Source: an uncultured Pseudomonadales bacterium (lineage in GTDB: Bacteria > Pseudomonadota > Gammaproteobacteria > Pseudomonadales > Azotimanducaceae). From it: a stretch of DNA of 64,000 nucleotides. The translations under genes and the position numbers were made by a program. Positions 1 through 64,000 of the stretch are shown here, in pieces. Within the stretch, counting starts at the first letter, position 1; each line of letters opens with the position of its first letter. Where the stretch lies: assembly GCA_951813295.1 (NCBI GenBank), contig CATOTI010000002.1, positions 3,606,522 through 3,670,521 on the forward strand, read 5' to 3'. Under the pieces are notes generated by a model. It ran no database searches. It was given only the letters and a program-made list of their open reading frames with translations, and was not told the origin of the DNA.

Positions 1-1
1 C

Positions 2-745
2 TTCATATACACCTTCGTCATCCGCGATCGCATGCTCGTCGGCCGGCTCGACGGGTTCCTGGCGAGTTGCCGCGAGATCCTGCATGTCGGCCTGCCGGCG
101 ATGGCGTCGAACATGATCATGCCGATGTCGATGAGCATCCTGACGCGTCTCTTGGCGGGGCACGGGGTTGTCGTCGTCGCGGGCTACGGTGTCGCGTCGC
201 GGATCGAGTCGATCTTCGCGATGGTGATCTGGGCCGTCGGCATGAGCGCATCACCGCTCATCGGGCAGAACTGGGGCAGCGGCGCGCGCGATCGTGTGCG
301 TGAAGTCCTGCGGCTCGGTTACGTCTTCGTCCTCGGCTGGGGTGTGGTGGCCTATCTCGCCCTGCTCTCGATGGGCGACGTGCTGGTCGGCCTCTTGAAC
401 GACGATCCGATGGTGGTCGAGGCCGCGTATGTGTATCTCTCGATTGCGCCGATCGCGATCGGTGCGATGGGCGTGATGAACATCGCTACCAATGCTTTCA
501 ATTCTCTGGGCCGGCCCATGCCGCCGCTGATCCTCTCGCTCCTGCAGATGATCGTCATCAATATCCCGATGATGCTGCTCGGCGATTATCTGTGGGGATA
601 TCATGGGATCTACGCGGGCAGCGCGCTCACCTCGATTCTGCTGGCGTTCGTGGCGTTCCGTTGGATTGGCATCACCGTGCGCGACGCGCCGATGCCGCTC
701 GCGACGGGCGGCATGACCCGGCTGCAGACGAACCCGTCGGGGTGA
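2..745 (+). CDS. MATE family efflux transporter, C-terminal part (5' truncated by window edge)
   Basis: This is the C-terminal half of a multidrug and toxin extrusion transporter, an inner-membrane cation-coupled exporter. The frame is already open at base 2, so the Met at 32 is internal and the true start lies upstream. About 245 residues are visible, with five to six hydrophobic segments. The family-like stretches MASNMIMPMSMS and GYGVASRIESI begin the second repeat, and NAFNSLGRPMPP is the typical loop before a late helix. The substrate cannot be told from sequence. A complete second MATE gene lies at 46117-47466 on the other strand; the two are only family-level relatives. Confidence 0.85.
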   Translation, partial: FIYTFVIRDRMLVGRLDGFLASCREILHVGLPAMASNMIMPMSMSILTRLLAGHGVVVVAGYGVASRIESIFAMVIWAVGMSASPLIGQNWGSGARDRVREVLRLGYVFVLGWGVVAYLALLSMGDVLVGLLNDDPMVVEAAYVYLSIAPIAIGAMGVMNIATNAFNSLGRPMPPLILSLLQMIVINIPMMLLGDYLWGYHGIYAGSALTSILLAFVAFRWIGITVRDAPMPLATGGMTRLQTNPSG

Positions 746-779
746 TCGCGGCGCGACGACCCAGCCCGGCGGGCTTACG

Positions 780-2618
780 ATGATGGTCGACGCGAACCAC
801 GAGATTTTCATGCAGAACGTGCAAGGTCCCGCCTGGGACCTCAGTAGCGAATACGCCGCCCCCGACGCGCCGACGGTCGAGGCGGACCTTGATGCGGTGA
901 CGGCCCTTCTCGATGAAATCGAGGCGTTGAACGTCGGCCTCACCGCCGCCGATCCGGTGCCGACCGCGCAAGCGATCTACAAGCTCTCGGTCAGCGCGCG
1001 GGAACTCCTCGCCAATCTTTCCACCTATGCCTCCTGCCGGTTATCGGTCGATAGCCGAGACGACGCTGCACAGCATCTTGTCGGCCGACTGACGAATTTC
1101 GAGAAACGCAGTAGCGAGCTCCTCGAGCCTCTAGCCCAGTTCACGGATCTGGCGACCGACGACGTAGTGGATCGTTATCTCGAGGATCCCGAGGTCGCGC
1201 CCACTTCGTTCCTCGTCAGCCATTCCCGCAAGCGCCGCGATGAGATTCTGAGCCTCAACGAAGAGAACCTGCTGTCGAGCCTGTCGCAGGACGGAATCCA
1301 TGCATGGGGCACGCTCTACGATCAGCTCTCGGGCACGATCCAGTGCGAGCTGCTGGTCGGCAACGAGCTGAAATCGGTCGGCGTCGCAGAGGCCGCCGGA
1401 CTCACCATGGTGCCGGACGACGCGCAGCGTGAACGCGCGTTTCGCGCCATCAACGCGGCCTGGACGGAGCACGAAGAGGCTTGTGCCGCGGCAGTCAACG
1501 CCATCGCCGGCTGGCGTCTCGAGGTTTGTCGAAAGCGCAGCGGTTCGCGCGATGTGCATTTCCTCGACGCGCCAACGCACATGAGCCGGATCGAACGAGG
1601 GACCCTCGATACGTTGCTCGAGGTCGCGGCGAAGGCGCGGCCGTTGGCGCAACGCGCGGCGAGCCTTCAGGCGCGGGCGTATGGCAAAGCGGGCTTTGGA
1701 CCGTGGGATCAGCGTGCGCCTGCGCCGACCCTCGACGGTTCGTCGGATATCTCGATCCCGTTCGATGAAGCCATCGACATCATCGCCAACGCGTACGGCG
1801 ACGTGGACCCGAGCATGGGCGAGTTTGTTCGCATGATGGTGGCGAACGAATGGGTCGAAGGCACGGTCGGGCCGAACAAACGGCCGGGCGCGTATTGCAC
1901 GGGGTTCGCGAAGTCGCGAACGCCGCGCGTCTACATGACCTACCAGGGTGGGGCGAGCGACGTGATCACGCTAGCCCACGAACTCGGTCACGCTTATCAC
2001 GCCTGGGTGATGCGTGATCTTCCGATCAGCCAGCAGAGCTACGGCATGTCGCTCGGCGAAACGGCCAGCACGTTCGGGGAGGCGCTGGTGCGCGATGCGA
2101 TGTTGAAGCGCGCGACGACGCCAGCCGAGCAGCTCGACATCCTCTGGGAGGAAATCTCGGCGCTCGTCGGGTTCGTGCTGAACATTCCCACCCGATTCGA
2201 GTTCGAGCGTAATTTCTATGAAAAGCGCGCGGAACGTCCGCTACGGCCCGATGAGCTGCGTGAAATGATGAGCGACGCCTGGCGCACGTGGTACGGCGAG
2301 AGCCTTGCCGAGCCGGACCCGATGTTCTGGGCCAACAAGCTGCATTTCTACATCTCGGGCATCTCGTTCTACAACTTCCCGTACCTCTTCGGCTATCTAT
2401 TCTCGATGGGCGTCTACGCCGAACGAAATACGGCGGATTCGTTCTTCGAGCGCTATCAGGCGTTGCTGCGAGATACGGGAAGGATGACTGCGGAAGAGCT
2501 CGCGCGCTCGCATCTCGCCGTGGAGCTCACGGACGAGGCTTTTTGGCTACGCACGGTCAATTCGATGGCGCCGCGAGTAGACGCCTTCGAGGCGCTGCTC
2601 GATGATTTGGCGCTCTGA
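780..2618 (+). CDS. M3 family oligoendopeptidase (PepF-like)
   Basis: Zinc metallopeptidase of family M3, expected to cut short peptides in the cytoplasm. The 612-residue length matches the oligoendopeptidase F group. The zinc-binding HELGH sits at residues 400-404 in the context TLAHELGHAYHAW. The third ligand region follows about 25 residues later in SLGETASTFGE, and the C-terminal region has FYISGISFYNFPYLFGY, typical of the family. There is no signal peptide. Two adjacent ATG codons (780, 783) are possible starts and neither has a strong Shine-Dalgarno sequence. The gene follows the MATE gene by 34 bases and converges on the crotonase gene. Confidence 0.93.
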   Translation: MMVDANHEIFMQNVQGPAWDLSSEYAAPDAPTVEADLDAVTALLDEIEALNVGLTAADPVPTAQAIYKLSVSARELLANLSTYASCRLSVDSRDDAAQHLVGRLTNFEKRSSELLEPLAQFTDLATDDVVDRYLEDPEVAPTSFLVSHSRKRRDEILSLNEENLLSSLSQDGIHAWGTLYDQLSGTIQCELLVGNELKSVGVAEAAGLTMVPDDAQRERAFRAINAAWTEHEEACAAAVNAIAGWRLEVCRKRSGSRDVHFLDAPTHMSRIERGTLDTLLEVAAKARPLAQRAASLQARAYGKAGFGPWDQRAPAPTLDGSSDISIPFDEAIDIIANAYGDVDPSMGEFVRMMVANEWVEGTVGPNKRPGAYCTGFAKSRTPRVYMTYQGGASDVITLAHELGHAYHAWVMRDLPISQQSYGMSLGETASTFGEALVRDAMLKRATTPAEQLDILWEEISALVGFVLNIPTRFEFERNFYEKRAERPLRPDELREMMSDAWRTWYGESLAEPDPMFWANKLHFYISGISFYNFPYLFGYLFSMGVYAERNTADSFFERYQALLRDTGRMTAEELARSHLAVELTDEAFWLRTVNSMAPRVDAFEALLDDLAL

Positions 2619-2640
2619 CGATCTCGCATCGAGATCGTCA
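2616..2640. terminator. Hairpin between convergent genes
   Basis: A perfect 10-bp inverted repeat, TGACGATCTC/GAGATCGTCA with loop GCATC, overlaps the peptidase stop codon and lies before the end of the convergent crotonase gene. There is no long T run on either side, so it may work as a structural or Rho-assisted bidirectional terminator. Confidence 0.5.
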
Positions 2641-2702
2641 CCGGCTCGCCGTCTGGCGCAGAGCGTCAGCCGACGATCATGTCGATGCGGTGATTGACCG
2701 AT

Positions 2703-3518
2703 TCAGTCGGCGTTGGCAAATCGCGGCGCGCGTTTCTCGAAGTTCGCTTTGACGGCTTCTACCTGATTCGGCTTGCCGATCAGGCTGCCCTGGAAGCTGG
2801 CTTCCAGCGCTAGGCCTTCGTCGGTCCCGGCGCGCCAGGAGTCCTCGAAGAGCTGCTTGCCGAGGCGAATCGCGTGGGGCGATTTGCTGGCGATGGTGTC
2901 GGCCATTTCGAGCGCGGTTTCGAGCGGCGTTGCACTCGTTTGCGTCACGAGGCCGAGTGAGGCCGCCTCATTGCCGTCGACGATTCGGCCGGTGAACGTG
3001 AGTTCTTTGGCGATGTCGAGACGCACGAGGTCACGCAGCGTCTGGGTGAGACTACAGTCCGGAATGAGGCCCCATTTGATTTCCATCACGGAGAACTTCG
3101 AATCCGGGGCTGCCACGCGGATGTCCGCGCCCATCGCGACCTGGAAACCGCCGCCGTAGGCGACACCGTGCACGGCGGCGATGACCGGCACGGGAACACA
3201 CTTCCAGATCATGCCGGGCTGCTGAGCGGAGTTGCCGGGCGCGATGCCTTTCGGCTTCGGCACGTCGGCCTGGTCGCCGCTCTCGGCCGCCTCACCCGCC
3301 ATGCGTTGGAAGCCCGAGAAATCGAGCCCCGAGCAGAAGCCGGGACCATTGCCCGAAAGAACTACAGCGCGCACCGACGTGTCCTCGAGCAGAGATTCGC
3401 CGGCTGCCGCGATGGCGAGAAACATCTCCGAGGAGAGGGCGTTGTACTTGTCCGGTCGGTTGAGCCGGACGTCGGCAACACCGTTGGCATTGATGTCGAT
3501 CGTGACGAGGTCTTTCAT
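2703..3518 (-). CDS. Enoyl-CoA hydratase/isomerase family protein (crotonase)
   Basis: Crotonase-fold enzyme of 271 residues acting on acyl-CoA thioesters. N-terminal LNRPDKYNALSSEM and the oxyanion-hole segment GNGPGFCSGLDFSGF mark the family. A second signature, AVHGVAYGGGFQVAMGADIRV, contains the Gly-rich CoA-binding turn, and KWGLIPDCSLTQTL follows. Where hydratases carry catalytic Glu residues the sequence reads GGGFQVAMG and EIKWGLIPD, so hydration is possible but another crotonase reaction cannot be excluded. It lies 48 bases downstream of the P450 gene on the same strand, so the two probably share a transcript and act on the same substrate. Confidence 0.9.
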   Translation of the reverse strand: MKDLVTIDINANGVADVRLNRPDKYNALSSEMFLAIAAAGESLLEDTSVRAVVLSGNGPGFCSGLDFSGFQRMAGEAAESGDQADVPKPKGIAPGNSAQQPGMIWKCVPVPVIAAVHGVAYGGGFQVAMGADIRVAAPDSKFSVMEIKWGLIPDCSLTQTLRDLVRLDIAKELTFTGRIVDGNEAASLGLVTQTSATPLETALEMADTIASKSPHAIRLGKQLFEDSWRAGTDEGLALEASFQGSLIGKPNQVEAVKANFEKRAPRFANAD

Positions 3519-3566
3519 TCAATGGATTCCGTGATTTCGTGTGGGTTTAAGGGCTCGGGGCTGTGA

Positions 3567-4883
3567 TCAGGCGCGCTTCGGGTGCAGGACCACCGGCAAT
3601 TCAGTGTAGCCCTTGACGAATGAAGAGAACGTGCGGACCGGCTCGCCGACGACCTCGACGCGATCGAAGCGCTTCATGATCTCTTCCCAGATCACTCTGA
3701 GCTGCATCTCGGCGAGGCGATTGCCCATGCAACGGTGCAGACCAAAGCCGAACGACAGATGCTGGCGCGCGTTCTTGCGGTCGATCACGAGTTCGTTGGC
3801 GTTCTCGAAGACGTCCTCGTCGCGGTTGCCCGAGACGTACCACATGAGGAGCTGATCGCCCTTTTTGATCTTCTTGCCACCGATCTCACAGTCCACGTTC
3901 GCGGTGCGGCGCATGTAGGCGAGCGGCGTCTGCCAGCGGATGATCTCCGCCACCATGTTCGGAATGATCGCGACGTTCTCGCGCAGTTTCGCGTACTGAT
4001 CCGGGAACTGATTCAACGCCAGCACGCCGCCGCTGATCGAGTTACGCGTCGTGTCATTGCCGCCGACGATCAGGAGCATGAGATTGCCGAGGAATTCGAA
4101 CGGCTGCATGTTCTTGGTCGCCTCACCATGCGCGAGCATTGAGATGAGATCGAACCCGGGGTTTTTCTTGCGCTCCTCGAAAAGGCGGGTGAAGACCTCG
4201 AGGCATTCGAGTAGTTCTTCGCGGCGTTGCTCCATGGTCAACGTGCCGGGCGGTGCCGTCGCGACGTCGGACCAACGGGTCAGCTTGCGGCGGTCCTCGA
4301 ACGGAAAGTCGAACAGCGTGGCGAGCATCTGTGTCGTCAGCTCGATCGAGACTCTATCCACCCAGTTGAACGACTCGCCGATCGGCAGCGAATCGAGAAT
4401 CGTCTCGCATCGCGACCGGATCGTCGCTTCCATGGTTTTGAGGCTCGTCGGGGCGACGATCGGCGCCACCGTCGCGCGCTGCTCGTCGTGGCGCGGCTGA
4501 TCCATCGCGATGAACATCTGGATCGGCATCGCGCCTTCCGGCGACGGCGTGCCGATCTTCGGACCGATCGTGATGCCGTTGGCGGACGAGAATCGTACGT
4601 GGTCGGTGTCGACCGCCTTAATGTCGGCGTAGCGGGTCAGCGACCAGTACGGGCCCGTCGCCGAGTGTTCGTTGTAGTGCACTGGATCTTCTTTGCGCAG
4701 ACGCTCGAAGTACGACCAGATCGCGTCCTCTTGAAAGAGGCGCGGAAAAACCATGTTGATCTCATCGAGCGGGACGTCGTACGCGTTGGGAATCGGTTCA
4801 CCGTCCTTCAGGTCGACATAAAAACGTCCACCGCGCCCGGACTCTTCCGTCGTGGGCTGGGGCGCGATCGCACTTTCGCTCAT
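3567..4883 (-). CDS. Cytochrome P450 (CYP125/CYP124-like group)
   Basis: Soluble bacterial P450 of 438 residues that would hydroxylate a hydrophobic substrate with electrons from a ferredoxin partner not seen here. The heme-thiolate motif FGFGLHRCMG puts the axial ligand at Cys385. The I-helix oxygen-activation motif is GGNDTTRNS, and the N-terminal style, ending in YTELPVVLHPKRA at the C-terminus, resembles actinobacterial and marine CYP124/125/142-type enzymes that oxidise terpenoid or steroid side chains; this subfamily call is inference. AGGAG stands 9 bases before the ATG. It is divergent from a TetR gene and followed by a crotonase, which fits oxidation then beta-oxidation. Confidence 0.92.
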   Translation of the reverse strand: MSESAIAPQPTTEESGRGGRFYVDLKDGEPIPNAYDVPLDEINMVFPRLFQEDAIWSYFERLRKEDPVHYNEHSATGPYWSLTRYADIKAVDTDHVRFSSANGITIGPKIGTPSPEGAMPIQMFIAMDQPRHDEQRATVAPIVAPTSLKTMEATIRSRCETILDSLPIGESFNWVDRVSIELTTQMLATLFDFPFEDRRKLTRWSDVATAPPGTLTMEQRREELLECLEVFTRLFEERKKNPGFDLISMLAHGEATKNMQPFEFLGNLMLLIVGGNDTTRNSISGGVLALNQFPDQYAKLRENVAIIPNMVAEIIRWQTPLAYMRRTANVDCEIGGKKIKKGDQLLMWYVSGNRDEDVFENANELVIDRKNARQHLSFGFGLHRCMGNRLAEMQLRVIWEEIMKRFDRVEVVGEPVRTFSSFVKGYTELPVVLHPKRA

Positions 4884-4948
4884 TACGTGTCACTCCTGGG
4901 TTGCTGGTTTGCAGCTGGTTAATAGAGGGGGTTCAACTGCTGCGCATA

Positions 4949-4971
4949 TTATTACATCATTCATGTAATAA
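4949..4971. promoter_or_regulatory. Inverted repeat, likely TetR operator
   Basis: TTATTACAT-cattc-ATGTAATAA is a perfect 9-bp inverted repeat with a 5-bp spacer. It is AT-rich in otherwise GC-rich DNA and sits centrally in the 110-bp gap between the divergent P450 and TetR genes. Size and placement match TetR-dimer operators, so autoregulation and repression of the P450-crotonase unit is the simplest reading. Confidence 0.7.
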
Positions 4972-4993
4972 CGAAGTCGAGGCGAGAACTCCG

Positions 4994-5581
4994 ATGGCAA
5001 GACCACGTCGCCGACGCCTCGCGCCCGAAGAACGCCGTGATCATTTGCTCGATTGCGCCCGCACCATCATTGCCGAGCGCGGTCTGTCGAGCTTGACGAT
5101 GGATTCGATCGCGCGAGAAGCCGAAGTGAGCGGTCCCCTGGTCTACAAGTATTTTGCGACCCGCCTCGAACTCCTGCAGACGCTGCTCGAGCGCGAGTAC
5201 GACAATCACTACGAGACGATCCGGGCGCGTTTGAAGGAGGTTGGTGACTTCCGCGCGGCGGTACGCGTACTCGTCGAAGTGAACTTCGACCAGTTCTCCG
5301 AAGGCAACACGCTAAACATTCTCCTCGGGCAGCCCGATGTCCGTGCGGCCATCCGCAGTGCGCATATCGAGCGTTCGAAGAAAACCCAACGCTATCTCGG
5401 TCGGCGGTTGGTGGAGGTTTACGGCATCGATGCGGCAGCGGCCGATCATCTGGTGGCGCTGGGTGCCGGCGTGTCCGTTGCCGCGGCCGAAGCCTTCCGC
5501 CGCGATGGTGGCGACAAGGATGCCCGCGTCGATGCGACCGTCGACTTCATCTTCGGCGGTATCGAAGCGACCGTCGTCTGA
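4994..5581 (+). CDS. TetR/AcrR family transcriptional regulator
   Basis: One-component regulator of 195 residues. The N-terminal helix-turn-helix follows the basic MARPRRRRLAPEERRD start and contains TMDSIAREAEVSGPLVYKYF, the TetR recognition-helix signature. The C-terminal ligand domain is unassigned, as is normal. I chose the ATG at 4994 rather than 4901: the homology begins there, and the earlier start would run through the likely operator. It is divergent from the P450 gene across the inverted repeat at 4949-4971. The ligand is probably the P450 substrate or a CoA derivative, which is inference. Confidence 0.88.
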   Translation: MARPRRRRLAPEERRDHLLDCARTIIAERGLSSLTMDSIAREAEVSGPLVYKYFATRLELLQTLLEREYDNHYETIRARLKEVGDFRAAVRVLVEVNFDQFSEGNTLNILLGQPDVRAAIRSAHIERSKKTQRYLGRRLVEVYGIDAAAADHLVALGAGVSVAAAEAFRRDGGDKDARVDATVDFIFGGIEATVV

Positions 5582-5654
5582 CGTGCCTCGGGTGCCGGCG
5601 CCGGCGAACGGAAAGGCGGCATAATCGCCGAACACCCGTGCGAGAACGATTGCC

Positions 5655-6149
5655 ATGCAAGCCGATGCCCGTCTCGAAATCGAATACTTGCGTCGCCGAT
5701 ACGCCAAGGCGACAGACCTCATCGGCACCGGTGCCGATGAGGCGGTGGCTGAAGGACGCAACATCTACCACGCCATCTTCACGCCGGACGTTTTTCTCAC
5801 GACGGCCGGTACGGCGGGCGATCCGCTCGTCGCTAACGGTCCCGAGGAATGGGTCGATGTCGTCCTGGGGGCGCTCGGGGACTATTCCGCTACGCAACAC
5901 CTGATCGGCACCCAAATCGTCGATATTAAGAGTCTCGAGACCGATGCGTCGGGTGCGGTGCGATCGGGCGAAGCGTTGCTCGAGAGCTACCTGCAGGCAT
6001 GGCACGAGAAGCTCTCGGATGGCACCGTGTGGGTCTTCATCGGCACGTATGTCGACCGCGTCACTTTTAGCGCCGAGGGCGGCTGGCAAATCGCCGAGTC
6101 GACGCTTCATCAGCTATCAGGCGAAACCCGTCTGCTTGGAGCCCTATAG
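5655..6149 (+). CDS. SnoaL-like / NTF2-fold protein
   Basis: Protein of 164 residues that looks like an alpha+beta-barrel SnoaL-like polyketide cyclase or NTF2-fold protein. It has an N-terminal helical stretch with an RRRYAKATD segment, a central ATQHLIGTQIVDI typical of this fold, and a C-terminal GTYVDRVTFSAEGGWQI strand pair. Such proteins range from isomerases and dehydratases to non-catalytic binders, so no reaction is assigned. It ends 2 bases before the GST gene, which suggests translational coupling. A CATAAT hexamer at 5621-5626 in the gap after tetR could be a -10 element. Confidence 0.7.
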   Translation: MQADARLEIEYLRRRYAKATDLIGTGADEAVAEGRNIYHAIFTPDVFLTTAGTAGDPLVANGPEEWVDVVLGALGDYSATQHLIGTQIVDIKSLETDASGAVRSGEALLESYLQAWHEKLSDGTVWVFIGTYVDRVTFSAEGGWQIAESTLHQLSGETRLLGAL

Positions 6150-6151
6150 AA

Positions 6152-6790
6152 ATGATTACGATTCACGGCTCGCCCGTTTCGCCCTTCGTTCGCAAGACGC
6201 TCGTTTGCCTTATGGAAAAAGGCATCGAGCACGAAGTGAACCCGGTATCACCGTTTCCACCGCCGGCGTCGCATCTCGAGATTTCGCCGCTCGGCAAGAT
6301 CCCGGCGCTGACCGATGGCGACCTCGCGCTGCCTGATTCGTCGGCGATCTGCGGCTACATCGAGAAGAAGCACCCGGAAGCGCCCATGTACCCGAGTGAT
6401 CCGGCCGACTTCGGCCGGGCGCTCTGGTACGAGGACTGGGCCGATAACGAGCTTCCCAAGGCGACAGCGGCCCTCTTCTTCAACCGTGTGGCGGTTCGTA
6501 TGATGAAACGGGAACCGGACGAGGCGGTGATCCAGAACATCATCGACAAGGTGCAGCCTGGTATTTTCGATTACCTCGAAGGCGAGATCGGCGACAAGAC
6601 CTGTCTGGTTGGTGATGCGTTCTCGATTGCCGACATCTCCGTGACGTGTCAATTCATTCAGATGATGTATTCCGGCGAATCACTACCGTCGGAAAGTCAT
6701 CCGAACATCACACGGTTCGTCACGGCGCACATGCATCGCGACTCCTTCAAAACGCTGATCAACAGCGACCCGTTCATGAAACTGGATTGA
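6152..6790 (+). CDS. Glutathione S-transferase family protein
   Basis: Cytosolic GST of 212 residues. The thioredoxin-like N-domain begins ITIHGSPVSPFVRKTLVCLMEK, where Ser/Tyr/Cys active residues normally lie, and carries the glutathione-binding signature PDSSAICGYIEKKH (cis-Pro region GKIPALTDGD, then the S-A pair binding the gamma-Glu). An all-helical C-domain follows, with LVGDAFSIADISV matching the conserved N-capping box. The reaction could be conjugation, isomerisation or dehalogenation. It is coupled to the upstream SnoaL-like gene and precedes the selenocysteine redoxin candidate by about 70 bases, suggesting a thiol-redox theme. Confidence 0.88.
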   Translation: MITIHGSPVSPFVRKTLVCLMEKGIEHEVNPVSPFPPPASHLEISPLGKIPALTDGDLALPDSSAICGYIEKKHPEAPMYPSDPADFGRALWYEDWADNELPKATAALFFNRVAVRMMKREPDEAVIQNIIDKVQPGIFDYLEGEIGDKTCLVGDAFSIADISVTCQFIQMMYSGESLPSESHPNITRFVTAHMHRDSFKTLINSDPFMKLD

Positions 6791-6861
6791 CCGACCGATT
6801 CTTGATCTCGAACGCACGGAAGTGGGAGCCTTCCGCCACTAGAAAGAACTGGGGAGAGGGA

Positions 6862-7437
6862 ATGAAGATTCGAGGAGCCCTGGTGGCGATCGTGCTCGCG
6901 GCGATGACCCAGTTTGCGGCGGCGGATTCGGAATACGTTGCTGCCTGGGGGCCGGCGGTTGGTGCGAACGTGCCGATGCTGGACGCCCTGGATCAGGAAG
7001 GAAATCGACAAACCCTCGAGAGCTTGAGCGGCTCGGGCGGCTTGATTCTGGTGTTTAACCGCTCCGTCGACTGGTGACCCTTCTGCAAACGTCAGTTCGT
7101 GAAACTGAATCAGTTGAAAAGTGAGTTCGAAGCGATCGGTATCAATGTCGCGGGGATGACCTACGACGATCCGAAATTCATCACAGATTTCACGCAGTCA
7201 TCCGAAATCGGCTTCCCGCTCCTGCGCGATGTAGAGCGTGCGCATGTCGAGGCGTGGGGAATCCGTAACGAGGAATACGGTGAGGGCACGTTCGCCTTTG
7301 GGATTCCGCACCCGGGTGTGGTGCTGGTATCGCCCGAGGGGGAGATTCTCGCGAAGTTCGCCAATCCGGGTTACCGCTCGCGACCCGATTGGGATTCGGT
7401 GCTCGACGAAGTGCGATCCGCGGTCGGCGCGAACTAG
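6862..7437 (+). CDS. Redoxin/peroxiredoxin-like protein with probable selenocysteine (in-frame UGA at 7075-7077)
   Basis: Read through one in-frame TGA, this is a single 191-residue AhpC/TSA-Redoxin protein. Residues 1-21 look like a signal peptide (MKIRGALVAIVLAAMTQF), so it is probably periplasmic. The TGA is codon 72 and falls exactly at the first Cys of the thioredoxin-like motif: NRSVDW-U-PFCKRQ, giving UxxC instead of CxxC. Homology continues in the same frame with GINVAGMTYDDPKF and GIPHPGVVLVSPEGEIL, so there is no frameshift. GGGGAGAGG lies just before the ATG. A stem-loop follows the TGA at the spacing of a bacterial SECIS. A nonsense mutation is the alternative, but its exact position at the catalytic residue argues for Sec. 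Confidence 0.82.
7092..7108 (+). promoter_or_regulatory. Candidate bacterial SECIS stem-loop
   Basis: TCAGTT-CGTGA-AACTGA forms a 6-bp stem with a 5-nt loop inside the redoxin coding sequence. Twenty bases separate the UGA (7075-7077) from the loop, within the usual 16-37, and G is the second loop base, as in bacterial SECIS elements bound by SelB. The stem is AU-rich and short, so folding and conservation should be checked. Confidence 0.6.
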
Positions 7438-7455
7438 CCGCTCGTAGAGATCGAC

Positions 7456-7854
7456 GTGGGCGGTATCAAGAACGCACTGAGTTGGGCGGGGATCGTCATC
7501 CTCGGCCTGGTGAACGGAGTCCTCGAAGACCTGCTCTTCGTCACACTCGTCGTGCCGAACTGGCCGGCCAGTTGGGATCTCACCGGGGATATCTTCTGGT
7601 GGTTCACGGTACCGTTCGCGCAGTTGATGGCGCTGGTCGTGACCGGCACGCTGGCCTGGTTTCTCGGCCTTAAGGACATGAAGAAGCTCGCCACGTTCTG
7701 GCTATGCTGGACGCTGGCTCGAACCGCATTTCTCAACTTCGCCAACAATCCGGCCGGCGACATTGTGATCTATCTGATCTGGATCGCTCTCTGGTGCGGT
7801 CTGATCGCGCTCGCCGTCCATTTCTCGAACGGGCGCCGGGCCGCCGCGGGCTGA
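7456..7854 (+). CDS. Small integral membrane protein, unknown function
   Basis: I do not recognise this 132-residue protein. It has about four hydrophobic segments: near residues 5-30 (SWAGIVILGLVNGVLEDLLFV), 45-70 (IFWWFTVPFAQLMALVVTGTLAWFLGL), 75-95 and 100-125 (GDIVIYLIWIALWCGLIALAV), with charged loops between and a basic tail. The start is GTG at 7456, 18 bases after the redoxin stop and preceded by a weak GAGATC. The tight spacing puts it in the same transcript as the redoxin, so it could anchor or feed electrons to it, but no Cys pair or cofactor motif is visible. Confidence 0.65.
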   Translation: MGGIKNALSWAGIVILGLVNGVLEDLLFVTLVVPNWPASWDLTGDIFWWFTVPFAQLMALVVTGTLAWFLGLKDMKKLATFWLCWTLARTAFLNFANNPAGDIVIYLIWIALWCGLIALAVHFSNGRRAAAG

Positions 7855-7888
7855 GCGCGGAATCGACGGCCGGCACAGACGTCGGCGT

Positions 7889-7897
7889 TGGTATACT
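7889..7897 (+). promoter_or_regulatory. Putative extended -10 promoter
   Basis: TGgTATACT matches the sigma-70 extended -10 consensus, 33 bases before the GTG start of the CoA-transferase and just downstream of the previous gene. No convincing -35 was seen, which extended -10 promoters can lack. Confidence 0.35.
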
Positions 7898-7929
7898 CCG
7901 GCGCCGAATTCGTTTGCAGGTTGACCAAC

Positions 7930-9117
7930 GTGACGCAGAGTGACGCCTCGGGATATCCATTGGCGGGCCTCAAGGTGCTCGATTTCTCGCGTGTCCTCGC
8001 GGGGCCCTTCGCGGGACGCATGCTCTCGGATCTCGGCGCCGATGTGGTCAAGGTCGAGCCGCCCGATGGCGATATCACGCGATTGTGGGGCGCCGTCATC
8101 GCGAACCTGCCGGGCTACTTTCATCAGCAGAACGCCGGCAAGCGCAATGTCTGTATCGATCTGCGCGCCGATGGCGCGAAAAACCTCGTTTTTGAACTCG
8201 TCCGTGAAGCCGACATCCTGATCGAGAATTACCGACCCGATGTCATGCCGCGCTTGGGCCTCGGTTATGACGAACTCAAAACGATCAATCCGCGTCTCAT
8301 CATGCTGTCGATCTCGGGGTTCGGCAGCGGCGGCCCAGAGTCGAACCGTCCCGCGTACGCGCCGATCGTGCATGCCGAGGTCGGCCTGATCGGCCGCCAG
8401 GCGCGGCGCGGGAATATCCCGTACCGCGACTTGCCGCTGTCGGTCGCCGATACCAACGCATCGTTGCACGGGCTCGTCGCGATGCTGGCGGCCGTCATTC
8501 ATCGTCAGACGACGGGCGTCGGCCAGCACATCGACATCGCGATGATCGACACGACGATCGCGACCGATGATCAGATCCAGTACGACCTGGAAGACGCCGA
8601 AGAGACCGGCCCCCTGCCGAACGATATCTGGGAAACGGGTGTGGGGCCGATCCTCCTCTCCGCGGATTTCCGTTATGTGTGGCGGCTCTGCACCGTCGAG
8701 CACGGCTTCATCGATGATCCGAGCACAACTGAGATGGGTCTCGAGGAAAAGATCGCCGCGCGCCGCGCCAGGGCGGCGGAGTTCTTTGCCTCTCTTGATA
8801 GCTGGGGCGAGGTGGAGCGTGTCATGGCGTTGATGAATCTCGCCTGGGGGCGCGTTCGCGACCCGGTCGACATTCGTGAGCAGAGCACGGTGATAGCGCG
8901 CGGGACGATCACGGACATTGACGATCGAGCCGGCGGCACACGCCCGATCACGCAGTCGCCGTACCGATTCTCGACGGCAAAATCAGGCGTTCGGGGCCCC
9001 GCGCATCATCGCGGGGAGGACAACCGAGACGTGTTGTCGGATTGGCTCGGCAAAGCCGGCGGCGAGATCGACACGCTGCTCGAGGCCGGGATCGTGATCG
9101 GGGCGAGCAGCGACTAG
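7930..9117 (+). CDS. CaiB/BaiF family (family III) CoA-transferase
   Basis: Family III CoA-transferase of 395 residues, moving CoA between acyl-CoA and a free acid through an aspartyl-CoA intermediate. The N-terminus GLKVLDFSRVLAGPFAGRML is the family's opening motif, followed by LGADVVKVEPP and the KRNVCIDLR strand. The catalytic Asp region is in the LPLSVADTNASLHG segment. The start was set at GTG 7930, preceded by GCAGG at 9 bases; a longer frame from 7888 adds residues without homology. Substrate unknown. It converges with the hot-dog gene, leaving only 10 bases between stops. Two more family members lie at 10674-12929. Confidence 0.9.
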   Translation: MTQSDASGYPLAGLKVLDFSRVLAGPFAGRMLSDLGADVVKVEPPDGDITRLWGAVIANLPGYFHQQNAGKRNVCIDLRADGAKNLVFELVREADILIENYRPDVMPRLGLGYDELKTINPRLIMLSISGFGSGGPESNRPAYAPIVHAEVGLIGRQARRGNIPYRDLPLSVADTNASLHGLVAMLAAVIHRQTTGVGQHIDIAMIDTTIATDDQIQYDLEDAEETGPLPNDIWETGVGPILLSADFRYVWRLCTVEHGFIDDPSTTEMGLEEKIAARRARAAEFFASLDSWGEVERVMALMNLAWGRVRDPVDIREQSTVIARGTITDIDDRAGGTRPITQSPYRFSTAKSGVRGPAHHRGEDNRDVLSDWLGKAGGEIDTLLEAGIVIGASSD

Positions 9118-9127
9118 GTCGTATCGA

Positions 9128-10021
9128 TCAAGAATCGGATTCCCACAGATCCGAACTCGCCTTCAACATTCGAATGAGCATGCGCATTTCGACCACCCGT
9201 TGACCGGAGGCGTCGTCGGCGTAGGTCTCGTACCAGAAGAGTTCCGTCTTGGGGCTCAGGCCCATGGCGATCACGCGCCCGTGCACGGTGTAGTCGGTGT
9301 CGACGAGCGCGGGCCCGTTGACGTTGCGAATCTCGATCGCGCCGAAGATGCCCGTGCAGGGTTTTGCTTTACCGCGCGCGCTTCTGACGCACGGCTGGTA
9401 CAGGAGTCCGACGACCGCGGATGGAATCAGGACGGCCTTGCCCCACGGTGATGTTTCCCGATTCCACGGCATCACTTCGGCGGCGAGTTCGAGGCGTGTT
9501 TCGTGTTCCCCCCGCGGTATCCGCATGGGCGTCGGTGGGATCAGTTCGCCGACTTCGATATCGGCGAGGATCCGGCGTCCCGCAGGATCGAGTTCGGTGA
9601 TCGGGATCCGGCCGACCGCGGACGGTACGTCCGGCGTCCCGACCGCGAGGGTTCCTTGCGCGACCAAACGCTCGTCGGGCGTCTTGAGCCACACATCGAC
9701 CTGCTCGTTCTGAGCTTTGGTCGGCTTCGCGATCGATGTCTGGACGGTTTCGCGATCGATGGTCGCATTGCGGAAGTAGAGCGAGGCGTTGCCGTGCTCG
9801 AACCAGGATCGGCCGAAAGCCTGGAACGCAACCGGCGCGATCAGATTCATGTGATGCGAACCCGCCACGGTACCGCCGCGGAATCCGAGGCGCTGAGCCG
9901 TGGCGTCGTCGTGACTGCTACCGGCGCCGAGCTTCGCGTCCGGATTGGCGACTTCGCGGAAAGGCGTGGCGAGCGCGCCGGAATCGAGTTCCGTCAGCGT
10001 CACGGCGGATTCTTCAGACAT
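9128..10021 (-). CDS. Hot-dog fold (MaoC-like/thioesterase-like) protein
   Basis: Protein of 297 residues that looks like two fused hot-dog domains. The first contains HDDATAQRLGFRGGTVAGSHHM, the pattern of MaoC-type hydratases and acyl-CoA thioesterases in which the GGTVAGSH helix packs against the strand and places an Asp/His pair near the substrate. The second half, with EIRNVNGPALVDTDYTVHGRV and TELFWYET, resembles a degenerate second hot-dog. An acyl-CoA hydratase, thioesterase or related role in the local CoA pathway is likely, but the reaction is not settled. AGGGA and GAGG precede the ATG. It is divergent from the AhpD-like gene. Confidence 0.6.
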   Translation of the reverse strand: MSEESAVTLTELDSGALATPFREVANPDAKLGAGSSHDDATAQRLGFRGGTVAGSHHMNLIAPVAFQAFGRSWFEHGNASLYFRNATIDRETVQTSIAKPTKAQNEQVDVWLKTPDERLVAQGTLAVGTPDVPSAVGRIPITELDPAGRRILADIEVGELIPPTPMRIPRGEHETRLELAAEVMPWNRETSPWGKAVLIPSAVVGLLYQPCVRSARGKAKPCTGIFGAIEIRNVNGPALVDTDYTVHGRVIAMGLSPKTELFWYETYADDASGQRVVEMRMLIRMLKASSDLWESDS

Positions 10022-10120
10022 CGTTCCCTACCTCATCCGTTTTCGGCATTTAGGCAAAGACTCGCACATAAGGTCGGTTTGTTTAGAGTGGGTCGTCTCG
10101 GACCCGTAAAAGTGGGAAGC

Positions 10121-10669
10121 ATGGATTTCGAAAATCGTCAGAACTGGGATCTTGATGCCTGGCCCGAGATGTACGGCAAGCTCAAAGAGCTGCAAGGCAT
10201 GATTTTCCTCAGTCCGCCGGGGATCGAGTTGAACCTCATGGTCTTCACCGTCGCGAGTCTGGCCGCCGGTTGTCGACACTGTCAGGCGCATGGTGCCTTT
10301 GGTCTGGACCGAGTCGGGCTCCAGATCGAGAAGATTCAAGCGTTGTGGGACTTCGAGAATTCGCCGCTCTTTACGGCGCGTGAACGTGCCGCGCTCCGCT
10401 TGGGGCTTGCGGGTGGCGCTTCACCCAACGCGGTCGAGCCCGAGCACCACTCGGAGCTTCGTGAACATTTCAGCGATGAAGAAGCACGCGTGCTCATTGC
10501 CGTCGTCGCCTTGGGCGGGTTCATGAATCGATACAACGACACGCTTTCCACCGTGACCGATCAGGAATCCCGCGACTGGGCGGAAAGCCATCTCGGGGGT
10601 ATGGGATGGGCGATCGGCAAACATGTCGGGGCCGCGCACGAGCAGCGCTCCGGGCCGCCCGGTCGCTAG
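10121..10669 (+). CDS. Carboxymuconolactone decarboxylase / AhpD-like protein
   Basis: All-helical CMD-family protein of 182 residues. The motif SLAAGCRHCQAHGAF holds the CxxC and nearby His of AhpD-type alkylhydroperoxidases, in which the Cys pair is redox active. The family also includes true decarboxylases lacking the Cys pair, so the CxxC favours a peroxidase or disulfide role. I chose the ATG at 10121 (MDFENRQNWD) because the frame upstream runs antisense through the hot-dog gene. It ends 4 bases before the next CoA-transferase, so both are probably one transcriptional unit. Confidence 0.85.
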   Translation: MDFENRQNWDLDAWPEMYGKLKELQGMIFLSPPGIELNLMVFTVASLAAGCRHCQAHGAFGLDRVGLQIEKIQALWDFENSPLFTARERAALRLGLAGGASPNAVEPEHHSELREHFSDEEARVLIAVVALGGFMNRYNDTLSTVTDQESRDWAESHLGGMGWAIGKHVGAAHEQRSGPPGR

Positions 10670-10673
10670 GGCG

Positions 10674-11852
10674 ATGGCAGATGCGAAGTTGACGGGGGCG
10701 CTCGTCGGGATTCGGGTCATCGATTTCGGCCAGTACGTCGCGGGACCGCTGGCGGCGATGCTGCTTGCTGATCAGGGCGCGGACGTCATCCGCATCGACC
10801 CGCCCGGCGGACCACGGTGGGCGACGCCGGCCAACGCCACCTGGAACCGCGGAAAACGATCGATCGTGCTCGATCTGAAAACGTCCGCGGATCTCGAGAT
10901 CGCGCGACGGCTGGTCGCCGGTGCTGATGTCGTGATCGAAAACTTCCGGCCGGGTGTGATGGATCGACTCGGGCTCGGTTATTCGGCATCGAGTACCACC
11001 AACGCGGGTCTCATCTATTGCTCCCTGCCGGGGTTTTCGGCGGACGATCCGCGCGCGCCGATTCCGGCCTGGGAGGGCGTGCTCGGTGCGGCGAGCGGTA
11101 GCTACGTCAACCGCCTCGGCCAGCCAACGCGCGAGACACCTGCACTCACCGCGCTACCGCTATCGTCCTCGTACGGTGCCTTCCTGAGCGCGACGAGCAT
11201 CGCGATGGCGCTCAACGCCCGCTCTCGTGACGGGGGCGGTCAGCACATCGAGACGCCACTTTTCGATGCGACCTTCACGGCTGTCGGCATGGCCGGGTTC
11301 AAGTTGATGGATCAGGCGCCGCCGACGGGCGGCGGAATCGGCACGCCGTGGGTGCGGCAATACGAATGTGCCGACGGTCGCTGGGTGCAATTTTTCGCGA
11401 ATCCGACGCGGCATCGAACACAGTTCGTCGAGGCCGCCGGGGTGTCGTCCGAATGGCAAGCCGAGGGTCTTCTGGACTATGGCCGGCTCGCGATGGATGC
11501 GTCGCTGAAGGCGCGTCTGCTCGAGCGCATGGTCGAACTCTTCCGGACACGCGACGCATCGGTTTGGGAAGAACTCATCAATGCAGCCGGTACGCCGACG
11601 GCCGTGTGTCGTGAGTCGAACGAGTGGTTGTGTCACGACCATGCGCTGGCATCGGGCGCGGTGGTCGACGTCGAGGACCCGACGTACGGCGCGATGCGCC
11701 AGCCCGGCGTTCATCCACGGCTCGAGGCTACGCCGGGACACATACGACGCGGCGCGCCGAAGCTCGACGAGGACCGCGCGGCGATCGTCGAGGAAGTACA
11801 CGATCTCCAGTCGGCGAATACAGCTGATTCGACCGAGCCGCTCGCTGCGTAA
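10674..11852 (+). CDS. CaiB/BaiF family CoA-transferase, first half of an apparent tandem gene
   Basis: Family III CoA-transferase of 392 residues. It opens with GIRVIDFGQYVAGPLAAMLL and continues with GADVIRIDPP, NRGKRSIVLDLK and DVVIENFRPGVMDRLGLGY, all diagnostic. It ends in TAA at 11850. The next frame-matched codons (11853 onward) immediately read DGVRVLDLCIILAGP, the opening of another domain of the same family, so this may be the N-terminal half of a two-domain protein interrupted by a stop. The ATG at 10674 was chosen over an in-frame ATG at 10623 that lies inside the preceding gene. Substrate not inferable. Confidence 0.88.
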   Translation: MADAKLTGALVGIRVIDFGQYVAGPLAAMLLADQGADVIRIDPPGGPRWATPANATWNRGKRSIVLDLKTSADLEIARRLVAGADVVIENFRPGVMDRLGLGYSASSTTNAGLIYCSLPGFSADDPRAPIPAWEGVLGAASGSYVNRLGQPTRETPALTALPLSSSYGAFLSATSIAMALNARSRDGGGQHIETPLFDATFTAVGMAGFKLMDQAPPTGGGIGTPWVRQYECADGRWVQFFANPTRHRTQFVEAAGVSSEWQAEGLLDYGRLAMDASLKARLLERMVELFRTRDASVWEELINAAGTPTAVCRESNEWLCHDHALASGAVVDVEDPTYGAMRQPGVHPRLEATPGHIRRGAPKLDEDRAAIVEEVHDLQSANTADSTEPLAA

Positions 11853-11864
11853 GACGGCGTACGG

Positions 11865-12929
11865 GTGCTCGATCTCTGCATCATCCTTGCGGGGCCCACC
11901 TGCGGTCGCACGCTGGCTGAATTCGGCGCCGACGTCATCAAGATCGACGATCCGAACCGCGAAGGCGGCATCGCTTCGCACCTCGACGTGAATCGCGGCA
12001 AACGCAGCATGCTGCTCGACCTCAAAACGCAGGCCGGACGAGACGTGTTCTGGCGTTTGCTCGAAGACGCGGACGTCGTGCTGCAGAACTATCGCGCCGG
12101 CGCGCTCGAGCGCCTCGGGCTCGGTTACGAGGCGGTGCGCGCGGCTAAGCCCGACATCATCTACGCGTCGCTCAACGCCTACGGACACGACGGTCCGTGG
12201 GAGCGACGGCCCGGTTGGGAACACCTGGCGCAGGCGGCCACGGGCATGCAGATGCGTTTTGGTGATACGCAACCCGAGCTGCAGCCTTTTCCGGTCAACG
12301 ACTATGCCACCGGCATCCTCGGCGCGTACGCGGTCGCATTGGCGCTCCACCACCGCGCGAAGACCGGTCAGGGACAGGAAGTGCGTTCAGCGCTCGCCTA
12401 CACCGCGACGCTCCTGCAGTCCCCGTTCATGCAGAGCTTCGAAGGCAAACGATGGGACGAGCCGCGGGGTACGGCAACGTTAGGCTTCGGTCCGCTGCAG
12501 CGCCTGTATCGGGCGAGCGATGGTTGGTTCTTTCTGGGCGTGGGCGAATCGTTACGTGAACGCCTCTTGCGTGCCCTAGAGATCGAGTCGACGTCGGCGC
12601 TTGAAGGACGATTTGCCACGATGACGGTCGATGAGGCCGTCAAGCAGGTGCTTGCCGTGGGCGGTGGTGCGCACCGTGTGATGGACATCGCCCAGAACAT
12701 GGAAAGCGATTGGCTCGTTCGCCGTGGCGTCAGCATCACGCGGGTGCACGACGGACCAGGGCGGGTGCGCACGACGGGACCGTCGGTGAAGATGTCGCGA
12801 TCGCGGGTCGTGCCCGGTGCCCCCGCGTCCGCACCGGGTGCCGACGGCGTGGCGGTGCTCGACGAGATCGGCCTCGCTGGGCAGCGGGATGCGCTCGTGG
12901 GCGAGGGCGTTTTGCTCGAGTCGCTCTAG
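11865..12929 (+). CDS. CaiB/BaiF family CoA-transferase, second half of an apparent tandem gene
   Basis: Family III CoA-transferase domain of 354 residues starting at GTG 11865 with LDLCIILAGPTCGRTLAEFG. The frame is the same as the previous gene and only a TAA plus four codons separate them. The usual first strand (DGVRVLDL) begins before the GTG, so the annotated start removes the first residues of the domain. Downstream features are normal: DVVLQNYRAGALERLGLGY, VNDYATGILGAYAVAL with the likely catalytic Asp, and QEVRSALAYTATLL. Its stop overlaps that of the convergent VOC gene by 4 bases. It could be made by reinitiation, readthrough, or not at all if the stop inactivated a fusion. Confidence 0.8.
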   Translation: MLDLCIILAGPTCGRTLAEFGADVIKIDDPNREGGIASHLDVNRGKRSMLLDLKTQAGRDVFWRLLEDADVVLQNYRAGALERLGLGYEAVRAAKPDIIYASLNAYGHDGPWERRPGWEHLAQAATGMQMRFGDTQPELQPFPVNDYATGILGAYAVALALHHRAKTGQGQEVRSALAYTATLLQSPFMQSFEGKRWDEPRGTATLGFGPLQRLYRASDGWFFLGVGESLRERLLRALEIESTSALEGRFATMTVDEAVKQVLAVGGGAHRVMDIAQNMESDWLVRRGVSITRVHDGPGRVRTTGPSVKMSRSRVVPGAPASAPGADGVAVLDEIGLAGQRDALVGEGVLLESL

Positions 12930-13345
12930 TCGTCGGTCGTCGCGGCGCTTTGGATGAATTCGAGCGCTATTCCATTGGTGTCACGTGGATGCACGAAGGC
13001 GACCCTATTGCCGTGGAACGCCTGATCGCGAGCGAATTCGATGCCGTGATCAGCAAAAACCTGCTTGGTGTAGTCCATGTCGTCGACGGCGAAGCAGATC
13101 GAATCGATGCCTTCGCCGTGTTTGTCGATCACTTTGGCGAGGCCGCCGTCGGGCTCCGTCGGGATCATGACGTCGAAGAGCACGCCGCCGACGTTCACCA
13201 TCGACCCTTCGAAATCGCCGATCGTGTTTGTGCCTCGGTCATGTCCCGCGGTACCGCCCAGGATGTCCTGCAATAACCGGTTGATCCCGTCTTTCGAACG
13301 GGCACGGATGTTGATCTTCATGACGCGGGACACGACGTCGGGCAT
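12926..13345 (-). CDS. VOC superfamily protein (glyoxalase / methylmalonyl-CoA epimerase-like)
   Basis: Single vicinal-oxygen-chelate unit pair in 139 residues. Strands with VMKINIRARSKDGINRLLQDIL at the start and FVHPRDTNGIALEFIQ at the end fit the two beta-alpha-beta-beta-beta modules, with Glu of LEFI as a probable metal ligand. The wording GIDSICFAVDDMDYTKQVFADHGI is close to methylmalonyl-CoA epimerase-like proteins, which would suit the CoA-thioester genes around it, but glyoxalase and dioxygenase relatives look similar. AGGAG lies 7 bases before the ATG. It shares a divergent 89-bp promoter region with the epoxide-hydrolase-like gene. Confidence 0.75.
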   Translation of the reverse strand: MPDVVSRVMKINIRARSKDGINRLLQDILGGTAGHDRGTNTIGDFEGSMVNVGGVLFDVMIPTEPDGGLAKVIDKHGEGIDSICFAVDDMDYTKQVFADHGIEFARDQAFHGNRVAFVHPRDTNGIALEFIQSAATTDD

Positions 13346-13434
13346 GACGCTTCTCCTGGGTTGGCGCTGGGGTAGTTTAGAGTCTCACTGATCGTGCGCG
13401 ACCGGTTCGGAATCTGACGGGGAGAAGCTGACTG

Positions 13435-14391
13435 ATGGAATTCATGCACGTTCGTAACGGTGGGACGAGTATTCGTGTCGCGGTTCAGGGTGAAGGCCCG
13501 GTCATCCTCTGTGTGCACGGCTGGCCGGAGCTCTGGTATTCGTGGCGTCACCAGATCGAGCACTTCGCCAAAACCGGCTACCGGGTGGCGGCGATGGACG
13601 TTCGTGGCTACGGCGGCAGCAGTAAACCCGCCGGTGTCCCGAACTATGCGATGCGTGAACTCGCGTCGGACGTGGCGGCGGTCGCACGAACGCTAAGCCA
13701 CGATCCGGTCGTGCTTTTTGGCCACGACTGGGGTGCGCCCATCGTCTGGAACACGGCGTTGATCCATCGTGATGTGGTGCGTGGCGTTGCCGGTTTGAGC
13801 GTGCCGTACATGCCGATGGGCGAGACGCTCGGGCTCGACATGTTCGATCAGCTTTACGCGGGGCGTTTTTTCTATCAGCTCTATTTCCAAGCGCCGGGCG
13901 TGGTGGAAGCCGAGGTCGAGGCCGATTTCGAAACGGCGCTCCGGAAGATCTATTTCACGCTCTCGGGCGAAGCACCACTCGATGCCTGGTTGGCTGATAA
14001 GCCGCGCGACGCGGCGCTACTCGAGGGGATGACGAACCCGGATCCGTTCCCGGCCTGGCTCACCAACGACGACCTTGCGGTCTACGTCGAGGCTTTCGAG
14101 GAGGGTGGTTTCACGGGCCCGATCAATCGGTATCGCGCGCAGCGAATCGATTTCGAAGAACTCCGTGACCTGCGAGGTGCGACGGTCGAGCAGCCCGCTT
14201 GTTTCATCGGCGGCGAACGTGACGCGGTCCGCCATTTCGTTCCCGGTGGGGATCTTTACGTCGAGCCGGGACGAACCTGTGCGGATTTACGCGTTTCGAA
14301 ACTCATCGAAGGTGCCGGTCATTGGGTGCAGCAGGAAGCGCCGGCCGAGACCAACGCAGCGCTCACCGAGTTTCTCGATACGTTGAGCTAG
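13435..14391 (+). CDS. Alpha/beta hydrolase, epoxide hydrolase-like
   Basis: Alpha/beta-hydrolase of 318 residues. Oxyanion-hole HGWPE starts at His28, and the nucleophile elbow GHDWGA places Asp98 as nucleophile. Asp in this context indicates epoxide hydrolase or haloalkane dehalogenase rather than esterase. HGxP favours epoxide hydrolase. The C-terminal catalytic His is in EGAGHWVQQEAP. Tyr residues in RFFYQLYFQ and NRYRAQR could be the epoxide-activating pair. It is cytoplasmic, without signal peptide. With P450s nearby, opening of a P450-made epoxide is plausible but unproved. Confidence 0.85.
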   Translation: MEFMHVRNGGTSIRVAVQGEGPVILCVHGWPELWYSWRHQIEHFAKTGYRVAAMDVRGYGGSSKPAGVPNYAMRELASDVAAVARTLSHDPVVLFGHDWGAPIVWNTALIHRDVVRGVAGLSVPYMPMGETLGLDMFDQLYAGRFFYQLYFQAPGVVEAEVEADFETALRKIYFTLSGEAPLDAWLADKPRDAALLEGMTNPDPFPAWLTNDDLAVYVEAFEEGGFTGPINRYRAQRIDFEELRDLRGATVEQPACFIGGERDAVRHFVPGGDLYVEPGRTCADLRVSKLIEGAGHWVQQEAPAETNAALTEFLDTLS

Positions 14392-14397
14392 CGCCGA

Positions 14398-15051
14398 CTA
14401 TCGTCCGGCGCGGATTCCGGCCAGAAGTGACGGCGCGTAGGCGCGAAAGACCTTCGACGGTGAGTAGGTCGTCGCGAAAACCTTGACGTCGTCCGGCAGA
14501 TCCGCCGGATCGAGCGCCGGATCGGTGTAGAGCTGACTGGCGCCGATCAGCAGCGCCCGAAAGCCGATCATGACGTGCAAGCCCGCGCCTTCGTGAAGAT
14601 CGATTGCTTCTTCGATGAGTGGTGCCGATGTCTCGAAGCCCTCGCGCATGCGCCGCTTGGCGTCGATGTAGCGCTCGGGCGAGACGTTCTGATCGATGAC
14701 GCTCGTCAGGCGAACGCGCAGTTCCAGGAGATTGGGATCGGCCAGCATCGTTTCGAGGTAATGATCGATCAGCTCTGCATCACTCATGCCGATGTGCAGC
14801 CCCGCGGCGAGGTGCGCGTCGGCTCGCCCGCGCAGTTCCAGATAGAGCGCGAGCAGCAATTCTTCTCGAGTTTCGAAATAGAGATAGAGGGTGCCTTTCG
14901 CGACGCCGGCACGTTCGGCGACGCCCATCATCGAAAAAGCATCACAGCCGACCGCCGTCAGGAGCGCCTCCGCGGCCACCATGATGGCGGCGCGCTTTTC
15001 GGCCTTGGCCTGGGCCCGGCGTGTCTGTTTTCGACCACGAATCACGTTCAC
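14398..15051 (-). CDS. TetR/AcrR family transcriptional regulator
   Basis: TetR-type regulator of 217 residues with a basic N-terminus and the helix-turn-helix FSMMGVAERAGVAKGTLYLYF near residues 40-60, followed by a large helical ligand domain. The frame starts at GTG 15051, but GAGG directly abuts that codon. A second GTG two codons in (15045) has proper 6-base spacing and is the better start. It is divergent from the amidohydrolase gene, and a 7-bp inverted repeat lies between them, so it probably controls the amidohydrolase-dehydrogenase unit. Confidence 0.88.
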   Translation of the reverse strand: MNVIRGRKQTRRAQAKAEKRAAIMVAAEALLTAVGCDAFSMMGVAERAGVAKGTLYLYFETREELLLALYLELRGRADAHLAAGLHIGMSDAELIDHYLETMLADPNLLELRVRLTSVIDQNVSPERYIDAKRRMREGFETSAPLIEEAIDLHEGAGLHVMIGFRALLIGASQLYTDPALDPADLPDDVKVFATTYSPSKVFRAYAPSLLAGIRAGR

Positions 15052-15095
15052 ACCTCGCTGGGTTCAACACACGAACCAGCACAGAGGAGTTGATT

Positions 15096-15122
15096 ATGAC
15101 CCATATTCTGACTTAGGGTCAT
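15096..15122. promoter_or_regulatory. Inverted repeat, likely TetR operator
   Basis: ATGACCC and GGGTCAT are perfect 7-bp inverted arms separated by 13 bases in the 102-bp divergent gap between the tetR gene and the amidohydrolase gene. The 27-bp span is usual for a TetR dimer. The arm sequence differs from the one at 4949-4971, so the two regulators should not cross-bind. Confidence 0.6.
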
Positions 15123-15153
15123 TTTTCTTTGTAATCCTGTAGGGAACCAGCCG

Positions 15154-16302
15154 ATGCGCTACTACTCGTGCGATTCACACCTTGTCGAACCGGCGGAGGT
15201 TTTTGCGGGCCTCGACGGCCGTTTCGGTGACCGGGCGCCGCGAATCATCAAGGATCACAACGGCAAGCGTGGCGAATACCTCGTTCTGCCGAACGGCATG
15301 GCGATTGGGGTCGGGCGATTCGGTATCGCGGGTAATCGCCTGGACGACCCCAAGACGCATGAAAAGATCGCACGCGGCTACTCGGGCGTGAACCCGGGCG
15401 TGCTCAACCCCGAGATCCGACTCGACGATCAGGCCCGGGACGGGATCTGCGGGGAAGTCATGTATCCGAGCCTCAACATGCTGACCTACACGTTGAGCGA
15501 CATGGATGTACTGGACGCCGTCTTCCATCAGCACAACGACTGGGTTTCGGACTACTGCGCCGTTGCACCCGAGCGATTGATCGGCATCGGCTGTCTCCCG
15601 ATCCCGGATGTCGACAAAGCGATCGCCGAAATGACCCGCGCGTACCGCCTAGGCGTGAAGGGTTTCATGATCCCCGGTCACGTTTCGCCGGATCGCCCCT
15701 ATCACCACGAAGACTACGATCCCTTCTGGGCGGCGGCCGAGGAGATGAATCTGCCGCTCACGATGCACATCTTCGCGAACACCACGCCCGAAGCGGGCAT
15801 GCCTGCCCACTGGGGTACGCCGGGTGGCACGATCAAGGGCTACACGCTTTCTTTCACGACCGCCGTCAACTCGATGATCGACATCATCTGCGGCGGGGTA
15901 GTCGAGCGTTTTCCGAAATTGAAGCTGATCCTGTCCGAGTTCGAAATCGGCTGGCTCGCTCATATCCTCGAGCGGCTCGATCACGCGGCCTATCGCACAC
16001 CGCAGTTCGCCGTCGATTATCTGACCATGAAGCCGAGTGACTATTTCCGCCGGAACTTCTGGTCGACGTTCGAAGACGACGCGATCGGCGTGCAATCCCG
16101 TCACGAGATCGGCATCGACCGGCTGCTGTGGGGCAACGACTACCCGCACCACGATTCGATCTGGCCGAACTCCATGACGACGCTGGACGAAGCCCTCAAA
16201 GGTGTACCCGACGAGGATCGCCAGAAGCTCTGCTGGGACAACACGATCGCGCTCTACAACATCGACGAGAGCCAGCTACCTGCCGAGGGAGCGGCCGCGT
16301 GA
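15154..16302 (+). CDS. Amidohydrolase family protein (amidohydrolase 2 type)
   Basis: TIM-barrel metal-dependent hydrolase or decarboxylase of 382 residues in the ACMSD-like group. It opens with RYYSCDSHLVEPAEVF, where the usual HxH pair is reduced to DSHLVEP as in many of these proteins. MHIF after strand 5 gives a ligand His, LSEFEIGWLAHILERLDH is a family signature, and the late acid is in LLWGNDYPHHDSIWPNS. Reactions in this group include nonhydrolytic decarboxylation and ring cleavage of CoA-pathway intermediates. It overlaps the next gene (GTGA at 16299), so the two are coupled. Confidence 0.88.
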   Translation: MRYYSCDSHLVEPAEVFAGLDGRFGDRAPRIIKDHNGKRGEYLVLPNGMAIGVGRFGIAGNRLDDPKTHEKIARGYSGVNPGVLNPEIRLDDQARDGICGEVMYPSLNMLTYTLSDMDVLDAVFHQHNDWVSDYCAVAPERLIGIGCLPIPDVDKAIAEMTRAYRLGVKGFMIPGHVSPDRPYHHEDYDPFWAAAEEMNLPLTMHIFANTTPEAGMPAHWGTPGGTIKGYTLSFTTAVNSMIDIICGGVVERFPKLKLILSEFEIGWLAHILERLDHAAYRTPQFAVDYLTMKPSDYFRRNFWSTFEDDAIGVQSRHEIGIDRLLWGNDYPHHDSIWPNSMTTLDEALKGVPDEDRQKLCWDNTIALYNIDESQLPAEGAAA

Positions 16303-17293
16303 GCACGCTGCAACTCGACGGGCCGGTTAACATCCAGGTCGTGCTGGCGCTTACGCTGCCGACCATCAGCGACGAAGAAGTCGCCGAGATCATCGACGCC
16401 GCGCCCGAAGGTTCGACAGTCAACGTGGTCAAGGGCGTACGCGACGCGGTGGAGCAAGCGGCCGACGTCGACATCATTCTCGGCATCATCCCCGAGGTGC
16501 TTTATGACGCAGCGCCGCGCTTGAAGTGGGTACACGCGATCGCGTCGGGCATGGACTCGATGCTGTATCCGAAAATGCGTGACTCCAGTGTTCTGCTGAG
16601 CGGTGAGAAGGGCTTGGTGGGCGGACATCTCGCCGACACCGGTTTTGGCTTGCTGCTGGCGCTGACGCGACAGATCAAGACCGCCTTTGCGCTCGGCGCG
16701 GACGGTTGGAATCACCGGCCCGACATGCGCATGAAGGAGGTCGAACTCGAAGGCCTCACGATGGGTGTGGTCGGCTTCGGCGGCACGGGTCGGGCGATGG
16801 CGCGACGCGCGGTCGCTTTTGGCATGAACGTCATCGCGGTCGATGCGTTGGCCGTACCGGGTCGGACGGCGTGGAGGAAGTCTGGACCCTGGATCGTCTG
16901 CCGGATCTTCTGGGTGCTGCCGACGTCGTCGCGATCGGTGCCCCGTTGACGCCCGAGACGACGAATCTCTTTGATGATGCGGCGTTTTCCCAGATGAAAC
17001 GCGGTGCGTTGATCGTCAACGTCACGCGCGGTGAAATCATCGACGGTGACGCCTTGGTTGCGGCACTGCGCGACGGTCGTTGCGGGGGTGCAGCGCTCGA
17101 TGTCGCGCCGATCGAACCGCTACCGGCCGACCATCCGCTCTGGAGTTTCGACAACGTCGCAATGACGCCCCACACCGCCGGGGCGAGTCAGCTGCGGGGC
17201 CCGCGCAACATCGCCCGTTTCTGCGAGAACCTGCGACGCGCACAGGCGCGGGAGGAACTCGTCGGCGTTGTCGACAAGCACGCCGGTTTCTAA
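16299..17293 (+). pseudogene. D-2-hydroxyacid dehydrogenase family gene with a frameshift
   Basis: The encoded protein is an NAD-dependent D-isomer-specific 2-hydroxyacid dehydrogenase in two frames. The first frame (from GTG 16299) has the N-domain and the Rossmann motif GVVGFGGTGRAMARR, reaching VIAVDALAVP near 16857. The homology then continues one frame over with GVEEVWTLDRLPDLLG, KRGALIVNVTRGEIID (catalytic Arg and Glu region) and MTPHTAGAS (catalytic His). One base missing, or two extra, between about 16855 and 16872 explains it; the GGG there is a possible indel site. Both halves are otherwise intact, so a sequencing indel is as likely as recent decay. Start overlaps the amidohydrolase stop. 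Confidence 0.82.
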
Positions 17294-17425
17294 GCGGCTG
17301 GAGCCGCCAGCGTTCATTGCAGGGGGCGACACCTGCGCTGGCTGCTCAATCTTCCGTCGACACGAGCTTCGTCGCGGAATGTATAGACTCATTCGCCGTG
17401 GTCGCGCCCGAGTTCGCTTCTCGCC

Positions 17426-19048
17426 TTGAAAAACACTCGTACACTCGTTTGCTGGTTTACCGCATGGGCCATGTCGGGCCTCGTCGCGGCGGAAGAAAGC
17501 AGCGTGCGTTTTGCCGAGGTCGCCCGTGACGCTGGCGTCGTGTTCCGACATGAAAATGGCGGCAGCGGGCAGATGCGCACGGTCGAAATCGTCGGAGCCG
17601 GCGTCGCGACATTCGACTACGACGGCGACGGTCAGCTCGATATATGGCTCGTTCAAAGCGGTGCGCTCGACTCGGCGAATACGCAGGGCGATCGCCTGTT
17701 TCGCAACGTGTCGAGAAACGGCGAACTCGCTTTTGCGGACGTAACGTCGGAGGCCGGCATCGAGGCAACCGAGTACGGCATGGGCATCGCTGTCGCGGAC
17801 TACGACGGCGACGGTGACGACGACGTCTTCCTCGCGAGTTACGGACCGAACCGGCTCTATCGAAACCTTGGCGATGGGCGTTTCGAAGAAATCGCCTCAG
17901 CGGCCGGCGTCGACTCGGACGCCTGGTCCGTTGCCGCGTCGTTTTTCGACTACGACGGCGACGGTTATCTGGACCTCTACGTCGTGAACTATCTCGAGTA
18001 CGACCACACGGCACATGAAGCCTGCTTTGGCTACTCCTCGCAGAAGCTCTATTGCGCCCCGCATGGCTATGCGCCGGCGCCGGACGTGCTTTACCGCAAT
18101 CTCGGCAATGGTCGTTTCGAGGACGTCAGTACAACCGCGGGAATCGGCTCGACGCGCGAGCGTGGCATGGGGGTCGTCGCGCGGGACTTCGATGGCGACG
18201 GGCGGGTCGATGTTTACGTCGCCAACGACGCCGGCGAGAACAATCTCTGGCGCAACACCGAGGCCGGATTCCGTGACGACGCACTCTTTGAAGGCGTTGC
18301 CGTAAATTCGTTTGGCGTAGCCGAGGCGAGTATGGGTCTCGCCGTGGCCGACTACGACGTGGACGGCGACCTGGACCTCTTCGTCACACACGATCGCAAG
18401 GAAACGAACACGCTCTACGAGAAAGGCAGACACGGCTACAGCGATCGAACGAATCGCCTGGGCCTCGGCGCGAGCAGCATGGCCCATACCGGTTTCGGCA
18501 CGGTTTGGCTCGACGCCGACGCCGATGGTGATCTCGATCTTTTCTCGGGCAACGGCGCGGTGCGCGTGATCGAATCGCAGCGCGGTGAGCGGGCCGTCCC
18601 GCTAGCGGAGCCGGATCAGCTCTGGCTGCAACGCGATGGCGCTTTCGAGGAAACCCGCGTCGCGGTCTTTCAAGAGGTTTCCGTCGCACGCGGTGTCGCT
18701 CGCGCCGACCTCGACAACGACGGAGAGCATGACCTCGTCGTCAACAACAACGGCGGGTCCGCGAGGATCTACCGAAACGACGCTGATCAAGGCGATTCAT
18801 CGTGGATCGGGATCGACCTCCGCGGCGCGAATGTTATCGGTGCTGTGGTGAGCGCCGGAGGGCGCCGCTTTGTCGTGCAGACCGACGGTAGTTACGCGTC
18901 TGCATCGGATCGCCGGGTGCTGATCACCGGTGTCGCCGGCGCGATCGGTGTCGACGTGAGTTGGCCGGATGGTTTTGTCAGTCGTCGCGTTCTCCCAGCG
19001 GGTCGGTATCACGTCATCGGGCGTCCGAAGGTGAGCGAGCGGCCGTGA
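17426..19048 (+). CDS. Secreted FG-GAP/VCBS beta-propeller protein with ASPIC-like C-terminus (CRTAC1-like)
   Basis: Exported protein of 540 residues: residues 1-22 form a signal peptide. It contains at least seven calcium-loop repeats of the D-x-D-G-D-G-x-x-D type, for example DYDGDGQLD, DYDGDGDDD, DYDGDGYLD, DFDGDGRVD, DYDVDGDLD and DADADGDLD, the blades of an integrin-like propeller. The C-terminal part, RIYRNDADQGDSSWIGIDLRG to VSWPDGF, matches the ASPIC/UnbV domain. The start is TTG 17426 without a clear Shine-Dalgarno. The stop overlaps the start of a TPR protein. Bacterial CRTAC1-like/TPR pairs are common, but their role is unknown. Confidence 0.88.
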   Translation: MKNTRTLVCWFTAWAMSGLVAAEESSVRFAEVARDAGVVFRHENGGSGQMRTVEIVGAGVATFDYDGDGQLDIWLVQSGALDSANTQGDRLFRNVSRNGELAFADVTSEAGIEATEYGMGIAVADYDGDGDDDVFLASYGPNRLYRNLGDGRFEEIASAAGVDSDAWSVAASFFDYDGDGYLDLYVVNYLEYDHTAHEACFGYSSQKLYCAPHGYAPAPDVLYRNLGNGRFEDVSTTAGIGSTRERGMGVVARDFDGDGRVDVYVANDAGENNLWRNTEAGFRDDALFEGVAVNSFGVAEASMGLAVADYDVDGDLDLFVTHDRKETNTLYEKGRHGYSDRTNRLGLGASSMAHTGFGTVWLDADADGDLDLFSGNGAVRVIESQRGERAVPLAEPDQLWLQRDGAFEETRVAVFQEVSVARGVARADLDNDGEHDLVVNNNGGSARIYRNDADQGDSSWIGIDLRGANVIGAVVSAGGRRFVVQTDGSYASASDRRVLITGVAGAIGVDVSWPDGFVSRRVLPAGRYHVIGRPKVSERP

Positions 19049-20601
19049 AGGTAGCTCCCGTGGTGATTACCTTCGCGATAGCGCTGGGTTCGTCCGCGGC
19101 GACACCGGATTGGCCTGGCCTCGATCCCGTCGCGGCCGCGGCGCTTCGCTCCGCGTACGAGCAAGCAAACAGCGCTGCGGCTGCGAAGCCGTCGCCAGAA
19201 GCGGCGCGATCGTGGGCCGATTTCGCGATGTTGTTGCACGCACAATCGCTCCACCGTGATGCCGAGGGTGCCTACGGCGAGGCGATTGCCGCGCGTGGGC
19301 CGGACGACTCGCCGGGCGAACTCGCGAAATGGCAATACCTACTGGGTGTCGTGCATCTCGAAAACGGGGATATCCCGGCGGCGCGCAGGGCGTTCCGGGC
19401 AAGCGTCGGCTACGACGCCTACCTGCCGGCGCGGCTCCGCCTCCTTCGCGCGGAACTTCTGTTGGGGAACATCGAGGCCGCCGATGAATTGGCGCGGGAT
19501 CTCCTTCAGGAAGCGCCGGACGTCGCCGTCGTCCTCGCTGCGAATGCAGATGTCGCGATCGAGCGCGAACGGTGGAGCGAAGCCCGGGACTTTCTCGAAC
19601 GGGGATTACGCCTCGAACCTGGTGCTGGTCTTTTGGCGTTCAAGCTAGCCCGCGTTTATCGCGCGCTGGGCGATATCGCGGCGACATCACATTGGCTTAC
19701 CCAACGAAACGACAAGGCGGCGTTGCTCGATGATCCGTGGCTCGCGGAGGTGGCAGCGCAGAGCTTGAACGCACGCTTCTTTGCGCGCGCCGGTGAACGT
19801 GCGCTCGAGCGCAATGATCCAGCCGACGCGCTAGAAAGCTTCGCCAGAGCCGAGAGCCTCGATCCGGAAAATCCGGACTTTGCCCTCGGCCGGGCGCTCG
19901 CGCTCGCCCAATCGGGTCTTCGCGACGAAGCCGTCGCGATCGCACGATCCGTGCTTGCCGGTGGATCTTTGCGCGAGAAGGCCGAGTACGTTCTGGCTTT
20001 TGCACTCCGACTCGACCAGCCCGAAGAGGCTTTCCAGGTGCTCCACGCGCGTGGTGTTGCGCGAACGATGGACGAGAAACGCATCGCGCTCTTGGGGGCG
20101 CTTGCGATCAAGATGGATCGGCTCGACGTAGCAGCCGAGGCGTTCGCGGCTCTCGTCGATCGAACGAGTCGTGACGCGTACGCGCTTTTCTGGAATGGCT
20201 TCGTGACCGCGGCACTCGGGGCGTGCGACGAGGCGCGAACGAGTGTGAATCGCGCAGTGCAGATCGAGCCCCGTTGGGGCCAGGCGCGTGTCCTCGCCTG
20301 GAGTCTGACGGCACTTTGCGGATCCGCCGAAGAGCGTCAGCGCACGTTTGAAACGGTCGATCGTCTGCACTTACGCCAGCTCCAAAGCGGTGGCGGTGCA
20401 GCGGCGGATCTGATCCTGACCCTGGCTCTCCTGCATGCCGCGCAAACGCGATTCGATGCCGCGCTAGAACTCACGCTACCCCTCCTGCCGAACGCCGACG
20501 CACAGCACCTTGCCGATGGTTTCCGCACAGGCCGTTTGACGAATGATCAGTTTCCCGGGCGCTGGACGTGGCTCCCGCGGGAGGTTTTGCCGACCCGATA
20601 G
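19045..20601 (+). CDS. Exported tetratricopeptide repeat protein
   Basis: Helical-repeat protein of 518 residues with a short N-terminal signal-like segment (KVAPVVITFAIALGSSAAT). TPR-like helix pairs run through most of it, such as YLLGVVHLENGDIPAARRAF, ALERNDPADALESFARAESL and ALVDRTSRDAYALFWNGFV. The GTG at 19045 overlaps the upstream TGA (GTGA), showing translational coupling to the CRTAC1-like gene, so the two proteins probably meet in the periplasm. A longer in-frame start at 18961 would lie inside the upstream gene and lacks support. No enzymatic motif is seen; a scaffold role is likely. Confidence 0.82.
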   Translation: MKVAPVVITFAIALGSSAATPDWPGLDPVAAAALRSAYEQANSAAAAKPSPEAARSWADFAMLLHAQSLHRDAEGAYGEAIAARGPDDSPGELAKWQYLLGVVHLENGDIPAARRAFRASVGYDAYLPARLRLLRAELLLGNIEAADELARDLLQEAPDVAVVLAANADVAIERERWSEARDFLERGLRLEPGAGLLAFKLARVYRALGDIAATSHWLTQRNDKAALLDDPWLAEVAAQSLNARFFARAGERALERNDPADALESFARAESLDPENPDFALGRALALAQSGLRDEAVAIARSVLAGGSLREKAEYVLAFALRLDQPEEAFQVLHARGVARTMDEKRIALLGALAIKMDRLDVAAEAFAALVDRTSRDAYALFWNGFVTAALGACDEARTSVNRAVQIEPRWGQARVLAWSLTALCGSAEERQRTFETVDRLHLRQLQSGGGAAADLILTLALLHAAQTRFDAALELTLPLLPNADAQHLADGFRTGRLTNDQFPGRWTWLPREVLPTR

Positions 20602-20642
20602 CCGGCATACTTTGCGGCTGAAGAAATCAGGGAGAAGAATGG

Positions 20643-21542
20643 ATGTCTGATATCAGATTCGATGAACGCGTCGTCGTCGTGACCGGCGCCGGCAATGGCC
20701 TCGGACGCTCACACGCGATGGATTTCGCGCGCCGGGGCGCGAAGGTCGTGGTCAACGATCTTGGCGGCGGCGCCTTCGGTGAAGGCTCGGATCAACGCGT
20801 TGCGGACGTTGTGGTCGACGAGATCAAGGCGGCGGGTGGCGAAGCCGCGGCAAACTACGATTCGGTGACCGACGGCGACAAGATCGTCCAGACCGCCATG
20901 GACGCCTTTGGCCGCGTCGATGTCGTCATCAACAACGCGGGCATTCTGCGTGACAAGTCTTTCCACAAGATGACGGACGACGACTGGGACATCATTTTCG
21001 ACGTGCACGTTCGCGGCGCCTACAAGGTGACCCATGCGGCCTGGCCGATGATGCGCGATCAGAACTATGGTCGGGTGGTCTTCACCACGTCGGCAGCCGG
21101 GATCTACGGTAACTTCGGCCAGACCAATTATTCCGCGGCGAAGCTTGCGCAGCTCGGCATGGCCCAGACGCTCGCGCACGAAGGGCGTAGCAAAAACGTC
21201 AACGTCAACACCATCGCCCCGATCGCGGGTTCGCGGCTGACGGAAACGGTCATGTCGAAGGAGATGGTCGACATGCTCAAACCCGAATACGTGACCCCGC
21301 TCGTGATCAAGCTCTGTGATGAGAACAGCGCCGTCACCAACGGGCTCTTCGAAGTTGGCGCGGGGTTCTGCGCGGAGGTTCGCTGGGAGCGAACGCAGGG
21401 TGCTTATCTCGACATGTCCGGTTTCGACGCCGAAGACATCGAAGACAACTGGGACAAGATCACCGACTTCACGGATGCCAATCACCCGGCCGATATTGGT
21501 GAGGCGAACAAACTGCTTTTTGCCAACCTGCGGCGGGACTGA
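20643..21542 (+). CDS. SDR family 3-hydroxyacyl-CoA dehydrogenase (MFE-2/HSD17B4-like)
   Basis: Short-chain dehydrogenase of 299 residues. VVVTGAGNGLGRSHAMDFA is the NAD-binding TGxxxGxG motif, VVNDLGGG is the acidic loop selecting NAD, NNAG stabilises the core, and YSAAKLA is the catalytic YxxxK with an upstream Ser in TTSAAGIYG. This wording is characteristic of the dehydrogenase domain of type-2 peroxisomal multifunctional enzyme, which oxidises (3R)-hydroxyacyl-CoA. The C-terminal 50 residues, including ERTQGAYLDMSGF, extend beyond the core as in that group. GGGAG precedes the ATG. It suits the acyl-CoA theme of this region. Confidence 0.88.
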   Translation: MSDIRFDERVVVVTGAGNGLGRSHAMDFARRGAKVVVNDLGGGAFGEGSDQRVADVVVDEIKAAGGEAAANYDSVTDGDKIVQTAMDAFGRVDVVINNAGILRDKSFHKMTDDDWDIIFDVHVRGAYKVTHAAWPMMRDQNYGRVVFTTSAAGIYGNFGQTNYSAAKLAQLGMAQTLAHEGRSKNVNVNTIAPIAGSRLTETVMSKEMVDMLKPEYVTPLVIKLCDENSAVTNGLFEVGAGFCAEVRWERTQGAYLDMSGFDAEDIEDNWDKITDFTDANHPADIGEANKLLFANLRRD

Positions 21543-21559
21543 CCAGCGGTGAGCGGTAG

Positions 21560-22429
21560 ATGACGTCTGCGCGTATCCGTCTGACGGCGGCGCTCGTTTG
21601 CGTCGTCGTTACCGGGTGTGAATTCGGCGTCCCCCACGCCCAGACGGAGTCCGGCCTTTTCGCTTCGTCGGTTAGTTTGAGTTATGCGCTCGATCTACCG
21701 AGGGACGGCACACCACCGTTTCCGGTCGTGATCATCGGTCATGGCTCAGGGCCGGATACTAAGAACGAGAAAATCGCCTGGGCAGAACAGCTGACCGAAC
21801 GCGGGTTCGCTACGTTTCGTTTCGACAAACGTGGGGTCGGCGACTCCGAAGGCGAGTACCGCCGCGGCTACGCTGATTTCGAGGTGCTCAGCGCCGATCT
21901 CGTCGCGGCAGTCGACTTTGTGCGCACCGACACGCGTCTGGACCACGATCGAATCGGGCTCATGGGGTCGAGTCAGGCCGGCTGGATCATTCCGATGGTG
22001 GCGACGAGAGCGCCAGCCGTCGATTTTGCGATGATTCTCTCGGGTCCGACGGTCACGGTCGCGGAGCACAACTTCTGGGCGTCGGAAGCAGCGAACGAGG
22101 ACCTGACGGTCGAGGAACTCGAAGTCCTCCTGGATGGCTTCGAGCCAGGTCCCGGGGATTTCGACCCGCGGGTCTACATCGAAGGTCTGGCGATACCGGT
22201 TCTATGGCTCCTCGGCCGAGAGGATCGGATCATCCCCGCGATTCGTAGCGCCGCGATCGTCGGCGAGATCGCGACGGCGCAGGCTCGGGATTTCTCGGTG
22301 GTGATGTATCCGCACGCGGATCACGGGCTGCGTGACGCATCGTCCGGTAATCGCATCGATTATTGGGGGGATCTGTTCACCTGGTTGGGTGACGCCTCGA
22401 ATCCTGGGGGCGCCGGCGCGTCGCCCTGA
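21560..22429 (+). CDS. Lipoprotein alpha/beta hydrolase
   Basis: Alpha/beta hydrolase of 289 residues with a lipoprotein signal: VVVTGC places the lipidated Cys at residue 20. The strand before the oxyanion hole reads VVIIGHGSGPD, the nucleophile elbow is GLMGSSQAGW with Ser138, and the catalytic His is in YPHADHGLRD, with the Asp probably in LLGREDRII. It resembles acyl-peptidase or dienelactone-hydrolase-like family proteins that act on small esters or peptides at the membrane. It follows the dehydrogenase gene by 17 bases and converges on the DUF3500 gene. Confidence 0.85.
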   Translation: MTSARIRLTAALVCVVVTGCEFGVPHAQTESGLFASSVSLSYALDLPRDGTPPFPVVIIGHGSGPDTKNEKIAWAEQLTERGFATFRFDKRGVGDSEGEYRRGYADFEVLSADLVAAVDFVRTDTRLDHDRIGLMGSSQAGWIIPMVATRAPAVDFAMILSGPTVTVAEHNFWASEAANEDLTVEELEVLLDGFEPGPGDFDPRVYIEGLAIPVLWLLGREDRIIPAIRSAAIVGEIATAQARDFSVVMYPHADHGLRDASSGNRIDYWGDLFTWLGDASNPGGAGASP

Positions 22430-22437
22430 TCGTCCGG

Positions 22438-23667
22438 CTAGTCTCCGTGATGATGTTCTGCGTAGTGCTGGCGCAATAGGTCCTTGCCGTAGTCGTTGCC
22501 GTTCGGCGTCCGAACGACGGCGTGGACGTGCTCGCGGGTCGGTCCTTCGGGGTAGACATGGCGGAGCCCGACCGGGTTTTCGTGATCGAATTCGATCAAG
22601 ACGACTGGGCTGTGGATCCGGTAGTAGAAAACCGAGTCGTCCGCTGTCGCGCCGATCCAGGCGAAAAAGGTGTCGTCCAGATGCGCCTCGATGGCGTTCA
22701 TTCGAACCTCGGCGTGGCCGGTACGAAGATTGCCGATGTAGAGCTTGATCAATTCGAGGAGCAGCTCTCTCTGGGCGGCGTCGAACGTACTCACCCTCAC
22801 ACCGGCGTAGTCGAGCACCAGGTTGTCGCTGAATGCCTGGGCGAGAATGTTGTTGCCGGGCTTGTCAGTATCGAGAACCGCCGCCTCGATCTGTGTCGAT
22901 GACAAGCTTCTGAGCATGGCGAGTCCGGCTGCCTGCTCAGCGTCCATGATTCGTGTGCCCTGGTATTTGCCGGCGTGCGCGACGACCGGTTCCGATCCCC
23001 AGAAGGCAGGCGAGAGGACGACCTGGTCGCCCAGCACGAAGTAATTCAGGTTGAGATGGTGGCCGTCGAGTTGCCAGCCCCACGGTTGTTCGGCGGAAGG
23101 TTCGCCCATGACCGTGAGATGGTATTTCCACTCACCGTAGTCGACGTGGTTGTCGTTGTTCAGCTCCGCAAGTGTCTCGTTGAGGCGCATGATGTCGCGC
23201 GACAGCTTCAATCCCCTGGCGCTGAGTGACACGCGTAAAAGATCGAATGCGGCGTCGCGTTGATCGGCGTTCATCGCTTCGAAAGACACGCCTTCGCGTC
23301 GGTAGATGTGCTGGTTTGCCCATTTGCGCCACTCGATGTGGTCGACAGGAAAGCGTGTCGCGCGTTGCTGCTCATGGTTCAACGTCGACAAGAACGTGTT
23401 GGCGCTGGTGACCACGGCGTCGGTTGCGACTCCGGTCTGCTCGATCGGGTAGAGGTCCGGAACCAGGGTTCCGTGGGTCGTCACACCGACGAAGGCCTCC
23501 GCGAGGGGACGTTCGATGAATTCGCTGAAACGATGCGACCGCTCGTTGTACTGGGCCGGTGTGGGGATCGGTCGAGGGGCGGCTTCCATGGGCTCCGCGG
23601 CGTGAAACCGTGTGGGTGCGGCGATCGACACTGCGATCACGGCAAGGATGATTCGATGAGTTGCCAT
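22438..23667 (-). CDS. Exported DUF3500 family protein
   Basis: Secreted protein of 409 residues with signal peptide MATHRIILAVIAVSIAAP. The segment PWGWQLDGHHLNLNYFVLGD is typical of DUF3500 proteins. Further conserved stretches are PAFWGSEP and HYRIHSP-like YYRIHSPVVLIEFDHENPVG, and the protein ends in a His-rich tail HAVVRTPNGNDYGKDLL...HYAEHHHGD. The function of the family is not established; the His/Asp-rich positions suggest metal binding. The start is the ATG at 23667, not an upstream in-frame Met that would cross the riboswitch region. It is divergent from the riboswitch-controlled receptor. Confidence 0.8.
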   Translation of the reverse strand: MATHRIILAVIAVSIAAPTRFHAAEPMEAAPRPIPTPAQYNERSHRFSEFIERPLAEAFVGVTTHGTLVPDLYPIEQTGVATDAVVTSANTFLSTLNHEQQRATRFPVDHIEWRKWANQHIYRREGVSFEAMNADQRDAAFDLLRVSLSARGLKLSRDIMRLNETLAELNNDNHVDYGEWKYHLTVMGEPSAEQPWGWQLDGHHLNLNYFVLGDQVVLSPAFWGSEPVVAHAGKYQGTRIMDAEQAAGLAMLRSLSSTQIEAAVLDTDKPGNNILAQAFSDNLVLDYAGVRVSTFDAAQRELLLELIKLYIGNLRTGHAEVRMNAIEAHLDDTFFAWIGATADDSVFYYRIHSPVVLIEFDHENPVGLRHVYPEGPTREHVHAVVRTPNGNDYGKDLLRQHYAEHHHGD

Positions 23668-23790
23668 TGGTGCCTTTGTCCGGGTGGTTCGACGGGCGTC
23701 ACGGGTCGATCGATGTCCGACGTTAGGAAGCATCGCGTCGGTTGGCAAGCAAAGCGATTTGACAGCGAGCCCTGCTGCCATGAGACTTCC

Positions 23791-23882
23791 GCGCGCCCAA
23801 GGGGTGGAGCAATCCTGAGACGTCGTCATAAACGGCGGACCCTTTGAACCTGAACCGGTTAATGCCGGCGGAGGAATCGGGC
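23791..23882 (+). promoter_or_regulatory. TPP riboswitch (THI element) aptamer
   Basis: The sequence carries the conserved thiamine-pyrophosphate aptamer blocks in order: CAAGGGGTG, CTGAGA at 23815-23820, ACCCTTTGAACCTGA at 23839-23853, and GGTTAATGCCGGCGGAGGAA at 23857-23876. A closing P1 helix can form between GCCC (23795-23798) and GGGC (23879-23882). It stands about 50 bases before the TonB receptor start, on the same strand. TPP binding should reduce expression of that gene when thiamine is plentiful. Confidence 0.9.
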
Positions 23883-23894
23883 TGGCCCGCGGGC

Positions 23895-23926
23895 CGCTCC
23901 TTGGGTGGTGAACCACTAACGGAGCG
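23895..23926 (+). promoter_or_regulatory. Shine-Dalgarno-sequestering hairpin of the TPP riboswitch
   Basis: CGCTCC (23895-23900) pairs with GGAGCG (23921-23926), and an inner GTGG-tgaa-CCAC helix stacks on it. The 3' arm is the ribosome-binding site (GGAG, 7 bases before the ATG at 23932), so the folded form hides the start. A GGCCCGCGGGCC palindrome between aptamer and hairpin may supply the competing pairing. This points to translational control. Confidence 0.65.
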
Positions 23927-23931
23927 ATCCA

Positions 23932-26004
23932 ATGCAATTTTTCGGGCGTCCCTATCTTCCCCTTCTCGGCAGTATCAGCTTGTTCTGTGTCGGCTTGCCC
24001 GGCGTCTACGCCGCGGAAGCTGCGCCTGACGATGATGTCGATGAAATCGTCGTCACGGCCGAGTTCCGTGAATCGGCGCTCGAGAAGACGCCGACCAGCG
24101 TCGCCGTTCTCACCCTCGAGGATCAGCGCACGCGCACTCAGCATATCGAGGAAGTGCTCGGCCAGATCGCTAACGTCAACTTCTCGAAGGGCGCATCACG
24201 TGCGCGGTTCGTCCAGATTCGTGGCATCGGCGAGCGCGGTCAGTTTTCCGAACCGCTCAACTCCTCGGTAGGACTGATCATCGACGGCGTCGATCTCTCC
24301 GGTATCGGGACGGCGGCGACGCTCTTCGATGTCGAGCAGGTCGAAGTCTTCCGTGGTCCGCAGGGCGCTCTTTACGGTGCAAACGCGCTGGCCGGCTTGA
24401 TCAACGTCGTCACGGCAGCACCGACCGAGGAGTTCAGCACGAGCGTGCGGGCAGACCTCGGTGAATACGGTGCGAGTGGTTTCGGCGTTGCCTTCGCCGG
24501 ACCGCTCGGCGAGACAGCCGGGTTCCGGCTCTCGGCGCAAACCTTTTCCGACGACGGTTTCATGGACAACATCTTTCTCGGCACGGACGACACGGACAAC
24601 CACGACGAACGATCGTTGCGCGGCAAAATCGTCCTGAATCCGTCGGACGATCTGAGTGCGACCTTCGTCGCGGGATACATCGACATCGATAACGGCTACG
24701 ACGCCTTTTCGCTCGACAACAATCGCACCACACGGTCCGACACACCGGGGCGGGATCAGCAGACCACCGCTTTCGGCTCAGTGAAGATCGAGGCCGGCTT
24801 GAATGAAACGACGGTGCTCGAGGCATCCATCGGTTTTGCGTCCTCCGATATCGACTACGGCTACGACGAAGATTGGACGTTCGTCGGCTTCCATCCGTGG
24901 GAGTACTCGTCGACCGACCGCTATCTCCGCGACCGCGAGACGCTGACCGCCGACGTCCGGCTGATCGGTACGACGGACTCGAACCTCGACTGGGTCGCCG
25001 GAATCTACACCTTGCAACAGGACGTCTCGCTCGACCGGCAGTACACCTTCGCCGGGCCGTTTTCGAGCGGCTTCGACATTTCCCGGGTCGCGGCGTACGG
25101 CGAATTGACGGCACCGTTGGGTGATCGCGTGCGGTTGACCGCGGGTCTGCGCGCCGAACGCCACAGCTCGAGCTACTCCGACACGAACCTCGTGACTTTC
25201 GATCCGTCGGATAACCTGCTCGGCGGGCGGGTGGTGCTCGAGATGGATGTGACGAGCGAGTCTCTCGTCTACGGCCTTGTCGCGCGCGGTTACAAGGCCG
25301 GTGGGTTCAACACCAATGGCTCTCTCGACCTCGATCTACGCGAGTTCGATCCGGAGAAGCTCCTGAGTGTCGAGGTCGGCTGGAAAGCCGTTCTCGCGGA
25401 CGGCGCGCTACGCCTGCGCACGGCGGCTTTTCGTATGGAGCGCGACGACGCCCAAGCCGACACATCAATCGTTCGAGTGCGCGCCGATGGCAGCGCCGAA
25501 TTCATCGACTACATCGACAACGCCGTCGAAGGCGTCAATCAGGGCGTCGAGGCGGAACTCACATGGTTTGCGAGTGAGCGCTTGACCGTCGCCGCCTCGG
25601 TGGGTCTGCTCGACGCCGAATTCGACAGCTACGTCAACGGCTCGGGTGATGACCTGACGGGGCGCGATCAAGCCCAGGCGCCGAGCCACCAGTATTTTGT
25701 GAGCGCGGACTACGCGTTTAGCGCTTCGTGGAGCGCAAGCCTGCAGATCGAAGGGCGCGACGATTACTTCTTCTCGAACTCCCACGACCTCGTCGCCGAT
25801 AGCTACGCTTTATGGCACGCCGCCATCGAGTTCCGAGCTGAACGCTGGAGCGTCTCCGCGTGGGGGCGCAATCTCACGGACGAGGACTATTTCGTTCGCG
25901 GCTTCGTGTTCGGCAACGATCCGCGCGACTTCTACGCGACGCGAGGGTGGACGCAACTTGCCGAACCGCGATTGGTCGGCCTCACCGCGCGGGCGTCGTT
26001 CTAG
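23932..26004 (+). CDS. TonB-dependent outer-membrane receptor, probably for thiamine or a thiamine compound
   Basis: Outer-membrane beta-barrel receptor of 690 residues. A signal peptide ends near AAEAAPDDD, the TonB box is DEIVVTA, and the plug domain shows VLGQIANVNF, QIRGIGERGQF and FRGPQGALYGANALAGLINV. The barrel closes with a terminal aromatic residue in GLTARASF. It is the only gene behind the TPP riboswitch, and family precedent exists for thiamine-regulated TonB receptors, so uptake of thiamine, its phosphates or precursors is the natural inference. No cytoplasmic thiamine transporter or biosynthesis gene is in the window, so an inner-membrane partner must lie elsewhere. Confidence 0.88.
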   Translation: MQFFGRPYLPLLGSISLFCVGLPGVYAAEAAPDDDVDEIVVTAEFRESALEKTPTSVAVLTLEDQRTRTQHIEEVLGQIANVNFSKGASRARFVQIRGIGERGQFSEPLNSSVGLIIDGVDLSGIGTAATLFDVEQVEVFRGPQGALYGANALAGLINVVTAAPTEEFSTSVRADLGEYGASGFGVAFAGPLGETAGFRLSAQTFSDDGFMDNIFLGTDDTDNHDERSLRGKIVLNPSDDLSATFVAGYIDIDNGYDAFSLDNNRTTRSDTPGRDQQTTAFGSVKIEAGLNETTVLEASIGFASSDIDYGYDEDWTFVGFHPWEYSSTDRYLRDRETLTADVRLIGTTDSNLDWVAGIYTLQQDVSLDRQYTFAGPFSSGFDISRVAAYGELTAPLGDRVRLTAGLRAERHSSSYSDTNLVTFDPSDNLLGGRVVLEMDVTSESLVYGLVARGYKAGGFNTNGSLDLDLREFDPEKLLSVEVGWKAVLADGALRLRTAAFRMERDDAQADTSIVRVRADGSAEFIDYIDNAVEGVNQGVEAELTWFASERLTVAASVGLLDAEFDSYVNGSGDDLTGRDQAQAPSHQYFVSADYAFSASWSASLQIEGRDDYFFSNSHDLVADSYALWHAAIEFRAERWSVSAWGRNLTDEDYFVRGFVFGNDPRDFYATRGWTQLAEPRLVGLTARASF

Positions 26005-26013
26005 GCTGAGTCT

Positions 26014-26046
26014 GTCGAGAGCGCGTCGCCGAGCGGCGCGCTCGAC
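26014..26046. terminator. Bulged hairpin between convergent genes
   Basis: GTCGAGaGCGCG at 26014-26025 can pair with CGCGCTCGAC at 26037-26046, leaving one bulged A. It lies between the convergent receptor and beta-lactamase-like genes. There is no T tract, so it is at best a weak or Rho-assisted terminator. Confidence 0.4.
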
Positions 26047-26098
26047 ATAACGCCGAACGTCATCGGGTCGGTGCGCTCATCGCGGACCGCTCGATTCG

Positions 26099-26992
26099 CT
26101 AGTTCAGCTCGTCGTTCAGTTGTTGCTGGAAGAGATCCTCGAGCGCTTCGACGGCTGCCTTGAGACCGTCCGGGTCCACAAAGGTTTCGGGGTCGTATGG
26201 CATGTCCGGACGATGCTTCGCGAAGAGGTTGTACTGGGAGCCGTGTGATGAGACCCAGACATCCACCTCCATCTCCTTTTGCTTGTGGAAGGTCATCGCG
26301 AAATCCTCGGCGACGCCCGGGTAAGTCGGGTCGATCAGGAGCTGCTTGCCGGGATTGATCGTGCCCATGTTGACGATCGCGACGCGATACTCGCGTCCGT
26401 CGTCCGTGGTCGTCCACGAATAGCTCGAACTCCCTTCGGTATGCCCCGGGTGGTGGTGCGTCGTGAACTCGATACCACCGAACTCGAAGACTTCGCCGTC
26501 CGCTAGCTGCCGCTCGACCGAGACGGGCTCGAACCGAAACTCGATGCATTGGCCGAAATGTGCATCGCTCGCGCCGCCATCTTCGAGCACGCGGGCGTCG
26601 TCGGGCGTTGCCCACATCTCGGCACCCGTCATCGATTTGATCTCGGCGAAGGCAGCGGTGTGATCGAAATGCGCCTGGGTAGTCAGCAGGAGCTTGATGT
26701 CATCGAGCGAGAATCCCAACGACTCGATGTTGTCCTTGATCTGGGCAGTCGAGTCGGCGAGGCCCGTATTCACGAGCACGTTTCCTTCGTCGGTTGTGAT
26801 GAGAAAGACCGAGAGCCCGGCATTGCCGACGGCGTAGAGATTGCCGACGACGCGGTGTGCCGGATACGGCGCGGTCCAGACCATCGGCCAGCCAGCACCT
26901 TCCTCCATGCATTGTTCGGCGGCGAAGGCGCTCGGGGTGCTGAACAGCACCGCGCTGGTAGTAATTGCGAGTATCGTCGTGATACGTGACAT
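26099..26992 (-). CDS. Subclass B3-like metallo-beta-lactamase fold hydrolase with Gln in the zinc site (GOB-like)
   Basis: Periplasmic metallo-hydrolase of 297 residues, signal peptide to about residue 24 (TPSAFA). The metal motif is QAHFDH (residues 106-111) instead of HAHxDH, followed by HPGHTEG (His184) and SSHGSQ (His250). In subclass B3 numbering this gives Q116, H118, H196 and D120, H121, H263, the arrangement known from GOB enzymes. The context TTQAHFDHTAAFAEI supports B3 membership. Whether it hydrolyses beta-lactams or another ester or lactone is open, since environmental B3-like proteins often have unknown substrates. Converges on the receptor gene. Confidence 0.85.
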   Translation of the reverse strand: MSRITTILAITTSAVLFSTPSAFAAEQCMEEGAGWPMVWTAPYPAHRVVGNLYAVGNAGLSVFLITTDEGNVLVNTGLADSTAQIKDNIESLGFSLDDIKLLLTTQAHFDHTAAFAEIKSMTGAEMWATPDDARVLEDGGASDAHFGQCIEFRFEPVSVERQLADGEVFEFGGIEFTTHHHPGHTEGSSSYSWTTTDDGREYRVAIVNMGTINPGKQLLIDPTYPGVAEDFAMTFHKQKEMEVDVWVSSHGSQYNLFAKHRPDMPYDPETFVDPDGLKAAVEALEDLFQQQLNDELN

Positions 26993-27099
26993 CGATTGGT
27001 TCCTCGCGATGGAAGCGTTCGAGTATTGCCCGACGGCGTCGACGCGGGCAACGAGCGAGGGGGTAGACGATGAATGGCTATGGCGCGAGAGGTGGAATC

Positions 27100-27885
27100 A
27101 TGGGCGAGATCGACATCGGCGACGCAGAGATCGCGTTCTTCAAGGACAACGGCTATCTCGCGATCGACCGGATCTCCACCGATGAAGAGCTCGGGTGGCT
27201 CGGTGAGATTTACGACCGGCTGTTCGCGGAACGCACGGGCGAGGCGAAGGGCCTCTTTTTCGACCTGGCGGGACCGCGCGGGCACGAAGGAACCGAAAGT
27301 CTGCCGCAGGTGCTCGGCCCGGATCTCACCTTTCCCGAACTTCGCGAGAGCCTGTACTTCAGGAACGCCAAACGGCTCGCGGCGAAGCTCCTAGAGGTCG
27401 AGGCGTTGGCCCACACCGGTGGCCACATGATTCTGAAGCCCGCGCGGTTCGGGGCAGAAACACCGTGGCATCAAGACGAGGCGTACTGGAATCCGAGTGA
27501 AATCCCGCAGAGCCTTTCCGTCTGGATGCCGCTCGATCCCGCGACGGTCGAAAGCGGCTGTATGCATTTCGTCCCGGGCTCGCATCGCGAAGACGTGCGT
27601 TGGCACCGCCACATCGACGACAACCCATTAATCCATGGTTTGGTCACCGACGATGTCGACACGAGCCGCGCGGTCGCTTGCCCGATTCCTCCCGGTGGGG
27701 CGACGTTCCACCACTGTCGGACGCTGCACTATGCTGGCGCCAACACGACGGATCGTGCACGTCGCGCCTACGTCATCATCGCCACGGCGGCGTCGGCGAA
27801 ACGAAGTGTTCCCGCCCACCGCCCTTGGCTCAATGACGAGCGTGAAGCCGTCGCGAAGGCGAACATCGACGTTGAGGTTTTCTAG
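27100..27885 (+). CDS. Phytanoyl-CoA dioxygenase (PhyH) family protein
   Basis: Fe(II)/2-oxoglutarate-dependent oxygenase of 261 residues. The iron triad appears as HQD (His124, Asp126) in TPWHQDEAYWNP and a distal His in FHHCRTLHYAGAN, and the Arg of RARRAYV should bind 2-oxoglutarate. Strand VWMPLDPATVESGCMHFVPGSH is typical of the PhyH superfamily. The ATG at 27100 is better than 27070 because GAGAGG precedes it at proper spacing. Substrates of the family include phytanoyl-CoA, phosphonates and many small metabolites, and this one is not resolved. It is a different subtype from the phosphonate-type dioxygenase at 31023. Confidence 0.88.
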   Translation: MGEIDIGDAEIAFFKDNGYLAIDRISTDEELGWLGEIYDRLFAERTGEAKGLFFDLAGPRGHEGTESLPQVLGPDLTFPELRESLYFRNAKRLAAKLLEVEALAHTGGHMILKPARFGAETPWHQDEAYWNPSEIPQSLSVWMPLDPATVESGCMHFVPGSHREDVRWHRHIDDNPLIHGLVTDDVDTSRAVACPIPPGGATFHHCRTLHYAGANTTDRARRAYVIIATAASAKRSVPAHRPWLNDEREAVAKANIDVEVF

Positions 27886-27965
27886 CGGCGGAGCCGCGAT
27901 CGACGGTCCCGAAATAGCGGAGGAAATGGTCGCTGGGTCGCGCCGGTAGTCGACGGTCTGAACCT

Positions 27966-29039
27966 TCAGGCCGCTTCGAGCGGCGAGACGGTGGGAAAGA
28001 ACATCACGCAGTCCGCCTGGCGGGCGAGATCTACCTCCGCGACCGTATTGTAGAGGTGGCCGATGCCGACGATTCCGGATGGTGGCTTCGTCAGCAGGCT
28101 GACCTCGCCGAGTTCGGTCAGGAGCGTCTGATTGAGCGATGAGGCCGGGTAATCGAGCGTCGTCGGCAAGCCTTCGATCGGCTGGCTGTCTTTTCCAGCG
28201 CCGTAGAGCATCCAAACCGCGCGGGTGTCGATACCGCACTCCTGCGTCAGGTAGTGACCGAGTGACGACGCCTGACCGCCGCCCGGGCCGACGCCCGATG
28301 CGGCACCGAATCCGGCATCGTCTTTCGCGAGGTGAAAGGCGTGCGCGAGCACGACGATGAGAAGCGACGGGTCCGTCTGCGAGACCAGCGCTTGGAGGCG
28401 CCGTTTCATGACGTCCTCCCGGAACGCCATGGCGTCTCGCGTCTGCTCGAACTCGGTCGCACCGGCCATCAGACTCAGGTAGCGGAGCGATTCGATCTGG
28501 GCGCGAGGGGGTGTTTCCATCGCCTCGAGTCGCGCGAGTTCATCGAGGAGACTCTCGTTAGGGATCCGTTCTACGGACCCCGCGCCGTCCGCGTCGACGT
28601 CGAACCCGATGAATCGCTCGACCGTGCCCTCGCGATGAAGCGTGGCATAAAGGCGTTCATGCTCCGAGCGCATGCCGGCGTATGGATAGGCAGAGGTTTT
28701 GAATACAGGCGGCCAGTCGTCGCGGTCGCTGCGCTGGCGACCCTTGTCGCCGAAGGTGGCGACTCGGTCGAGATGCCGAGAGTCGCCGTCGCGCAGGTAA
28801 CCGTCGATCTCGATGCCGTCGAGGTGCGCGATTTCCTCGCAGAGGACGAGGGGTTTGCGCCTACCAAGCGCTTCGAGCCACCAGCGGCGAAAGTCCGTCT
28901 TCTCGTGGACAAAATGGTTCGTTTCGCCGAGAAAAACCATCCGCGCCGAGGCGATTTCATCAACGATCGCCGCGGTCGCCGGATCATCGAGCGGTCTGGC
29001 GGATCGAGCCCAGTCGATCAACTCAGTTGCGTCGGGCAT
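27966..29039 (-). CDS. Erythromycin esterase-like (EreA/B superfamily) protein
   Basis: Protein of 357 residues with the erythromycin-esterase/ChaN-type signatures: MVFLGETNHFVHEKTDFRRW, with the conserved Glu-His pair, an acidic VLCEEIAHLDG strand, and LLIVVLAHAFHLAK with another conserved His. In Ere enzymes these Glu and His residues form the active centre that opens macrolide lactones. Many environmental homologues have no known antibiotic activity. It has no signal peptide. Start ATG 29039. Resistance should not be assumed from this call alone; confidence is moderate because the similarity is to motifs rather than to a full alignment. Confidence 0.6.
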   Translation of the reverse strand: MPDATELIDWARSARPLDDPATAAIVDEIASARMVFLGETNHFVHEKTDFRRWWLEALGRRKPLVLCEEIAHLDGIEIDGYLRDGDSRHLDRVATFGDKGRQRSDRDDWPPVFKTSAYPYAGMRSEHERLYATLHREGTVERFIGFDVDADGAGSVERIPNESLLDELARLEAMETPPRAQIESLRYLSLMAGATEFEQTRDAMAFREDVMKRRLQALVSQTDPSLLIVVLAHAFHLAKDDAGFGAASGVGPGGGQASSLGHYLTQECGIDTRAVWMLYGAGKDSQPIEGLPTTLDYPASSLNQTLLTELGEVSLLTKPPSGIVGIGHLYNTVAEVDLARQADCVMFFPTVSPLEAA

Positions 29040-29125
29040 CGGGACAGCTTCACACGGTGCCCCAATTCCGACAACGAAAGATCAGTGCCGACAACGGCTG
29101 AACAGGCCAGGGCTTGGCCACATCA

Positions 29126-29146
29126 CGTCGCCCAAACGGGGCGACG
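29126..29146. repeat. Short hairpin
   Basis: CGTCGCCC-aaacg-GGGCGACG forms a perfect 8-bp stem with a 5-base loop in the gap between two leftward genes. It could slow or stop transcription leaving the small upstream gene, but lacks a T run. Confidence 0.4.
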
Positions 29147-29152
29147 CGCGAT

Positions 29153-29491
29153 CTAGATTTCGTCGATCGAAACGATGGTCTCGGCGACTCTCGCCCGGCG
29201 TTCGCGCACGTCGCGGGTCACGTCGTCGTAGCGTTCACTCACGCGCCCGTCGAAACCCTCCTGGACGTAGAACGGTCGCCAATGCGACATCGGTATCTTC
29301 GTGCGTAGCCGGGCGACGCGCTCGTCAGTGTTTTTCGTGTCGAGGTGGCGTGCCTCTACAGCGTCCATTTCGGCCAGGAGGATCGCGGCGTGAGCGCGAT
29401 CCGCGGATGCCGGCACTGCGATCAACGCGGCGCCGAGGAGGAAACACGCACCGAGTGCGCGTGCGTTGATCGACTGGGTCACAAACTGCAT
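29153..29491 (-). CDS. Small exported protein, unknown
   Basis: I do not recognise this 112-residue protein. It has a clear signal peptide (LGACFLLGAALIAVPASA, cut near residue 30) and a mature part of about 80 residues rich in charged residues, with DAVEARHLDTKNTDERVARL and DVTRDVRERRARVAETI predicted helical. There is no Cys in the mature part and no metal motif. It stands alone: a 34-bp dyad lies upstream at 29574-29607 and a hairpin downstream. Coding is supported by the signal peptide and by normal codon use, and its function is unknown. Confidence 0.55.
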   Translation of the reverse strand: MQFVTQSINARALGACFLLGAALIAVPASADRAHAAILLAEMDAVEARHLDTKNTDERVARLRTKIPMSHWRPFYVQEGFDGRVSERYDDVTRDVRERRARVAETIVSIDEI

Positions 29492-29573
29492 CGACGTCCC
29501 CTCTTGTTAGCAACGATCGATGGGGCCGATGCTGGTCCTTCGCCCTAGGGCGTACAAGAGAAGTTATAGATCG

Positions 29574-29607
29574 TTTGGTCCTTAAGGGATTCCCACTAAG
29601 GACCAAA
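29574..29607. repeat. Long perfect dyad, possible operator
   Basis: TTTGGTCCTTA and TAAGGACCAAA are perfect 11-bp inverted arms with a 12-base centre that itself contains GGGATTCCC. It lies 83 bases upstream of the leftward small exported gene and 33 bases past the end of the leftward membrane gene. T and A runs sit on the outside in the wrong order for an intrinsic terminator, so an operator or a recombination site is more likely. Confidence 0.55.
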
Positions 29608-29639
29608 AACCATGAGCACAGCGGGCAAAAAAATGTTCG

Positions 29640-30344
29640 CTATGAAGACCTTTCGGCAGTACCACTACGCACCACGACTTCGAAGCCGGTGCGCCGCCAT
29701 AGAAGGTAGAGCACGACGTACCACGCCTGCATCAGAAGCGCGGCGATCCACTCGATGCTGTTCTCGATGGGGTCGGAGACGGCTTTGCTCAGCGCCATCT
29801 TCTGCACGAGGTTCACGAGCCCGAGCACAAATGGTGAAAGGCAGAGATAGAGCATGGCGTTTGCGTATCGCTCGAGGACGGGGTCGGCCGCCTTGCGCGC
29901 CTCGGCTAAGAAGGCGGTCGTAAACGCGATCTGAGCCAACGTCGCAGCGGCAAAGTAAAAGTAGATACCGCCGCGGCGCATGAACTCGTACACCGGTTCT
30001 GTCGTGCCTAGAAAGGTGACGTAGACGATGAGCGCCAAAGACGCGATCAGCCCCAGGACGAGCATCACGGCACGTTTCGTCGCGTGTCGATCGGGGCTCA
30101 CGGACTTGAGCCATGCCCAGGCGAAGTACCAGGTACCGGCAAGTACCGTCGCGTAAGGCAGGTGTACGGCGCGAAACAAGAAGCTGCCCGGTGGCTGGCG
30201 TCCTGTCGCGCTGATCGACACGCAGCCGTCGACGTACGGAAAACAGGCCGGGATCGTCTCGTATAAAACACCGATCACCAACGCGACATTGGCACCAAGG
30301 ACCGGGGCGAGCCCGGCGATCAGGGGCAACAGGCGAACGAACAT
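29640..30344 (-). CDS. Frag1/DRAM/Sfk1-like membrane protein
   Basis: Integral membrane protein of 234 residues with about six hydrophobic segments. After the first helix it reads FPYVDGCVSISATGRQPPGSF, close to the P-x-x-S-x-T/S-G-x-x-P-P loop of the Frag1/DRAM/Sfk1 family, then FRAVHLPYATVLAGTWYF. The family is best known in eukaryotes (autophagy, GPI-anchor maturation) and its bacterial members have no assigned role. I chose the Met at 30344, where the first helix begins (MFVRLLPLIAGLAPVLG). A longer frame to 30452 adds a basic, non-homologous tail. It is divergent from the phosphonate HD oxygenase gene. Confidence 0.55.
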   Translation of the reverse strand: MFVRLLPLIAGLAPVLGANVALVIGVLYETIPACFPYVDGCVSISATGRQPPGSFLFRAVHLPYATVLAGTWYFAWAWLKSVSPDRHATKRAVMLVLGLIASLALIVYVTFLGTTEPVYEFMRRGGIYFYFAAATLAQIAFTTAFLAEARKAADPVLERYANAMLYLCLSPFVLGLVNLVQKMALSKAVSDPIENSIEWIAALLMQAWYVVLYLLWRRTGFEVVVRSGTAERSS

Positions 30345-30466
30345 CGGCCAAGAGTAGCGAAACGGGCGGGGAAGCTGCTCAGCAGGGCTCGCCCGGAAGG
30401 GCGCCTTGGAACGATCGCGGGCGAGTGTCACGATGTGAGGTGAAGCAAGCAAGGCCGAGGTGCTCC

Positions 30467-31039
30467 GTGTCGCTGTCGTCCAACCCGGTCAGCCGCGTCG
30501 TGGCGCTTTACGTAGATCTCGGGCATTCCGACTATATCGGCGAGTCTGTGAGTCAGTTGGAGCACGCGGCGCAGGCCGCCGACTGCGCCTTGGCCGAGGG
30601 ACATAGCGACGCCGTCGTCTGCGCGGCTTTTCTGCACGACGTGGGTCATCTCTGCGACGCGAGTGCGGATCGAATGGGCGGCTTCGGAACCGCGGGTCAC
30701 GAGGTGCTGGGGGCTGCTTTCTTACGCGAACTCGGCTTTGGTGCTGAGGTGACGGCGCTCGTCGAAGGCCACGTGGCCGCCAAGCGCTATCTCACTTTCA
30801 AGGACCCGGAGTACTTCACCCAGCTCTCCCCCGCGAGCAAAGCGACGCTCGGCTACCAGGGCGGACCGATGACGAGAGACGAGGCGGCTGACTTCGAGTC
30901 GGACGCGCTCTTCTCCTTGATTCTGGAGCTGCGCACCTGGGACGAAGCGGCCAAGGTGCCGGGTCGGCCGGTGCTGCTCTCCCGCTACGAGGCGATCCTC
31001 GAACGTGGTTGGAACGAGTCCCATGTCGCTGACGGTTGA
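30467..31039 (+). CDS. HD-domain phosphonate oxygenase (PhnZ/TmpB-like)
   Basis: Mixed-valence di-iron HD oxygenase of 190 residues. Family precedent: PhnZ cleaves the C-P bond of the 1-hydroxy-2-aminoethylphosphonate made by PhnY. The sequence has the expected residues with a small offset: YIGE (Tyr23, Glu26), His33 in SQLEHAAQ, His57-Asp58 in FLHDVGH, His78, His102 and Lys106 in GHVAAKRYL, and Asp159 in LRTWDEAAK. QGGPM is another group marker. GAGG stands 6 bases before the GTG at 30467, and the length then matches PhnZ; a longer start at 30425 is unlikely. It overlaps the dioxygenase gene by 17 bases. Confidence 0.88.
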   Translation: MSLSSNPVSRVVALYVDLGHSDYIGESVSQLEHAAQAADCALAEGHSDAVVCAAFLHDVGHLCDASADRMGGFGTAGHEVLGAAFLRELGFGAEVTALVEGHVAAKRYLTFKDPEYFTQLSPASKATLGYQGGPMTRDEAADFESDALFSLILELRTWDEAAKVPGRPVLLSRYEAILERGWNESHVADG

Positions 31040-31796
31040 AGCGCTCGACCACTGGCGCGCCAACGGCTGGTTGTTGCTGCGGGATTACGTGAGCGATGTG
31101 CGAACACTCGATCAGTGGGTGATCGATCTGGCCGCTCGTCCTGAAACGCCAGGCAAGTGGATGAAGTATTTCGAACCGGGTCTAGACGGACGGCGTCAGC
31201 TTTGTCGCGTGGAGAGTTTCCTCGCGTATCACGAAGGTTTCGACGACTTCGTGAATGGAGCGCCAATGCTCGAACTCATCGGCGAATTGCTCGCGGAAGA
31301 GGCGATCCTCTTCAAGGAGAAGATCAACTTCAAGCTGCCGGGCGGCGCGGGTTTCGCACCTCACCAGGACGCGCCCGCGTTCACCTCCTTCGGGCAGTCG
31401 ACGCATGTCACGGCGATGTTGAGCGTCGACGCTACCACGCCGGAAAACGGCTGCCTCGAGATCGCGACACGTCCCGGTGCGGCCGCCACGCTCCCGACGG
31501 CGGAAGACCTCACCATCGCCACCGAGGTAGTCGATCGTCTCGACTGGGTGGCTGTTCCGACGGCGCCGGGTGACCTCTTGCTGTTCGATTCCTATCTGCC
31601 GCATCGGTCGGCGGAGAATCGCTCGTACTCGGCACGACGGGCCGTCTACCTCACCTACGCGAAAGCTGCTGAAGGCGATCATCGGCTCGCCTACTACCGA
31701 AAGAAGCGCGATGTGTTTCCACCGGATTGTGAACGTGAGCCAGGCCGGGACTATGGCCCCGCCGGGGTCTTCAACGTCGGTAATCCCATTCGCTGA
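31023..31796 (+). CDS. 2-aminoethylphosphonate dioxygenase-like protein (PhnY/TmpA-like)
   Basis: Fe(II)/2-oxoglutarate dioxygenase of the PhyH superfamily, 257 residues. It would hydroxylate the carbon next to phosphorus in a 2-aminoethylphosphonate-type substrate, making the PhnZ substrate. The iron ligands are His114 and Asp116 in GGAGFAPHQDAPAF and His194 in YLPHRSAEN, with Arg205/206 for 2-oxoglutarate. KEKINFKLPGG and HVTAMLSVDATTPENGCLEI match phosphonate-type dioxygenases. The overlap with the HD gene indicates obligate co-translation. The true substrate could be 2-aminoethylphosphonate or its trimethylammonium form (TmpA/TmpB); sequence alone does not decide. Confidence 0.85.
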   Translation: MSLTVEALDHWRANGWLLLRDYVSDVRTLDQWVIDLAARPETPGKWMKYFEPGLDGRRQLCRVESFLAYHEGFDDFVNGAPMLELIGELLAEEAILFKEKINFKLPGGAGFAPHQDAPAFTSFGQSTHVTAMLSVDATTPENGCLEIATRPGAAATLPTAEDLTIATEVVDRLDWVAVPTAPGDLLLFDSYLPHRSAENRSYSARRAVYLTYAKAAEGDHRLAYYRKKRDVFPPDCEREPGRDYGPAGVFNVGNPIR

Positions 31797-31811
31797 TCGG
31801 AAAGTTCCTAG

Positions 31812-33341
31812 CTACCAACGCGACCCGGGTCGTTCGACGGCGCCGTGCGCCGTGAGCTTCACGTGCGTCAGCGTCTGATCGAGATGGCGGGCGCGCCAGG
31901 ACAAGAGACGTTCTGCGTACTCGAGCCGCACGGGTAGGAGCGCGGGATCGTCCGCGCGGTTGACCAGTTCGTGAGGATCTTCTTCAAGGTCATAGAGCAG
32001 CGGTGGAAGATCGGCGAAGTGCACGTATTTGTAGTGTTCGTCGCGCAGCACCGCGAGATTGCACGCGTGTAACGGTATCGCCAAGGCGGATTCCGCGTCG
32101 GTCGCGGTGACGTTTCGGAAGTCGAATTCCCAATGCGCGTCTTCGCGCCAAGTCACCGCGGGCTCGGCGTTCTCAATCAGGGGGGTGAGCGAAAGGCCGT
32201 CCATCGCGGGGCTCGAGTCGAGGCCCAGCCAATCGAGCAACGTCGGCGTGACGTCGACGTGTTCCGTGAATTCGGTCCGGACGCTACCGCGGGTGACGTC
32301 GGCGGACGCGCGTGGGTCACGCACGATCATGGGCACGTGGTACGACGCATCGAAGAAGCCTGTCTTGCCCATCAGCCAGTGATCGCCGAGTTGCTCGCCG
32401 TGGTCCGAGGTGAAGACGATGAGCGTGTTGTCCCAGTCGCCGTTCGCCCGGAGCGCATGGAGAAGTCGGCCGATGTTGTCATCCACTTCGCTCATGAGGC
32501 CGAAGTAGCTGGCTTTGAGGCGTTGGAGGCGTGCTTCGTTCGCCGGCGCCCGCGTGTGCTTCGAGCTGAGCACATGAGCAAGCCAGGGATGCTGTTGCGC
32601 GACGACGTCGGGGCTTGCGGCGCGAATGGAGTCCGGCACGTCGTTCGGCGCGTAGCGGGCGTTGTAGGGCGAGGGTGCGATCCACGGCGGGTGCGGACGC
32701 AAGAGGGAAAGGTGTACACACCACGGCTTCGAGGTCCGCGAGATGTAGTCGATCGTGCGGTCGGTGAGGAAGTACGTATCGTGCTGTTCGGCGCTGAGGG
32801 TCAGTGGTGCAGCCCTGTCCCCGCCGGCTTCCCATTCCACTTGTTCGGTTTTGTTGAGATAAAGGTCATAACCCCGTTCGGGTATTTCGACACCTTGTGC
32901 TCGAAGCCAGTCGGCCCAGGGCGTGACGTCACCTTCCGTCAGGAGCACTTCGGGTTTGAGGCCGGGCAGTACGCCTTCGTACGTCTTGAGTTCCGGCGCG
33001 TCCACCTCGTAATCGCGAGGATCGGCGCTCGAGTCCGTGTAACCGAAGAGGACCGGGTCGTAGCCGATTTCGCCAAGACGCTGCGCCCAGTTGATATGCC
33101 GGCGGTCGAGCGGCGTGCCGTTCGTGACCGAACGGTGGTTCATCATGTAGAGGCCCGTATGCAGCGACGCCCGGCTCGGGCCACACGGCACGGCCTGACA
33201 GTAATGACGAGAAAAGAGCACACCGGACGCTGCGAGCGAATCGAGATGGGGCGTGCGAAGGATCGGATGGTCTAACGCGGACAGGCAGTCACCGCGCCAC
33301 TGATCCGCCGTGATGAAAAGGATGTTGGGTACGTCACGCAT
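31812..33341 (-). CDS. Phosphonate monoester hydrolase-like sulfatase-superfamily enzyme
   Basis: Alkaline-phosphatase superfamily enzyme of 509 residues. The nucleophile motif VPCGPSRAS places Cys53, normally converted to formylglycine, with Arg57 next to it. The N-terminal metal site is ITADQWRGD (Asp13, Gln14) and the second is TSDHGEQLGDH. GLYMMNHRSVTNGTPLDRRH and GYDPVLFGYTDSSADPR are very close to rhizobial and Burkholderia phosphonate monoester hydrolase (PMH), which also cleaves phosphodiesters and sulfate esters. No signal peptide, as in PMH. It converges on the PhnY/PhnZ pair with 15 bases between stops, and would free phosphonates from their esters for that pathway. Confidence 0.85.
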   Translation of the reverse strand: MRDVPNILFITADQWRGDCLSALDHPILRTPHLDSLAASGVLFSRHYCQAVPCGPSRASLHTGLYMMNHRSVTNGTPLDRRHINWAQRLGEIGYDPVLFGYTDSSADPRDYEVDAPELKTYEGVLPGLKPEVLLTEGDVTPWADWLRAQGVEIPERGYDLYLNKTEQVEWEAGGDRAAPLTLSAEQHDTYFLTDRTIDYISRTSKPWCVHLSLLRPHPPWIAPSPYNARYAPNDVPDSIRAASPDVVAQQHPWLAHVLSSKHTRAPANEARLQRLKASYFGLMSEVDDNIGRLLHALRANGDWDNTLIVFTSDHGEQLGDHWLMGKTGFFDASYHVPMIVRDPRASADVTRGSVRTEFTEHVDVTPTLLDWLGLDSSPAMDGLSLTPLIENAEPAVTWREDAHWEFDFRNVTATDAESALAIPLHACNLAVLRDEHYKYVHFADLPPLLYDLEEDPHELVNRADDPALLPVRLEYAERLLSWRARHLDQTLTHVKLTAHGAVERPGSRW

Positions 33342-33407
33342 CGGTGCGACGCCTCTGTCCGCCCCGCTGAGTGACCTTTTCTACCGCCGCGCCGATCGCC
33401 GTCTTCT

Positions 33408-34013
33408 CTAAGAAAGCTCGTGCGGTCTGACGCCGAGGCGTTGCGCACCCACATGAACGAGCGAGTTGATTATCTCGATCGTCGTGGCGTCCGATACCTC
33501 GTGACGGTTGATGAGCGCTTGAATCTCGGCTTCGGTGCGCTGGAACTGTTCACGATCAACTCGATCCATCAGCGTCGCGAGCGTGAGCGTCAGCTTCGGC
33601 GACGTTTCGTACCAGCGGCCTTCGTGTGCGAGCACGTCTTCGATCATCGCGAGCACAACCGTGATATCGAGATCGATCGCCAGCGAATGCCAGGGTTCTT
33701 CGTCCAGGAACTCTTCGAGGTGCAACCGCGTCTCGCCTGGTAATGGTTCGACACCGTCGATCGCGACGTGCGAGGCAAGGTCGACCATGATGCTGAAATC
33801 GACCATGTCTCCTTCGGCGAACGCCGCGAGCGCTTCTTCCGCGCCCTCGGTCAGCCCCGCGGTCAGCAGAAACTCGATTTCTCGACGCACTTCCGCGGCA
33901 CGTTCGGCGAAATGGGCCGCGATCGCCTCGTCCTCGACGAGATTCTGTGATTCCCGCCACTTCAGAAGTTTGATGTTGTCCACGCGACCGCCCCGTTTTG
34001 CTGATCCCCACAT
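33408..34013 (-). CDS. Hypothetical cytosolic protein
   Basis: I do not recognise this 201-residue protein. It is acidic and predicted mostly helical, with EIEFLLTAGLTEGAEEALAAF and WYETSPKLTLTLATLMDRVD, no signal peptide and no membrane segment. A second possible start is GTG 33983, which would begin VDNIKLLKWRESQN and remove ten poorly supported residues. It lies 66 bases upstream of the monoester hydrolase gene and 63 bases downstream of the MFS gene, all leftward, so it may belong to the same transcript. Its role in phosphonate metabolism, if any, cannot be told. Confidence 0.6.
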   Translation of the reverse strand: MWGSAKRGGRVDNIKLLKWRESQNLVEDEAIAAHFAERAAEVRREIEFLLTAGLTEGAEEALAAFAEGDMVDFSIMVDLASHVAIDGVEPLPGETRLHLEEFLDEEPWHSLAIDLDITVVLAMIEDVLAHEGRWYETSPKLTLTLATLMDRVDREQFQRTEAEIQALINRHEVSDATTIEIINSLVHVGAQRLGVRPHELS

Positions 34014-34076
34014 ACTACTGACAGAGATCGCGGCGCGTTGCGAGCTGAGGAACTCCTTATGGCGCCGGGGGATCGC

Positions 34077-35312
34077 TCAGTGGCGTATCGGTGGTCGACA
34101 GAAGAAGATCGCCACCGCGCCGAAGAAGCTCAGTACCAGCAGAACGACGAAGGTTGCCGTGTAGTTGCCCGACTGATCCGCGGCCGCCCCTGCCCAGGTC
34201 GGCCCGATCCAACCGGCGGCGCCGATGAGTGCAATCTGCAGTCCGTTTGCGAAGAGAAACGCCCGCTGGCCGAAGAAATAGGCGAACGTGACCGACGAGC
34301 TGACGTAGCCAGCGCCGAAGCCGAGGCCCATGAACGCGACGCATACGTAGGCTTGTAGCGGTGTGTCGGCGATCAGGAGGCCGGCCAGTCCGATACCCGT
34401 CGCGGTGAGCGCTATCGCCTGGACGCGATTCGGGAGCAGGAAATCGCCGAGCGAACCACTCAGCCGCCCGAGCCCGCTCATGGCGACGCGCACGCCGAGA
34501 ATCGCCGCCGCGACGGTCGGGACGAAGCCGAGATCCTCGAAATGCAGCCGGCCGTGCGCTGTGAAGACACGCCACGGTAATGCGTTGGCCAGGGCTGCAA
34601 AGGTGAGGATTGCGTACTGCGGGGTTTTGATCGCCCCCCACGCGGACCAGTTCGCCGCCTCGGCCGCGTCGTGCATGGACTGCCGCTCGGTCGGCGCTTC
34701 GAGTTCGCGTCCATCGGGGATCTGTCCCATGTCTTCGGGACTGTTGCGCAGGGCAAGCGCTGAGAGCACGGCGACGCCGACCGAGATCATGGCGATTACC
34801 GACCAGATGTCGCGCCAGGTGCCGTACTCGAGCAGGATCGCGTCGACCGGTGTCACGATAGCGCCGACGACCGCCGCGCCCATCAGGATGATGGCCGATG
34901 CCCGCGCGCGAAAGCGCTTGAACCAGAAGACGGGAATCGCCGTCGCCGGCAGCACCGTGGATAAACCGAGTCCGAATCCGCCGATGAAGGCGTATCGCCA
35001 ATAGAGATCGGTGGCGGTCTCGGCGTCGCCGACCGAGTAAAAGCCGACGGCTGCGATCAAGGAACCCACGGTGACGACGATCCGCATGCCGAATCGATCC
35101 ATCGCCACGGCGGCTAGTGGGCTGACGACGGCATAGGTGAGCGTGAACGCGCCGAACATGCTGCCGATCTGTTCCCGGGTAAGCCCGATCTCGGCCATCA
35201 TCTCGGGCGCCAGGAATCCCCAGGAGTAGTACGCCGGCGCGATCCCGAGCCCGTAGACGAGAAAACCGACCCCGACGAGCGGCCAGCCATAGAAGAAACG
35301 CTTGGAGTCCAG
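34077..35312 (-). CDS. MFS transporter (probable CTG start)
   Basis: Major facilitator protein. The longest ATG-started frame (35201) gives 374 residues but lacks helix 1. The same frame continues upstream with a normal first helix, FFYGWPLVGVGFLVYGLGIA, then YYSWGFLAPE. No ATG, GTG or TTG begins it; a CTG at 35312 preceded by GAGGAG 6 bases away is the best start, giving 411 residues and about 12 helices. The loop GMRIVVTVGSLI and the SWGVFLPEM-like opening resemble monocarboxylate/oxalate-formate type carriers. It is 118 bases back-to-back from another MFS gene. Substrate unknown; phosphonate or carboxylate import is possible. Confidence 0.8.
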   Translation of the reverse strand: MDSKRFFYGWPLVGVGFLVYGLGIAPAYYSWGFLAPEMMAEIGLTREQIGSMFGAFTLTYAVVSPLAAVAMDRFGMRIVVTVGSLIAAVGFYSVGDAETATDLYWRYAFIGGFGLGLSTVLPATAIPVFWFKRFRARASAIILMGAAVVGAIVTPVDAILLEYGTWRDIWSVIAMISVGVAVLSALALRNSPEDMGQIPDGRELEAPTERQSMHDAAEAANWSAWGAIKTPQYAILTFAALANALPWRVFTAHGRLHFEDLGFVPTVAAAILGVRVAMSGLGRLSGSLGDFLLPNRVQAIALTATGIGLAGLLIADTPLQAYVCVAFMGLGFGAGYVSSSVTFAYFFGQRAFLFANGLQIALIGAAGWIGPTWAGAAADQSGNYTATFVVLLVLSFFGAVAIFFCRPPIRH

Positions 35313-35443
35313 TGGGATCTCCTCGAATCGGCGTATCTCGCGATTATGCGCCGTTCGTCCTGCTGATTGGTTTTGTTACAGACTAGGCGCCATCAGATGA
35401 ACGCGCGGCCTCAGCGAGGCCGAGAAATTCGTTAGGAGTCCCA

Positions 35444-36775
35444 TTGACCTCACCACAACCAGACCTAGACGCCGACATCACAGAGAAGTTGCGTTCGCCG
35501 AAGTACCGCCGCTACGTGCTGGCGGTTCTCGTCGTCGTGTACATCTTCAACTTCCTTGATCGGCAGATCGTCACTATCCTCGCCGAGCCCATCAAGCTGG
35601 ACCTCGGCTTGAGCGATACCCAGATCGGACTCATGACCGGTCTCGCGTTTGCGATCTTCTACACCGGATTCGGCATTCCGCTCGCGCGGCTCGCCGATCG
35701 AGCCAGCCGAGTCAACATCATCACGGGCGCGCTCGTCATCTGGAGCGGGATGACGGCACTCTGCGGAATCGCGCAGAACTTCGTGCAGATCCTCGCGGCG
35801 AGGATCGGCGTCGGCGTCGGAGAGGCGGGCGCTTCGCCGCCGGCACACTCGCTGATCGCCGACTACTACCCGCCGAGTGAGCGAGCGTCCGCGCTCTCGA
35901 TCTACGCGCTCGGTATCCCGATCGGCAGTCTGCTCGGGCTGCTGGCGGGCGGGTGGGTGGCCGAGTTCTACGGTTGGCGCACGGCCTTTCTGGTGGTCGG
36001 ATTGCCGGGCGTTATCCTCGCTGTCCTCTTCAAGCTGACCATCAAGGAACCGATACGCGGTATGTCGGATGCCGGTGGCGCGGGCGATCAGAGCCAACCG
36101 CCGTTGGTCTCGACCATCAAGACGCTCCTCACCAACAAGACGATCTTGCACATCGCGATGGGCGGTGCGCTGACCTCGTTCGTCGGCTACGGGCTGGGCC
36201 AGTGGTTGCCGGCATTCTTCATCCGCCTGCATGGCATGGGTCTTGCGGAGGTCGCCACGTACTACGGGCTCGTCAACGGGATCGCGAGCATGGCGGGTAC
36301 GTTCCTCGGCGGAACGCTGGCCGATCGCTACGCCAACCGGGACATGCGCGTGTACGCATGGCTTCCCGCAGCGGGCGTGCTGATTTCATTCCCGTTCTAC
36401 CTGGCAGCACTCATCGTCAACGATTGGATGATCGCCATCGCGATCCTGCTGGTGCCGAGTTTCCTGAACTCGCTCTGGTTGGGCCCCGCCTTCGGCACGG
36501 TGCAGAACCTCGCACCGCAGCGCATGCGCGCGCTCGCGTCGGCGATTCTGCTCTTCATCCTGAACATCATCGGGCTCGGCTTCGGGCCGTTCCTTGTCGG
36601 GGTCCTGAGTGACCTGCTCGCCGGGCCGTTCGGCGAAGAGTCTCTGCGTTACGCGATCATCTTTGCGACTGCCGGGTATTTCTGGGCCGGCGCGCACTTC
36701 CTGCTGGCAGCGAAAACGCTGGTCGCGGATCTCAAAGCGGCGGGTCAGGAGGATCCGGCGCCCGCCGCTCCCTAG
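35444..36775 (+). CDS. MFS transporter (Spinster-like group)
   Basis: Twelve-helix major facilitator protein of 443 residues. The first helix ends in IFNFLDRQIVTILAEPIKLDLGLSD, the signature of a large proteobacterial subgroup related to Spinster proteins, followed by GFGIPLARLADR (loop 2-3 motif) and GVGVGEAGASPPAHSLIADYYPP. The start is TTG 35444 with AGGAG 5 bases upstream. Members occur next to catabolic genes for aromatic and terpenoid acids, but none has a settled substrate here. It is divergent from the other MFS gene and ends at a strong hairpin shared with the convergent HD-domain gene. Confidence 0.88.
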   Translation: MTSPQPDLDADITEKLRSPKYRRYVLAVLVVVYIFNFLDRQIVTILAEPIKLDLGLSDTQIGLMTGLAFAIFYTGFGIPLARLADRASRVNIITGALVIWSGMTALCGIAQNFVQILAARIGVGVGEAGASPPAHSLIADYYPPSERASALSIYALGIPIGSLLGLLAGGWVAEFYGWRTAFLVVGLPGVILAVLFKLTIKEPIRGMSDAGGAGDQSQPPLVSTIKTLLTNKTILHIAMGGALTSFVGYGLGQWLPAFFIRLHGMGLAEVATYYGLVNGIASMAGTFLGGTLADRYANRDMRVYAWLPAAGVLISFPFYLAALIVNDWMIAIAILLVPSFLNSLWLGPAFGTVQNLAPQRMRALASAILLFILNIIGLGFGPFLVGVLSDLLAGPFGEESLRYAIIFATAGYFWAGAHFLLAAKTLVADLKAAGQEDPAPAAP

Positions 36776-36784
36776 GGTTGGGTG

Positions 36785-36824
36785 ATCGTGCGCTCGACTA
36801 AAGAAATTTAGTCGGCCGCACGAT
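36785..36824. terminator. Two-part hairpin between convergent genes
   Basis: Outer arms ATCGTGCG/CGCACGAT (36785-36792 with 36817-36824) enclose, after a 2x2 internal loop, an inner stem CGACTAAA-gaaa-TTTAGTCG. The structure covers the end of the HD gene and lies 10 bases past the MFS stop, serving both strands. The GAAA loop should stabilise it. Confidence 0.6.
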
Positions 36825-37562
36825 TGTTCGCCACATGTGCGCGGACGGGCTGTCGTCGTTCCCGAGTCCTTCTTCCGGTTGTCGGAAATGGCGCCCGATG
36901 ATGTCGACGAACTCGTCGAGCGAGACGGTTACGTCGGGATCGAACGCGTAAAGATCGTTGATCGTTATCTGCCGGGCAGACATGTACCAACGATGATTGC
37001 GGGCGTGTTGATAGTCGCGCTCGATGTAGGGGTCGGGCACGTAGTCGTCGCCGAACCAGCGTAGATACTGATCCGGATATTCATAGCCCACGGACTCGTC
37101 GGGATAGAAGCGCAGCGCCTGGTGGTATTTGATCGCCCAAGCCACTTCTTTATCGACATAAGGTTCGACGAGTTGTGCGCCCCAGTAGCCATGGTCCGGC
37201 AGCAGGAATCCGACCACCGAGATGTCATGCAAGAGGCACGCCAGAATCACCTTCTCGCTGCAGCCGTTCAGTTTCGCTAGCCGCGCGCTCTGGAGCAGGT
37301 GTTCGGCGGGTCCGAAGCGATAGGTGAAGTAGTCGATGAGCGTCGGTTTTTCCGGCACTGCCGGTAGGCGCGGATCATCGCCTGCCAGAAACTGCATTTC
37401 CCGAAGCTCGGGATTGGCCATGAGCGCCTTACGCCACGGGGGGCCTTCGCGCGGATCGCAGTCACCGGACGTGTAGATGATCGACCGGGTGATGACCTTG
37501 TTCTCGAGCGTCACGATTTGCTCGCGCTCGAGGGCCTCGGCGCGCTCCAGGGGGCTCGTCAT
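36798..37562 (-). CDS. HD-domain protein, possible oxygenase or phosphohydrolase
   Basis: Protein of 254 residues with an HD-type core: FGPAEHLLQSARLAKLNG supplies a first His, ACLLHDISVVGFLLPDHGYWGAQL the His-Asp pair and a later His, and AIKYHQALRFYPD a further His. The spacing resembles the PhnZ-type and inositol-oxygenase-type HD oxygenases more than nucleases. A long C-terminal part (DDYVPDPYIERDYQHARNHRW) is specific to this protein. No signal peptide. Its product cannot be named with safety. It lies about 5 kb from the PhnZ-like gene, so a link with phosphonate chemistry is a possibility only. Confidence 0.65.
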   Translation of the reverse strand: MTSPLERAEALEREQIVTLENKVITRSIIYTSGDCDPREGPPWRKALMANPELREMQFLAGDDPRLPAVPEKPTLIDYFTYRFGPAEHLLQSARLAKLNGCSEKVILACLLHDISVVGFLLPDHGYWGAQLVEPYVDKEVAWAIKYHQALRFYPDESVGYEYPDQYLRWFGDDYVPDPYIERDYQHARNHRWYMSARQITINDLYAFDPDVTVSLDEFVDIIGRHFRQPEEGLGNDDSPSAHMWRTIVRPTKFL

Positions 37563-37616
37563 CGGGATGCTCCGTCGGGCGGGTTGAACGTCAATATAGC
37601 AACGCGACAGCTGAGT

Positions 37617-38861
37617 TCAGTCGCCGCCCGCCGGTTCGCTCACGCTCACCCGCATGATGTGGTTCGTCGCACTCTGGTGAATCAGCAAATCGCCGTTCTT
37701 GGCCGCGCGCATGTGGCGGAGGATCCCGGCGTAGAAACCGGAGGAAGGAATCGGCCAGCTTTGGAACGTCTCGGTCGTCGGATCGAAGCGCACGAGGGCG
37801 TCGGGGCGCATACCGGATTCGTTGTACCAGATCGCACCGTCGACGATGAGTATGGCGTAAGGGTGGGATTTCGGTCCGCTCGGCGATGGCCATTCGCGGA
37901 CCGAACCGCTGACCGGGTCGTACCGGCCGAGCCGGCCGGCGCCCGAGTTCACGTACCAGATCGTCCCGTCCGCCGCGATGTCGAGCCGGCGCACCGTCGT
38001 TTCCTGATTCGGTAAATCGATTCGCGTGGCGGCCATGGTGTCGCCGTCGAACCGATAGAGGCAGGGTCCGCCGTTGCACGCGACCCATGCATTTCCCGAC
38101 GAGTCGATCTTGATCCCGTACGGGCGTGATCGCGGTCGATCGAGCTCCGTCAGTTCGATCTCGCCGGTCGTCGGCTCGAGCCGACCCACACGATTGCTGT
38201 GCTGCAGCGTGAACCAGAAACGCCCTTGCGCGTCGAACTCGCCGGTGTGTGGATCGCGCGCCCCGGGGTCGGGCATCGCGAACTCGACGATCTCGCCCGA
38301 ATCCGGGTCGAGCTTGCCGATCGTGGCGTTGCGGTTGCCGAGGTAGTACATGTTCCCCTCGGCGTCCGGTGTCACGCTGTGTGGTTTCGCGCCGGCAGGG
38401 AGGGGGTACTCGCGCATCTCACCGGTCTCGGGGTCGATCCGGCCGACGATGTCGAGCCACTGACCGACCCACCAGATGCTGCCATCCGGCGCTTCCACCG
38501 GATCCCGTGATCGCTGACCGAGCGTCGGAACCACCCAGGTCTCGAAGTCGATCTCGACCGGACCACTGACGAGCGTCGGGCTGCGTCGATCGTTCGGCGG
38601 AAAATGTTCGCCGAGATAGGTGCTGACGCGGTCTTCCGTTTCCACGGGGAGCATCATCATCGTGCGTATGAGCTCGCGCCATTCCGTCGGGCTATAGCCG
38701 GAACTCCGGGCGATGGGACGCATGTTGTGACAACCGGAGCACAACGCGGCTACCTCCTGCTGCCCGGGGCCCGCGGGAAGGTCTTGGGCCGACGTGCATA
38801 ACCCGGCGGTCAACGCGGCGCATTGAATGGCCGTGAACACGAACTTCTTCGGCGTACGCAT
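37617..38861 (-). CDS. Cytochrome c domain fused to a Vgb-like beta-propeller
   Basis: Exported protein of 414 residues. After a signal peptide (cut near AQDLPAGPG) comes a c-type heme site CSGCH at residues 41-45, with GYSPTEWRELIRTMMML nearby and Met residues able to ligate heme. The remaining 320 residues form six or seven blades with repeated DPETGEMREYPLP-like, DPDSGEIVEFAMP and EPTTGEIELTELD edges, as in virginiamycin B lyase (streptogramin lyase) and SMP-30 relatives. The arrangement resembles quinohemoprotein-type sensors or dehydrogenases more than a lyase. Electron transfer from a propeller-bound substrate is a reasonable inference. Confidence 0.75.
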   Translation of the reverse strand: MRTPKKFVFTAIQCAALTAGLCTSAQDLPAGPGQQEVAALCSGCHNMRPIARSSGYSPTEWRELIRTMMMLPVETEDRVSTYLGEHFPPNDRRSPTLVSGPVEIDFETWVVPTLGQRSRDPVEAPDGSIWWVGQWLDIVGRIDPETGEMREYPLPAGAKPHSVTPDAEGNMYYLGNRNATIGKLDPDSGEIVEFAMPDPGARDPHTGEFDAQGRFWFTLQHSNRVGRLEPTTGEIELTELDRPRSRPYGIKIDSSGNAWVACNGGPCLYRFDGDTMAATRIDLPNQETTVRRLDIAADGTIWYVNSGAGRLGRYDPVSGSVREWPSPSGPKSHPYAILIVDGAIWYNESGMRPDALVRFDPTTETFQSWPIPSSGFYAGILRHMRAAKNGDLLIHQSATNHIMRVSVSEPAGGD

Positions 38862-38898
38862 CGTTCAACTCCCGTCTCGGGCGTGGTTCGTCACCTTT

Positions 38899-39480
38899 CT
38901 ACCAGAATCGGTTTTCGAACATGAGCAGCAGCGACATGCCGGCCGCGGCACCGGAGATGAAGAGGTTCCATTCTCGTTGTTGCACGCGGACGACCTTCAG
39001 GAACACAACGGAAACCCCGACGATGAAAGCGACGACCAACAGTTGGCCAAGTTCGATGCCGATGTTGAACCCCAACAACGGCACGAGGATCGACGAGTCG
39101 TCCATCATCAGCGCGCGGAAGTAGTTGGAAAATCCCATGCCGTGGATGAGCCCGAAGAACAGCGCCATCGCGTACTTTCGGCCCATTCCGGTTTGCTCCG
39201 TGTCGGAATGGCTGAGCACGTTGTGAAGGGCCGTCAGCAGAATGGTGGTGGGAATCAGAAACTCGATGATGGTCGAAGGAATCGTGAGAACGTCTGATGA
39301 CGCGAGTGCCAGCGTGACGCTGTGACCGACCGTAAACGCCGTCACCAGAACGAGTAGATTTCGCCATTGCTCGATCCGATAGACCGCGCAGAGCGCGACG
39401 AGAAACAGAATGTGGTCGTAACCGGCGAGGTCGGAGATGTGCTCAAAACCCAACTGCAGGTAGAACGCGAATGGGTGCAT
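38899..39480 (-). CDS. HupE/UreJ family membrane protein
   Basis: Integral membrane protein of 193 residues with about six helices. HPFAFYLQLGFEHISDLAGYDHILFL gives the conserved His and Asp of the HupE/UreJ-2 group, and GLIHGMGFSNYF the later His motif. HupE and UreJ proteins are linked to nickel, but this subgroup, found beside DUF6702 genes, is not proven to carry nickel. The gene starts one base after the upstream DUF6702 stop, so they are co-translated. It ends 37 bases before the cytochrome c-propeller gene, which may be in the same transcript. Confidence 0.82.
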   Translation of the reverse strand: MHPFAFYLQLGFEHISDLAGYDHILFLVALCAVYRIEQWRNLLVLVTAFTVGHSVTLALASSDVLTIPSTIIEFLIPTTILLTALHNVLSHSDTEQTGMGRKYAMALFFGLIHGMGFSNYFRALMMDDSSILVPLLGFNIGIELGQLLVVAFIVGVSVVFLKVVRVQQREWNLFISGAAAGMSLLLMFENRFW

Positions 39481-39481
39481 G

Positions 39482-40006
39482 TCAGAAGCGTAGTTGGTGA
39501 ATGGGCGTGTCTTTGTTGAGCATCAAGCTCTTCGTTTCTCCGTCGACGTGGACGTAGATGACATTGCTCTGGTCGAAGAATAGGTCGGTGAAAACCGCGT
39601 TCTTCACTTCCAGTGTCGTCAACGGCTCGTCTTGCGGGTGCTCGAAGCGAACACCCAAGGCGGTGTTGATGCCTTCGCCCGCGAGCCGCTTGCTCTCGAT
39701 AACGAGTTCGATCTCCCTTCCGTTCGCCTTTACGTGAAAGAAACGATCGAGGTATTCCAGCAGCAATCGTTCGGCATCGGCGGATTCATTCGGCTGACAG
39801 AAAGCGAGTTCGGTGCTGTCCGGGTCGAACACCAGCGCCTCGTTGACGTCCATCAGAAACAACCGCAGGTCGATCGTGAGCAGTTGGTTTTGGGACGAAT
39901 ACTCGATCTCGCTGAGAGACAGTCTCAGCGGATGAGCGGCGGTCAGGACCGGCTGCCACAAGAGGACCAACAAGAGAATGCACTTGCCGGCACGCTTGAG
40001 GCTCAC
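39482..40006 (-). CDS. Exported DUF6702-like protein
   Basis: Periplasmic protein of 174 residues with signal peptide KRAGKCILLLVLLWQPVLTAAHP. The mature N-terminus AHPLRLSLSEIEYSSQNQ and RLFLMDVNEAL match DUF6702, a family of beta-rich proteins of unknown function that neighbour HupE-like membrane proteins. The GTG at 40006 is preferred over a longer start at 40057, which would overlap the dipeptidase gene and lacks a signal peptide start. It begins 4 bases after the dipeptidase stop. A two-component metal or substrate capture unit with HupE is plausible but untested. Confidence 0.72.
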   Translation of the reverse strand: MSLKRAGKCILLLVLLWQPVLTAAHPLRLSLSEIEYSSQNQLLTIDLRLFLMDVNEALVFDPDSTELAFCQPNESADAERLLLEYLDRFFHVKANGREIELVIESKRLAGEGINTALGVRFEHPQDEPLTTLEVKNAVFTDLFFDQSNVIYVHVDGETKSLMLNKDTPIHQLRF

Positions 40007-40010
40007 CCGC

Positions 40011-41294
40011 TCAGGCTGCCTCGTCGGACTGCATCTCGCGGGCGACGGCCTGAACATCGCGGAAGACGCGCAAGAGATTGCCGCCCCAGATCTTGTCGAT
40101 CTGCTCTTCCGTGTATCCGCGGCGCACGAGCTCGATGGTGATGTTCATGACCTCGCTGACATCGAAGACACCGTCGATTCCGCCGCCGCCATCAAAATCA
40201 CATCCGATCCCGACGTGATCGATGCCGGCCACGGCGACGATATGGTCGATGTGGTCGACCGCGTCGGAGACCGTTGCCGGTGCCGTCGGGAACTTCTGAT
40301 TGATGTCGTTGAACGCTTGGCGCATGGCCGCGCGCTCTTCCTGGGTCATTTCGCTGACGGGTTTCATAGTGGCGCGAAGTTCGGCCAACGCCGCGTCACG
40401 CGCCTCGTTCACCGGGGCATCCCGCAGGTAGTCCGACAGCATGGTGAGCTGAACGACACCCCCGTTCTCCGCCATGAGTCGCAGCATTTCATCGGTCATG
40501 TTGCGTTGGTGATCGGTGACCGTCCGCGCATTCGAATGGCTGGCGATGATGGGCGCTCGAGAGACGGCGATAGCGTCGTAGAAGACGTCGTCGCTGCCGT
40601 GCGAAACGTCGACCATGATGCCTAAGCGGTTCATCTCTTGGACTACTTCCTCGCCAAAGGCGCTGATGCCGTCGTGTTCCGCGCCGTTTCGGTCGGTCGC
40701 TGAATCAGCGAGATCGTTGTTCGTCGAGTGCACCAACGTGATGTAGCGCACGCCCTCGTCGAAATAGAGTTCGACGTTGGAAAGGTCGTTGCCGACCGGG
40801 TAGCCGTTCTCGAGGGCGATGAAGATTGCTCGTTTGCCGGCTTCCTCGAGCTCGACGGCATCCTTGGGATCGAGGGCGAGACCGGCGACGTCGGGATTGC
40901 GTTCGATGGAATCCTTCACCGCGTCGATCATCTGAAGACTCAGCGCCTTCGCGCGACTGTTGCCGTCGTCGTCACGGATGTCCTGGGCGACGAACGCAGC
41001 GAAAAAGACGGCGTCGAGCCCGCCTTCCACCATCCGGGGATAGTCCAGCTTGGAACCCGACTCGTTGGGATCGTGCCGCTCCGACATATCGAAGCCCGGT
41101 TCGATCATTCTCAGAGGCGTGTCCGCATGGGTATCGAGGGTGAGCACGCGGTCGTGGATCTCGAGCGCGCGTGCAATGAGCGCCTCCTCCGTCTCTTCCG
41201 CTGGCGGCGGGCTCGTTTCGGCGTCTGGCGTACAGCCGGCGGCAGTGAGCAAGAGAACAATAAAGACGAGATGAGCTTTCGATTTTCGAATCAT
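40011..41294 (-). CDS. Membrane dipeptidase, M19 family lipoprotein
   Basis: Zinc dipeptidase of 427 residues. Lipoprotein signal LLLTAAGC. The first metal pair is TLDTHADTPLR, the bridging Glu is in IFIALENGYPVG, and further His ligands are in MVDVSHGSDDVFYD, IIASHSNAR and the barrel-end acid in VGIGCDFDGGGG. It should hydrolyse dipeptides, including those with D-residues, at the cell surface. It heads a leftward operon with DUF6702 and HupE genes. ATG at 41294 is followed directly by the signal sequence. Family recognition is strong, and the exact substrate is unknown. Confidence 0.9.
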   Translation of the reverse strand: MIRKSKAHLVFIVLLLTAAGCTPDAETSPPPAEETEEALIARALEIHDRVLTLDTHADTPLRMIEPGFDMSERHDPNESGSKLDYPRMVEGGLDAVFFAAFVAQDIRDDDGNSRAKALSLQMIDAVKDSIERNPDVAGLALDPKDAVELEEAGKRAIFIALENGYPVGNDLSNVELYFDEGVRYITLVHSTNNDLADSATDRNGAEHDGISAFGEEVVQEMNRLGIMVDVSHGSDDVFYDAIAVSRAPIIASHSNARTVTDHQRNMTDEMLRLMAENGGVVQLTMLSDYLRDAPVNEARDAALAELRATMKPVSEMTQEERAAMRQAFNDINQKFPTAPATVSDAVDHIDHIVAVAGIDHVGIGCDFDGGGGIDGVFDVSEVMNITIELVRRGYTEEQIDKIWGGNLLRVFRDVQAVAREMQSDEAA

Positions 41295-41512
41295 TGACCA
41301 ATTACCGTTTGACGAGATGAATGGCTACGTCGGCGGTCCTGGAGCCTGTTGTCACGCCGCGTGTCACGGAGCAATACGACGTGGCGACACTGGTTTGGGG
41401 CGTTGCGTTTTGCAAGTGCGATTGGGCGCGATGTGAGTTCTGGAAGGAGCGTCGCGACGGGCTCACGGTGTCCCGCGTAAACTCGATCAGGTCCATCGGA
41501 TGGGAAAACACC

Positions 41513-42610
41513 GTGCGCTTCGTCATTGCCTTTATTGCCACGCTCACCGCAACACTGGCGTTCGCCGCCGAACTCACCGAGCAACAAGCGGGCTTCGTCG
41601 CGGCGCGTCTCGCGGCCGACGCCAACGGTGACGGTAAGCTCGACGAATCGGAGTTGGGCCTGGGATTCGCCACGATCGATTCGAATCGCGACGGCTTCGT
41701 CGACGAGGCGGAGTTACGGGCCTTCGCGCAGGCATTCCTTCGCCCGTTTGCCTGGGTGAACCCGATTCCCGACGGACTCGACCTGCCGGACGGCGTGCGC
41801 CACTCGACTTTCGAGAGCGCGTCGATGAATCAAGCCGTCGGCTATGTGATTTACCTGCCACCCGGCTACTCGTCGGCGAGCAACGCCGCCCGTCGTTACC
41901 CGACCGTCTACTACCTGCATGGCGGGCGCCCGGGCAATGAGTCGCGCAGTGTGGGACTCACCCGGCACATCCACGAGGCGATGGCGGCCGGTCGCGTGCC
42001 GCCGGCGATCTATGTCTTCGCCAACGGTGGAGAGGTGAGTCACTACAACGTTCCGGCACTCGGATCGATGGGCGAAGACGTCATCGTCCGAGAGCTCTTT
42101 ACGCACATCGACGCCACCTACCGCACCGTGTCGGACCGTGCGGGACGGGCGATCGAGGGATTCTCCCAGGGTGGACGGGGCACCACCCGGATTGCGTTCA
42201 AGTACCCGGAGCTGTTTGCGAGTGTGGCGGCGGGCGGTCCGGGCTACTCCGTTGAGCGCTCGGTCTATGAGAACGCTGGCGTCGAAGAAGATCGTCGCGG
42301 TGCCGGCGGACGACGCTATGAATTCGGTAAAGGCAACGACGCTTACACACGAGCGATCGAGTTCGCACAGTCACCCGACCCGCGCCCGCCGTTGGCGGTC
42401 TGGATCGGGACCGAGGGTTTCAACTACGAAGCGACGTTGGAGTATCTCGGGTTCCTCTACGCGCTGGGGATCGAACCCACGCGGTTCGTCGTCGACGGCG
42501 TGGGCCACAATCCGATGCATCTCTATGAGGCGATCGGCGTGGATCTCATGTGCTTTCACGCGGCCAACTTCGCGGCAGCCGGCGTCTCGTCGGAGTGCAA
42601 AACGCCTTAG
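41513..42610 (+). CDS. Exported esterase with two EF-hand motifs
   Basis: Secreted protein of 365 residues. GTG 41513 starts a signal peptide (RFVIAFIATLTATLAFA); the earlier in-frame ATG 41321 would add about 64 unrelated residues. Two EF-hand loops follow, DANGDGKLDESE at 36-47 and DSNRDGFVDEAE at 56-67. The main part is an esterase-D-type alpha/beta hydrolase: YYLHGGRPG oxyanion region, GFSQGGRG with Ser218 as nucleophile, and a late GVGHNPMHLYE His. Similar domains occur in enterochelin esterase and feruloyl esterase. Calcium binding may stabilise or regulate it. Confidence 0.8.
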   Translation: MRFVIAFIATLTATLAFAAELTEQQAGFVAARLAADANGDGKLDESELGLGFATIDSNRDGFVDEAELRAFAQAFLRPFAWVNPIPDGLDLPDGVRHSTFESASMNQAVGYVIYLPPGYSSASNAARRYPTVYYLHGGRPGNESRSVGLTRHIHEAMAAGRVPPAIYVFANGGEVSHYNVPALGSMGEDVIVRELFTHIDATYRTVSDRAGRAIEGFSQGGRGTTRIAFKYPELFASVAAGGPGYSVERSVYENAGVEEDRRGAGGRRYEFGKGNDAYTRAIEFAQSPDPRPPLAVWIGTEGFNYEATLEYLGFLYALGIEPTRFVVDGVGHNPMHLYEAIGVDLMCFHAANFAAAGVSSECKTP

Positions 42611-42632
42611 TTGCTGCCCAACGCGGAACCGA

Positions 42633-43694
42633 TTACGTGGCGAGGTCTGGGTTGTCCGCGCGAAGCACTTTGATCGCCTGCACCAATTCCATGAGGTGAA
42701 GCGATTCGGCCCGGTTGAACTGCGGGCACTCGACGAGTCCCGCGGCGAGGCATCGATGCACCGCTTCCGTCATGTAGATGAAGCCCTGCTGGTTGGGAAA
42801 CGGGCGAGGCATTCGGATCGTGTCGGGCAGCGGGTATTCGAACCGCTGTAGCGGGGACGGTGTATTGCCGCCGAGGTAGCGTGATGGCGCCACCGGCGGA
42901 ATGCGTACTGTCAGGGCGGTGGGGCAATGGGCTGGTTGTTCGAGTGTGATCCGGCCTTTCGTGCCGATGATCTCCGTCACCTCGGGGAACTCGCTCGGAT
43001 AGGCAACGAACGTGAGCACGGCAAACCGGTTGTGCTCGAACTCGAGGATCGCGCCGCCCGGTCCGCCCGCCATGCCGCTCACCTTGATGTCGACCGGCTT
43101 GGCGTCGACGCCGTAGGCCATCGTGACGGCCTGGGTGGTGTACAACGCTTCGAAATCGGCTTGCACCATCACGACCTCACCGATCGCGCCTTCATCGATC
43201 AGATGACGGGCATGTTCCATGGCGGGGAAAAACCGTGACCACACGCCGTCCTGCAGCATGACTTCGCGACGCTCGGCTGCGGTATACATTTCTTCCGCGT
43301 CGGCCACGGAGAGCGCCAGGGCTTTCTCGCAGAGCACGTGCTTACCGGCTTCTATCGCCATCAGGCAGTGCTCTTTGTGCACCGTGTCCGGCGTGCCCAC
43401 GTAGACGATGTCGAGGTCGGGTGCGGTGACCATGTCGACATAGCTTTCGTAAGCCGTTTCCACTTCGTGCGCCTCGGAAAATGCGTGCGCGTTTTCCGAG
43501 GATCGGCTGCTAACCGCCGCCATGGTGGCGCCGGGGCATTCTCGCGATGCGCAGACGAATTGCCGGGAGATCTCGCCGGTTCCCATGATTCCCCAGCGCA
43601 ATGGAAACGCCACGTCTTCGCTACGGGTCAGACCGAGGCTCACGTCACGAGGCGGGAAGGGCAACGCCGGAGGTGGTGCGACCTTTTTCGTCAC
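42633..43694 (-). CDS. Gfo/Idh/MocA family oxidoreductase
   Basis: NAD(P)-dependent oxidoreductase of 353 residues. The Rossmann motif is WGIMGTGEISRQF, followed by DIVYVGTPDTVHKEHCLMAIEAGKHVLCEKALA, where EKALA is the usual EKP-type catalytic Lys segment. The C-domain has MLQDGVWSRFFPAMEHARHLIDEGAIGEV. Substrates in the family are mostly sugars and cyclitols or trans-dihydrodiols. The GTG start at 43694 overlaps the upstream stop (GTGA), so it is translationally coupled. An antisense-like longer frame reaching 44006 is not used. Confidence 0.85.
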   Translation of the reverse strand: MTKKVAPPPALPFPPRDVSLGLTRSEDVAFPLRWGIMGTGEISRQFVCASRECPGATMAAVSSRSSENAHAFSEAHEVETAYESYVDMVTAPDLDIVYVGTPDTVHKEHCLMAIEAGKHVLCEKALALSVADAEEMYTAAERREVMLQDGVWSRFFPAMEHARHLIDEGAIGEVVMVQADFEALYTTQAVTMAYGVDAKPVDIKVSGMAGGPGGAILEFEHNRFAVLTFVAYPSEFPEVTEIIGTKGRITLEQPAHCPTALTVRIPPVAPSRYLGGNTPSPLQRFEYPLPDTIRMPRPFPNQQGFIYMTEAVHRCLAAGLVECPQFNRAESLHLMELVQAIKVLRADNPDLAT

Positions 43695-44551
43695 GGTCGT
43701 TCGTTTCCCTGCCAGACAGAAACCTGCGTAGCCGGGTTCAGATCGCCGTTCGGGTCGACCAGGTGACCGGCGGGAAAAGTAACCGCTGTCGCCGGGCGCA
43801 ATGTGTCGAGGCAGAGCAGGTGGTTGTTGTCGTTGTCGTTCAGATCTGCGAGTGCTGCGGGGGTAATCGCTTCGGTCGAGCCGTCGGGATGGGTCACGTT
43901 CACCCGGTAAAGCGCACGCTCGGGATCGCCCGGTTCCGCTCGGCCCGGGAGCCGAACGCCGCCGGCCCACGTGACCCGCACCACTTGTTGGGAGCCTGAC
44001 GGACACGCTGTACCCCGACCGCGGACGGACCAGACGTCCTTGTCGACGATTTCGGCCCAGACGAGCGACGGACCGTCCTCCAACGGAATGACATGCACTT
44101 CTGCGCCGCGAAAGTTGATTTGTTCGCCGGCCGCTTTACCGGACATCAAGTCGCCGACGATCCTCACTCGTGCAGGCGGACCATCGGGTGCATTGCCGAA
44201 CTCGCCGATCAGAAGCACCGTTCGCCCTTCGCCGGCATCGGTCGCAGGTCGGAGGGTCACACAGTGGGGTATGTTCTCGACGCCAGCCGACGTCGTCACG
44301 CTGAAATCCTCCGGATCGAGCGTTTCGGGATCGATCGTTCTCGACAGCACGACTGGCATACCGTCCTGGCCCCCAGCTCCCAAGCAGAGGACGTTTGCGC
44401 CCATGGGCAGGCCGTTGTCGAGCCCGAAGAACGCAGATATGAGGTGGGCGTCTCGATCGCTGCCTGCGGGGGATCCCGCCTGGTCTCGTTCGGAACCCTG
44501 AGCAGGGTTAATCAGTGCCAGGCCCAGCGCGACCGCGATGCGAACTTTCAT
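43691..44551 (-). CDS. Exported protein of unknown function
   Basis: I do not recognise this 286-residue protein. It starts with a signal peptide (MKVRIAVALGLALINPAQG) and seems to be beta-rich with no membrane segment. Stretches such as TIDPETLDPEDFSVTTSAG look like a cadherin- or Ig-like 'Big/SbsA' pattern, in which opposite ends of a fold add domains, but the match is weak. It has four Cys (LCLGAG, HCVTL, ACPSG, LCLDT), probably disulfides. Its stop overlaps the Gfo/Idh/MocA start, and it starts 21 bases after the tannase-like gene end on the same strand. Confidence 0.55.
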   Translation of the reverse strand: MKVRIAVALGLALINPAQGSERDQAGSPAGSDRDAHLISAFFGLDNGLPMGANVLCLGAGGQDGMPVVLSRTIDPETLDPEDFSVTTSAGVENIPHCVTLRPATDAGEGRTVLLIGEFGNAPDGPPARVRIVGDLMSGKAAGEQINFRGAEVHVIPLEDGPSLVWAEIVDKDVWSVRGRGTACPSGSQQVVRVTWAGGVRLPGRAEPGDPERALYRVNVTHPDGSTEAITPAALADLNDNDNNHLLCLDTLRPATAVTFPAGHLVDPNGDLNPATQVSVWQGNERP

Positions 44552-44572
44552 GCCAAAAAAACCTCGCCGTGC

Positions 44573-46096
44573 CTATTCGCAGGAAAAACTGGAAGCCTCA
44601 TTCTGCGGTCCGCCGACGTACCGGGCGAGCTTGGGATAGACGCATTGCGGTCGGGCAAACGAGCCATCCGGCCGGGTGCCGACGATGCGCTCCGGTGCTT
44701 GTCCTTTTTCAACCCAGTCCACCAAAGGTTCGACGTAGTCCGTGATCCACGCGCCGGGCCCGCCCGCGCAGTGCCCCATGCCGGGCACCATGAACAGGCG
44801 GAAGAACTCCCGCGCTTTGCCTTGCCCGCCGTGTACCGCTTCGACTTCGAGTAGGTAGTCGATTGCGCGCTCTGGACGAAGCGGATAGTCGTTCCAGCCC
44901 TGATACATCAGGAGCTTGCCGCCGCGGCTTTCATACTCACGGAGATCGGCCCTGTCGACGTCCATGAAGGCCGCTACGTCGTCGAGCTTGTCGCGGTCCG
45001 CGACGGGATCGAAGCTGTCGAGATCGAAGCTGGCGTCCCTATGGAGCAGGTCTTTGAAAGTCTCGAGCACGAGTCCGTTGAGGGGCCCGGGCGCGAGCCC
45101 AAGTGCTGCGTTGTATTCCGTACCGCCGACGACCCAGATCGGCCAGTCACCGTCATCTTCCGCGCCCGGCGCGACCCCGCGCGAGAGAACCACACCGTTT
45201 TCATCGACGAGCCCTGCGTACATGGTGCGTGCGGTGCCGATCTGCCCCGCCGTCAGACAATCGTCCGTCTGACCCGCCCGGCACTCGAGTTTCGTGAGGT
45301 CGAACTCGGCTGACGTACACCGTCGCGGATCGTTGAGCACACCGTCTTCGACGCCGTCGAGGGAATCGCAGGCGGCTCGGCTCGCCGCGCCCAGTACCTG
45401 CAAAGATTCCTGGGTTAGAGGATTGGCCTCCTGTGCACGATGCGCGTGCAACGTCCAGGGGAAGAACTCCTGATAACGAAACGCGGGTGCGCCGGCGAGG
45501 ATGCCGTCGTAGTCGTCAGGGAATCGCAGAGCTTCCAGGAGTGCTGCCCGGCCGCCGTTGGAGCACCCCTGGAGATACGCGTGTTCAACGTGTTGCCCGT
45601 AGTACCGGGCGATCGCTTCTTTGGCGAAGACCGTCGCGAGGTGTACGCCTCGGTACGCATAGTCGATCAACGCCTCGGGTTGGCGCATGAAGGTCGACAG
45701 TTGACCCTCGTGGCCGGTGTCTGTGGTCGCCATCGCGAAGCCCCGAGACAAAAGACTCCGCGTTTCCACGAGTATGCCGGCATTACCACCGGCCGCCGTG
45801 AACATCATCCGCCCGTTCCAGTCGTCCGGCATGGTGACTTCCACGCGAATGGCCCGATTGACGACGCCGCGCAGACGGCAGTGTGCGGGCACGCCGTCGC
45901 TTGTTTTGACCCGAACGCCCGGTTCGACCGCGTAGCTCAGGTCGGTCATCCGGTACAGACGATGACAGTCTCGCGCGCCTTCCTCCGCCGCCGCGGCCGA
46001 AAAAGGCGTACTTAACGCGGCCGCCATGAGCAGAAGGAACACCGGGGTCGACCGACGGACCCCTTTTAGATTCGTCTGCCGCGTGCTGACTCCCAT
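44573..46096 (-). CDS. Tannase/feruloyl esterase family protein
   Basis: Exported serine esterase of 507 residues with a signal peptide ending near STPFSAAAA. The nucleophile elbow is LQGCSNGGRAAL with Ser179 next to Cys178, and the C-terminal MVPGMGHCAGGPG supplies the catalytic His beside a Cys. The Cys-Ser/His-Cys disulfide arrangement is a hallmark of this family. The Asp is probably in YQGWNDYPLRPE. Such enzymes hydrolyse aromatic esters such as ferulates, gallates or mono-esters of terephthalate. An upstream extension of the frame runs antisense across the MATE gene and is excluded. Confidence 0.88.
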   Translation of the reverse strand: MGVSTRQTNLKGVRRSTPVFLLLMAAALSTPFSAAAAEEGARDCHRLYRMTDLSYAVEPGVRVKTSDGVPAHCRLRGVVNRAIRVEVTMPDDWNGRMMFTAAGGNAGILVETRSLLSRGFAMATTDTGHEGQLSTFMRQPEALIDYAYRGVHLATVFAKEAIARYYGQHVEHAYLQGCSNGGRAALLEALRFPDDYDGILAGAPAFRYQEFFPWTLHAHRAQEANPLTQESLQVLGAASRAACDSLDGVEDGVLNDPRRCTSAEFDLTKLECRAGQTDDCLTAGQIGTARTMYAGLVDENGVVLSRGVAPGAEDDGDWPIWVVGGTEYNAALGLAPGPLNGLVLETFKDLLHRDASFDLDSFDPVADRDKLDDVAAFMDVDRADLREYESRGGKLLMYQGWNDYPLRPERAIDYLLEVEAVHGGQGKAREFFRLFMVPGMGHCAGGPGAWITDYVEPLVDWVEKGQAPERIVGTRPDGSFARPQCVYPKLARYVGGPQNEASSFSCE

Positions 46097-46116
46097 GCTC
46101 TTGAATCCTCGTCGAT

Positions 46117-47466
46117 CTACCACAGTTGGATCTTCGCCCATTTCCGCTGCTGCCAGAGCCTCGCGAGAATGACGGAGTTGAGAGCCCGAAAGCCGACCTG
46201 GTGGGCGAGCCAGATTCCGATCAGCCCGAACCCGACTTCGATGCCGAGGAACCAGGCGCCGGGTAGCAGTACGAAGTACTGCGTCGCCAGATTCACGTAC
46301 ATCACCCGTTTTACGTCGCCGGCGCCGTTCAGCATGTTCGCGAACAGATACCCCATCCCGTTGATGCCGATCATGAGACCCAGGATCTGGGCGGGGAGAA
46401 TCGCGACCTCGAGCGTTTCCGGTTCGCGGATGAAGAAACTGAGTATGAACTCGGGGAAGAGCCACAGCGGCGTGCCCATCAACATCATCAAGACCACACC
46501 GAGTTTCACGACGTCCCATGCCCAGCGGTGAGCGTCGTCCGGATCCTTGGCCCCGAGCGCCTGCCCCACCAGAGTCGCGCCCGCGAGGCCCAGCCCCCAG
46601 GCGGGCAGACCCACGGCACTCACGAGGTTGACCAGAACGCTGTAGACGGCCACTTCCACGGTTCCGACGAAGGCAACGATGCGGAACATGAGCGTCAGCG
46701 CGAGGGCTTCGGTGAATTGCTGAAGACCGGCTGGAATCATCAAACGCACCAGAACCGGCAGGTTGCCGGACGAGCGCAATGTGAAGAGACCGTCGATCTT
46801 TCGGTAGCCGACTGCGATGTGAAACACCGCACCGACGATCGAGGCCAGGCACGTTCCGATCCCCGCGCCCGTTACGCCGTAGGCCGGAACCGGACCGAAA
46901 CCGAACATGAAGACGTAGTTGGCGGGAATGTTGACGATGGCGGTCAGCACCACCACCTTCATATAGATGGTGGTGCGCTCGACCGCGTTCCAGTAGCCCA
47001 TGAAGGCACTGTTGATCGTGAACATCGTGCTGGCGCCCAGCAACCACACGAGGTAGAAGCGACCGGTTTCCGCCACTTCGGCGTCTTCGGTCATGAGGTC
47101 GAGGAGGGTAGGCGCGAGCAGCATGAGGACCCCGGTGACGAAGGGCACCATCACGCCGATCAGGAGAAGCGCCGTTCTCAGGAAGCGACCGAGATCCTGG
47201 GTCTCGCCTTCACCGACCAGGCGCGCCGTGGTCGCCTGAACGGCGATCGATACGCCACCGAAGAGGGCCATGACGAGAAAGGCGAGAAAGATCGAGATGC
47301 CGACGGACGCCAGCGCGGTCGTGCCGAGGAAACCGACGAACAACATGTCGACGATCTCGAGAATCACGTAGATCGACATGCCCAGCATGATCGGCAACGC
47401 GATCTTGACGATGCGTCGCCATCGCGCCGTAACGCCTGTGTCGGTTGACGGAGATATTTCGGCCAT
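46117..47466 (-). CDS. MATE family efflux transporter
   Basis: Complete multidrug and toxin extrusion protein of 449 residues with about 12 helices. The opening helix is KIALPIMLGMSIYVILEIVDMLFVG, repeated at the start of the second half as VRLMIPAGLQQFTEALALTLMF; GWGLGLAGATLVGQALGA-like GLAGATLVGQALGAKDPD is typical. It exports cationic or lipophilic compounds with Na+ or H+. The gene begins 99 bases before the stop of the P450 gene upstream on the same strand and ends 20 bases before the tannase-like gene. Compound unknown. Confidence 0.9.
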   Translation of the reverse strand: MAEISPSTDTGVTARWRRIVKIALPIMLGMSIYVILEIVDMLFVGFLGTTALASVGISIFLAFLVMALFGGVSIAVQATTARLVGEGETQDLGRFLRTALLLIGVMVPFVTGVLMLLAPTLLDLMTEDAEVAETGRFYLVWLLGASTMFTINSAFMGYWNAVERTTIYMKVVVLTAIVNIPANYVFMFGFGPVPAYGVTGAGIGTCLASIVGAVFHIAVGYRKIDGLFTLRSSGNLPVLVRLMIPAGLQQFTEALALTLMFRIVAFVGTVEVAVYSVLVNLVSAVGLPAWGLGLAGATLVGQALGAKDPDDAHRWAWDVVKLGVVLMMLMGTPLWLFPEFILSFFIREPETLEVAILPAQILGLMIGINGMGYLFANMLNGAGDVKRVMYVNLATQYFVLLPGAWFLGIEVGFGLIGIWLAHQVGFRALNSVILARLWQQRKWAKIQLW

Positions 47467-47565
47467 CGATACGCTAAATCTCTCGGGGAAGCGCGACAGT
47501 GAGGGTCATCGAAGTTTCGACGACGGCTATCTCACTGAAGCCAAGGCGCACCTTTGCGGAGGATC

Positions 47566-48807
47566 CTACGCGGCTGCGCGAAACCTCGTCGTGCGCAACG
47601 GCATGGCCTTGTACCGGTGCCAGCCTGGGAGGTTCTGAAGCTCGAGCTTGCTCCGCTCGACAGCAATATCGAGGTCTGGGAAACGTTCGAACAGCTTATG
47701 CAGGCCAATACGCGCTTCCGCGCGCGCGAGATGGGCGCCCAGGCAATAGTGAACGCCATGCCCGAAACCGATGTGGTGGTTGGGCGATCGCGTAATGTCG
47801 AACGTCTGCGGGTTTTCGAATTTGCGCGGATCGTGATTGGCAGCACCAAAGAGCGGCATGACAGGCTTGCCCTTGGGAATGGTGACGCCGTGCAGTTCGA
47901 TGTCTTCCGTCGCCCAGCCGGGCTTGGTGCCCTGCACAGGGCCACGGTGGCGCAATATCTCCTCGACCGCGCCAGCCCATAGCGACGGGTCGGCGCGCAG
48001 GAGTTCGAGCTGATCGGGGTGTTCGAGCAACGTATGCACACCGTTGGTGATCAGGTGCACCGTCGTCTCGAACCCTGCGATGACGAGTAGGAACACCATC
48101 GCGACGACTTCGTCTTCGGTCAGTCGGTCGCCATCTTCTTCGGCGAAGATGAGATGTGTGAGGATGTCTTCGCCCGGGTTGGCCTTTTTCTCGCGCACGA
48201 TTTCACGCACGAATTTCACGTGTTTGGGCATATCGAAGATCATCGTACGGATGACGCGCACGCCGCTGAATCCTTCCGAGAGCGACCCCATCAAGTGGCG
48301 GAACTGCGGCATCTGCTCATGGCCGATGCCGACCATGTCGGCAATCATGCGCACGGGTATATGCAGCGCATAGTCGCTCTGCAGCTCGAACTCCGACTGG
48401 TTGTCCAGCCCGGAAATCAAGTCGTCCGCGTACCCTTCAATGCGGTCTTCGAGCACCTTGATCGCCTGGGGGCGGAACGCTTTACGCACGAGGTCGCGGA
48501 GACGGCGGTGGTTGGGGTCATCTTCCTGAATCATGCTCTCTGCCAAGAGGCTGATGGACTTTGGCAGCGGGAACGGAAACCGATTGCCGCCACCCGTCGC
48601 CGTGGCCCGGTTTCGCACCAGCCGCGAATCGTTGAGCAACCGGTCGCAGTCTTCGAAGCGGGAAATCCCGTACATGGTCAGCACGCTCAGTTTGACCTTA
48701 CTGACCGGTAGCTCTTCGCGAAGCCGCTCGAGAATGTCCCATTTGTCGGCGACGAACTCAGGACCAGAAAGGTTGATGGGCCGTGTAATGTCGAGCATCA
48801 GCTGCAT
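47566..48807 (-). CDS. Cytochrome P450
   Basis: Soluble bacterial P450 of 413 residues. The heme motif FGHGVHYCLGAHLARAE gives Cys355 as axial ligand, the I-helix motif is VIAGFETTVHLI (Glu-Thr instead of Asp-Thr), and the K-helix ExxR is in AVEEILRHRGPV. It resembles CYP107/CYP109-type enzymes more than the P450 at 3567. The start is ATG 48807 (another ATG lies three codons further in); the longer frame to 48912 overlaps the nucleotidyltransferase region. No redox partner is nearby. It is upstream of the MATE gene and may share its transcript. Confidence 0.9.
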   Translation of the reverse strand: MQLMLDITRPINLSGPEFVADKWDILERLREELPVSKVKLSVLTMYGISRFEDCDRLLNDSRLVRNRATATGGGNRFPFPLPKSISLLAESMIQEDDPNHRRLRDLVRKAFRPQAIKVLEDRIEGYADDLISGLDNQSEFELQSDYALHIPVRMIADMVGIGHEQMPQFRHLMGSLSEGFSGVRVIRTMIFDMPKHVKFVREIVREKKANPGEDILTHLIFAEEDGDRLTEDEVVAMVFLLVIAGFETTVHLITNGVHTLLEHPDQLELLRADPSLWAGAVEEILRHRGPVQGTKPGWATEDIELHGVTIPKGKPVMPLFGAANHDPRKFENPQTFDITRSPNHHIGFGHGVHYCLGAHLARAEARIGLHKLFERFPDLDIAVERSKLELQNLPGWHRYKAMPLRTTRFRAAA

Positions 48808-48896
48808 TTTCCGCGAGACGAATATCGCTGAGTTTACTCGACGCCAGCAGGGACGAGCGGTCTGGCAATCGATTCCACCGATTCGAGGAGAGAACT

Positions 48897-49652
48897 GTGT
48901 CGGGCTTGGCATTTCCCACGGAAGAACACGCAGCGGCCGCGAGCGCGGCAGCGGACTGGGCGCATCGCATGGCGGGGGTCGACACGGTGCTCGTCGTGAA
49001 CTCCTGCGCGCGCGGCGTGGCGGTAGCGGCGAGCGATCTCGACATGGCCGTGGTGTTCGACCGCCCCGTCGACGACGACCGGCTCGACTTGGAATGGCGG
49101 GCGCATTGTCGCGCCGATCCGATGCTCAACGCGTTCTGGAACCGCTCCGCGTTTTCGGCCATTCATCTCGACTTCTTCGATGACATACCGCGGCCACAGA
49201 TTTGGGATGAGGGAGGTGGGCCGGACGACTTCGAGATTGTCATCGGCAATTGGATTGCCCATTCCGCGCCATTCGGAGATACCGGCCCTCACTTTGCCAA
49301 GCTCCGTCAGCCGTGGCTGCCGTACTACGACGAGAACTTAAGGCGCGCGCGCATCGCGATGATTGCCGAGGCCTGCCGGCGAGATCTCGAATTCATTCCG
49401 TTCTACACGGCGCGTGATCTGACGCTGCAAGCGTTCGATCGTCTCTACAAGGCGTTTCGCGAATATCTCCAGCTGCTCTTCGTCGTGCATCGAACCTACC
49501 CACTGGCCTACAACAAATGGCTACGCGAACAGCTCGGCTGGATCGGGCGGGCGGATCGGACTGAGCCCTTGCTCGAGCTGATCGGGATGGACGACCTTCG
49601 CGGCAGGGCGAAGGCGCTGGAAGCCGAACTGCTGGCGATCGAAGGGATTTAG
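48897..49652 (+). CDS. Nucleotidyltransferase-domain protein
   Basis: Protein of 251 residues with an N-terminal polymerase-beta-like nucleotidyltransferase fold. NSCARGVAVAASDLDMAVVFD contains the G-S/x-R-G and D-x-D motif (SDLDMAV) that binds magnesium and nucleotide, with a later Asp in HLDFFD. The C-terminal helical part is uncharacterised. It is larger than stand-alone MNT antitoxins and could be an aminoglycoside- or small-molecule-type nucleotidyltransferase, but no drug claim is warranted. GAGGAGAG precedes the GTG start. It is divergent from the P450 gene. A distant relative, frameshifted, lies at 51174-52047. Confidence 0.7.
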   Translation: MSGLAFPTEEHAAAASAAADWAHRMAGVDTVLVVNSCARGVAVAASDLDMAVVFDRPVDDDRLDLEWRAHCRADPMLNAFWNRSAFSAIHLDFFDDIPRPQIWDEGGGPDDFEIVIGNWIAHSAPFGDTGPHFAKLRQPWLPYYDENLRRARIAMIAEACRRDLEFIPFYTARDLTLQAFDRLYKAFREYLQLLFVVHRTYPLAYNKWLREQLGWIGRADRTEPLLELIGMDDLRGRAKALEAELLAIEGI

Positions 49653-49761
49653 CCCAACGTTCGGATGCCGGAAAGGAACTGCAATCGTCCCAAAGCCGTC
49701 ACAAGTGGCGATTCGGCTGGAGCCCTAGGAGTATTGAATCACTCGATCTGATGAGTACCCC

Positions 49762-50250
49762 ATGACGTCGGTACAGATTGCTTCGGCAATGGATCACAAG
49801 CCCGTGGTCGTGAACCTGATGCAGCCTTACATTCACGACCTCAGCGAATTCGCCGGCGACCAGCTCGGTGAGGATGGACGTTTCGAATTGGGCCAGTATT
49901 TCGATCGCTATTGGATCGAGCCGCAGCGACATCCGTTCCTCATCCGCGCCGATGGTGCCTTGGCCGGGTTTGCACTCGTTGGTCGTCTAACGTCCGAGCA
50001 ATCGTTCCACTCGATGTCGGAGTTCTTCATTGCACGAAAGTACCGACGGTCGGGGGTCGGGCGCGACGCGGCGTTCCAGCTCTTCTCGACGTTTCCAGGG
50101 AAATGGCGGGTTGCCCAGGATGAAGGCAATCGACCCGCGCAGGCATTCTGGCGGCGGATCATCGACGAGTTCACCAACGGTGAGTTCGCGGAGGAGTGGT
50201 CCGACGCCCAACCCAAAGGACCCTGTCAGGTCTTCGCGATCAATGGGTGA
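49762..50250 (+). CDS. GNAT family N-acetyltransferase
   Basis: Acetyl-CoA-dependent N-acetyltransferase of 162 residues. The fold is visible from RADGALAGFALVGRL (beta4), SMSEFFIARKYRRSGVGRDAAFQLF, with the RRSGVG pyrophosphate loop of motif A, and KWRVAQDEGNRPAQAFWRRI (motif B). The target amine cannot be inferred. It is preceded by 109 bases with nothing recognisable and stands alone between unrelated genes, as is typical of accessory regions. The ATG at 49762 gives the usual family start. Confidence 0.82.
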   Translation: MTSVQIASAMDHKPVVVNLMQPYIHDLSEFAGDQLGEDGRFELGQYFDRYWIEPQRHPFLIRADGALAGFALVGRLTSEQSFHSMSEFFIARKYRRSGVGRDAAFQLFSTFPGKWRVAQDEGNRPAQAFWRRIIDEFTNGEFAEEWSDAQPKGPCQVFAING

Positions 50251-50371
50251 GATGTTCGTCCAGCACTGGACGTCGATTCGGGGAATCTAAAGAGCCGTCG
50301 TTCAGAATCGCGTCGCGACAGGCTGTTGCCGAGCCGAAGCGGCCGTTACCTGCGGGTTGGCACAGTCAAAC

Positions 50372-51094
50372 TCAATCAATAGTCAGCCGCACGCTGCAGA
50401 TGACTGTCGGGCCTTCGATCCGGGCGTGGAACGATGATGAGTCCGACGCCGCGAACACCAACGTATGAATCCGATCGCGATGGTATCCGCGAGCATCGGG
50501 TTCAACGAGAAGACGGGTCTCGCCGACCTGATAGCTCCCGTCGGACTGGCGATCCAGTTGCACGATCTCGTCGTATAGCGCGTGCGTTGCGCCCAGATCA
50601 GCGCTCGATACGTGCACCTCGGCAAGATCCGTCACATACCCATCCACTACCGGTCGAGCGTATGCGAGCACGCCAGGGTCCGTATCGTGCTGGATCGCCG
50701 CGTGGAAGTTTCCCCGGTTCTGCTCGGTCATGATGTGGGCCGATCGCCACCGACGTTCGTTCCCGTCCGCATCCACGCCGTGTCCCTCCCGGGCTGCCAT
50801 ACCTCGAACCTGCAGCCCGGCTCGGGCGACATAGGCATCGATGTCGCTACAGCCGAAAAACAACCCGGTGACGCCCTCGCCTTCATTCTCGATCCGCGTC
50901 GCGAGAAACCGGCCTCCCGCGATCAATTCCAGATAGGTGTTGTCGATACGAAACAGGCAGTTCGAGGTGCCCTGCGCTGGATGATCACCGCGCCATGACG
51001 GCTGCCGACCGAGAAAGGAGCCGAAGTCGTCAACCGCCGCATCGAGATCGGCGACGCCGATCTGAACATGGTCGAGGTGGGTAAGCTGGGTCAT
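50372..51094 (-). CDS. VOC superfamily / glyoxalase-like domain protein
   Basis: Protein of 240 residues with a glyoxalase-like domain. LTHLDHVQIGVADLDAAVDDFGSFLG is the usual first module, ending in LELI (YLELIAGG) that can supply a metal ligand. The second half has LAEVHVSSADLGATHALYD. Proteins of this form include dioxygenase-like and resistance-like members, and no reaction is assigned. The start is ATG 51094 (MTQLTHLDHV); a longer frame to 51334 has no homology. It is 79 bases downstream of the frameshifted nucleotidyltransferase gene on the same strand. Confidence 0.75.
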   Translation of the reverse strand: MTQLTHLDHVQIGVADLDAAVDDFGSFLGRQPSWRGDHPAQGTSNCLFRIDNTYLELIAGGRFLATRIENEGEGVTGLFFGCSDIDAYVARAGLQVRGMAAREGHGVDADGNERRWRSAHIMTEQNRGNFHAAIQHDTDPGVLAYARPVVDGYVTDLAEVHVSSADLGATHALYDEIVQLDRQSDGSYQVGETRLLVEPDARGYHRDRIHTLVFAASDSSSFHARIEGPTVICSVRLTID

Positions 51095-51173
51095 GACGAC
51101 TCCATCCCGAGGCGTCGAAGGAGTGATTTGGCTGTGTCGAACCGAAGCCGATCTCTGCTGACCACCCAAACCA

Positions 51174-52047
51174 TCACGGGAGCTTACGGTTCTTGTTCCA
51201 CTCAGCAAGGTTCCACGATCTGCCCGGTTCGTCGTGAGTCCGGACGAAAGCTTCGGATATCGGGCTCTCAGAGTAGAACCCCTCGGCGATAAGTTCCGTG
51301 AGTACATCGTGTAGGAGGCTCCGAAGGGTCTCAACGCGTTGTAGATAGCCGTCGAGGTCCGTCGGTCCGGTAATCGCGCGGGTCAAGCGCTCGTCGCAGG
51401 CGACTGGCAACCGCGGTAGCGCCAATAAATAGGTCATTTGCCGTTCCGGCCAGAACCTCCACGCGCGATTGACCGCAAACAACAGGTCGATGAGGAACGA
51501 GTACGCTGCGACCAACCGATCAAATGCTCTGACCGATCCCAGGCGTTGCCAGACCCGCTCTGGCGTGCCGGTCGCCAGAATCTGATCGAGCGATGTCACG
51601 GCCCCGTCGATCTTGGCCGTTCGCGTGCCGTCGTCGTAGCGCGTCTTCGCTTGGATTGTGGTCGCGATCTCGCCCGTGCGATCGAACGCGATCCACCCCT
51701 CGGCCAGTCCAGCCTTCTGCTCCTCCGTCCCAGAACGTTTCGTCGTCTTGGCACTGTTCAAAGTCCACGAGTTGCAGGTCGAGGGGGATCCCGCCGGCGC
51801 GGGCAACCTTGTCGTCGAAAACGCTGTGGAACGTGTTGTCGGCCGGGCGCCAGAGCGACTCGACAGGAACGATGTACCGGTCAAGGGGCGCCATGAACAC
51901 GAGCGCGTCGATATCGGAGTCCTCCCGCGCCGTGTTCGTTGCCACACTACCAACCGCCACAACGCCGACGACGCAGTCGTGTGGCTTCAGGATTGCTTCG
52001 ATTGCTTGGGTCAGTTGGCGGCGCTTGGTTGTGGTTGCAGTGGTCAT
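51174..52047 (-). pseudogene. Nucleotidyltransferase-domain gene with a frameshift
   Basis: From ATG 52047 the frame encodes VVGVVAVGSVATNTAREDSDID, the polymerase-beta-like GSx(n)DxD motif, and IPLDLQLVDFEQCQDD, then loses homology near 51722. The adjacent frame picks up with EEQKAGLAEGWIAFDRTGEI and continues to a normal C-terminus ending at 51174. The junction is around the run TGGGACGGAGG on the minus strand, where a one- or two-base indel would repair it. The restored protein would be about 290 residues. Either a recent mutation or a sequencing error could explain it. Confidence 0.75.
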
Positions 52048-52180
52048 TGTCGGGCGTTGCGGTAGGAAATCGGATGCTACCGTGCCGTCGGGGGATGGCG
52101 GCGGTAACTGCCGAAAGTGGACCCCGACCTGTCCGGAATCGATGAGAATAGCTGCGATACGTTCTTCTACCGAGGCGGAC

Positions 52181-53128
52181 ATGGCCCGAATCCCTCTCTT
52201 GGCGCTGGTCCTGATCGGGGGCTGCATGGACGGGACGGAAACCCATGTCTTCAAGTCGGTAGGAAGTCTCGGCATAAAGCTCGACATCCATCGCTCGACG
52301 ACGGGCAGTGAAGGCGCGCGACCGGCTGTGATGTTCGTCCATGGGGGCGGGTTGATAGCCGGGGGCCGCGACAACCTTCTTCCGAGTCACATAGCAGCGA
52401 TCAACAGCGTTGGGATCGATCTGGTTTCCATCGACTATCGATTAGCGCCGGAGACGCCGCTCCCGGAAATCATCACGGATGTTGAAGACGCCTGGTCCTG
52501 GATTCGTTCGAACGCTGAATCTTTTGGAATCGATCCCGATCGAATCGCAGTTATGGGGCACTCAGCAGGCGGCTATCTGGCGCTGGTTGGTGGGTTCCGT
52601 TTCGACCCCCGGCCAAAGGCCATCGTGTCAATCGCCGGATATGGCGATTTGCTTCACGAGGCGTTTGTCACGCCGAACCGGCACTATCTCGAAGCAAGGG
52701 AACCCGCCCCGGCAGAGGACGTGCAGCGAACTGTCGGCGCCGAGCCCATATCTGAACCAGGTCCAACGGATTCGATGCAACGCTTCACGGGGCGTGGCCT
52801 GTTCTATCTGACTCGACGCCAACAGGGCGATTGGCTGACCGTTGTGAGTGGCCACGATCAAACGGATCGCGATTGGTTCACGCCCTATATGCCTGTCCTG
52901 AACGTCTCACCGGACTATCCGCCGACGATGCTCCTGCATGGTGCGCCTGACATTGATGTTCCTATCGAGCAGTCGGTATTGATGCAGGAGCAATTCGTCG
53001 AACACGGTGTCGCGCACAAGTTCGTTCGCGACGACACCTGGAATCACGCGTTTCTTTACGTCCCCAATGACCCAACAGTGGATGAAGCATTTGGCCAGAT
53101 CGCGCGGTTCCTCAACCACCACCTTTAG
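52181..53128 (+). CDS. HSL-type carboxylesterase lipoprotein (alpha/beta hydrolase)
   Basis: Alpha/beta hydrolase of 315 residues. A short lipoprotein signal, LALVLIGGC, places the lipidated Cys at 15. The HGGG oxyanion motif is at residues 54-57, YRLAPETPLPE follows, and GHSAGGY gives Ser128 as nucleophile. The late HGAPDIDVP (Asp) and WNHAFLY (His) complete the triad. It fits the hormone-sensitive-lipase group, which hydrolyses short acyl esters. It starts 134 bases from the divergent nucleotidyltransferase pseudogene. Confidence 0.85.
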   Translation: MARIPLLALVLIGGCMDGTETHVFKSVGSLGIKLDIHRSTTGSEGARPAVMFVHGGGLIAGGRDNLLPSHIAAINSVGIDLVSIDYRLAPETPLPEIITDVEDAWSWIRSNAESFGIDPDRIAVMGHSAGGYLALVGGFRFDPRPKAIVSIAGYGDLLHEAFVTPNRHYLEAREPAPAEDVQRTVGAEPISEPGPTDSMQRFTGRGLFYLTRRQQGDWLTVVSGHDQTDRDWFTPYMPVLNVSPDYPPTMLLHGAPDIDVPIEQSVLMQEQFVEHGVAHKFVRDDTWNHAFLYVPNDPTVDEAFGQIARFLNHHL

Positions 53129-53297
53129 GTCCGCGCCCGGTCGAAAGCCAACGTGGACGAGCCTGCTCCGCCAAGCGCGGAGTCGATCCAAGGCGGACCC
53201 GGCTCTTACCGACGAGTGCTTTCGCTTGCCTGAACCGCTCGGATCTGTCGGTAAAAGTGTAGCCTCGGGACCAAGGGGCGTTCGAGAAGGTGGGTCC

Positions 53298-54032
53298 ATG
53301 AGAGCGATAGCGCTCGCACTCCTTTGGACTTCACTCATCCTGGGAGCACAGGCTATGGCCGAGGCAACGGCAGAGGAGGAAACGGCAAGCGGGATCCTAG
53401 CGGAGGCTCTCACAGAGAGTTCGACGGATGGATTGCGTTCAGCTCTCTACCTGATCCGCGAAGAGATCGACCGATCCACGCCACAGGGTATGTTCGCCTA
53501 CGTGTTAGTGACTCGCACCCTCGTACAACACGGCTTGAATCGAGCCAACGCCGATTCGGTCGCGGGCGATGACTACCGGCGCGTGCTACTGCCGGCGCTG
53601 TACAACCTTTCCGCGGACACATGGATTGGTTGGGGGGATGCCAACGAACATGCAGCAACGTATCAGCACTTTGGGCTCGAGGCCGCTGAACTCAACGTGA
53701 CGCTGCGCAACAGGCTCGGCCTCGATGCACGTCGGCGCGGTATGGCGTACTGGATGCAAGGCGCCCACCAGCTCGCGGCGGGCGATGTGAGCGGTGCTCG
53801 AGACTCGTTTGCCACGTGCCTGGAGCTGGCTGAGAGTAGTGCCGATGAACGCGGTGTGCTCATGAGCACCGGATGGCTCCATGTCGCCGCGATCCTGGCG
53901 GGGACAGACGAGTCAGCGGAGCTTGATGCCGTGGCCCAAATGCTGGCTGATACCGACGAGGATGGCGCGTTCTTTGCGGGGCAGTTCGATGCGGCGCTCG
54001 TGCGGCTGGCGCCAGTTTTCGCCGCGGATTGA
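53298..54032 (+). CDS. Exported helical protein, unknown
   Basis: I do not recognise this 244-residue protein. Signal peptide MRAIALALLWTSLILGAQAMA is followed by a mainly helical mature region. HQLAAGDVSGARDSFATCLELAESS looks like a single TPR-type helix pair. No catalytic motif. ATG 53298 is preceded by GAAGGTGGG. A gap of 169 bases separates it from the esterase; it converges on the serine hydrolase gene with 22 bases between stops. It may be a solitary accessory gene. Confidence 0.6.
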   Translation: MRAIALALLWTSLILGAQAMAEATAEEETASGILAEALTESSTDGLRSALYLIREEIDRSTPQGMFAYVLVTRTLVQHGLNRANADSVAGDDYRRVLLPALYNLSADTWIGWGDANEHAATYQHFGLEAAELNVTLRNRLGLDARRRGMAYWMQGAHQLAAGDVSGARDSFATCLELAESSADERGVLMSTGWLHVAAILAGTDESAELDAVAQMLADTDEDGAFFAGQFDAALVRLAPVFAAD

Positions 54033-54054
54033 CTCGCGAGCCGAGGTACCAGGC

Positions 54055-55710
54055 TCAGCTGCCGCTCCTATGCAACGCCAACGAGATACCGCTCGACTCG
54101 ATCCTGAACCCGTCCACCGAGCCGTTAGTGGCGCGCACGAAGGTGACGATACCGAGGCCGGGCGATGTGAATACGTCTGGCTTGAGTGGCGTCAACCGCC
54201 GCTCGTGTTTCATCCAGACGACTGAAAGCGCTTCACCGTCGAGTCTGATCAGGTAAGGCACGATGAGTTGATCGGTTCGGTAGCGTCCCGTGAACTCTTC
54301 GAGCTCGGTAGCGGTAGGCGCGTGGGGCTCGAGTCTGACGTACGTGTTTTCATCGGGCATGCCGCGAAACTCCGTGAACGCCTGGTTGTCGTCGCTGAAT
54401 TCGACCTCGGCGCCCCACGCGAATCGAAACCGGCTCGGGGACATTGGGAACATCTCCCAGGGCGTGCCCGCGTATTCATAGAACAGCCGCCCATCCCGGA
54501 CGTTCAGCCGCCTGAACTTCATTTGAGCAGCGTCCCAGAATCGACCTTCTTTGGCTTTCAGGTCCGAGTCATCGATTGGAAACGTGGTGCGTTCGGTGGC
54601 CGAATCTGCGTCGGGAACCCGGTCGAGTTTGTCACCGATCAACACATCTGCGACCTGATACGCCTTGGAAGCCGGATCGATGACAACGTTACAGAGAATC
54701 GCGACGCTGAATTGCTCGGCCGGAAAACGCGCGAGGTAGGCCCGATATCCCGCATCTGCTCCTGCATGGCCAATCACCTCGTGTCCACGATAGGCGGTGT
54801 GGTTCAGCCCGAAGGCGTAGTCGACGGATTCGCCGTTTTGGAGCTGTCCACGAGTGAGGAGGGCTTCCGCAAATCCATCGCCGCCGACGCGCCGGTCATC
54901 AAAGTTGCGCTGCCAACGTAGGAGGTCACGAGTAGTCGTCAACAACCCCGTTGAACCCACCGTGTCGTAGTTGGTTACAAAGCGTCGATACGATCCTTCC
55001 CTACGGCCGCGGCCGTAGCCATCGGCCCTGTTGGGGACGACCTCCAGGAAGTCATCACGAAAGAACGTGTGCGACATGCCGAGCGGCTGAAACAGTCGCG
55101 CGGAGGTGAACTCACGAAACGAATGACCCGAAACCCGCTCGACAATCTCTGCGAGCAAGACGTAACCCGTATTCGAGTACTGAAATCTGGAACCAGGTTC
55201 AAACAGAAGTTGGGTCTGAAGACCGAGTACGTAAAGACTGTCGCTTTGGAAAATACGGTCCAACGTAAACCGCCATCCGTTGTGATGAAGCAACTTCCTC
55301 TCGTCTGGCAACCCGCCCATATGGTGGATCAGCTGTCGGATCGTGACCTCGTGCGCGAAACGGGGTAGCTCTGGGAGGTAGTCGCCCACCTCATCGTCAA
55401 GCGACAGGAGGTCATCGTGGTCGAGTAGTGCCACGGCGGCGGCCGTGAATTGCTTTGCAACCGATGCAGCCAGGAAGACGGTATCGCCGTCGATTCGTGT
55501 GCGCTGCTCGAGGTTGGCCATCCCGTAGCCGCGGTCGTGCACAACTTTCCCGCGATGCGAAGCGGCAACAGCACATCCGGGACTCTGGTCGCCGTTCCAC
55601 TGTTCGAACAACGCATCGACGTCGTTGTTGGCAGCGCCCAGGCAAGCCAAACACGAGGCGAGGACGACGGACGCACACCTAATGGCCCGGTGTGTGATAC
55701 GCGTTGTCAT
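54055..55710 (-). CDS. Serine hydrolase, class C beta-lactamase/penicillin-binding-like
   Basis: Probably exported hydrolase of 551 residues; LASC at residues 17-20 could be a lipobox. The beta-lactamase-related domain has SVAK (Ser83-Lys86) as SxxK, YSNTGY (Tyr178) as YxN, and GHAGADAG as the HAG counterpart of the KTG box. A C-terminal domain of about 200 residues (FRRLNVRDGRLFYEY, EFTGRYRTDQLIV) is a lipocalin-like extension common in these proteins. Substrates include D-amino-acid peptides and esters; beta-lactam resistance is not implied. Its start is only 20 bases from an insertion sequence end, which may have replaced its native promoter. Confidence 0.85.
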   Translation of the reverse strand: MTTRITHRAIRCASVVLASCLACLGAANNDVDALFEQWNGDQSPGCAVAASHRGKVVHDRGYGMANLEQRTRIDGDTVFLAASVAKQFTAAAVALLDHDDLLSLDDEVGDYLPELPRFAHEVTIRQLIHHMGGLPDERKLLHHNGWRFTLDRIFQSDSLYVLGLQTQLLFEPGSRFQYSNTGYVLLAEIVERVSGHSFREFTSARLFQPLGMSHTFFRDDFLEVVPNRADGYGRGRREGSYRRFVTNYDTVGSTGLLTTTRDLLRWQRNFDDRRVGGDGFAEALLTRGQLQNGESVDYAFGLNHTAYRGHEVIGHAGADAGYRAYLARFPAEQFSVAILCNVVIDPASKAYQVADVLIGDKLDRVPDADSATERTTFPIDDSDLKAKEGRFWDAAQMKFRRLNVRDGRLFYEYAGTPWEMFPMSPSRFRFAWGAEVEFSDDNQAFTEFRGMPDENTYVRLEPHAPTATELEEFTGRYRTDQLIVPYLIRLDGEALSVVWMKHERRLTPLKPDVFTSPGLGIVTFVRATNGSVDGFRIESSGISLALHRSGS

Positions 55711-55767
55711 CCTAAGTTGGCCATGACTACTGACCTGGCCTGCTTGATTTCTTCGGACCAATCAAAA

Positions 55768-56613
55768 CTAGAGGATGGCGGTTGAAATTGCCTCCTGGGG
55801 CAACTGGTTGATGAACTCGTTGGGGGTGAGATAACCGAGGCTCGAGTGCGGCCGGACGGCGTTGTAGTCGCGGCGCCATTGCTCGATCAGGATGCGAGCT
55901 TCGCGACGTGTGCGGAACCATTCCATATTCAAGCACTCGTCGCGAAACTTGCCGTTGAAGCTCTCGTTGATGCCGTTCTGCCAGGGTTTACCCGGCTCGA
56001 TGAACGCGGTGTCGATGCCCTCCTGTCGTAGCCATCGTCGAACCGCGGACGCCACGAACTCCGGACCGTGGTCCGATCGAATGGCACGCGGTGCTCCGTG
56101 CAGACTCATCAGCCGGATGAGCTCGGCAATGACCTGGCGTGATCGGAGTCGACCCGCCACGTTGATCGACAGACATGCATGGGTGAACTCGTCCACCACC
56201 GTCAGGCACTTGAGTACCTGACCATTGGCACAACGGTCGAACACGAAGTCGATCGCCCAGAGGTCGTTGGCTCGTGTCGCCGGCCGAGGCCTCGGTTGCG
56301 ACGCCAAACGCCGCCTGGGGCGCTTCTTCGGCACTTGCAGCGCGGCTTTGCGCCACAAGCGATACGTTCGGTCGAAGCTCATTGGGTAGCCCTCGCGATC
56401 CATGAGCACCTGGATACGGCGATAGCCGAAGCGCGGACGCTGCGCCGCGAGGCGCTTCATCACCGCGAGAACAGGCGCATCCTTGGCCTCGAGACGTGAG
56501 CGGTAGGCGAGCGCCGATCGCGCCACGGAAACAAGGCGACAAGCCCGTCGTTGGGACAGACCCCGGCGTATGGCGTACATCACTTGCTGCCGTCGAACGC
56601 GGGCGCTCACCAC
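55768..56613 (-). CDS. IS3 family transposase OrfB (DDE integrase domain)
   Basis: Catalytic half of the transposase, about 281 residues from a GTG at 56613, but normally made as an OrfAB fusion. The HTH_21-like region RRFGYRRIQVLMDREG precedes the rve domain: AIDFVFD carries the first Asp, RSDHGPEF the second, and NESFNGKFRDECLN the Glu. It ends with SSLGYLTPNEFI, the family C-terminus. The run of six A then G (56619-56613 on the minus strand) is the -1 slippery site where OrfA ribosomes shift into this frame. All three catalytic residues are present, so it could be active. Confidence 0.9.
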   Translation of the reverse strand: MVSARVRRQQVMYAIRRGLSQRRACRLVSVARSALAYRSRLEAKDAPVLAVMKRLAAQRPRFGYRRIQVLMDREGYPMSFDRTYRLWRKAALQVPKKRPRRRLASQPRPRPATRANDLWAIDFVFDRCANGQVLKCLTVVDEFTHACLSINVAGRLRSRQVIAELIRLMSLHGAPRAIRSDHGPEFVASAVRRWLRQEGIDTAFIEPGKPWQNGINESFNGKFRDECLNMEWFRTRREARILIEQWRRDYNAVRPHSSLGYLTPNEFINQLPQEAISTAIL

Positions 56614-56870
56614 TTTTTTGCCTGGATCTCCTTCATGATCTCGACCTCGAGATCGCGCTCCGCCAACAGCTTCTTCAGCCGGGCGTTCTCTTGTTCGAGC
56701 TGCTTGAGCTTGCGCACGTCGTTGACGTCGCCGCCACCGTACTTCTTGCGCCAGGCATAGATCGTTTGTTCGCTGACCCCGTGGCGCTTGGCGACCTTGG
56801 GAACCGACTCCCGGTCCGTCTCCCTGAGGATCCGCACCATCTGCTCTTCCGTGAATCGACTCTGCTTCAT
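56607..56870 (-). CDS. IS3 family transposase OrfA (HTH, leucine-zipper)
   Basis: DNA-binding half of the transposase, 87 residues. MKQSRFTEEQMVRILRETD opens a helix-turn-helix with SVPKVAKRHGVSEQTIYAWRKKYG, then the coiled coil LKQLEQENARLKKLLAERDLEVE. The wording is typical of IS407 and its relatives. The stop overlaps the OrfB frame, and the slippery A6G lies five codons before the end, so a portion of ribosomes makes OrfAB. The ATG at 56870 is used; an upstream in-frame Met at 56900 is unlikely. Confidence 0.9.
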   Translation of the reverse strand: MKQSRFTEEQMVRILRETDRESVPKVAKRHGVSEQTIYAWRKKYGGGDVNDVRKLKQLEQENARLKKLLAERDLEVEIMKEIQAKKW

Positions 56871-57040
56871 GACTTCCTCCGTCGGAAGCCATCCTCTCAA
56901 CTATCGAACGGTCCGAAAATCGCCTAGCAGGTCAGACCTCCGGGTGCCGATATTGTGTGGAACGCAGACGGTCATGCCGACTCGTGACTCTAATCCGGCG
57001 TCCGCCATCGACCACGGCGTCGCTGCCCGCGGATAGAAGC

Positions 57041-57412
57041 TCAAAGATCGGTAAGCTGAAAAACGTTCCCCTCGGGGTCGACGAAATCCACTAGCCGGTC
57101 TTCGACGCTTCCCCACGTTGAGGTGAGACCGCGCTCGACCAGCTTGTCGTGATGATTCTTTAGGTCATCGACTCTGAAGACCACTTTGGTGGCGGCGTTC
57201 CAACGCACCGCCGGCGGGTTCGAGACCCGCGCACGTTGGTGCGGCAACGCCGCGTGCAGTGCGAACGTGTTACCGCCATCGATGAAGGTGACGAATTCGT
57301 CATCGCGGAGCGTGTTCTTTACGTAAGTCAGGCCGACGACGTCCCGGTAAAACGCCGTCATCTTTGCCATGTCGTTGGCGAACACGATCGGGCCTTTGAT
57401 CGATACAGCCAC
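57041..57412 (-). CDS. VOC superfamily protein
   Basis: Single-domain vicinal-oxygen-chelate protein of 123 residues. The first module is IVFANDMAKMTAFYRDVVGLTYV, the second ends LVDFVDPEGNVFQL, where Glu before GN is the usual metal ligand. The closest styles are glyoxalase/bleomycin-resistance-like proteins. Because GTG 57412 has GAGG 5 bases upstream and starts the first beta strand, it is preferred over a start at 57502. It lies next to the IS element end and is divergent from the GNAT gene. Confidence 0.8.
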   Translation of the reverse strand: MAVSIKGPIVFANDMAKMTAFYRDVVGLTYVKNTLRDDEFVTFIDGGNTFALHAALPHQRARVSNPPAVRWNAATKVVFRVDDLKNHHDKLVERGLTSTWGSVEDRLVDFVDPEGNVFQLTDL

Positions 57413-57564
57413 ACCTACCTCGTCGATCGGTTGCGTTTTTTGTAAACCTACACTACGACCGGGTTCCGCACCGGCCCGATATCGGACGTCTGCAGCCGAC
57501 AATAAGGCGACGAAACTCGTAGAGTCGGCTCAAACTGATGCCGATGTATCGACCAGGGCCTCAG

Positions 57565-58017
57565 ATGCTCAACATTGAAATCCGACCCGCGCGAGCGACC
57601 GATCTCGCTGACGTCCGGGCTTGCGCGCGTGACGCCTACGGGAAGTACGTCGAACGCATGGAACGCGAGCCCGCGCCAATGCACGCGGATTTCGCGAGCC
57701 AGATCGCCACTGGCCATGTGCACGTGGCCTGCGAAGGGTCGGCGTTCGTTGGTTATGTGGTCTTCTATCCGGAAGGCGACCACATCCATCTGGAGAACGT
57801 CGCGGTCCTTCGCGCGCACGCCGGTCGAGGAATCGGCAAGCAATTGATCGAGCACGTGGAGCGCTCGGCGAATCGCATGGGATTGATCGCCGTCGAGCTG
57901 TACACCAATGAGGCGATGACCGAGAACTTGGCCATGTACCCCAAGCTCGGCTACGTTGAGGTGGATCGCAAGCGTCAGGCAGGATTCAACCGCGTGTTTT
58001 TCCGCAAGTCCGTTTGA
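57565..58017 (+). CDS. GNAT family N-acetyltransferase
   Basis: N-acetyltransferase of 150 residues. LNIEIRPARATDLADVRACA is the usual N-terminus, LENVAVLRAHAGRGIGKQLIEHVE contains motif A with RGIG, and ELYTNEAMTENLAMYPKLGYVEV is motif B. An earlier ATG (57538) would add nine residues without homology. The substrate is unknown. It lies 116 bases before a double-GNAT pseudogene, and the two share a cassette-like accessory setting. Confidence 0.85.
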   Translation: MLNIEIRPARATDLADVRACARDAYGKYVERMEREPAPMHADFASQIATGHVHVACEGSAFVGYVVFYPEGDHIHLENVAVLRAHAGRGIGKQLIEHVERSANRMGLIAVELYTNEAMTENLAMYPKLGYVEVDRKRQAGFNRVFFRKSV

Positions 58018-58133
58018 CCGTTTGTAGCCGGGTCCAGAAGTAGCGTATGCGGGGACGGGCGGAGTGAGGCCGATGATTTCTTGACAGCACCTGACGCGAA
58101 TCTTTTTTTGCCTACCTGTCGAGAGATCAGAAG

Positions 58134-59110
58134 ATGCCTGCCACTTATTCATGCCCGTTTGAGCGACCGCTACTTGAAGACCTGCTGGCGATCGTCACCG
58201 CCAATGCGAACGATCGATGGCCCGAGGCCACGTATTTCCTGAATAGCGACGTTGCCTGGGGTCTGCCGGGCTCCGATCCCGAGCGCAACATCCGACTGTG
58301 GTACGACGAGCAAGGCATTGCTGCTTATGCCTGGTTCAACGCCATCGTTCCGGCGGAGTTCGACATCCGTCACGACATCGAATATGACGATCCCGTCGTC
58401 GACGAGGTGTTGAGTTGGCTCGAGGCGCGGCGTCTCGAACTCCCGCCAATGAACCCGTGGCTGCTGGATCTGAAATCCATGGATGACTGGCGGCAGGCGC
58501 TGTCGGAGCAACGCACGCAAGCTCCCGCGACTGAGGTCATCTCGCAGGTTCGGAGTCACGATCTTCAGCCCGACCGCATCGGGTTCCTCGAGGCCAACGG
58601 CTACGAGCGAACGGATCATTTTGGCTATCACCTTCGTCGTCGCCTCGACGACCCGATTCCGGCGATGAAACTCCCCGACGGATGGGAGATACGGCACGTA
58701 GAGCGACCGGACTTCGACAAGCGCGTTCAGGTGCACCGCGATGCATGGTTTCAGTCGGGTTTCTCGCTCGAGCGCTACCTGGACGTGCGAGAAGTCTCAG
58801 TGTTTGACCCGGCGCTCGATCTCGTCGCGGTGACACCGGAAGGCGAGTTCGCAAGCTATTGCATCGGCTGGGTCGACCACGCGAGCGGCGTGGGTTCATT
58901 CGAGCCCGTGGGAACCGCCGAAGCCTTCAAACGTCGCGGTATAGGCCGCGAAGTCCAATACGAAGGTGGCTTCGCCGCATGAAGGCCAAAGGGATGCACA
59001 GCGCCAAGATTGGCACGGCGGGATTCAATCAGCCGGCGTATGCGCTCTACACGTCTTGCGGTTTCGAGCTCGCCGACAAGAACCGTACCTACGTCAAGAG
59101 GCTCGTGTAA
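58134..59110 (+). pseudogene. Two-domain GNAT-like acetyltransferase gene with a frameshift
   Basis: The first frame encodes 282 residues resembling a tandem GNAT protein: an N-terminal degenerate domain (to about 170) and a second with EFASYCIGWVDHASGVGSFEPVGTAEAFKRRGIGREVQ, including motif A. It ends in TGA at 58982 just where the next segment is expected. Another frame then supplies LRRMKAKGMHSAKIGTAGF and NQPAYALYTSCGFELADKNRTY, the normal GNAT C-terminus. A one- or two-base indel near 58960-58970 (AAGGTGGCTTCG) explains it. Reading through the TGA gives no homology, so it is not a second selenocysteine gene. Confidence 0.78.
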
Positions 59111-59455
59111 GTCCTGGTCTGGTGGTGGCTCCAGCGGTCAATCAATCGCGCCAGGGATAGAAGGTGCGAGCCACACAAACAGGTTCCGTGGGGTCTCGGG
59201 AGTCTTCGAATCGTGTCGCCATCAATCAGCGAATTTAATCAGAGCTATTCTACAACAATAGGTATACAGTACCCCTGCTTAGGAACTCCGTTCCGGGTCC
59301 CCTCTCGAGCCTTACCCCTCGGCGGTTTATCCGCGATCCTTTCTAAACACGTAATCTGCTGACACGGGGTCAGCACGATCAAACACGCGCACGAAATTGA
59401 TTTACGTACGGAGATTCGCGCGTACAGAGACTCTTGTTGAGTCGGAGAATTTGAA
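59111..59455 (+). other. Gene-free leader upstream of the RNA-binding protein gene
   Basis: 345 bases without a coding frame I can support. It is less GC-rich than the surroundings after about 59220. A perfect 7-bp hairpin, TGCTGAC-acggg-GTCAGCA, lies at 59357-59375. GGAG at 59443-59446 is the probable ribosome site of the next gene. Long structured leaders are common before small RNA-binding or cold-shock proteins, so autoregulation is possible. Confidence 0.4.
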
Positions 59456-59716
59456 TTGAAGATATATGTAGGAAATCTCCCCTGGAGTATTGATGATAGA
59501 GGTCTTGAAAACCTCTTTGCTACTCATGGCCAGGTAGATTCCGCCCAGGTCGTAATGGATAGAGATACCGGCCGATCTCGTGGTTTCGGATTCGTGGAGA
59601 TGGATCGCGAGAGCGCCAGTCGTGCGATCTCGGCCTTGAACGGACATGAGGTCGAGTCACGCGCATTGCGGGTGAACGAAGCACAGACGAAGGAACGACG
59701 CTCGAGTAATTTCTAG
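59456..59716 (+). CDS. RRM-domain RNA-binding protein
   Basis: Small single-domain RNA-binding protein of 86 residues. RNP2 is IYVGNLPW near the N-terminus and RNP1 is RGFGFVEM at about residues 41-48, with the basic loop TGRSR before it. The short C-terminus is rich in basic residues, as in bacterial Rbp proteins of cyanobacteria and proteobacteria. The start is TTG 59456 with GGAG 9 bases upstream. Such proteins act as RNA chaperones, often under cold stress. It is followed by a strong hairpin. Confidence 0.9.
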   Translation: MKIYVGNLPWSIDDRGLENLFATHGQVDSAQVVMDRDTGRSRGFGFVEMDRESASRAISALNGHEVESRALRVNEAQTKERRSSNF

Positions 59717-59729
59717 ACAAAATGATTCG

Positions 59730-59751
59730 ACGGCCGCGATCACGCGGCCGT
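59730..59751 (+). terminator. Rho-independent-type hairpin after the RRM gene
   Basis: ACGGCCGCG-atca-CGCGGCCGT is a 9-bp GC-rich stem with a 4-base loop, 14 bases after the RRM stop. Only three T (TTTG) follow, so termination may be partial, but placement and stability are good. Confidence 0.65.
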
Positions 59752-59961
59752 TTGAGTCGAAGAATCATGTGACAGGAGAACTACGCGAGAGACATCAGTA
59801 CTTTCTAATAGCAGAACATGACGACTCCAAGAGTTTTGGAGCTGATCGATCAAGTTGAAAGAATTAGGACAGCCAGCGTAGCTTCGATAACAAATCGATC
59901 TGAGCATGAACGTTGGCCGGCCGAGATGGTTTCTTTGTGACCTTTATAGGAGGAATACTCC

Positions 59962-60417
59962 TTGAACGGTAGTAAAGCGACCGCAGCGCAACCTCCCCCA
60001 ACTATTTTATCCTTCCTGAAGGACCTTCCTAACGTCTGCTCGTTCGTCGGCTTGGCGTGCACCGTATTTGCCATCTATTTCAGCATCATCGGGAGCTACT
60101 ATGCGGCCATGATCGGAATGGTCTGGGCCGTTGCTTTTGACTGGGCAGATGGATTAATTGCTAGACGGATGCTAGGGCGTACCGGGAAAGACCGGGCTCT
60201 AGGCGGTCAACTTGACGTTCTGATCGACATTGTCAGCTACGGGGTCGCGCCGGCAATGCTTCTGTTGAGTTAGTGACAGTTCGCGCCGATCTTTATAGTT
60301 GGCGCATTCATCATGCTCGCCACGAGCGCGCTCCGACTCAGTTATTTCGCTACGTTTGGGCTCTCCGATGATTCCAAGTACACCGGTTTAGCGCTCGACA
60401 ACAACAGTCAACATTGA
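59962..60417 (+). pseudogene. CDP-alcohol phosphatidyltransferase (phosphatidylserine synthase-like), disrupted
   Basis: The first 103 residues contain the family's signature, WADGLIARRM and the GRTGKDRALGGQLDVLIDIVSYG run holding the D-x-x-D-G-x-x-A-R...G...D...D pattern. TAG and TGA then follow back to back at 60271-60276, but the same frame continues with membrane-helix homology, APIFIVGAFIMLATSALRLSY, and SDDSKYTGLALDNN, up to TGA 60415. Truncation at the double stop would remove the later helices. The start is TTG 59962 with AGGAGG 8 bases upstream, and AGGAG...CTCCT can fold to hide it. A local indel replacing the codons of the loop is the likely lesion. Confidence 0.7.
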
Positions 60418-60418
60418 C

Positions 60419-60577
60419 GTGGAGATCTACCTTAAGAGTGAAGGTAAGGAGATTGTTCAAGTCTTCTACATCACTCGGACTTCGTCCACGGCAATCAAGA
60501 AAAACGTGATGGATCAACACGTGCTCCCAAGTCTGACCGCTAACCGTTCGGCTGAACAACAGGTCGGCAATTCATGA
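60419..60577 (+). CDS. Small ORF overlapping the next gene start, unknown
   Basis: A 52-residue frame (GTG 60419) with TGA that overlaps the ATG of the Cys-rich protein gene (ATGA at 60574). It reads VEIYLKSEGKEIVQVFYIT and ends QQVGNS. It is hydrophilic and matches nothing I know. The ATGA overlap hints at translational coupling, but the frame may be chance. Confidence 0.3.
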   Translation: MEIYLKSEGKEIVQVFYITRTSSTAIKKNVMDQHVLPSLTANRSAEQQVGNS

Positions 60578-61479
60578 ACATACGTATTGACCGGTCTGGA
60601 CATGTGTATTGGAAACTTGGCGTTTCGTCTTTGCTGATTGCTTCGATGGTGTTTCGACCGAATATGCTGGGTGTGATCCTATTGATCGGCATTGGCGTTA
60701 TGGTGCTGCAACACCGGCGACTCGATGCTGGTGTAGCGTCGCCGCTGCTGATCACTCTTGTCTCGATTTGTTCGGTTTTCGCGGCGCAGCCCGCTCTGGC
60801 GAGCGAGGTTATTCCCGATAACGCGACTCAACGAGATGGTGGGAGCGGGTGGTTGTGTGATCCCGGATATCGCAAGACCGACGACAGGTGCACGCAGATT
60901 TCAGTCCCGGAAAATGCCTACGCGACAGACTCTCGCTGGGGCAATGGGTGGGAATGTAAGCGAGGTCACGCGGAAGACTCTGATCAGTGTATCCCCATCG
61001 CTTTGCCGTCTAACGCTTTTCTCGTAAGCACTGGTTGGAAATGCGATCGAGGGTTCAGACGCGTTGATGAATCGTGCGCCCGAGTTAAGGTGCCAGAGAA
61101 CGGCTTCTTGACCGGTTCGTCCTACAGCACGGGTTGGGAGTGTAATCGGGGTTTTAGGCCTGAGGGCGAGGTTTGTAAGCTCATTTCTGTCCCGGAGGGC
61201 GGTTATCTATCTGAGTCGATTGCGGCCAAACAGGGTTGGCGGTGTCTTCGTGGCTACAAAGAAGTTGGTGGCACGTGCGAGGTGATCAATGTACCGACTC
61301 ATGGCTACCTGAACGGTTCGTCGTATGGCCGCGGGTGGGAGTGCCAACGTGGTTTTCAGGCGTTTGATGGGCATTGCCGCGAAGTCGTCATCCCGGAGAA
61401 CGGCCATCTAAACTACTCGGGTGATGGGTGGGATTGCGATCGACCGTACAAAAAGCGCGATGGTCAATGTCCTATCTAA
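60574..61479 (+). CDS. Exported/membrane protein with six to seven Cys-rich repeats of about 33 residues
   Basis: Protein of 301 residues. Two N-terminal hydrophobic segments (residues 15-45 and 55-75, the second ending near FAAQPALAS) suggest a membrane anchor or signal. Then the pattern G-W-x-C-x-R-G-[FYH]-x(5-7)-C-x(3)-x-[VL]-P-x-[NG]-[AG]-[YFH]-L is repeated six times plus a partial C-terminal copy, spaced about 28-36 residues. Each unit has two Cys, probably in disulfides. I know of no named domain. It has long-looking surface-repeat character, with Ser/Tyr linkers such as GSSYSTGWEC and GSSYGRGWEC. Confidence 0.75.
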   Translation: MNIRIDRSGHVYWKLGVSSLLIASMVFRPNMLGVILLIGIGVMVLQHRRLDAGVASPLLITLVSICSVFAAQPALASEVIPDNATQRDGGSGWLCDPGYRKTDDRCTQISVPENAYATDSRWGNGWECKRGHAEDSDQCIPIALPSNAFLVSTGWKCDRGFRRVDESCARVKVPENGFLTGSSYSTGWECNRGFRPEGEVCKLISVPEGGYLSESIAAKQGWRCLRGYKEVGGTCEVINVPTHGYLNGSSYGRGWECQRGFQAFDGHCREVVIPENGHLNYSGDGWDCDRPYKKRDGQCPI

Positions 61480-61533
61480 CGAACGAGTAGCTTTGGTCGA
61501 GCAATGGCGCCATCGCGGCTCCATGCGTCGGTG

Positions 61534-61683
61534 GCAGAACACGGCCTATCGATCCGATTGGCGTACAAAACGTTCCGCGTATCGGAGATCTGCTCTCGGT
61601 ATCAACCGAAGTTGGCCGATGACAATTCGGTGATCGCCGACCGGCTGTTGCAGCTGTCAACGGCACACCGGCGGCAGCGTAAC
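61534..61683 (+). pseudogene. IS3-type transposase OrfB scrap
   Basis: About 50 residues in one frame, HGLSIRLAYKTF, CSRYQPKLADDNSVIADRLL and LSTAHRRQR, resemble the N-terminal region of OrfB of IS3-family elements. Nothing of the DDE catalytic domain is left, and no inverted ends were found. It lies in a 330-base stretch (61480-61809) that holds no other gene I can support. Confidence 0.5.
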
Positions 61684-61809
61684 CCTACTTCCAGAGGCAG
61701 CTTGAAATGGGGGGATTACACGCCGGCGATGGTTCATGGCCGGGGGAAGCCGACGTATGCTGTCGATCCACGCTCGTTGGTCGTGCCGTGGTAATAGTCT
61801 CGGCTCGTC

Positions 61810-62385
61810 ATGTGGGGGTTGGTCATGGGGCTGATGGAGTGGGGCGCCCTGTTAGGAAATGTTGGCGAGTTCGTTGGAGCGATCGCTGTTGTCGTCACTC
61901 TGTTCTACCTCGCCGTCCAAGTGCGCCATAGTCGGGAAGCCACTGACGCCAACACCACGGCGCTCGAGGAGAGCCGACGGATCGCTCTGAGTGGCGTCTA
62001 TTCGGAAAGGACTAAGCTGCGAATCGATCTCGAACGGGACATCTTGAATTCGGGGCTTGTATCGGAGATCGCCAGAGTTCATTCGCGACGGATATCTGGC
62101 GGCAACGATGGCGAAGACCCACTCGACGAACTGACCGGAGACCAACTCCAGACTTATCGAAGACTGCGCCAGATGCAGGTGCTAATGATCGAGAACCTCC
62201 TGTTCCAAGCCGATCAGGGATTGCTCGATGAAGAAATGCTTGAGAACGCGTATCGCGCGATCAGACGGTTTGGCGTCGAATGGCAGCGACTCGAACTGCT
62301 GGACACTGTGCGACCTTCTTTCGCTGTCACCGTATCCAAGGTTCTGGCCGAAGAGGCTGAGGAAGCGCGGCCTGAAAGGCGCTGA
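61810..62385 (+). CDS. Membrane-anchored protein, unknown (DUF6082-like style)
   Basis: Protein of 191 residues. One N-terminal membrane helix, ALLGNVGEFVGAIAVVVTLFYLAVQVRHSRE, is followed by a helical cytoplasmic part rich in Arg/Glu, with QTYRRLRQMQVLMIENLLFQ and NAYRAIRRFGVEWQRLE. Many proteins with 'GEIVGAIAVVATLVYLAVQ' helices exist across marine proteobacteria and none has a function assigned to my knowledge. ATG 61810 or the in-frame ATG at 61834 (MEWGALLG), which fits the family start better, is the likely initiation. Confidence 0.6.
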   Translation: MWGLVMGLMEWGALLGNVGEFVGAIAVVVTLFYLAVQVRHSREATDANTTALEESRRIALSGVYSERTKLRIDLERDILNSGLVSEIARVHSRRISGGNDGEDPLDELTGDQLQTYRRLRQMQVLMIENLLFQADQGLLDEEMLENAYRAIRRFGVEWQRLELLDTVRPSFAVTVSKVLAEEAEEARPERR

Positions 62386-62549
62386 CGGATAGTCCGATCC
62401 GTCATGTCGCGCAGGGCGTGGAGTTCGTGAACCACTGGTGGGATCAACCGCTTCGACCCGCGTGAGCGCCTAACCAAATGCGTCGCGTTCGGGCTTGCCC
62501 TTGGGCGCTTTCTTGATTCCCAGAAAAACGGCTGAGCCGGTTGGCCCGG

Positions 62550-63150
62550 TCAGATGAAATCCTGATCGGGCTCCCAACCCGTCGACTGACCCCAAAGGGA
62601 TGCCGCTTCGTAGATCAGGTGCACCACCGGCTCCTTCAGAAAAAGGTATCCGTCGATGCTGTCGGGGAAGAGCTCAGAAGCGCGCTGCTTCAGGACCTGA
62701 TACGCGTTACGGGCGGCTTGAGAGTCGCGAAGGTAGTCTCTGAACAGAAGCGCATAACGTTGATTGAACTGTCCCAGCTCGCGTACGTGGATGTGTGTAC
62801 GGCGTTGGCCTTCGGGCTCTCGAATCAGGAGCTTGCGTAGCTGGCGGTCGTTCTCCTGCATCCCGTAAAAGTCGTCGCCACACGCCGCGTTGCCGAAAAC
62901 CCGCCCCCGCAAGCCTTTCCGTGAACTCTTCGCAATCGTCCAAGTCAGCAACCGTAATCTGGATGTCGATCACGTCCTTGGCACCGAGGTCAGGGATAGA
63001 TGTCGATCCGATGTGGTCAATTCTCACGACAGTGCTGCCGGCCGCGGATCGGATTTCCTGCCCAATCTCGTTGAACTCGGTCCGCCAAACGGGTTGATAG
63101 TCAACGACGACGATGGGTCGAGATTTCCGAGTAATGTCATACGTCGTCAT
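62550..63150 (-). pseudogene. GrpB/UPF0157 family gene with a frameshift
   Basis: GrpB proteins have a nucleotidyltransferase-like fold of about 180 residues. From ATG 63150 the frame gives VVVDYQPVWRTEFNEIGQEI, STVVRIDHIGSTSIPDLGAKDVIDIQI (motif GSTSIPGLxAKxxID) and DDCEEFTERLAGAGFRQR. Homology then continues in the next frame with VFGNAACGDDFYG, HIHVRELGQFNQRYALLFRDYLR and ends at 62550. The break is near the C runs at about 62895-62915, where an indel would be easy. Repaired length about 200 residues. Confidence 0.8.
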
Positions 63151-63278
63151 GGCGATAGTCTGGCCACAGACCGGTGGCCGCGCTAGATCTTTTCCGCGCG
63201 CTTATGGCCGATTGCGGTCATTGCTTCGACCGGGTGGAAGCAGATCCACTTCGCTCGTTGCAACGAAAGGAGTAGCGC

Positions 63279-63662
63279 GTGCATCGAATAGGGAACGGTC
63301 ACTTCAGCTATCTCTTCCTCCATGTCGCGAACCTCGCCCGCATGACCGACTTCTATGCGAACACGTTGGGGCTGCCCGTCACGTTTCAGCGCGCCGACGA
63401 GTACTGCTTTTTGGCACTCGGTGTCGGCGGTCCGCAGCTCGCGCTCTTCCCGGGCGAATCGATAGTGCCTGAGAAAACAAATCACTGGTTCTTCGCGATC
63501 GACGTGGAAGGGCTGGATGAGGTCGTCGCTGAACTTCGGGAGGTTTGCGTGGCGGTGACGGATACGTTCGTCGTCGCGGGTGGCCGGGGCGCGAAGATCA
63601 CGGATCCGGAAGGAAATGTGCTCGAGATTCACGAACCGAGCGCCGCGCAGGCTGGCGCTTGA
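63279..63662 (+). CDS. VOC superfamily protein
   Basis: Single VOC domain of 127 residues. FSYLFLHVANLARMTDFYANTLGLPV is the first module, with the first His-like ligand, HWFFAIDVEGLDEVVAELREV the second, and ITDPEGNVLEIHEP ends with the usual Glu ligand. Fosfomycin- and glyoxalase-type enzymes share this fold, so only the family is assigned. The GTG at 63279 has AAAGGAG 6 bases upstream. Unlike its neighbours it is intact. Confidence 0.82.
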   Translation: MHRIGNGHFSYLFLHVANLARMTDFYANTLGLPVTFQRADEYCFLALGVGGPQLALFPGESIVPEKTNHWFFAIDVEGLDEVVAELREVCVAVTDTFVVAGGRGAKITDPEGNVLEIHEPSAAQAGA

Positions 63663-63723
63663 GATGCTCAACTGACGGCGAGCTATAGTTCGCCCGGAAA
63701 ACAAAACAACAGGCGTCAAGAAC

Positions 63724-64000
63724 ATGAAGAGACGGACTTTTATCGGAAGCGTTGCCGCGGGCAGTGCCGTGATCGCCATGCCGACTTTCCTCGCCGGTTG
63801 TAGCGAAAAAGTGGCGACTTCGCCCGTTGCCGCGACACCGGCGAATCCGTTCATGGACTGGTTCGGTATCGACCAACAGACGATCGGTACCGTGATGAGC
63901 AAGCTGACCGCCAATGGCGCGGACACTGCCGAGCTCTACTTCGAACACGCACGCGTTAACAGCATTGCCATGGAAGACGGCATCGTCAGCCGCGCGAGCT
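63724..64000 (+). CDS. TldD/PmbA family metalloprotease-like protein, N-terminal part (cut by window edge)
   Basis: The first 92 residues are visible. MKRRTFIGSVAAGSAVIAMP is a twin-arginine type signal and LAGC (Cys26) a possible lipobox, so it is an exported, possibly lipidated variant. GADTAELYFEHARVNSIAMEDGIVSRAS matches the start of TldD-like proteins, which as TldD/TldE pairs modify or proteolyse microcin-type peptides. An exported version is unusual compared with the cytoplasmic enterobacterial TldD. The remainder, including the metal motif, lies beyond 64000. Confidence 0.75.
   Translation, partial: MKRRTFIGSVAAGSAVIAMPTFLAGCSEKVATSPVAATPANPFMDWFGIDQQTIGTVMSKLTANGADTAELYFEHARVNSIAMEDGIVSRAS

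Follow-up and report, generated by a model that had tools for sequence, protein, structure and literature searches.

The redoxin gene at positions 6862–7437 of the window, by which we mean the whole stretch of 64,000 nucleotides analyzed here, encodes, with high confidence on the sequence evidence, a selenoprotein in which selenocysteine (Sec) would be inserted at the in-frame UGA at 7075–7077. Because TGA recurs at this alignment column, a covarying hairpin follows it, the sel machinery is present in the genome and TGA-bearing homologues are confined to genomes with selA, we assign the redoxin, by its domain, its motif and published descriptions, to the known Prx-like selenoproteins with UxxC. 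Sec-containing Prx-like proteins with a UxxC site are already described in passages of PMC1088965, PMC2398784 and PMC13188914, and our search of the open-licence literature returned no paper on the present branch of the redoxin. New are the uncharacterized four-helix neighbour of its clade, a SECIS element weaker than the energy rule demands, the lack of any NCBIfam model matching at its cut-off, nine TGA-containing redoxins in one genome and two possible fusions with a DsbD_N domain.

The reading frame begins with the ATG at 6862, contains the TGA as codon 72, continues for 119 open codons (120 had been claimed in an earlier note on this DNA) and ends with the TAG at 7435–7437. Direct reading of the sequence bore out the claim of that note that the TGA falls exactly on the first active-site Cys position of a redoxin (NRSVDW-U-PFCKRQ, with the active site DW-U-PFC). 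Translation table 11 splits the gene in two, 6646–7077 and 7099–7437, and selenium use is hidden in genes that are split in this way and score below the NCBIfam cut-offs. The frame 3′ of the TGA is under purifying selection, with a dN of 0.25–0.31 and 62–73% of the synonymous sites changed in the comparison with seven orthologues. The signal-peptide-like N-terminus suggests that the redoxin is exported to the periplasm. The TGA at 7075 is among 29 TGA-plus-hairpin candidates from a scan of the window, the other 28 of which were judged by sequence context alone. The coordinates of all features are collected in Table 1.

Table 1. Predicted features of the redoxin locus and two paralogous loci of the same genome
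Feature	Position	Strand	Basis or remark
Redoxin gene (AhpC-TSA/Redoxin fold), 191 aa, predicted Sec at residue 72, UxxC active site	6862–7437	+	Sequence reading, Pfam, AlphaFold2, PDB matches
Likely ribosome-binding site GGGGAG	6851–6856	+	Sequence reading; 5 nt before the ATG
Signal-peptide-like N-terminus, residues 1–22	6862–6927	+	Hydrophobic; by eye from sequence and alignment
UGA codon, predicted to be read as Sec	7075–7077	+	42 of 49 loci have TGA here; selA, selB, selC and selD in the genome
Predicted bacterial SECIS hairpin, 6-bp stem (UCAGUU/AACUGA), 5-nt loop CGUGA at 7098–7102 with G at 7099	7092–7108	+	Covariation in 36 distinct sequences; own energy weak
Partner gene, 132 aa, four long helices, likely inner-membrane (predicted)	7456–7854	+	Begins with GTG, 18 nt beyond the redoxin stop
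L022, putative Sec redoxin paralogue	G000:C2:2647345-2647788	-	DsbD_N-bearing
L023, putative Sec redoxin paralogue	G000:C2:3439871-3440332	+	DsbD_N-bearing

Homologous loci were gathered by similarity with a query that had Cys at the Sec position, so that the search did not favour TGA. The 49 loci obtained (L019–L067, among which L039 repeats L030 and L043 repeats L034, L030 and L034 being the genomes G036 and G018) have TGA at the Sec column in 42 cases, Cys in four, TGG (Trp) in one and Thr or Ser in two, the last being Bcp-type paralogues. The Cys/Sec pairs expected by the earlier note are therefore present at this column, and the contrary outcome of homologues with Cys throughout did not occur. 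The Cys forms come from one Rickettsiales MAG and three Parvularculaceae records and are distant, with 33–36% identity. For the protein alignment (A3) and the tree, 36 of the 49 loci were used with L019 standing for the window; L022–L026, L033, L039, L043, L045, L049, L051, L054 and L063 were omitted. W71, Sec/Cys 72 and C75 are invariant in all 36 rows, and the tree separates the four Cys forms from the 32 Sec forms with a support of 99/96. No redoxin homologue was detected at E ≤ 1e-14 in 368 other genomes sampled evenly from the class, presumably Gammaproteobacteria, so that none of them yielded a close Cys form. Two copies are damaged: that of G017, with TGA at the Sec column, is interrupted by a TAA and spread across two reading frames, and L045 (G031:C49:36051-36599) is a decayed Sec redoxin in which TGG occupies the column and TAG and TAA stops lie in frame. 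The host of the latter, G031, shows only selA fragments below the cut-off, yet it possesses another TGA redoxin.

Translated through the TGA, the protein has two Pfam matches that span it: AhpC-TSA (PF00578), with 71.8 bits against a cut-off of 26, and Redoxin (PF08534), with 43.2 bits against 26.6. All 15 NCBIfam matches of the redoxin stay below their cut-offs. The best of them by E-value, the SelL-related NF040769, covers residues 37–135 and scores 47.2 bits where 120 are required, so that the redoxin is not a member by this model; for the leading families, the best E-values obtained with the 36 A3 rows range from 6e-13 to 1.8e-15. The AlphaFold2 model (mean pLDDT 89.8) retrieves Bcp/PrxQ proteins first in a Foldseek search against the PDB, ResA appearing at rank 7 and onward and AhpE at rank 9 and onward, and TM-scores against PrxQ/Bcp and AhpE peroxiredoxins reach 0.89 (by target length). 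The redoxin has the overall fold in common with these peroxiredoxins and differs from them by UxxC in place of their TxxC. With the ResA/DsbE-type thiol:disulfide oxidoreductases it shares a WCxxC-like site, the fold and a likely periplasmic location, whereas it carries Sec for Cys and scores only 36.3 bits for ResA (cut-off 170) and 23.4 bits for DsbE (cut-off 359). The closest description is that of the Prx-like thiol:disulfide oxidoreductase with UxxC/UxxU as listed in Table 1 of PMC13188914, called 'Prx-like protein' in the relevant part of PMC1088965, which likewise combines PF00578, UxxC where Prx has TxxU, a downstream SECIS and Cys homologues. The clade of the window departs from this kind by its membrane-protein neighbour and its weak SECIS, and the match is one to the description rather than to the type sequence WP_010940744.1.

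We consider it rather probable that the redoxin acts as follows. The product would be an exported protein with the active site Trp-Sec-Pro-Phe-Cys, in which Sec replaces the N-terminal nucleophile of a WCxxC motif like that of thioredoxin/ResA within a PrxQ/AhpE/ResA-type fold; we take Sec72 to occupy the position of the first Cys of WCxxC in thioredoxin-type enzymes. In the periplasm the redoxin would probably reduce a peroxide or an oxidized thiol, with formation of a selenenylsulfide to Cys75, and an electron source in the membrane would then reduce it again, perhaps via the neighbouring four-helix protein; its export, substrate and reductant and the role of the neighbour are proposals. It is less probable, though possible, that the selenoprotein works chiefly as a peroxidase of the PrxQ/AhpE type instead of a thiol:disulfide oxidoreductase, as AhpC-TSA is its best Pfam family and Bcp/PrxQ and other peroxiredoxins lead the PDB matches with ResA only at rank 7. 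This reading is opposed by the alignment of the active site with the Bcp-type paralogue L025, in which U72 stands at the Thr of TPGC and Cys75 at its Cys, so that the Prx TxxC motif is absent from the redoxin, and by the W-U-x-x-C motif and the conserved GIPHPG segment, both of which presumably resemble thioredoxin/ResA. Peroxiredoxins proper carry a Thr at the third position before their peroxidatic Cys/Sec.

Insertion of Sec at the UGA would depend on the dedicated machinery, and the expectation that selA, selB, selC and selD lie elsewhere in the genome proved correct: all four were found above their cut-offs, and the absence of selB or selC, named beforehand as grounds for doubt, was not observed. 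The tRNA-Sec (selC) scores 68.3 bits (gathering 47) and is called SeC with the anticodon TCA by ARAGORN; a second tRNA match, with 47.4 bits, scores just above the cut-off of 47. SelB scores 394.4 bits (cut-off 242.25), SelA 540.6 bits (cut-off 267.9) and SelD 272.4 bits (cut-off 125). The four genes are located on contig C1 and the redoxin window on C2 of an assembly that is marked as 7.4% contaminated. A long frame next to selC with one in-frame TGA was rejected as a further Sec gene because the TGA precedes the likely start; the frame resembles a TonB-dependent receptor.

Across 58 relatives (own genome counted), a selA match at E ≤ 0.001 is present in 41, in 39 of them above the cut-off, and the 41 include every genome of the same family (37). 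TGA-bearing homologues (E ≤ 1e-15) occur in 35 of the 41 genomes with selA and in none of the 17 without it (Fisher p = 5e-10, uncorrected for kinship); since the genomes are kin, these are not 58 independent cases. The TGA at the Sec column was read in all 35 genomes, 29 of them among the fetched loci and the others being G016, G017, G023, G024, G031 and G039. A TGA-bearing match (E 2.4e-6) in G037, which lacks selA, was discarded as a Cys protein with the motif GGWCPYC, the TGA being its regular end.

The earlier note had also pointed to a stem-loop at 7092–7108 with a G in the loop, 20 bases after the UGA. The structure and its loop G were recovered, and the distance holds for the apical loop and not for the stem, which begins 14 nt after the UGA. 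The bSECIS model, as laid out in the pertinent section of PMC13188914, specifies an apical loop of 3–9 nt, an upper stem of 4–16 bp, a G within the first two loop positions, 16–37 nt from the UGA to the apical loop and a minimum free energy of at most -7.5 kcal/mol. With a loop of 5 nt, a stem of 6 bp, the G at position 2 and a distance of 20 nt, the window hairpin lies within the first four ranges. The energy result varies with the stretch folded: we obtained -3.7 kcal/mol for the hairpin alone, -4.7 over 42 nt with the hairpin in the fold and -6.5 over 45 nt with the hairpin forced, and the 56-nt fold reaches -13.8, but in a different structure (z = -1.5; 18 of 200 shuffled sequences fold equally well). 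On a strict reading the window hairpin is above the threshold. The 42-nt energy is ≤ -7.5 in 26 of 36 sequences, the window gene and its seven clade-mates being above the threshold, and the hairpin helix is present in the 42-nt fold of 29 of the 36. Because of the weak own energy and the competing 56-nt structure, single-sequence folding could not prove a SECIS, and we relied on covariation and a synonymous-codon null instead.

For this analysis (alignment A1), 36 distinct 60-nt stretches starting at the TGA were taken from the 42 TGA loci, and L039, L043, L046, L049, L054 and L057 were omitted as their 60 nt are identical to those of another locus. Helix columns 19–23 are paired with columns 29–33 in 99.4% of cells, compared to 91.5% in shuffled and 5.6–47.8% in slid alignments; changes on both sides are found in 25 cells (7.9 shuffled), and the covariation score is 0.341 (0.176 shuffled). 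For each of these three measures, none of 500 shuffles was as high. No excess over the shuffles is seen in the number of pairs changed on both sides (2, shuffled 1.5; reached in 272 of 500 shuffles) or in that of further pair types (3, shuffled 3.9; reached in all 500). At the level of single pairs, columns 22 and 30 form UA in 18 sequences and CG in 18, columns 21 and 31 form GC in 28, AU in seven and GU in one, and columns 18 and 34 are paired in 34 of the 36 sequences with four Watson-Crick types. The loop G (G25, second loop position) is invariant in all 36.

We further compared the pairing with a null in which the peptide was held fixed and codons were drawn from the usage of these genes, relatedness being ignored. 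All five pairs are Watson-Crick in 34 of 36 sequences, where 5.6 are expected and the maximum of 5000 draws is 15. Counting only the 17 distinct hairpin cores, 15 have all five pairs against 2.7 expected (maximum 9). None of the four Cys homologues retains all five pairs, and 13 of their 20 cells are paired. The core UCAGUUCGUGAAACUGA is identical in the window and the seven clade-mates L027–L033, the proteins of which are 60–69% identical to the window redoxin. Going by this covariation, the hairpin is real and predicted to guide Sec insertion, such that SelB and tRNA-Sec would translate through the UGA. A SECIS that is weak yet strictly kept suggests that the published energy rule can miss real elements. 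Rfam matches at 6600–7900 were taken as chance (CLRN1-AS1, 25.4 bits against a gathering threshold of 48; sR23, 17.2 against 45).

It is very improbable that the UGA stands for another residue, such as the Trp of code 4, or is decoded by nonspecific read-through. TGG does stand at the column in one decayed relative; however, homologues with a sense codon there have Cys (four loci), the genome possesses a tRNA-Sec with the anticodon TCA as well as SelB, the covarying hairpin is kept at SECIS distance, and TGA serves as the ordinary end of the adjacent partner gene. A premature stop in a Cys redoxin, by pseudogenization or sequencing error, is extremely improbable: seen in one genome only, an intact gene with a lone TGA would give the same picture, and the L045 and G017 copies with their in-frame stops illustrate decay, but the same TGA is found in 35 of the 58 relatives searched, the four Cys loci are distant, with the identity given above, the downstream frame is under purifying selection and the hairpin covaries via synonymous changes. 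The selenoprotein interpretation of the earlier note is thus supported by the machinery, the Sec/Cys pairs and the hairpin covariation, despite the weak fold energy of the hairpin itself.

Directly downstream of the redoxin lies a partner gene that terminates at its TGA and whose model (pLDDT 81.8) consists of helices at residues 2–32, 45–69, 75–95 and 100–131. It has no Pfam match at E ≤ 1 and no match in a fold search against the PDB at E ≤ 0.001. The partner adjoins the redoxin in eight of nine clade loci (L019, L027–L032 and L039, where L030 and L039 are from the same genome), and the ninth, L033, ends before the partner position. The seven tree rows with a partner form one group with a support of 100/100. 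By tblastn at E ≤ 1e-3 it is absent from all other loci, many of which have only about 1.5 kb of flank. Among the 58 genomes, a strong copy is present in two, the own genome and G036, each time next to the redoxin, and weaker matches occur in G020 (E 6e-7) and G032 (E 4e-6). None was found in the 15 other genomes of the genus searched, some of which are incomplete. This pairing suggests a joint function of both proteins, and the four-helix protein may deliver electrons to the redoxin. That the clade possesses a two-gene redox unit, in which an exported Sec redoxin has its own four-helix membrane partner handing electrons to the selenenylsulfide, we regard as unlikely. If true, this would mean that electrons reach a periplasmic selenoprotein by a route not described before, in a bacterial family with many Sec redoxins in use. 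Two further loci are of note. The record L029, titled Alphaproteobacteria, has both the partner gene and a Sec redoxin of 65–66% identity and groups within a clade of Pseudomonadales/Gammaproteobacteria records; it is either a mislabelled MAG or a case of transfer. At G020:C19:123941-125145, the weak partner relative is located about 0.6 kb from a redoxin match without TGA.

A profile search of the own genome yielded 12 redoxin matches, nine with TGA at the active site and three without. Seven of the nine are of the UxxC type (L019–L024 and L080) and two are TxxU-like (L079 and L082); the SECIS was inspected in six of them (L019–L024). Nine TGA redoxin genes would make the genome selenoprotein-rich under the definition given in PMC5029168, namely six or more selenoprotein genes, the phyla named as rich in the corresponding part of that paper being Deltaproteobacteria, Clostridia and Synergistetes. 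The paralogues L022 and L023 have a WUPPC site and carry a DsbD_N domain at the C-terminus, with scores of 33.9 and 32.6 bits against a cut-off of 25, and each is possibly a fusion of a Sec redoxin with DsbD alpha.
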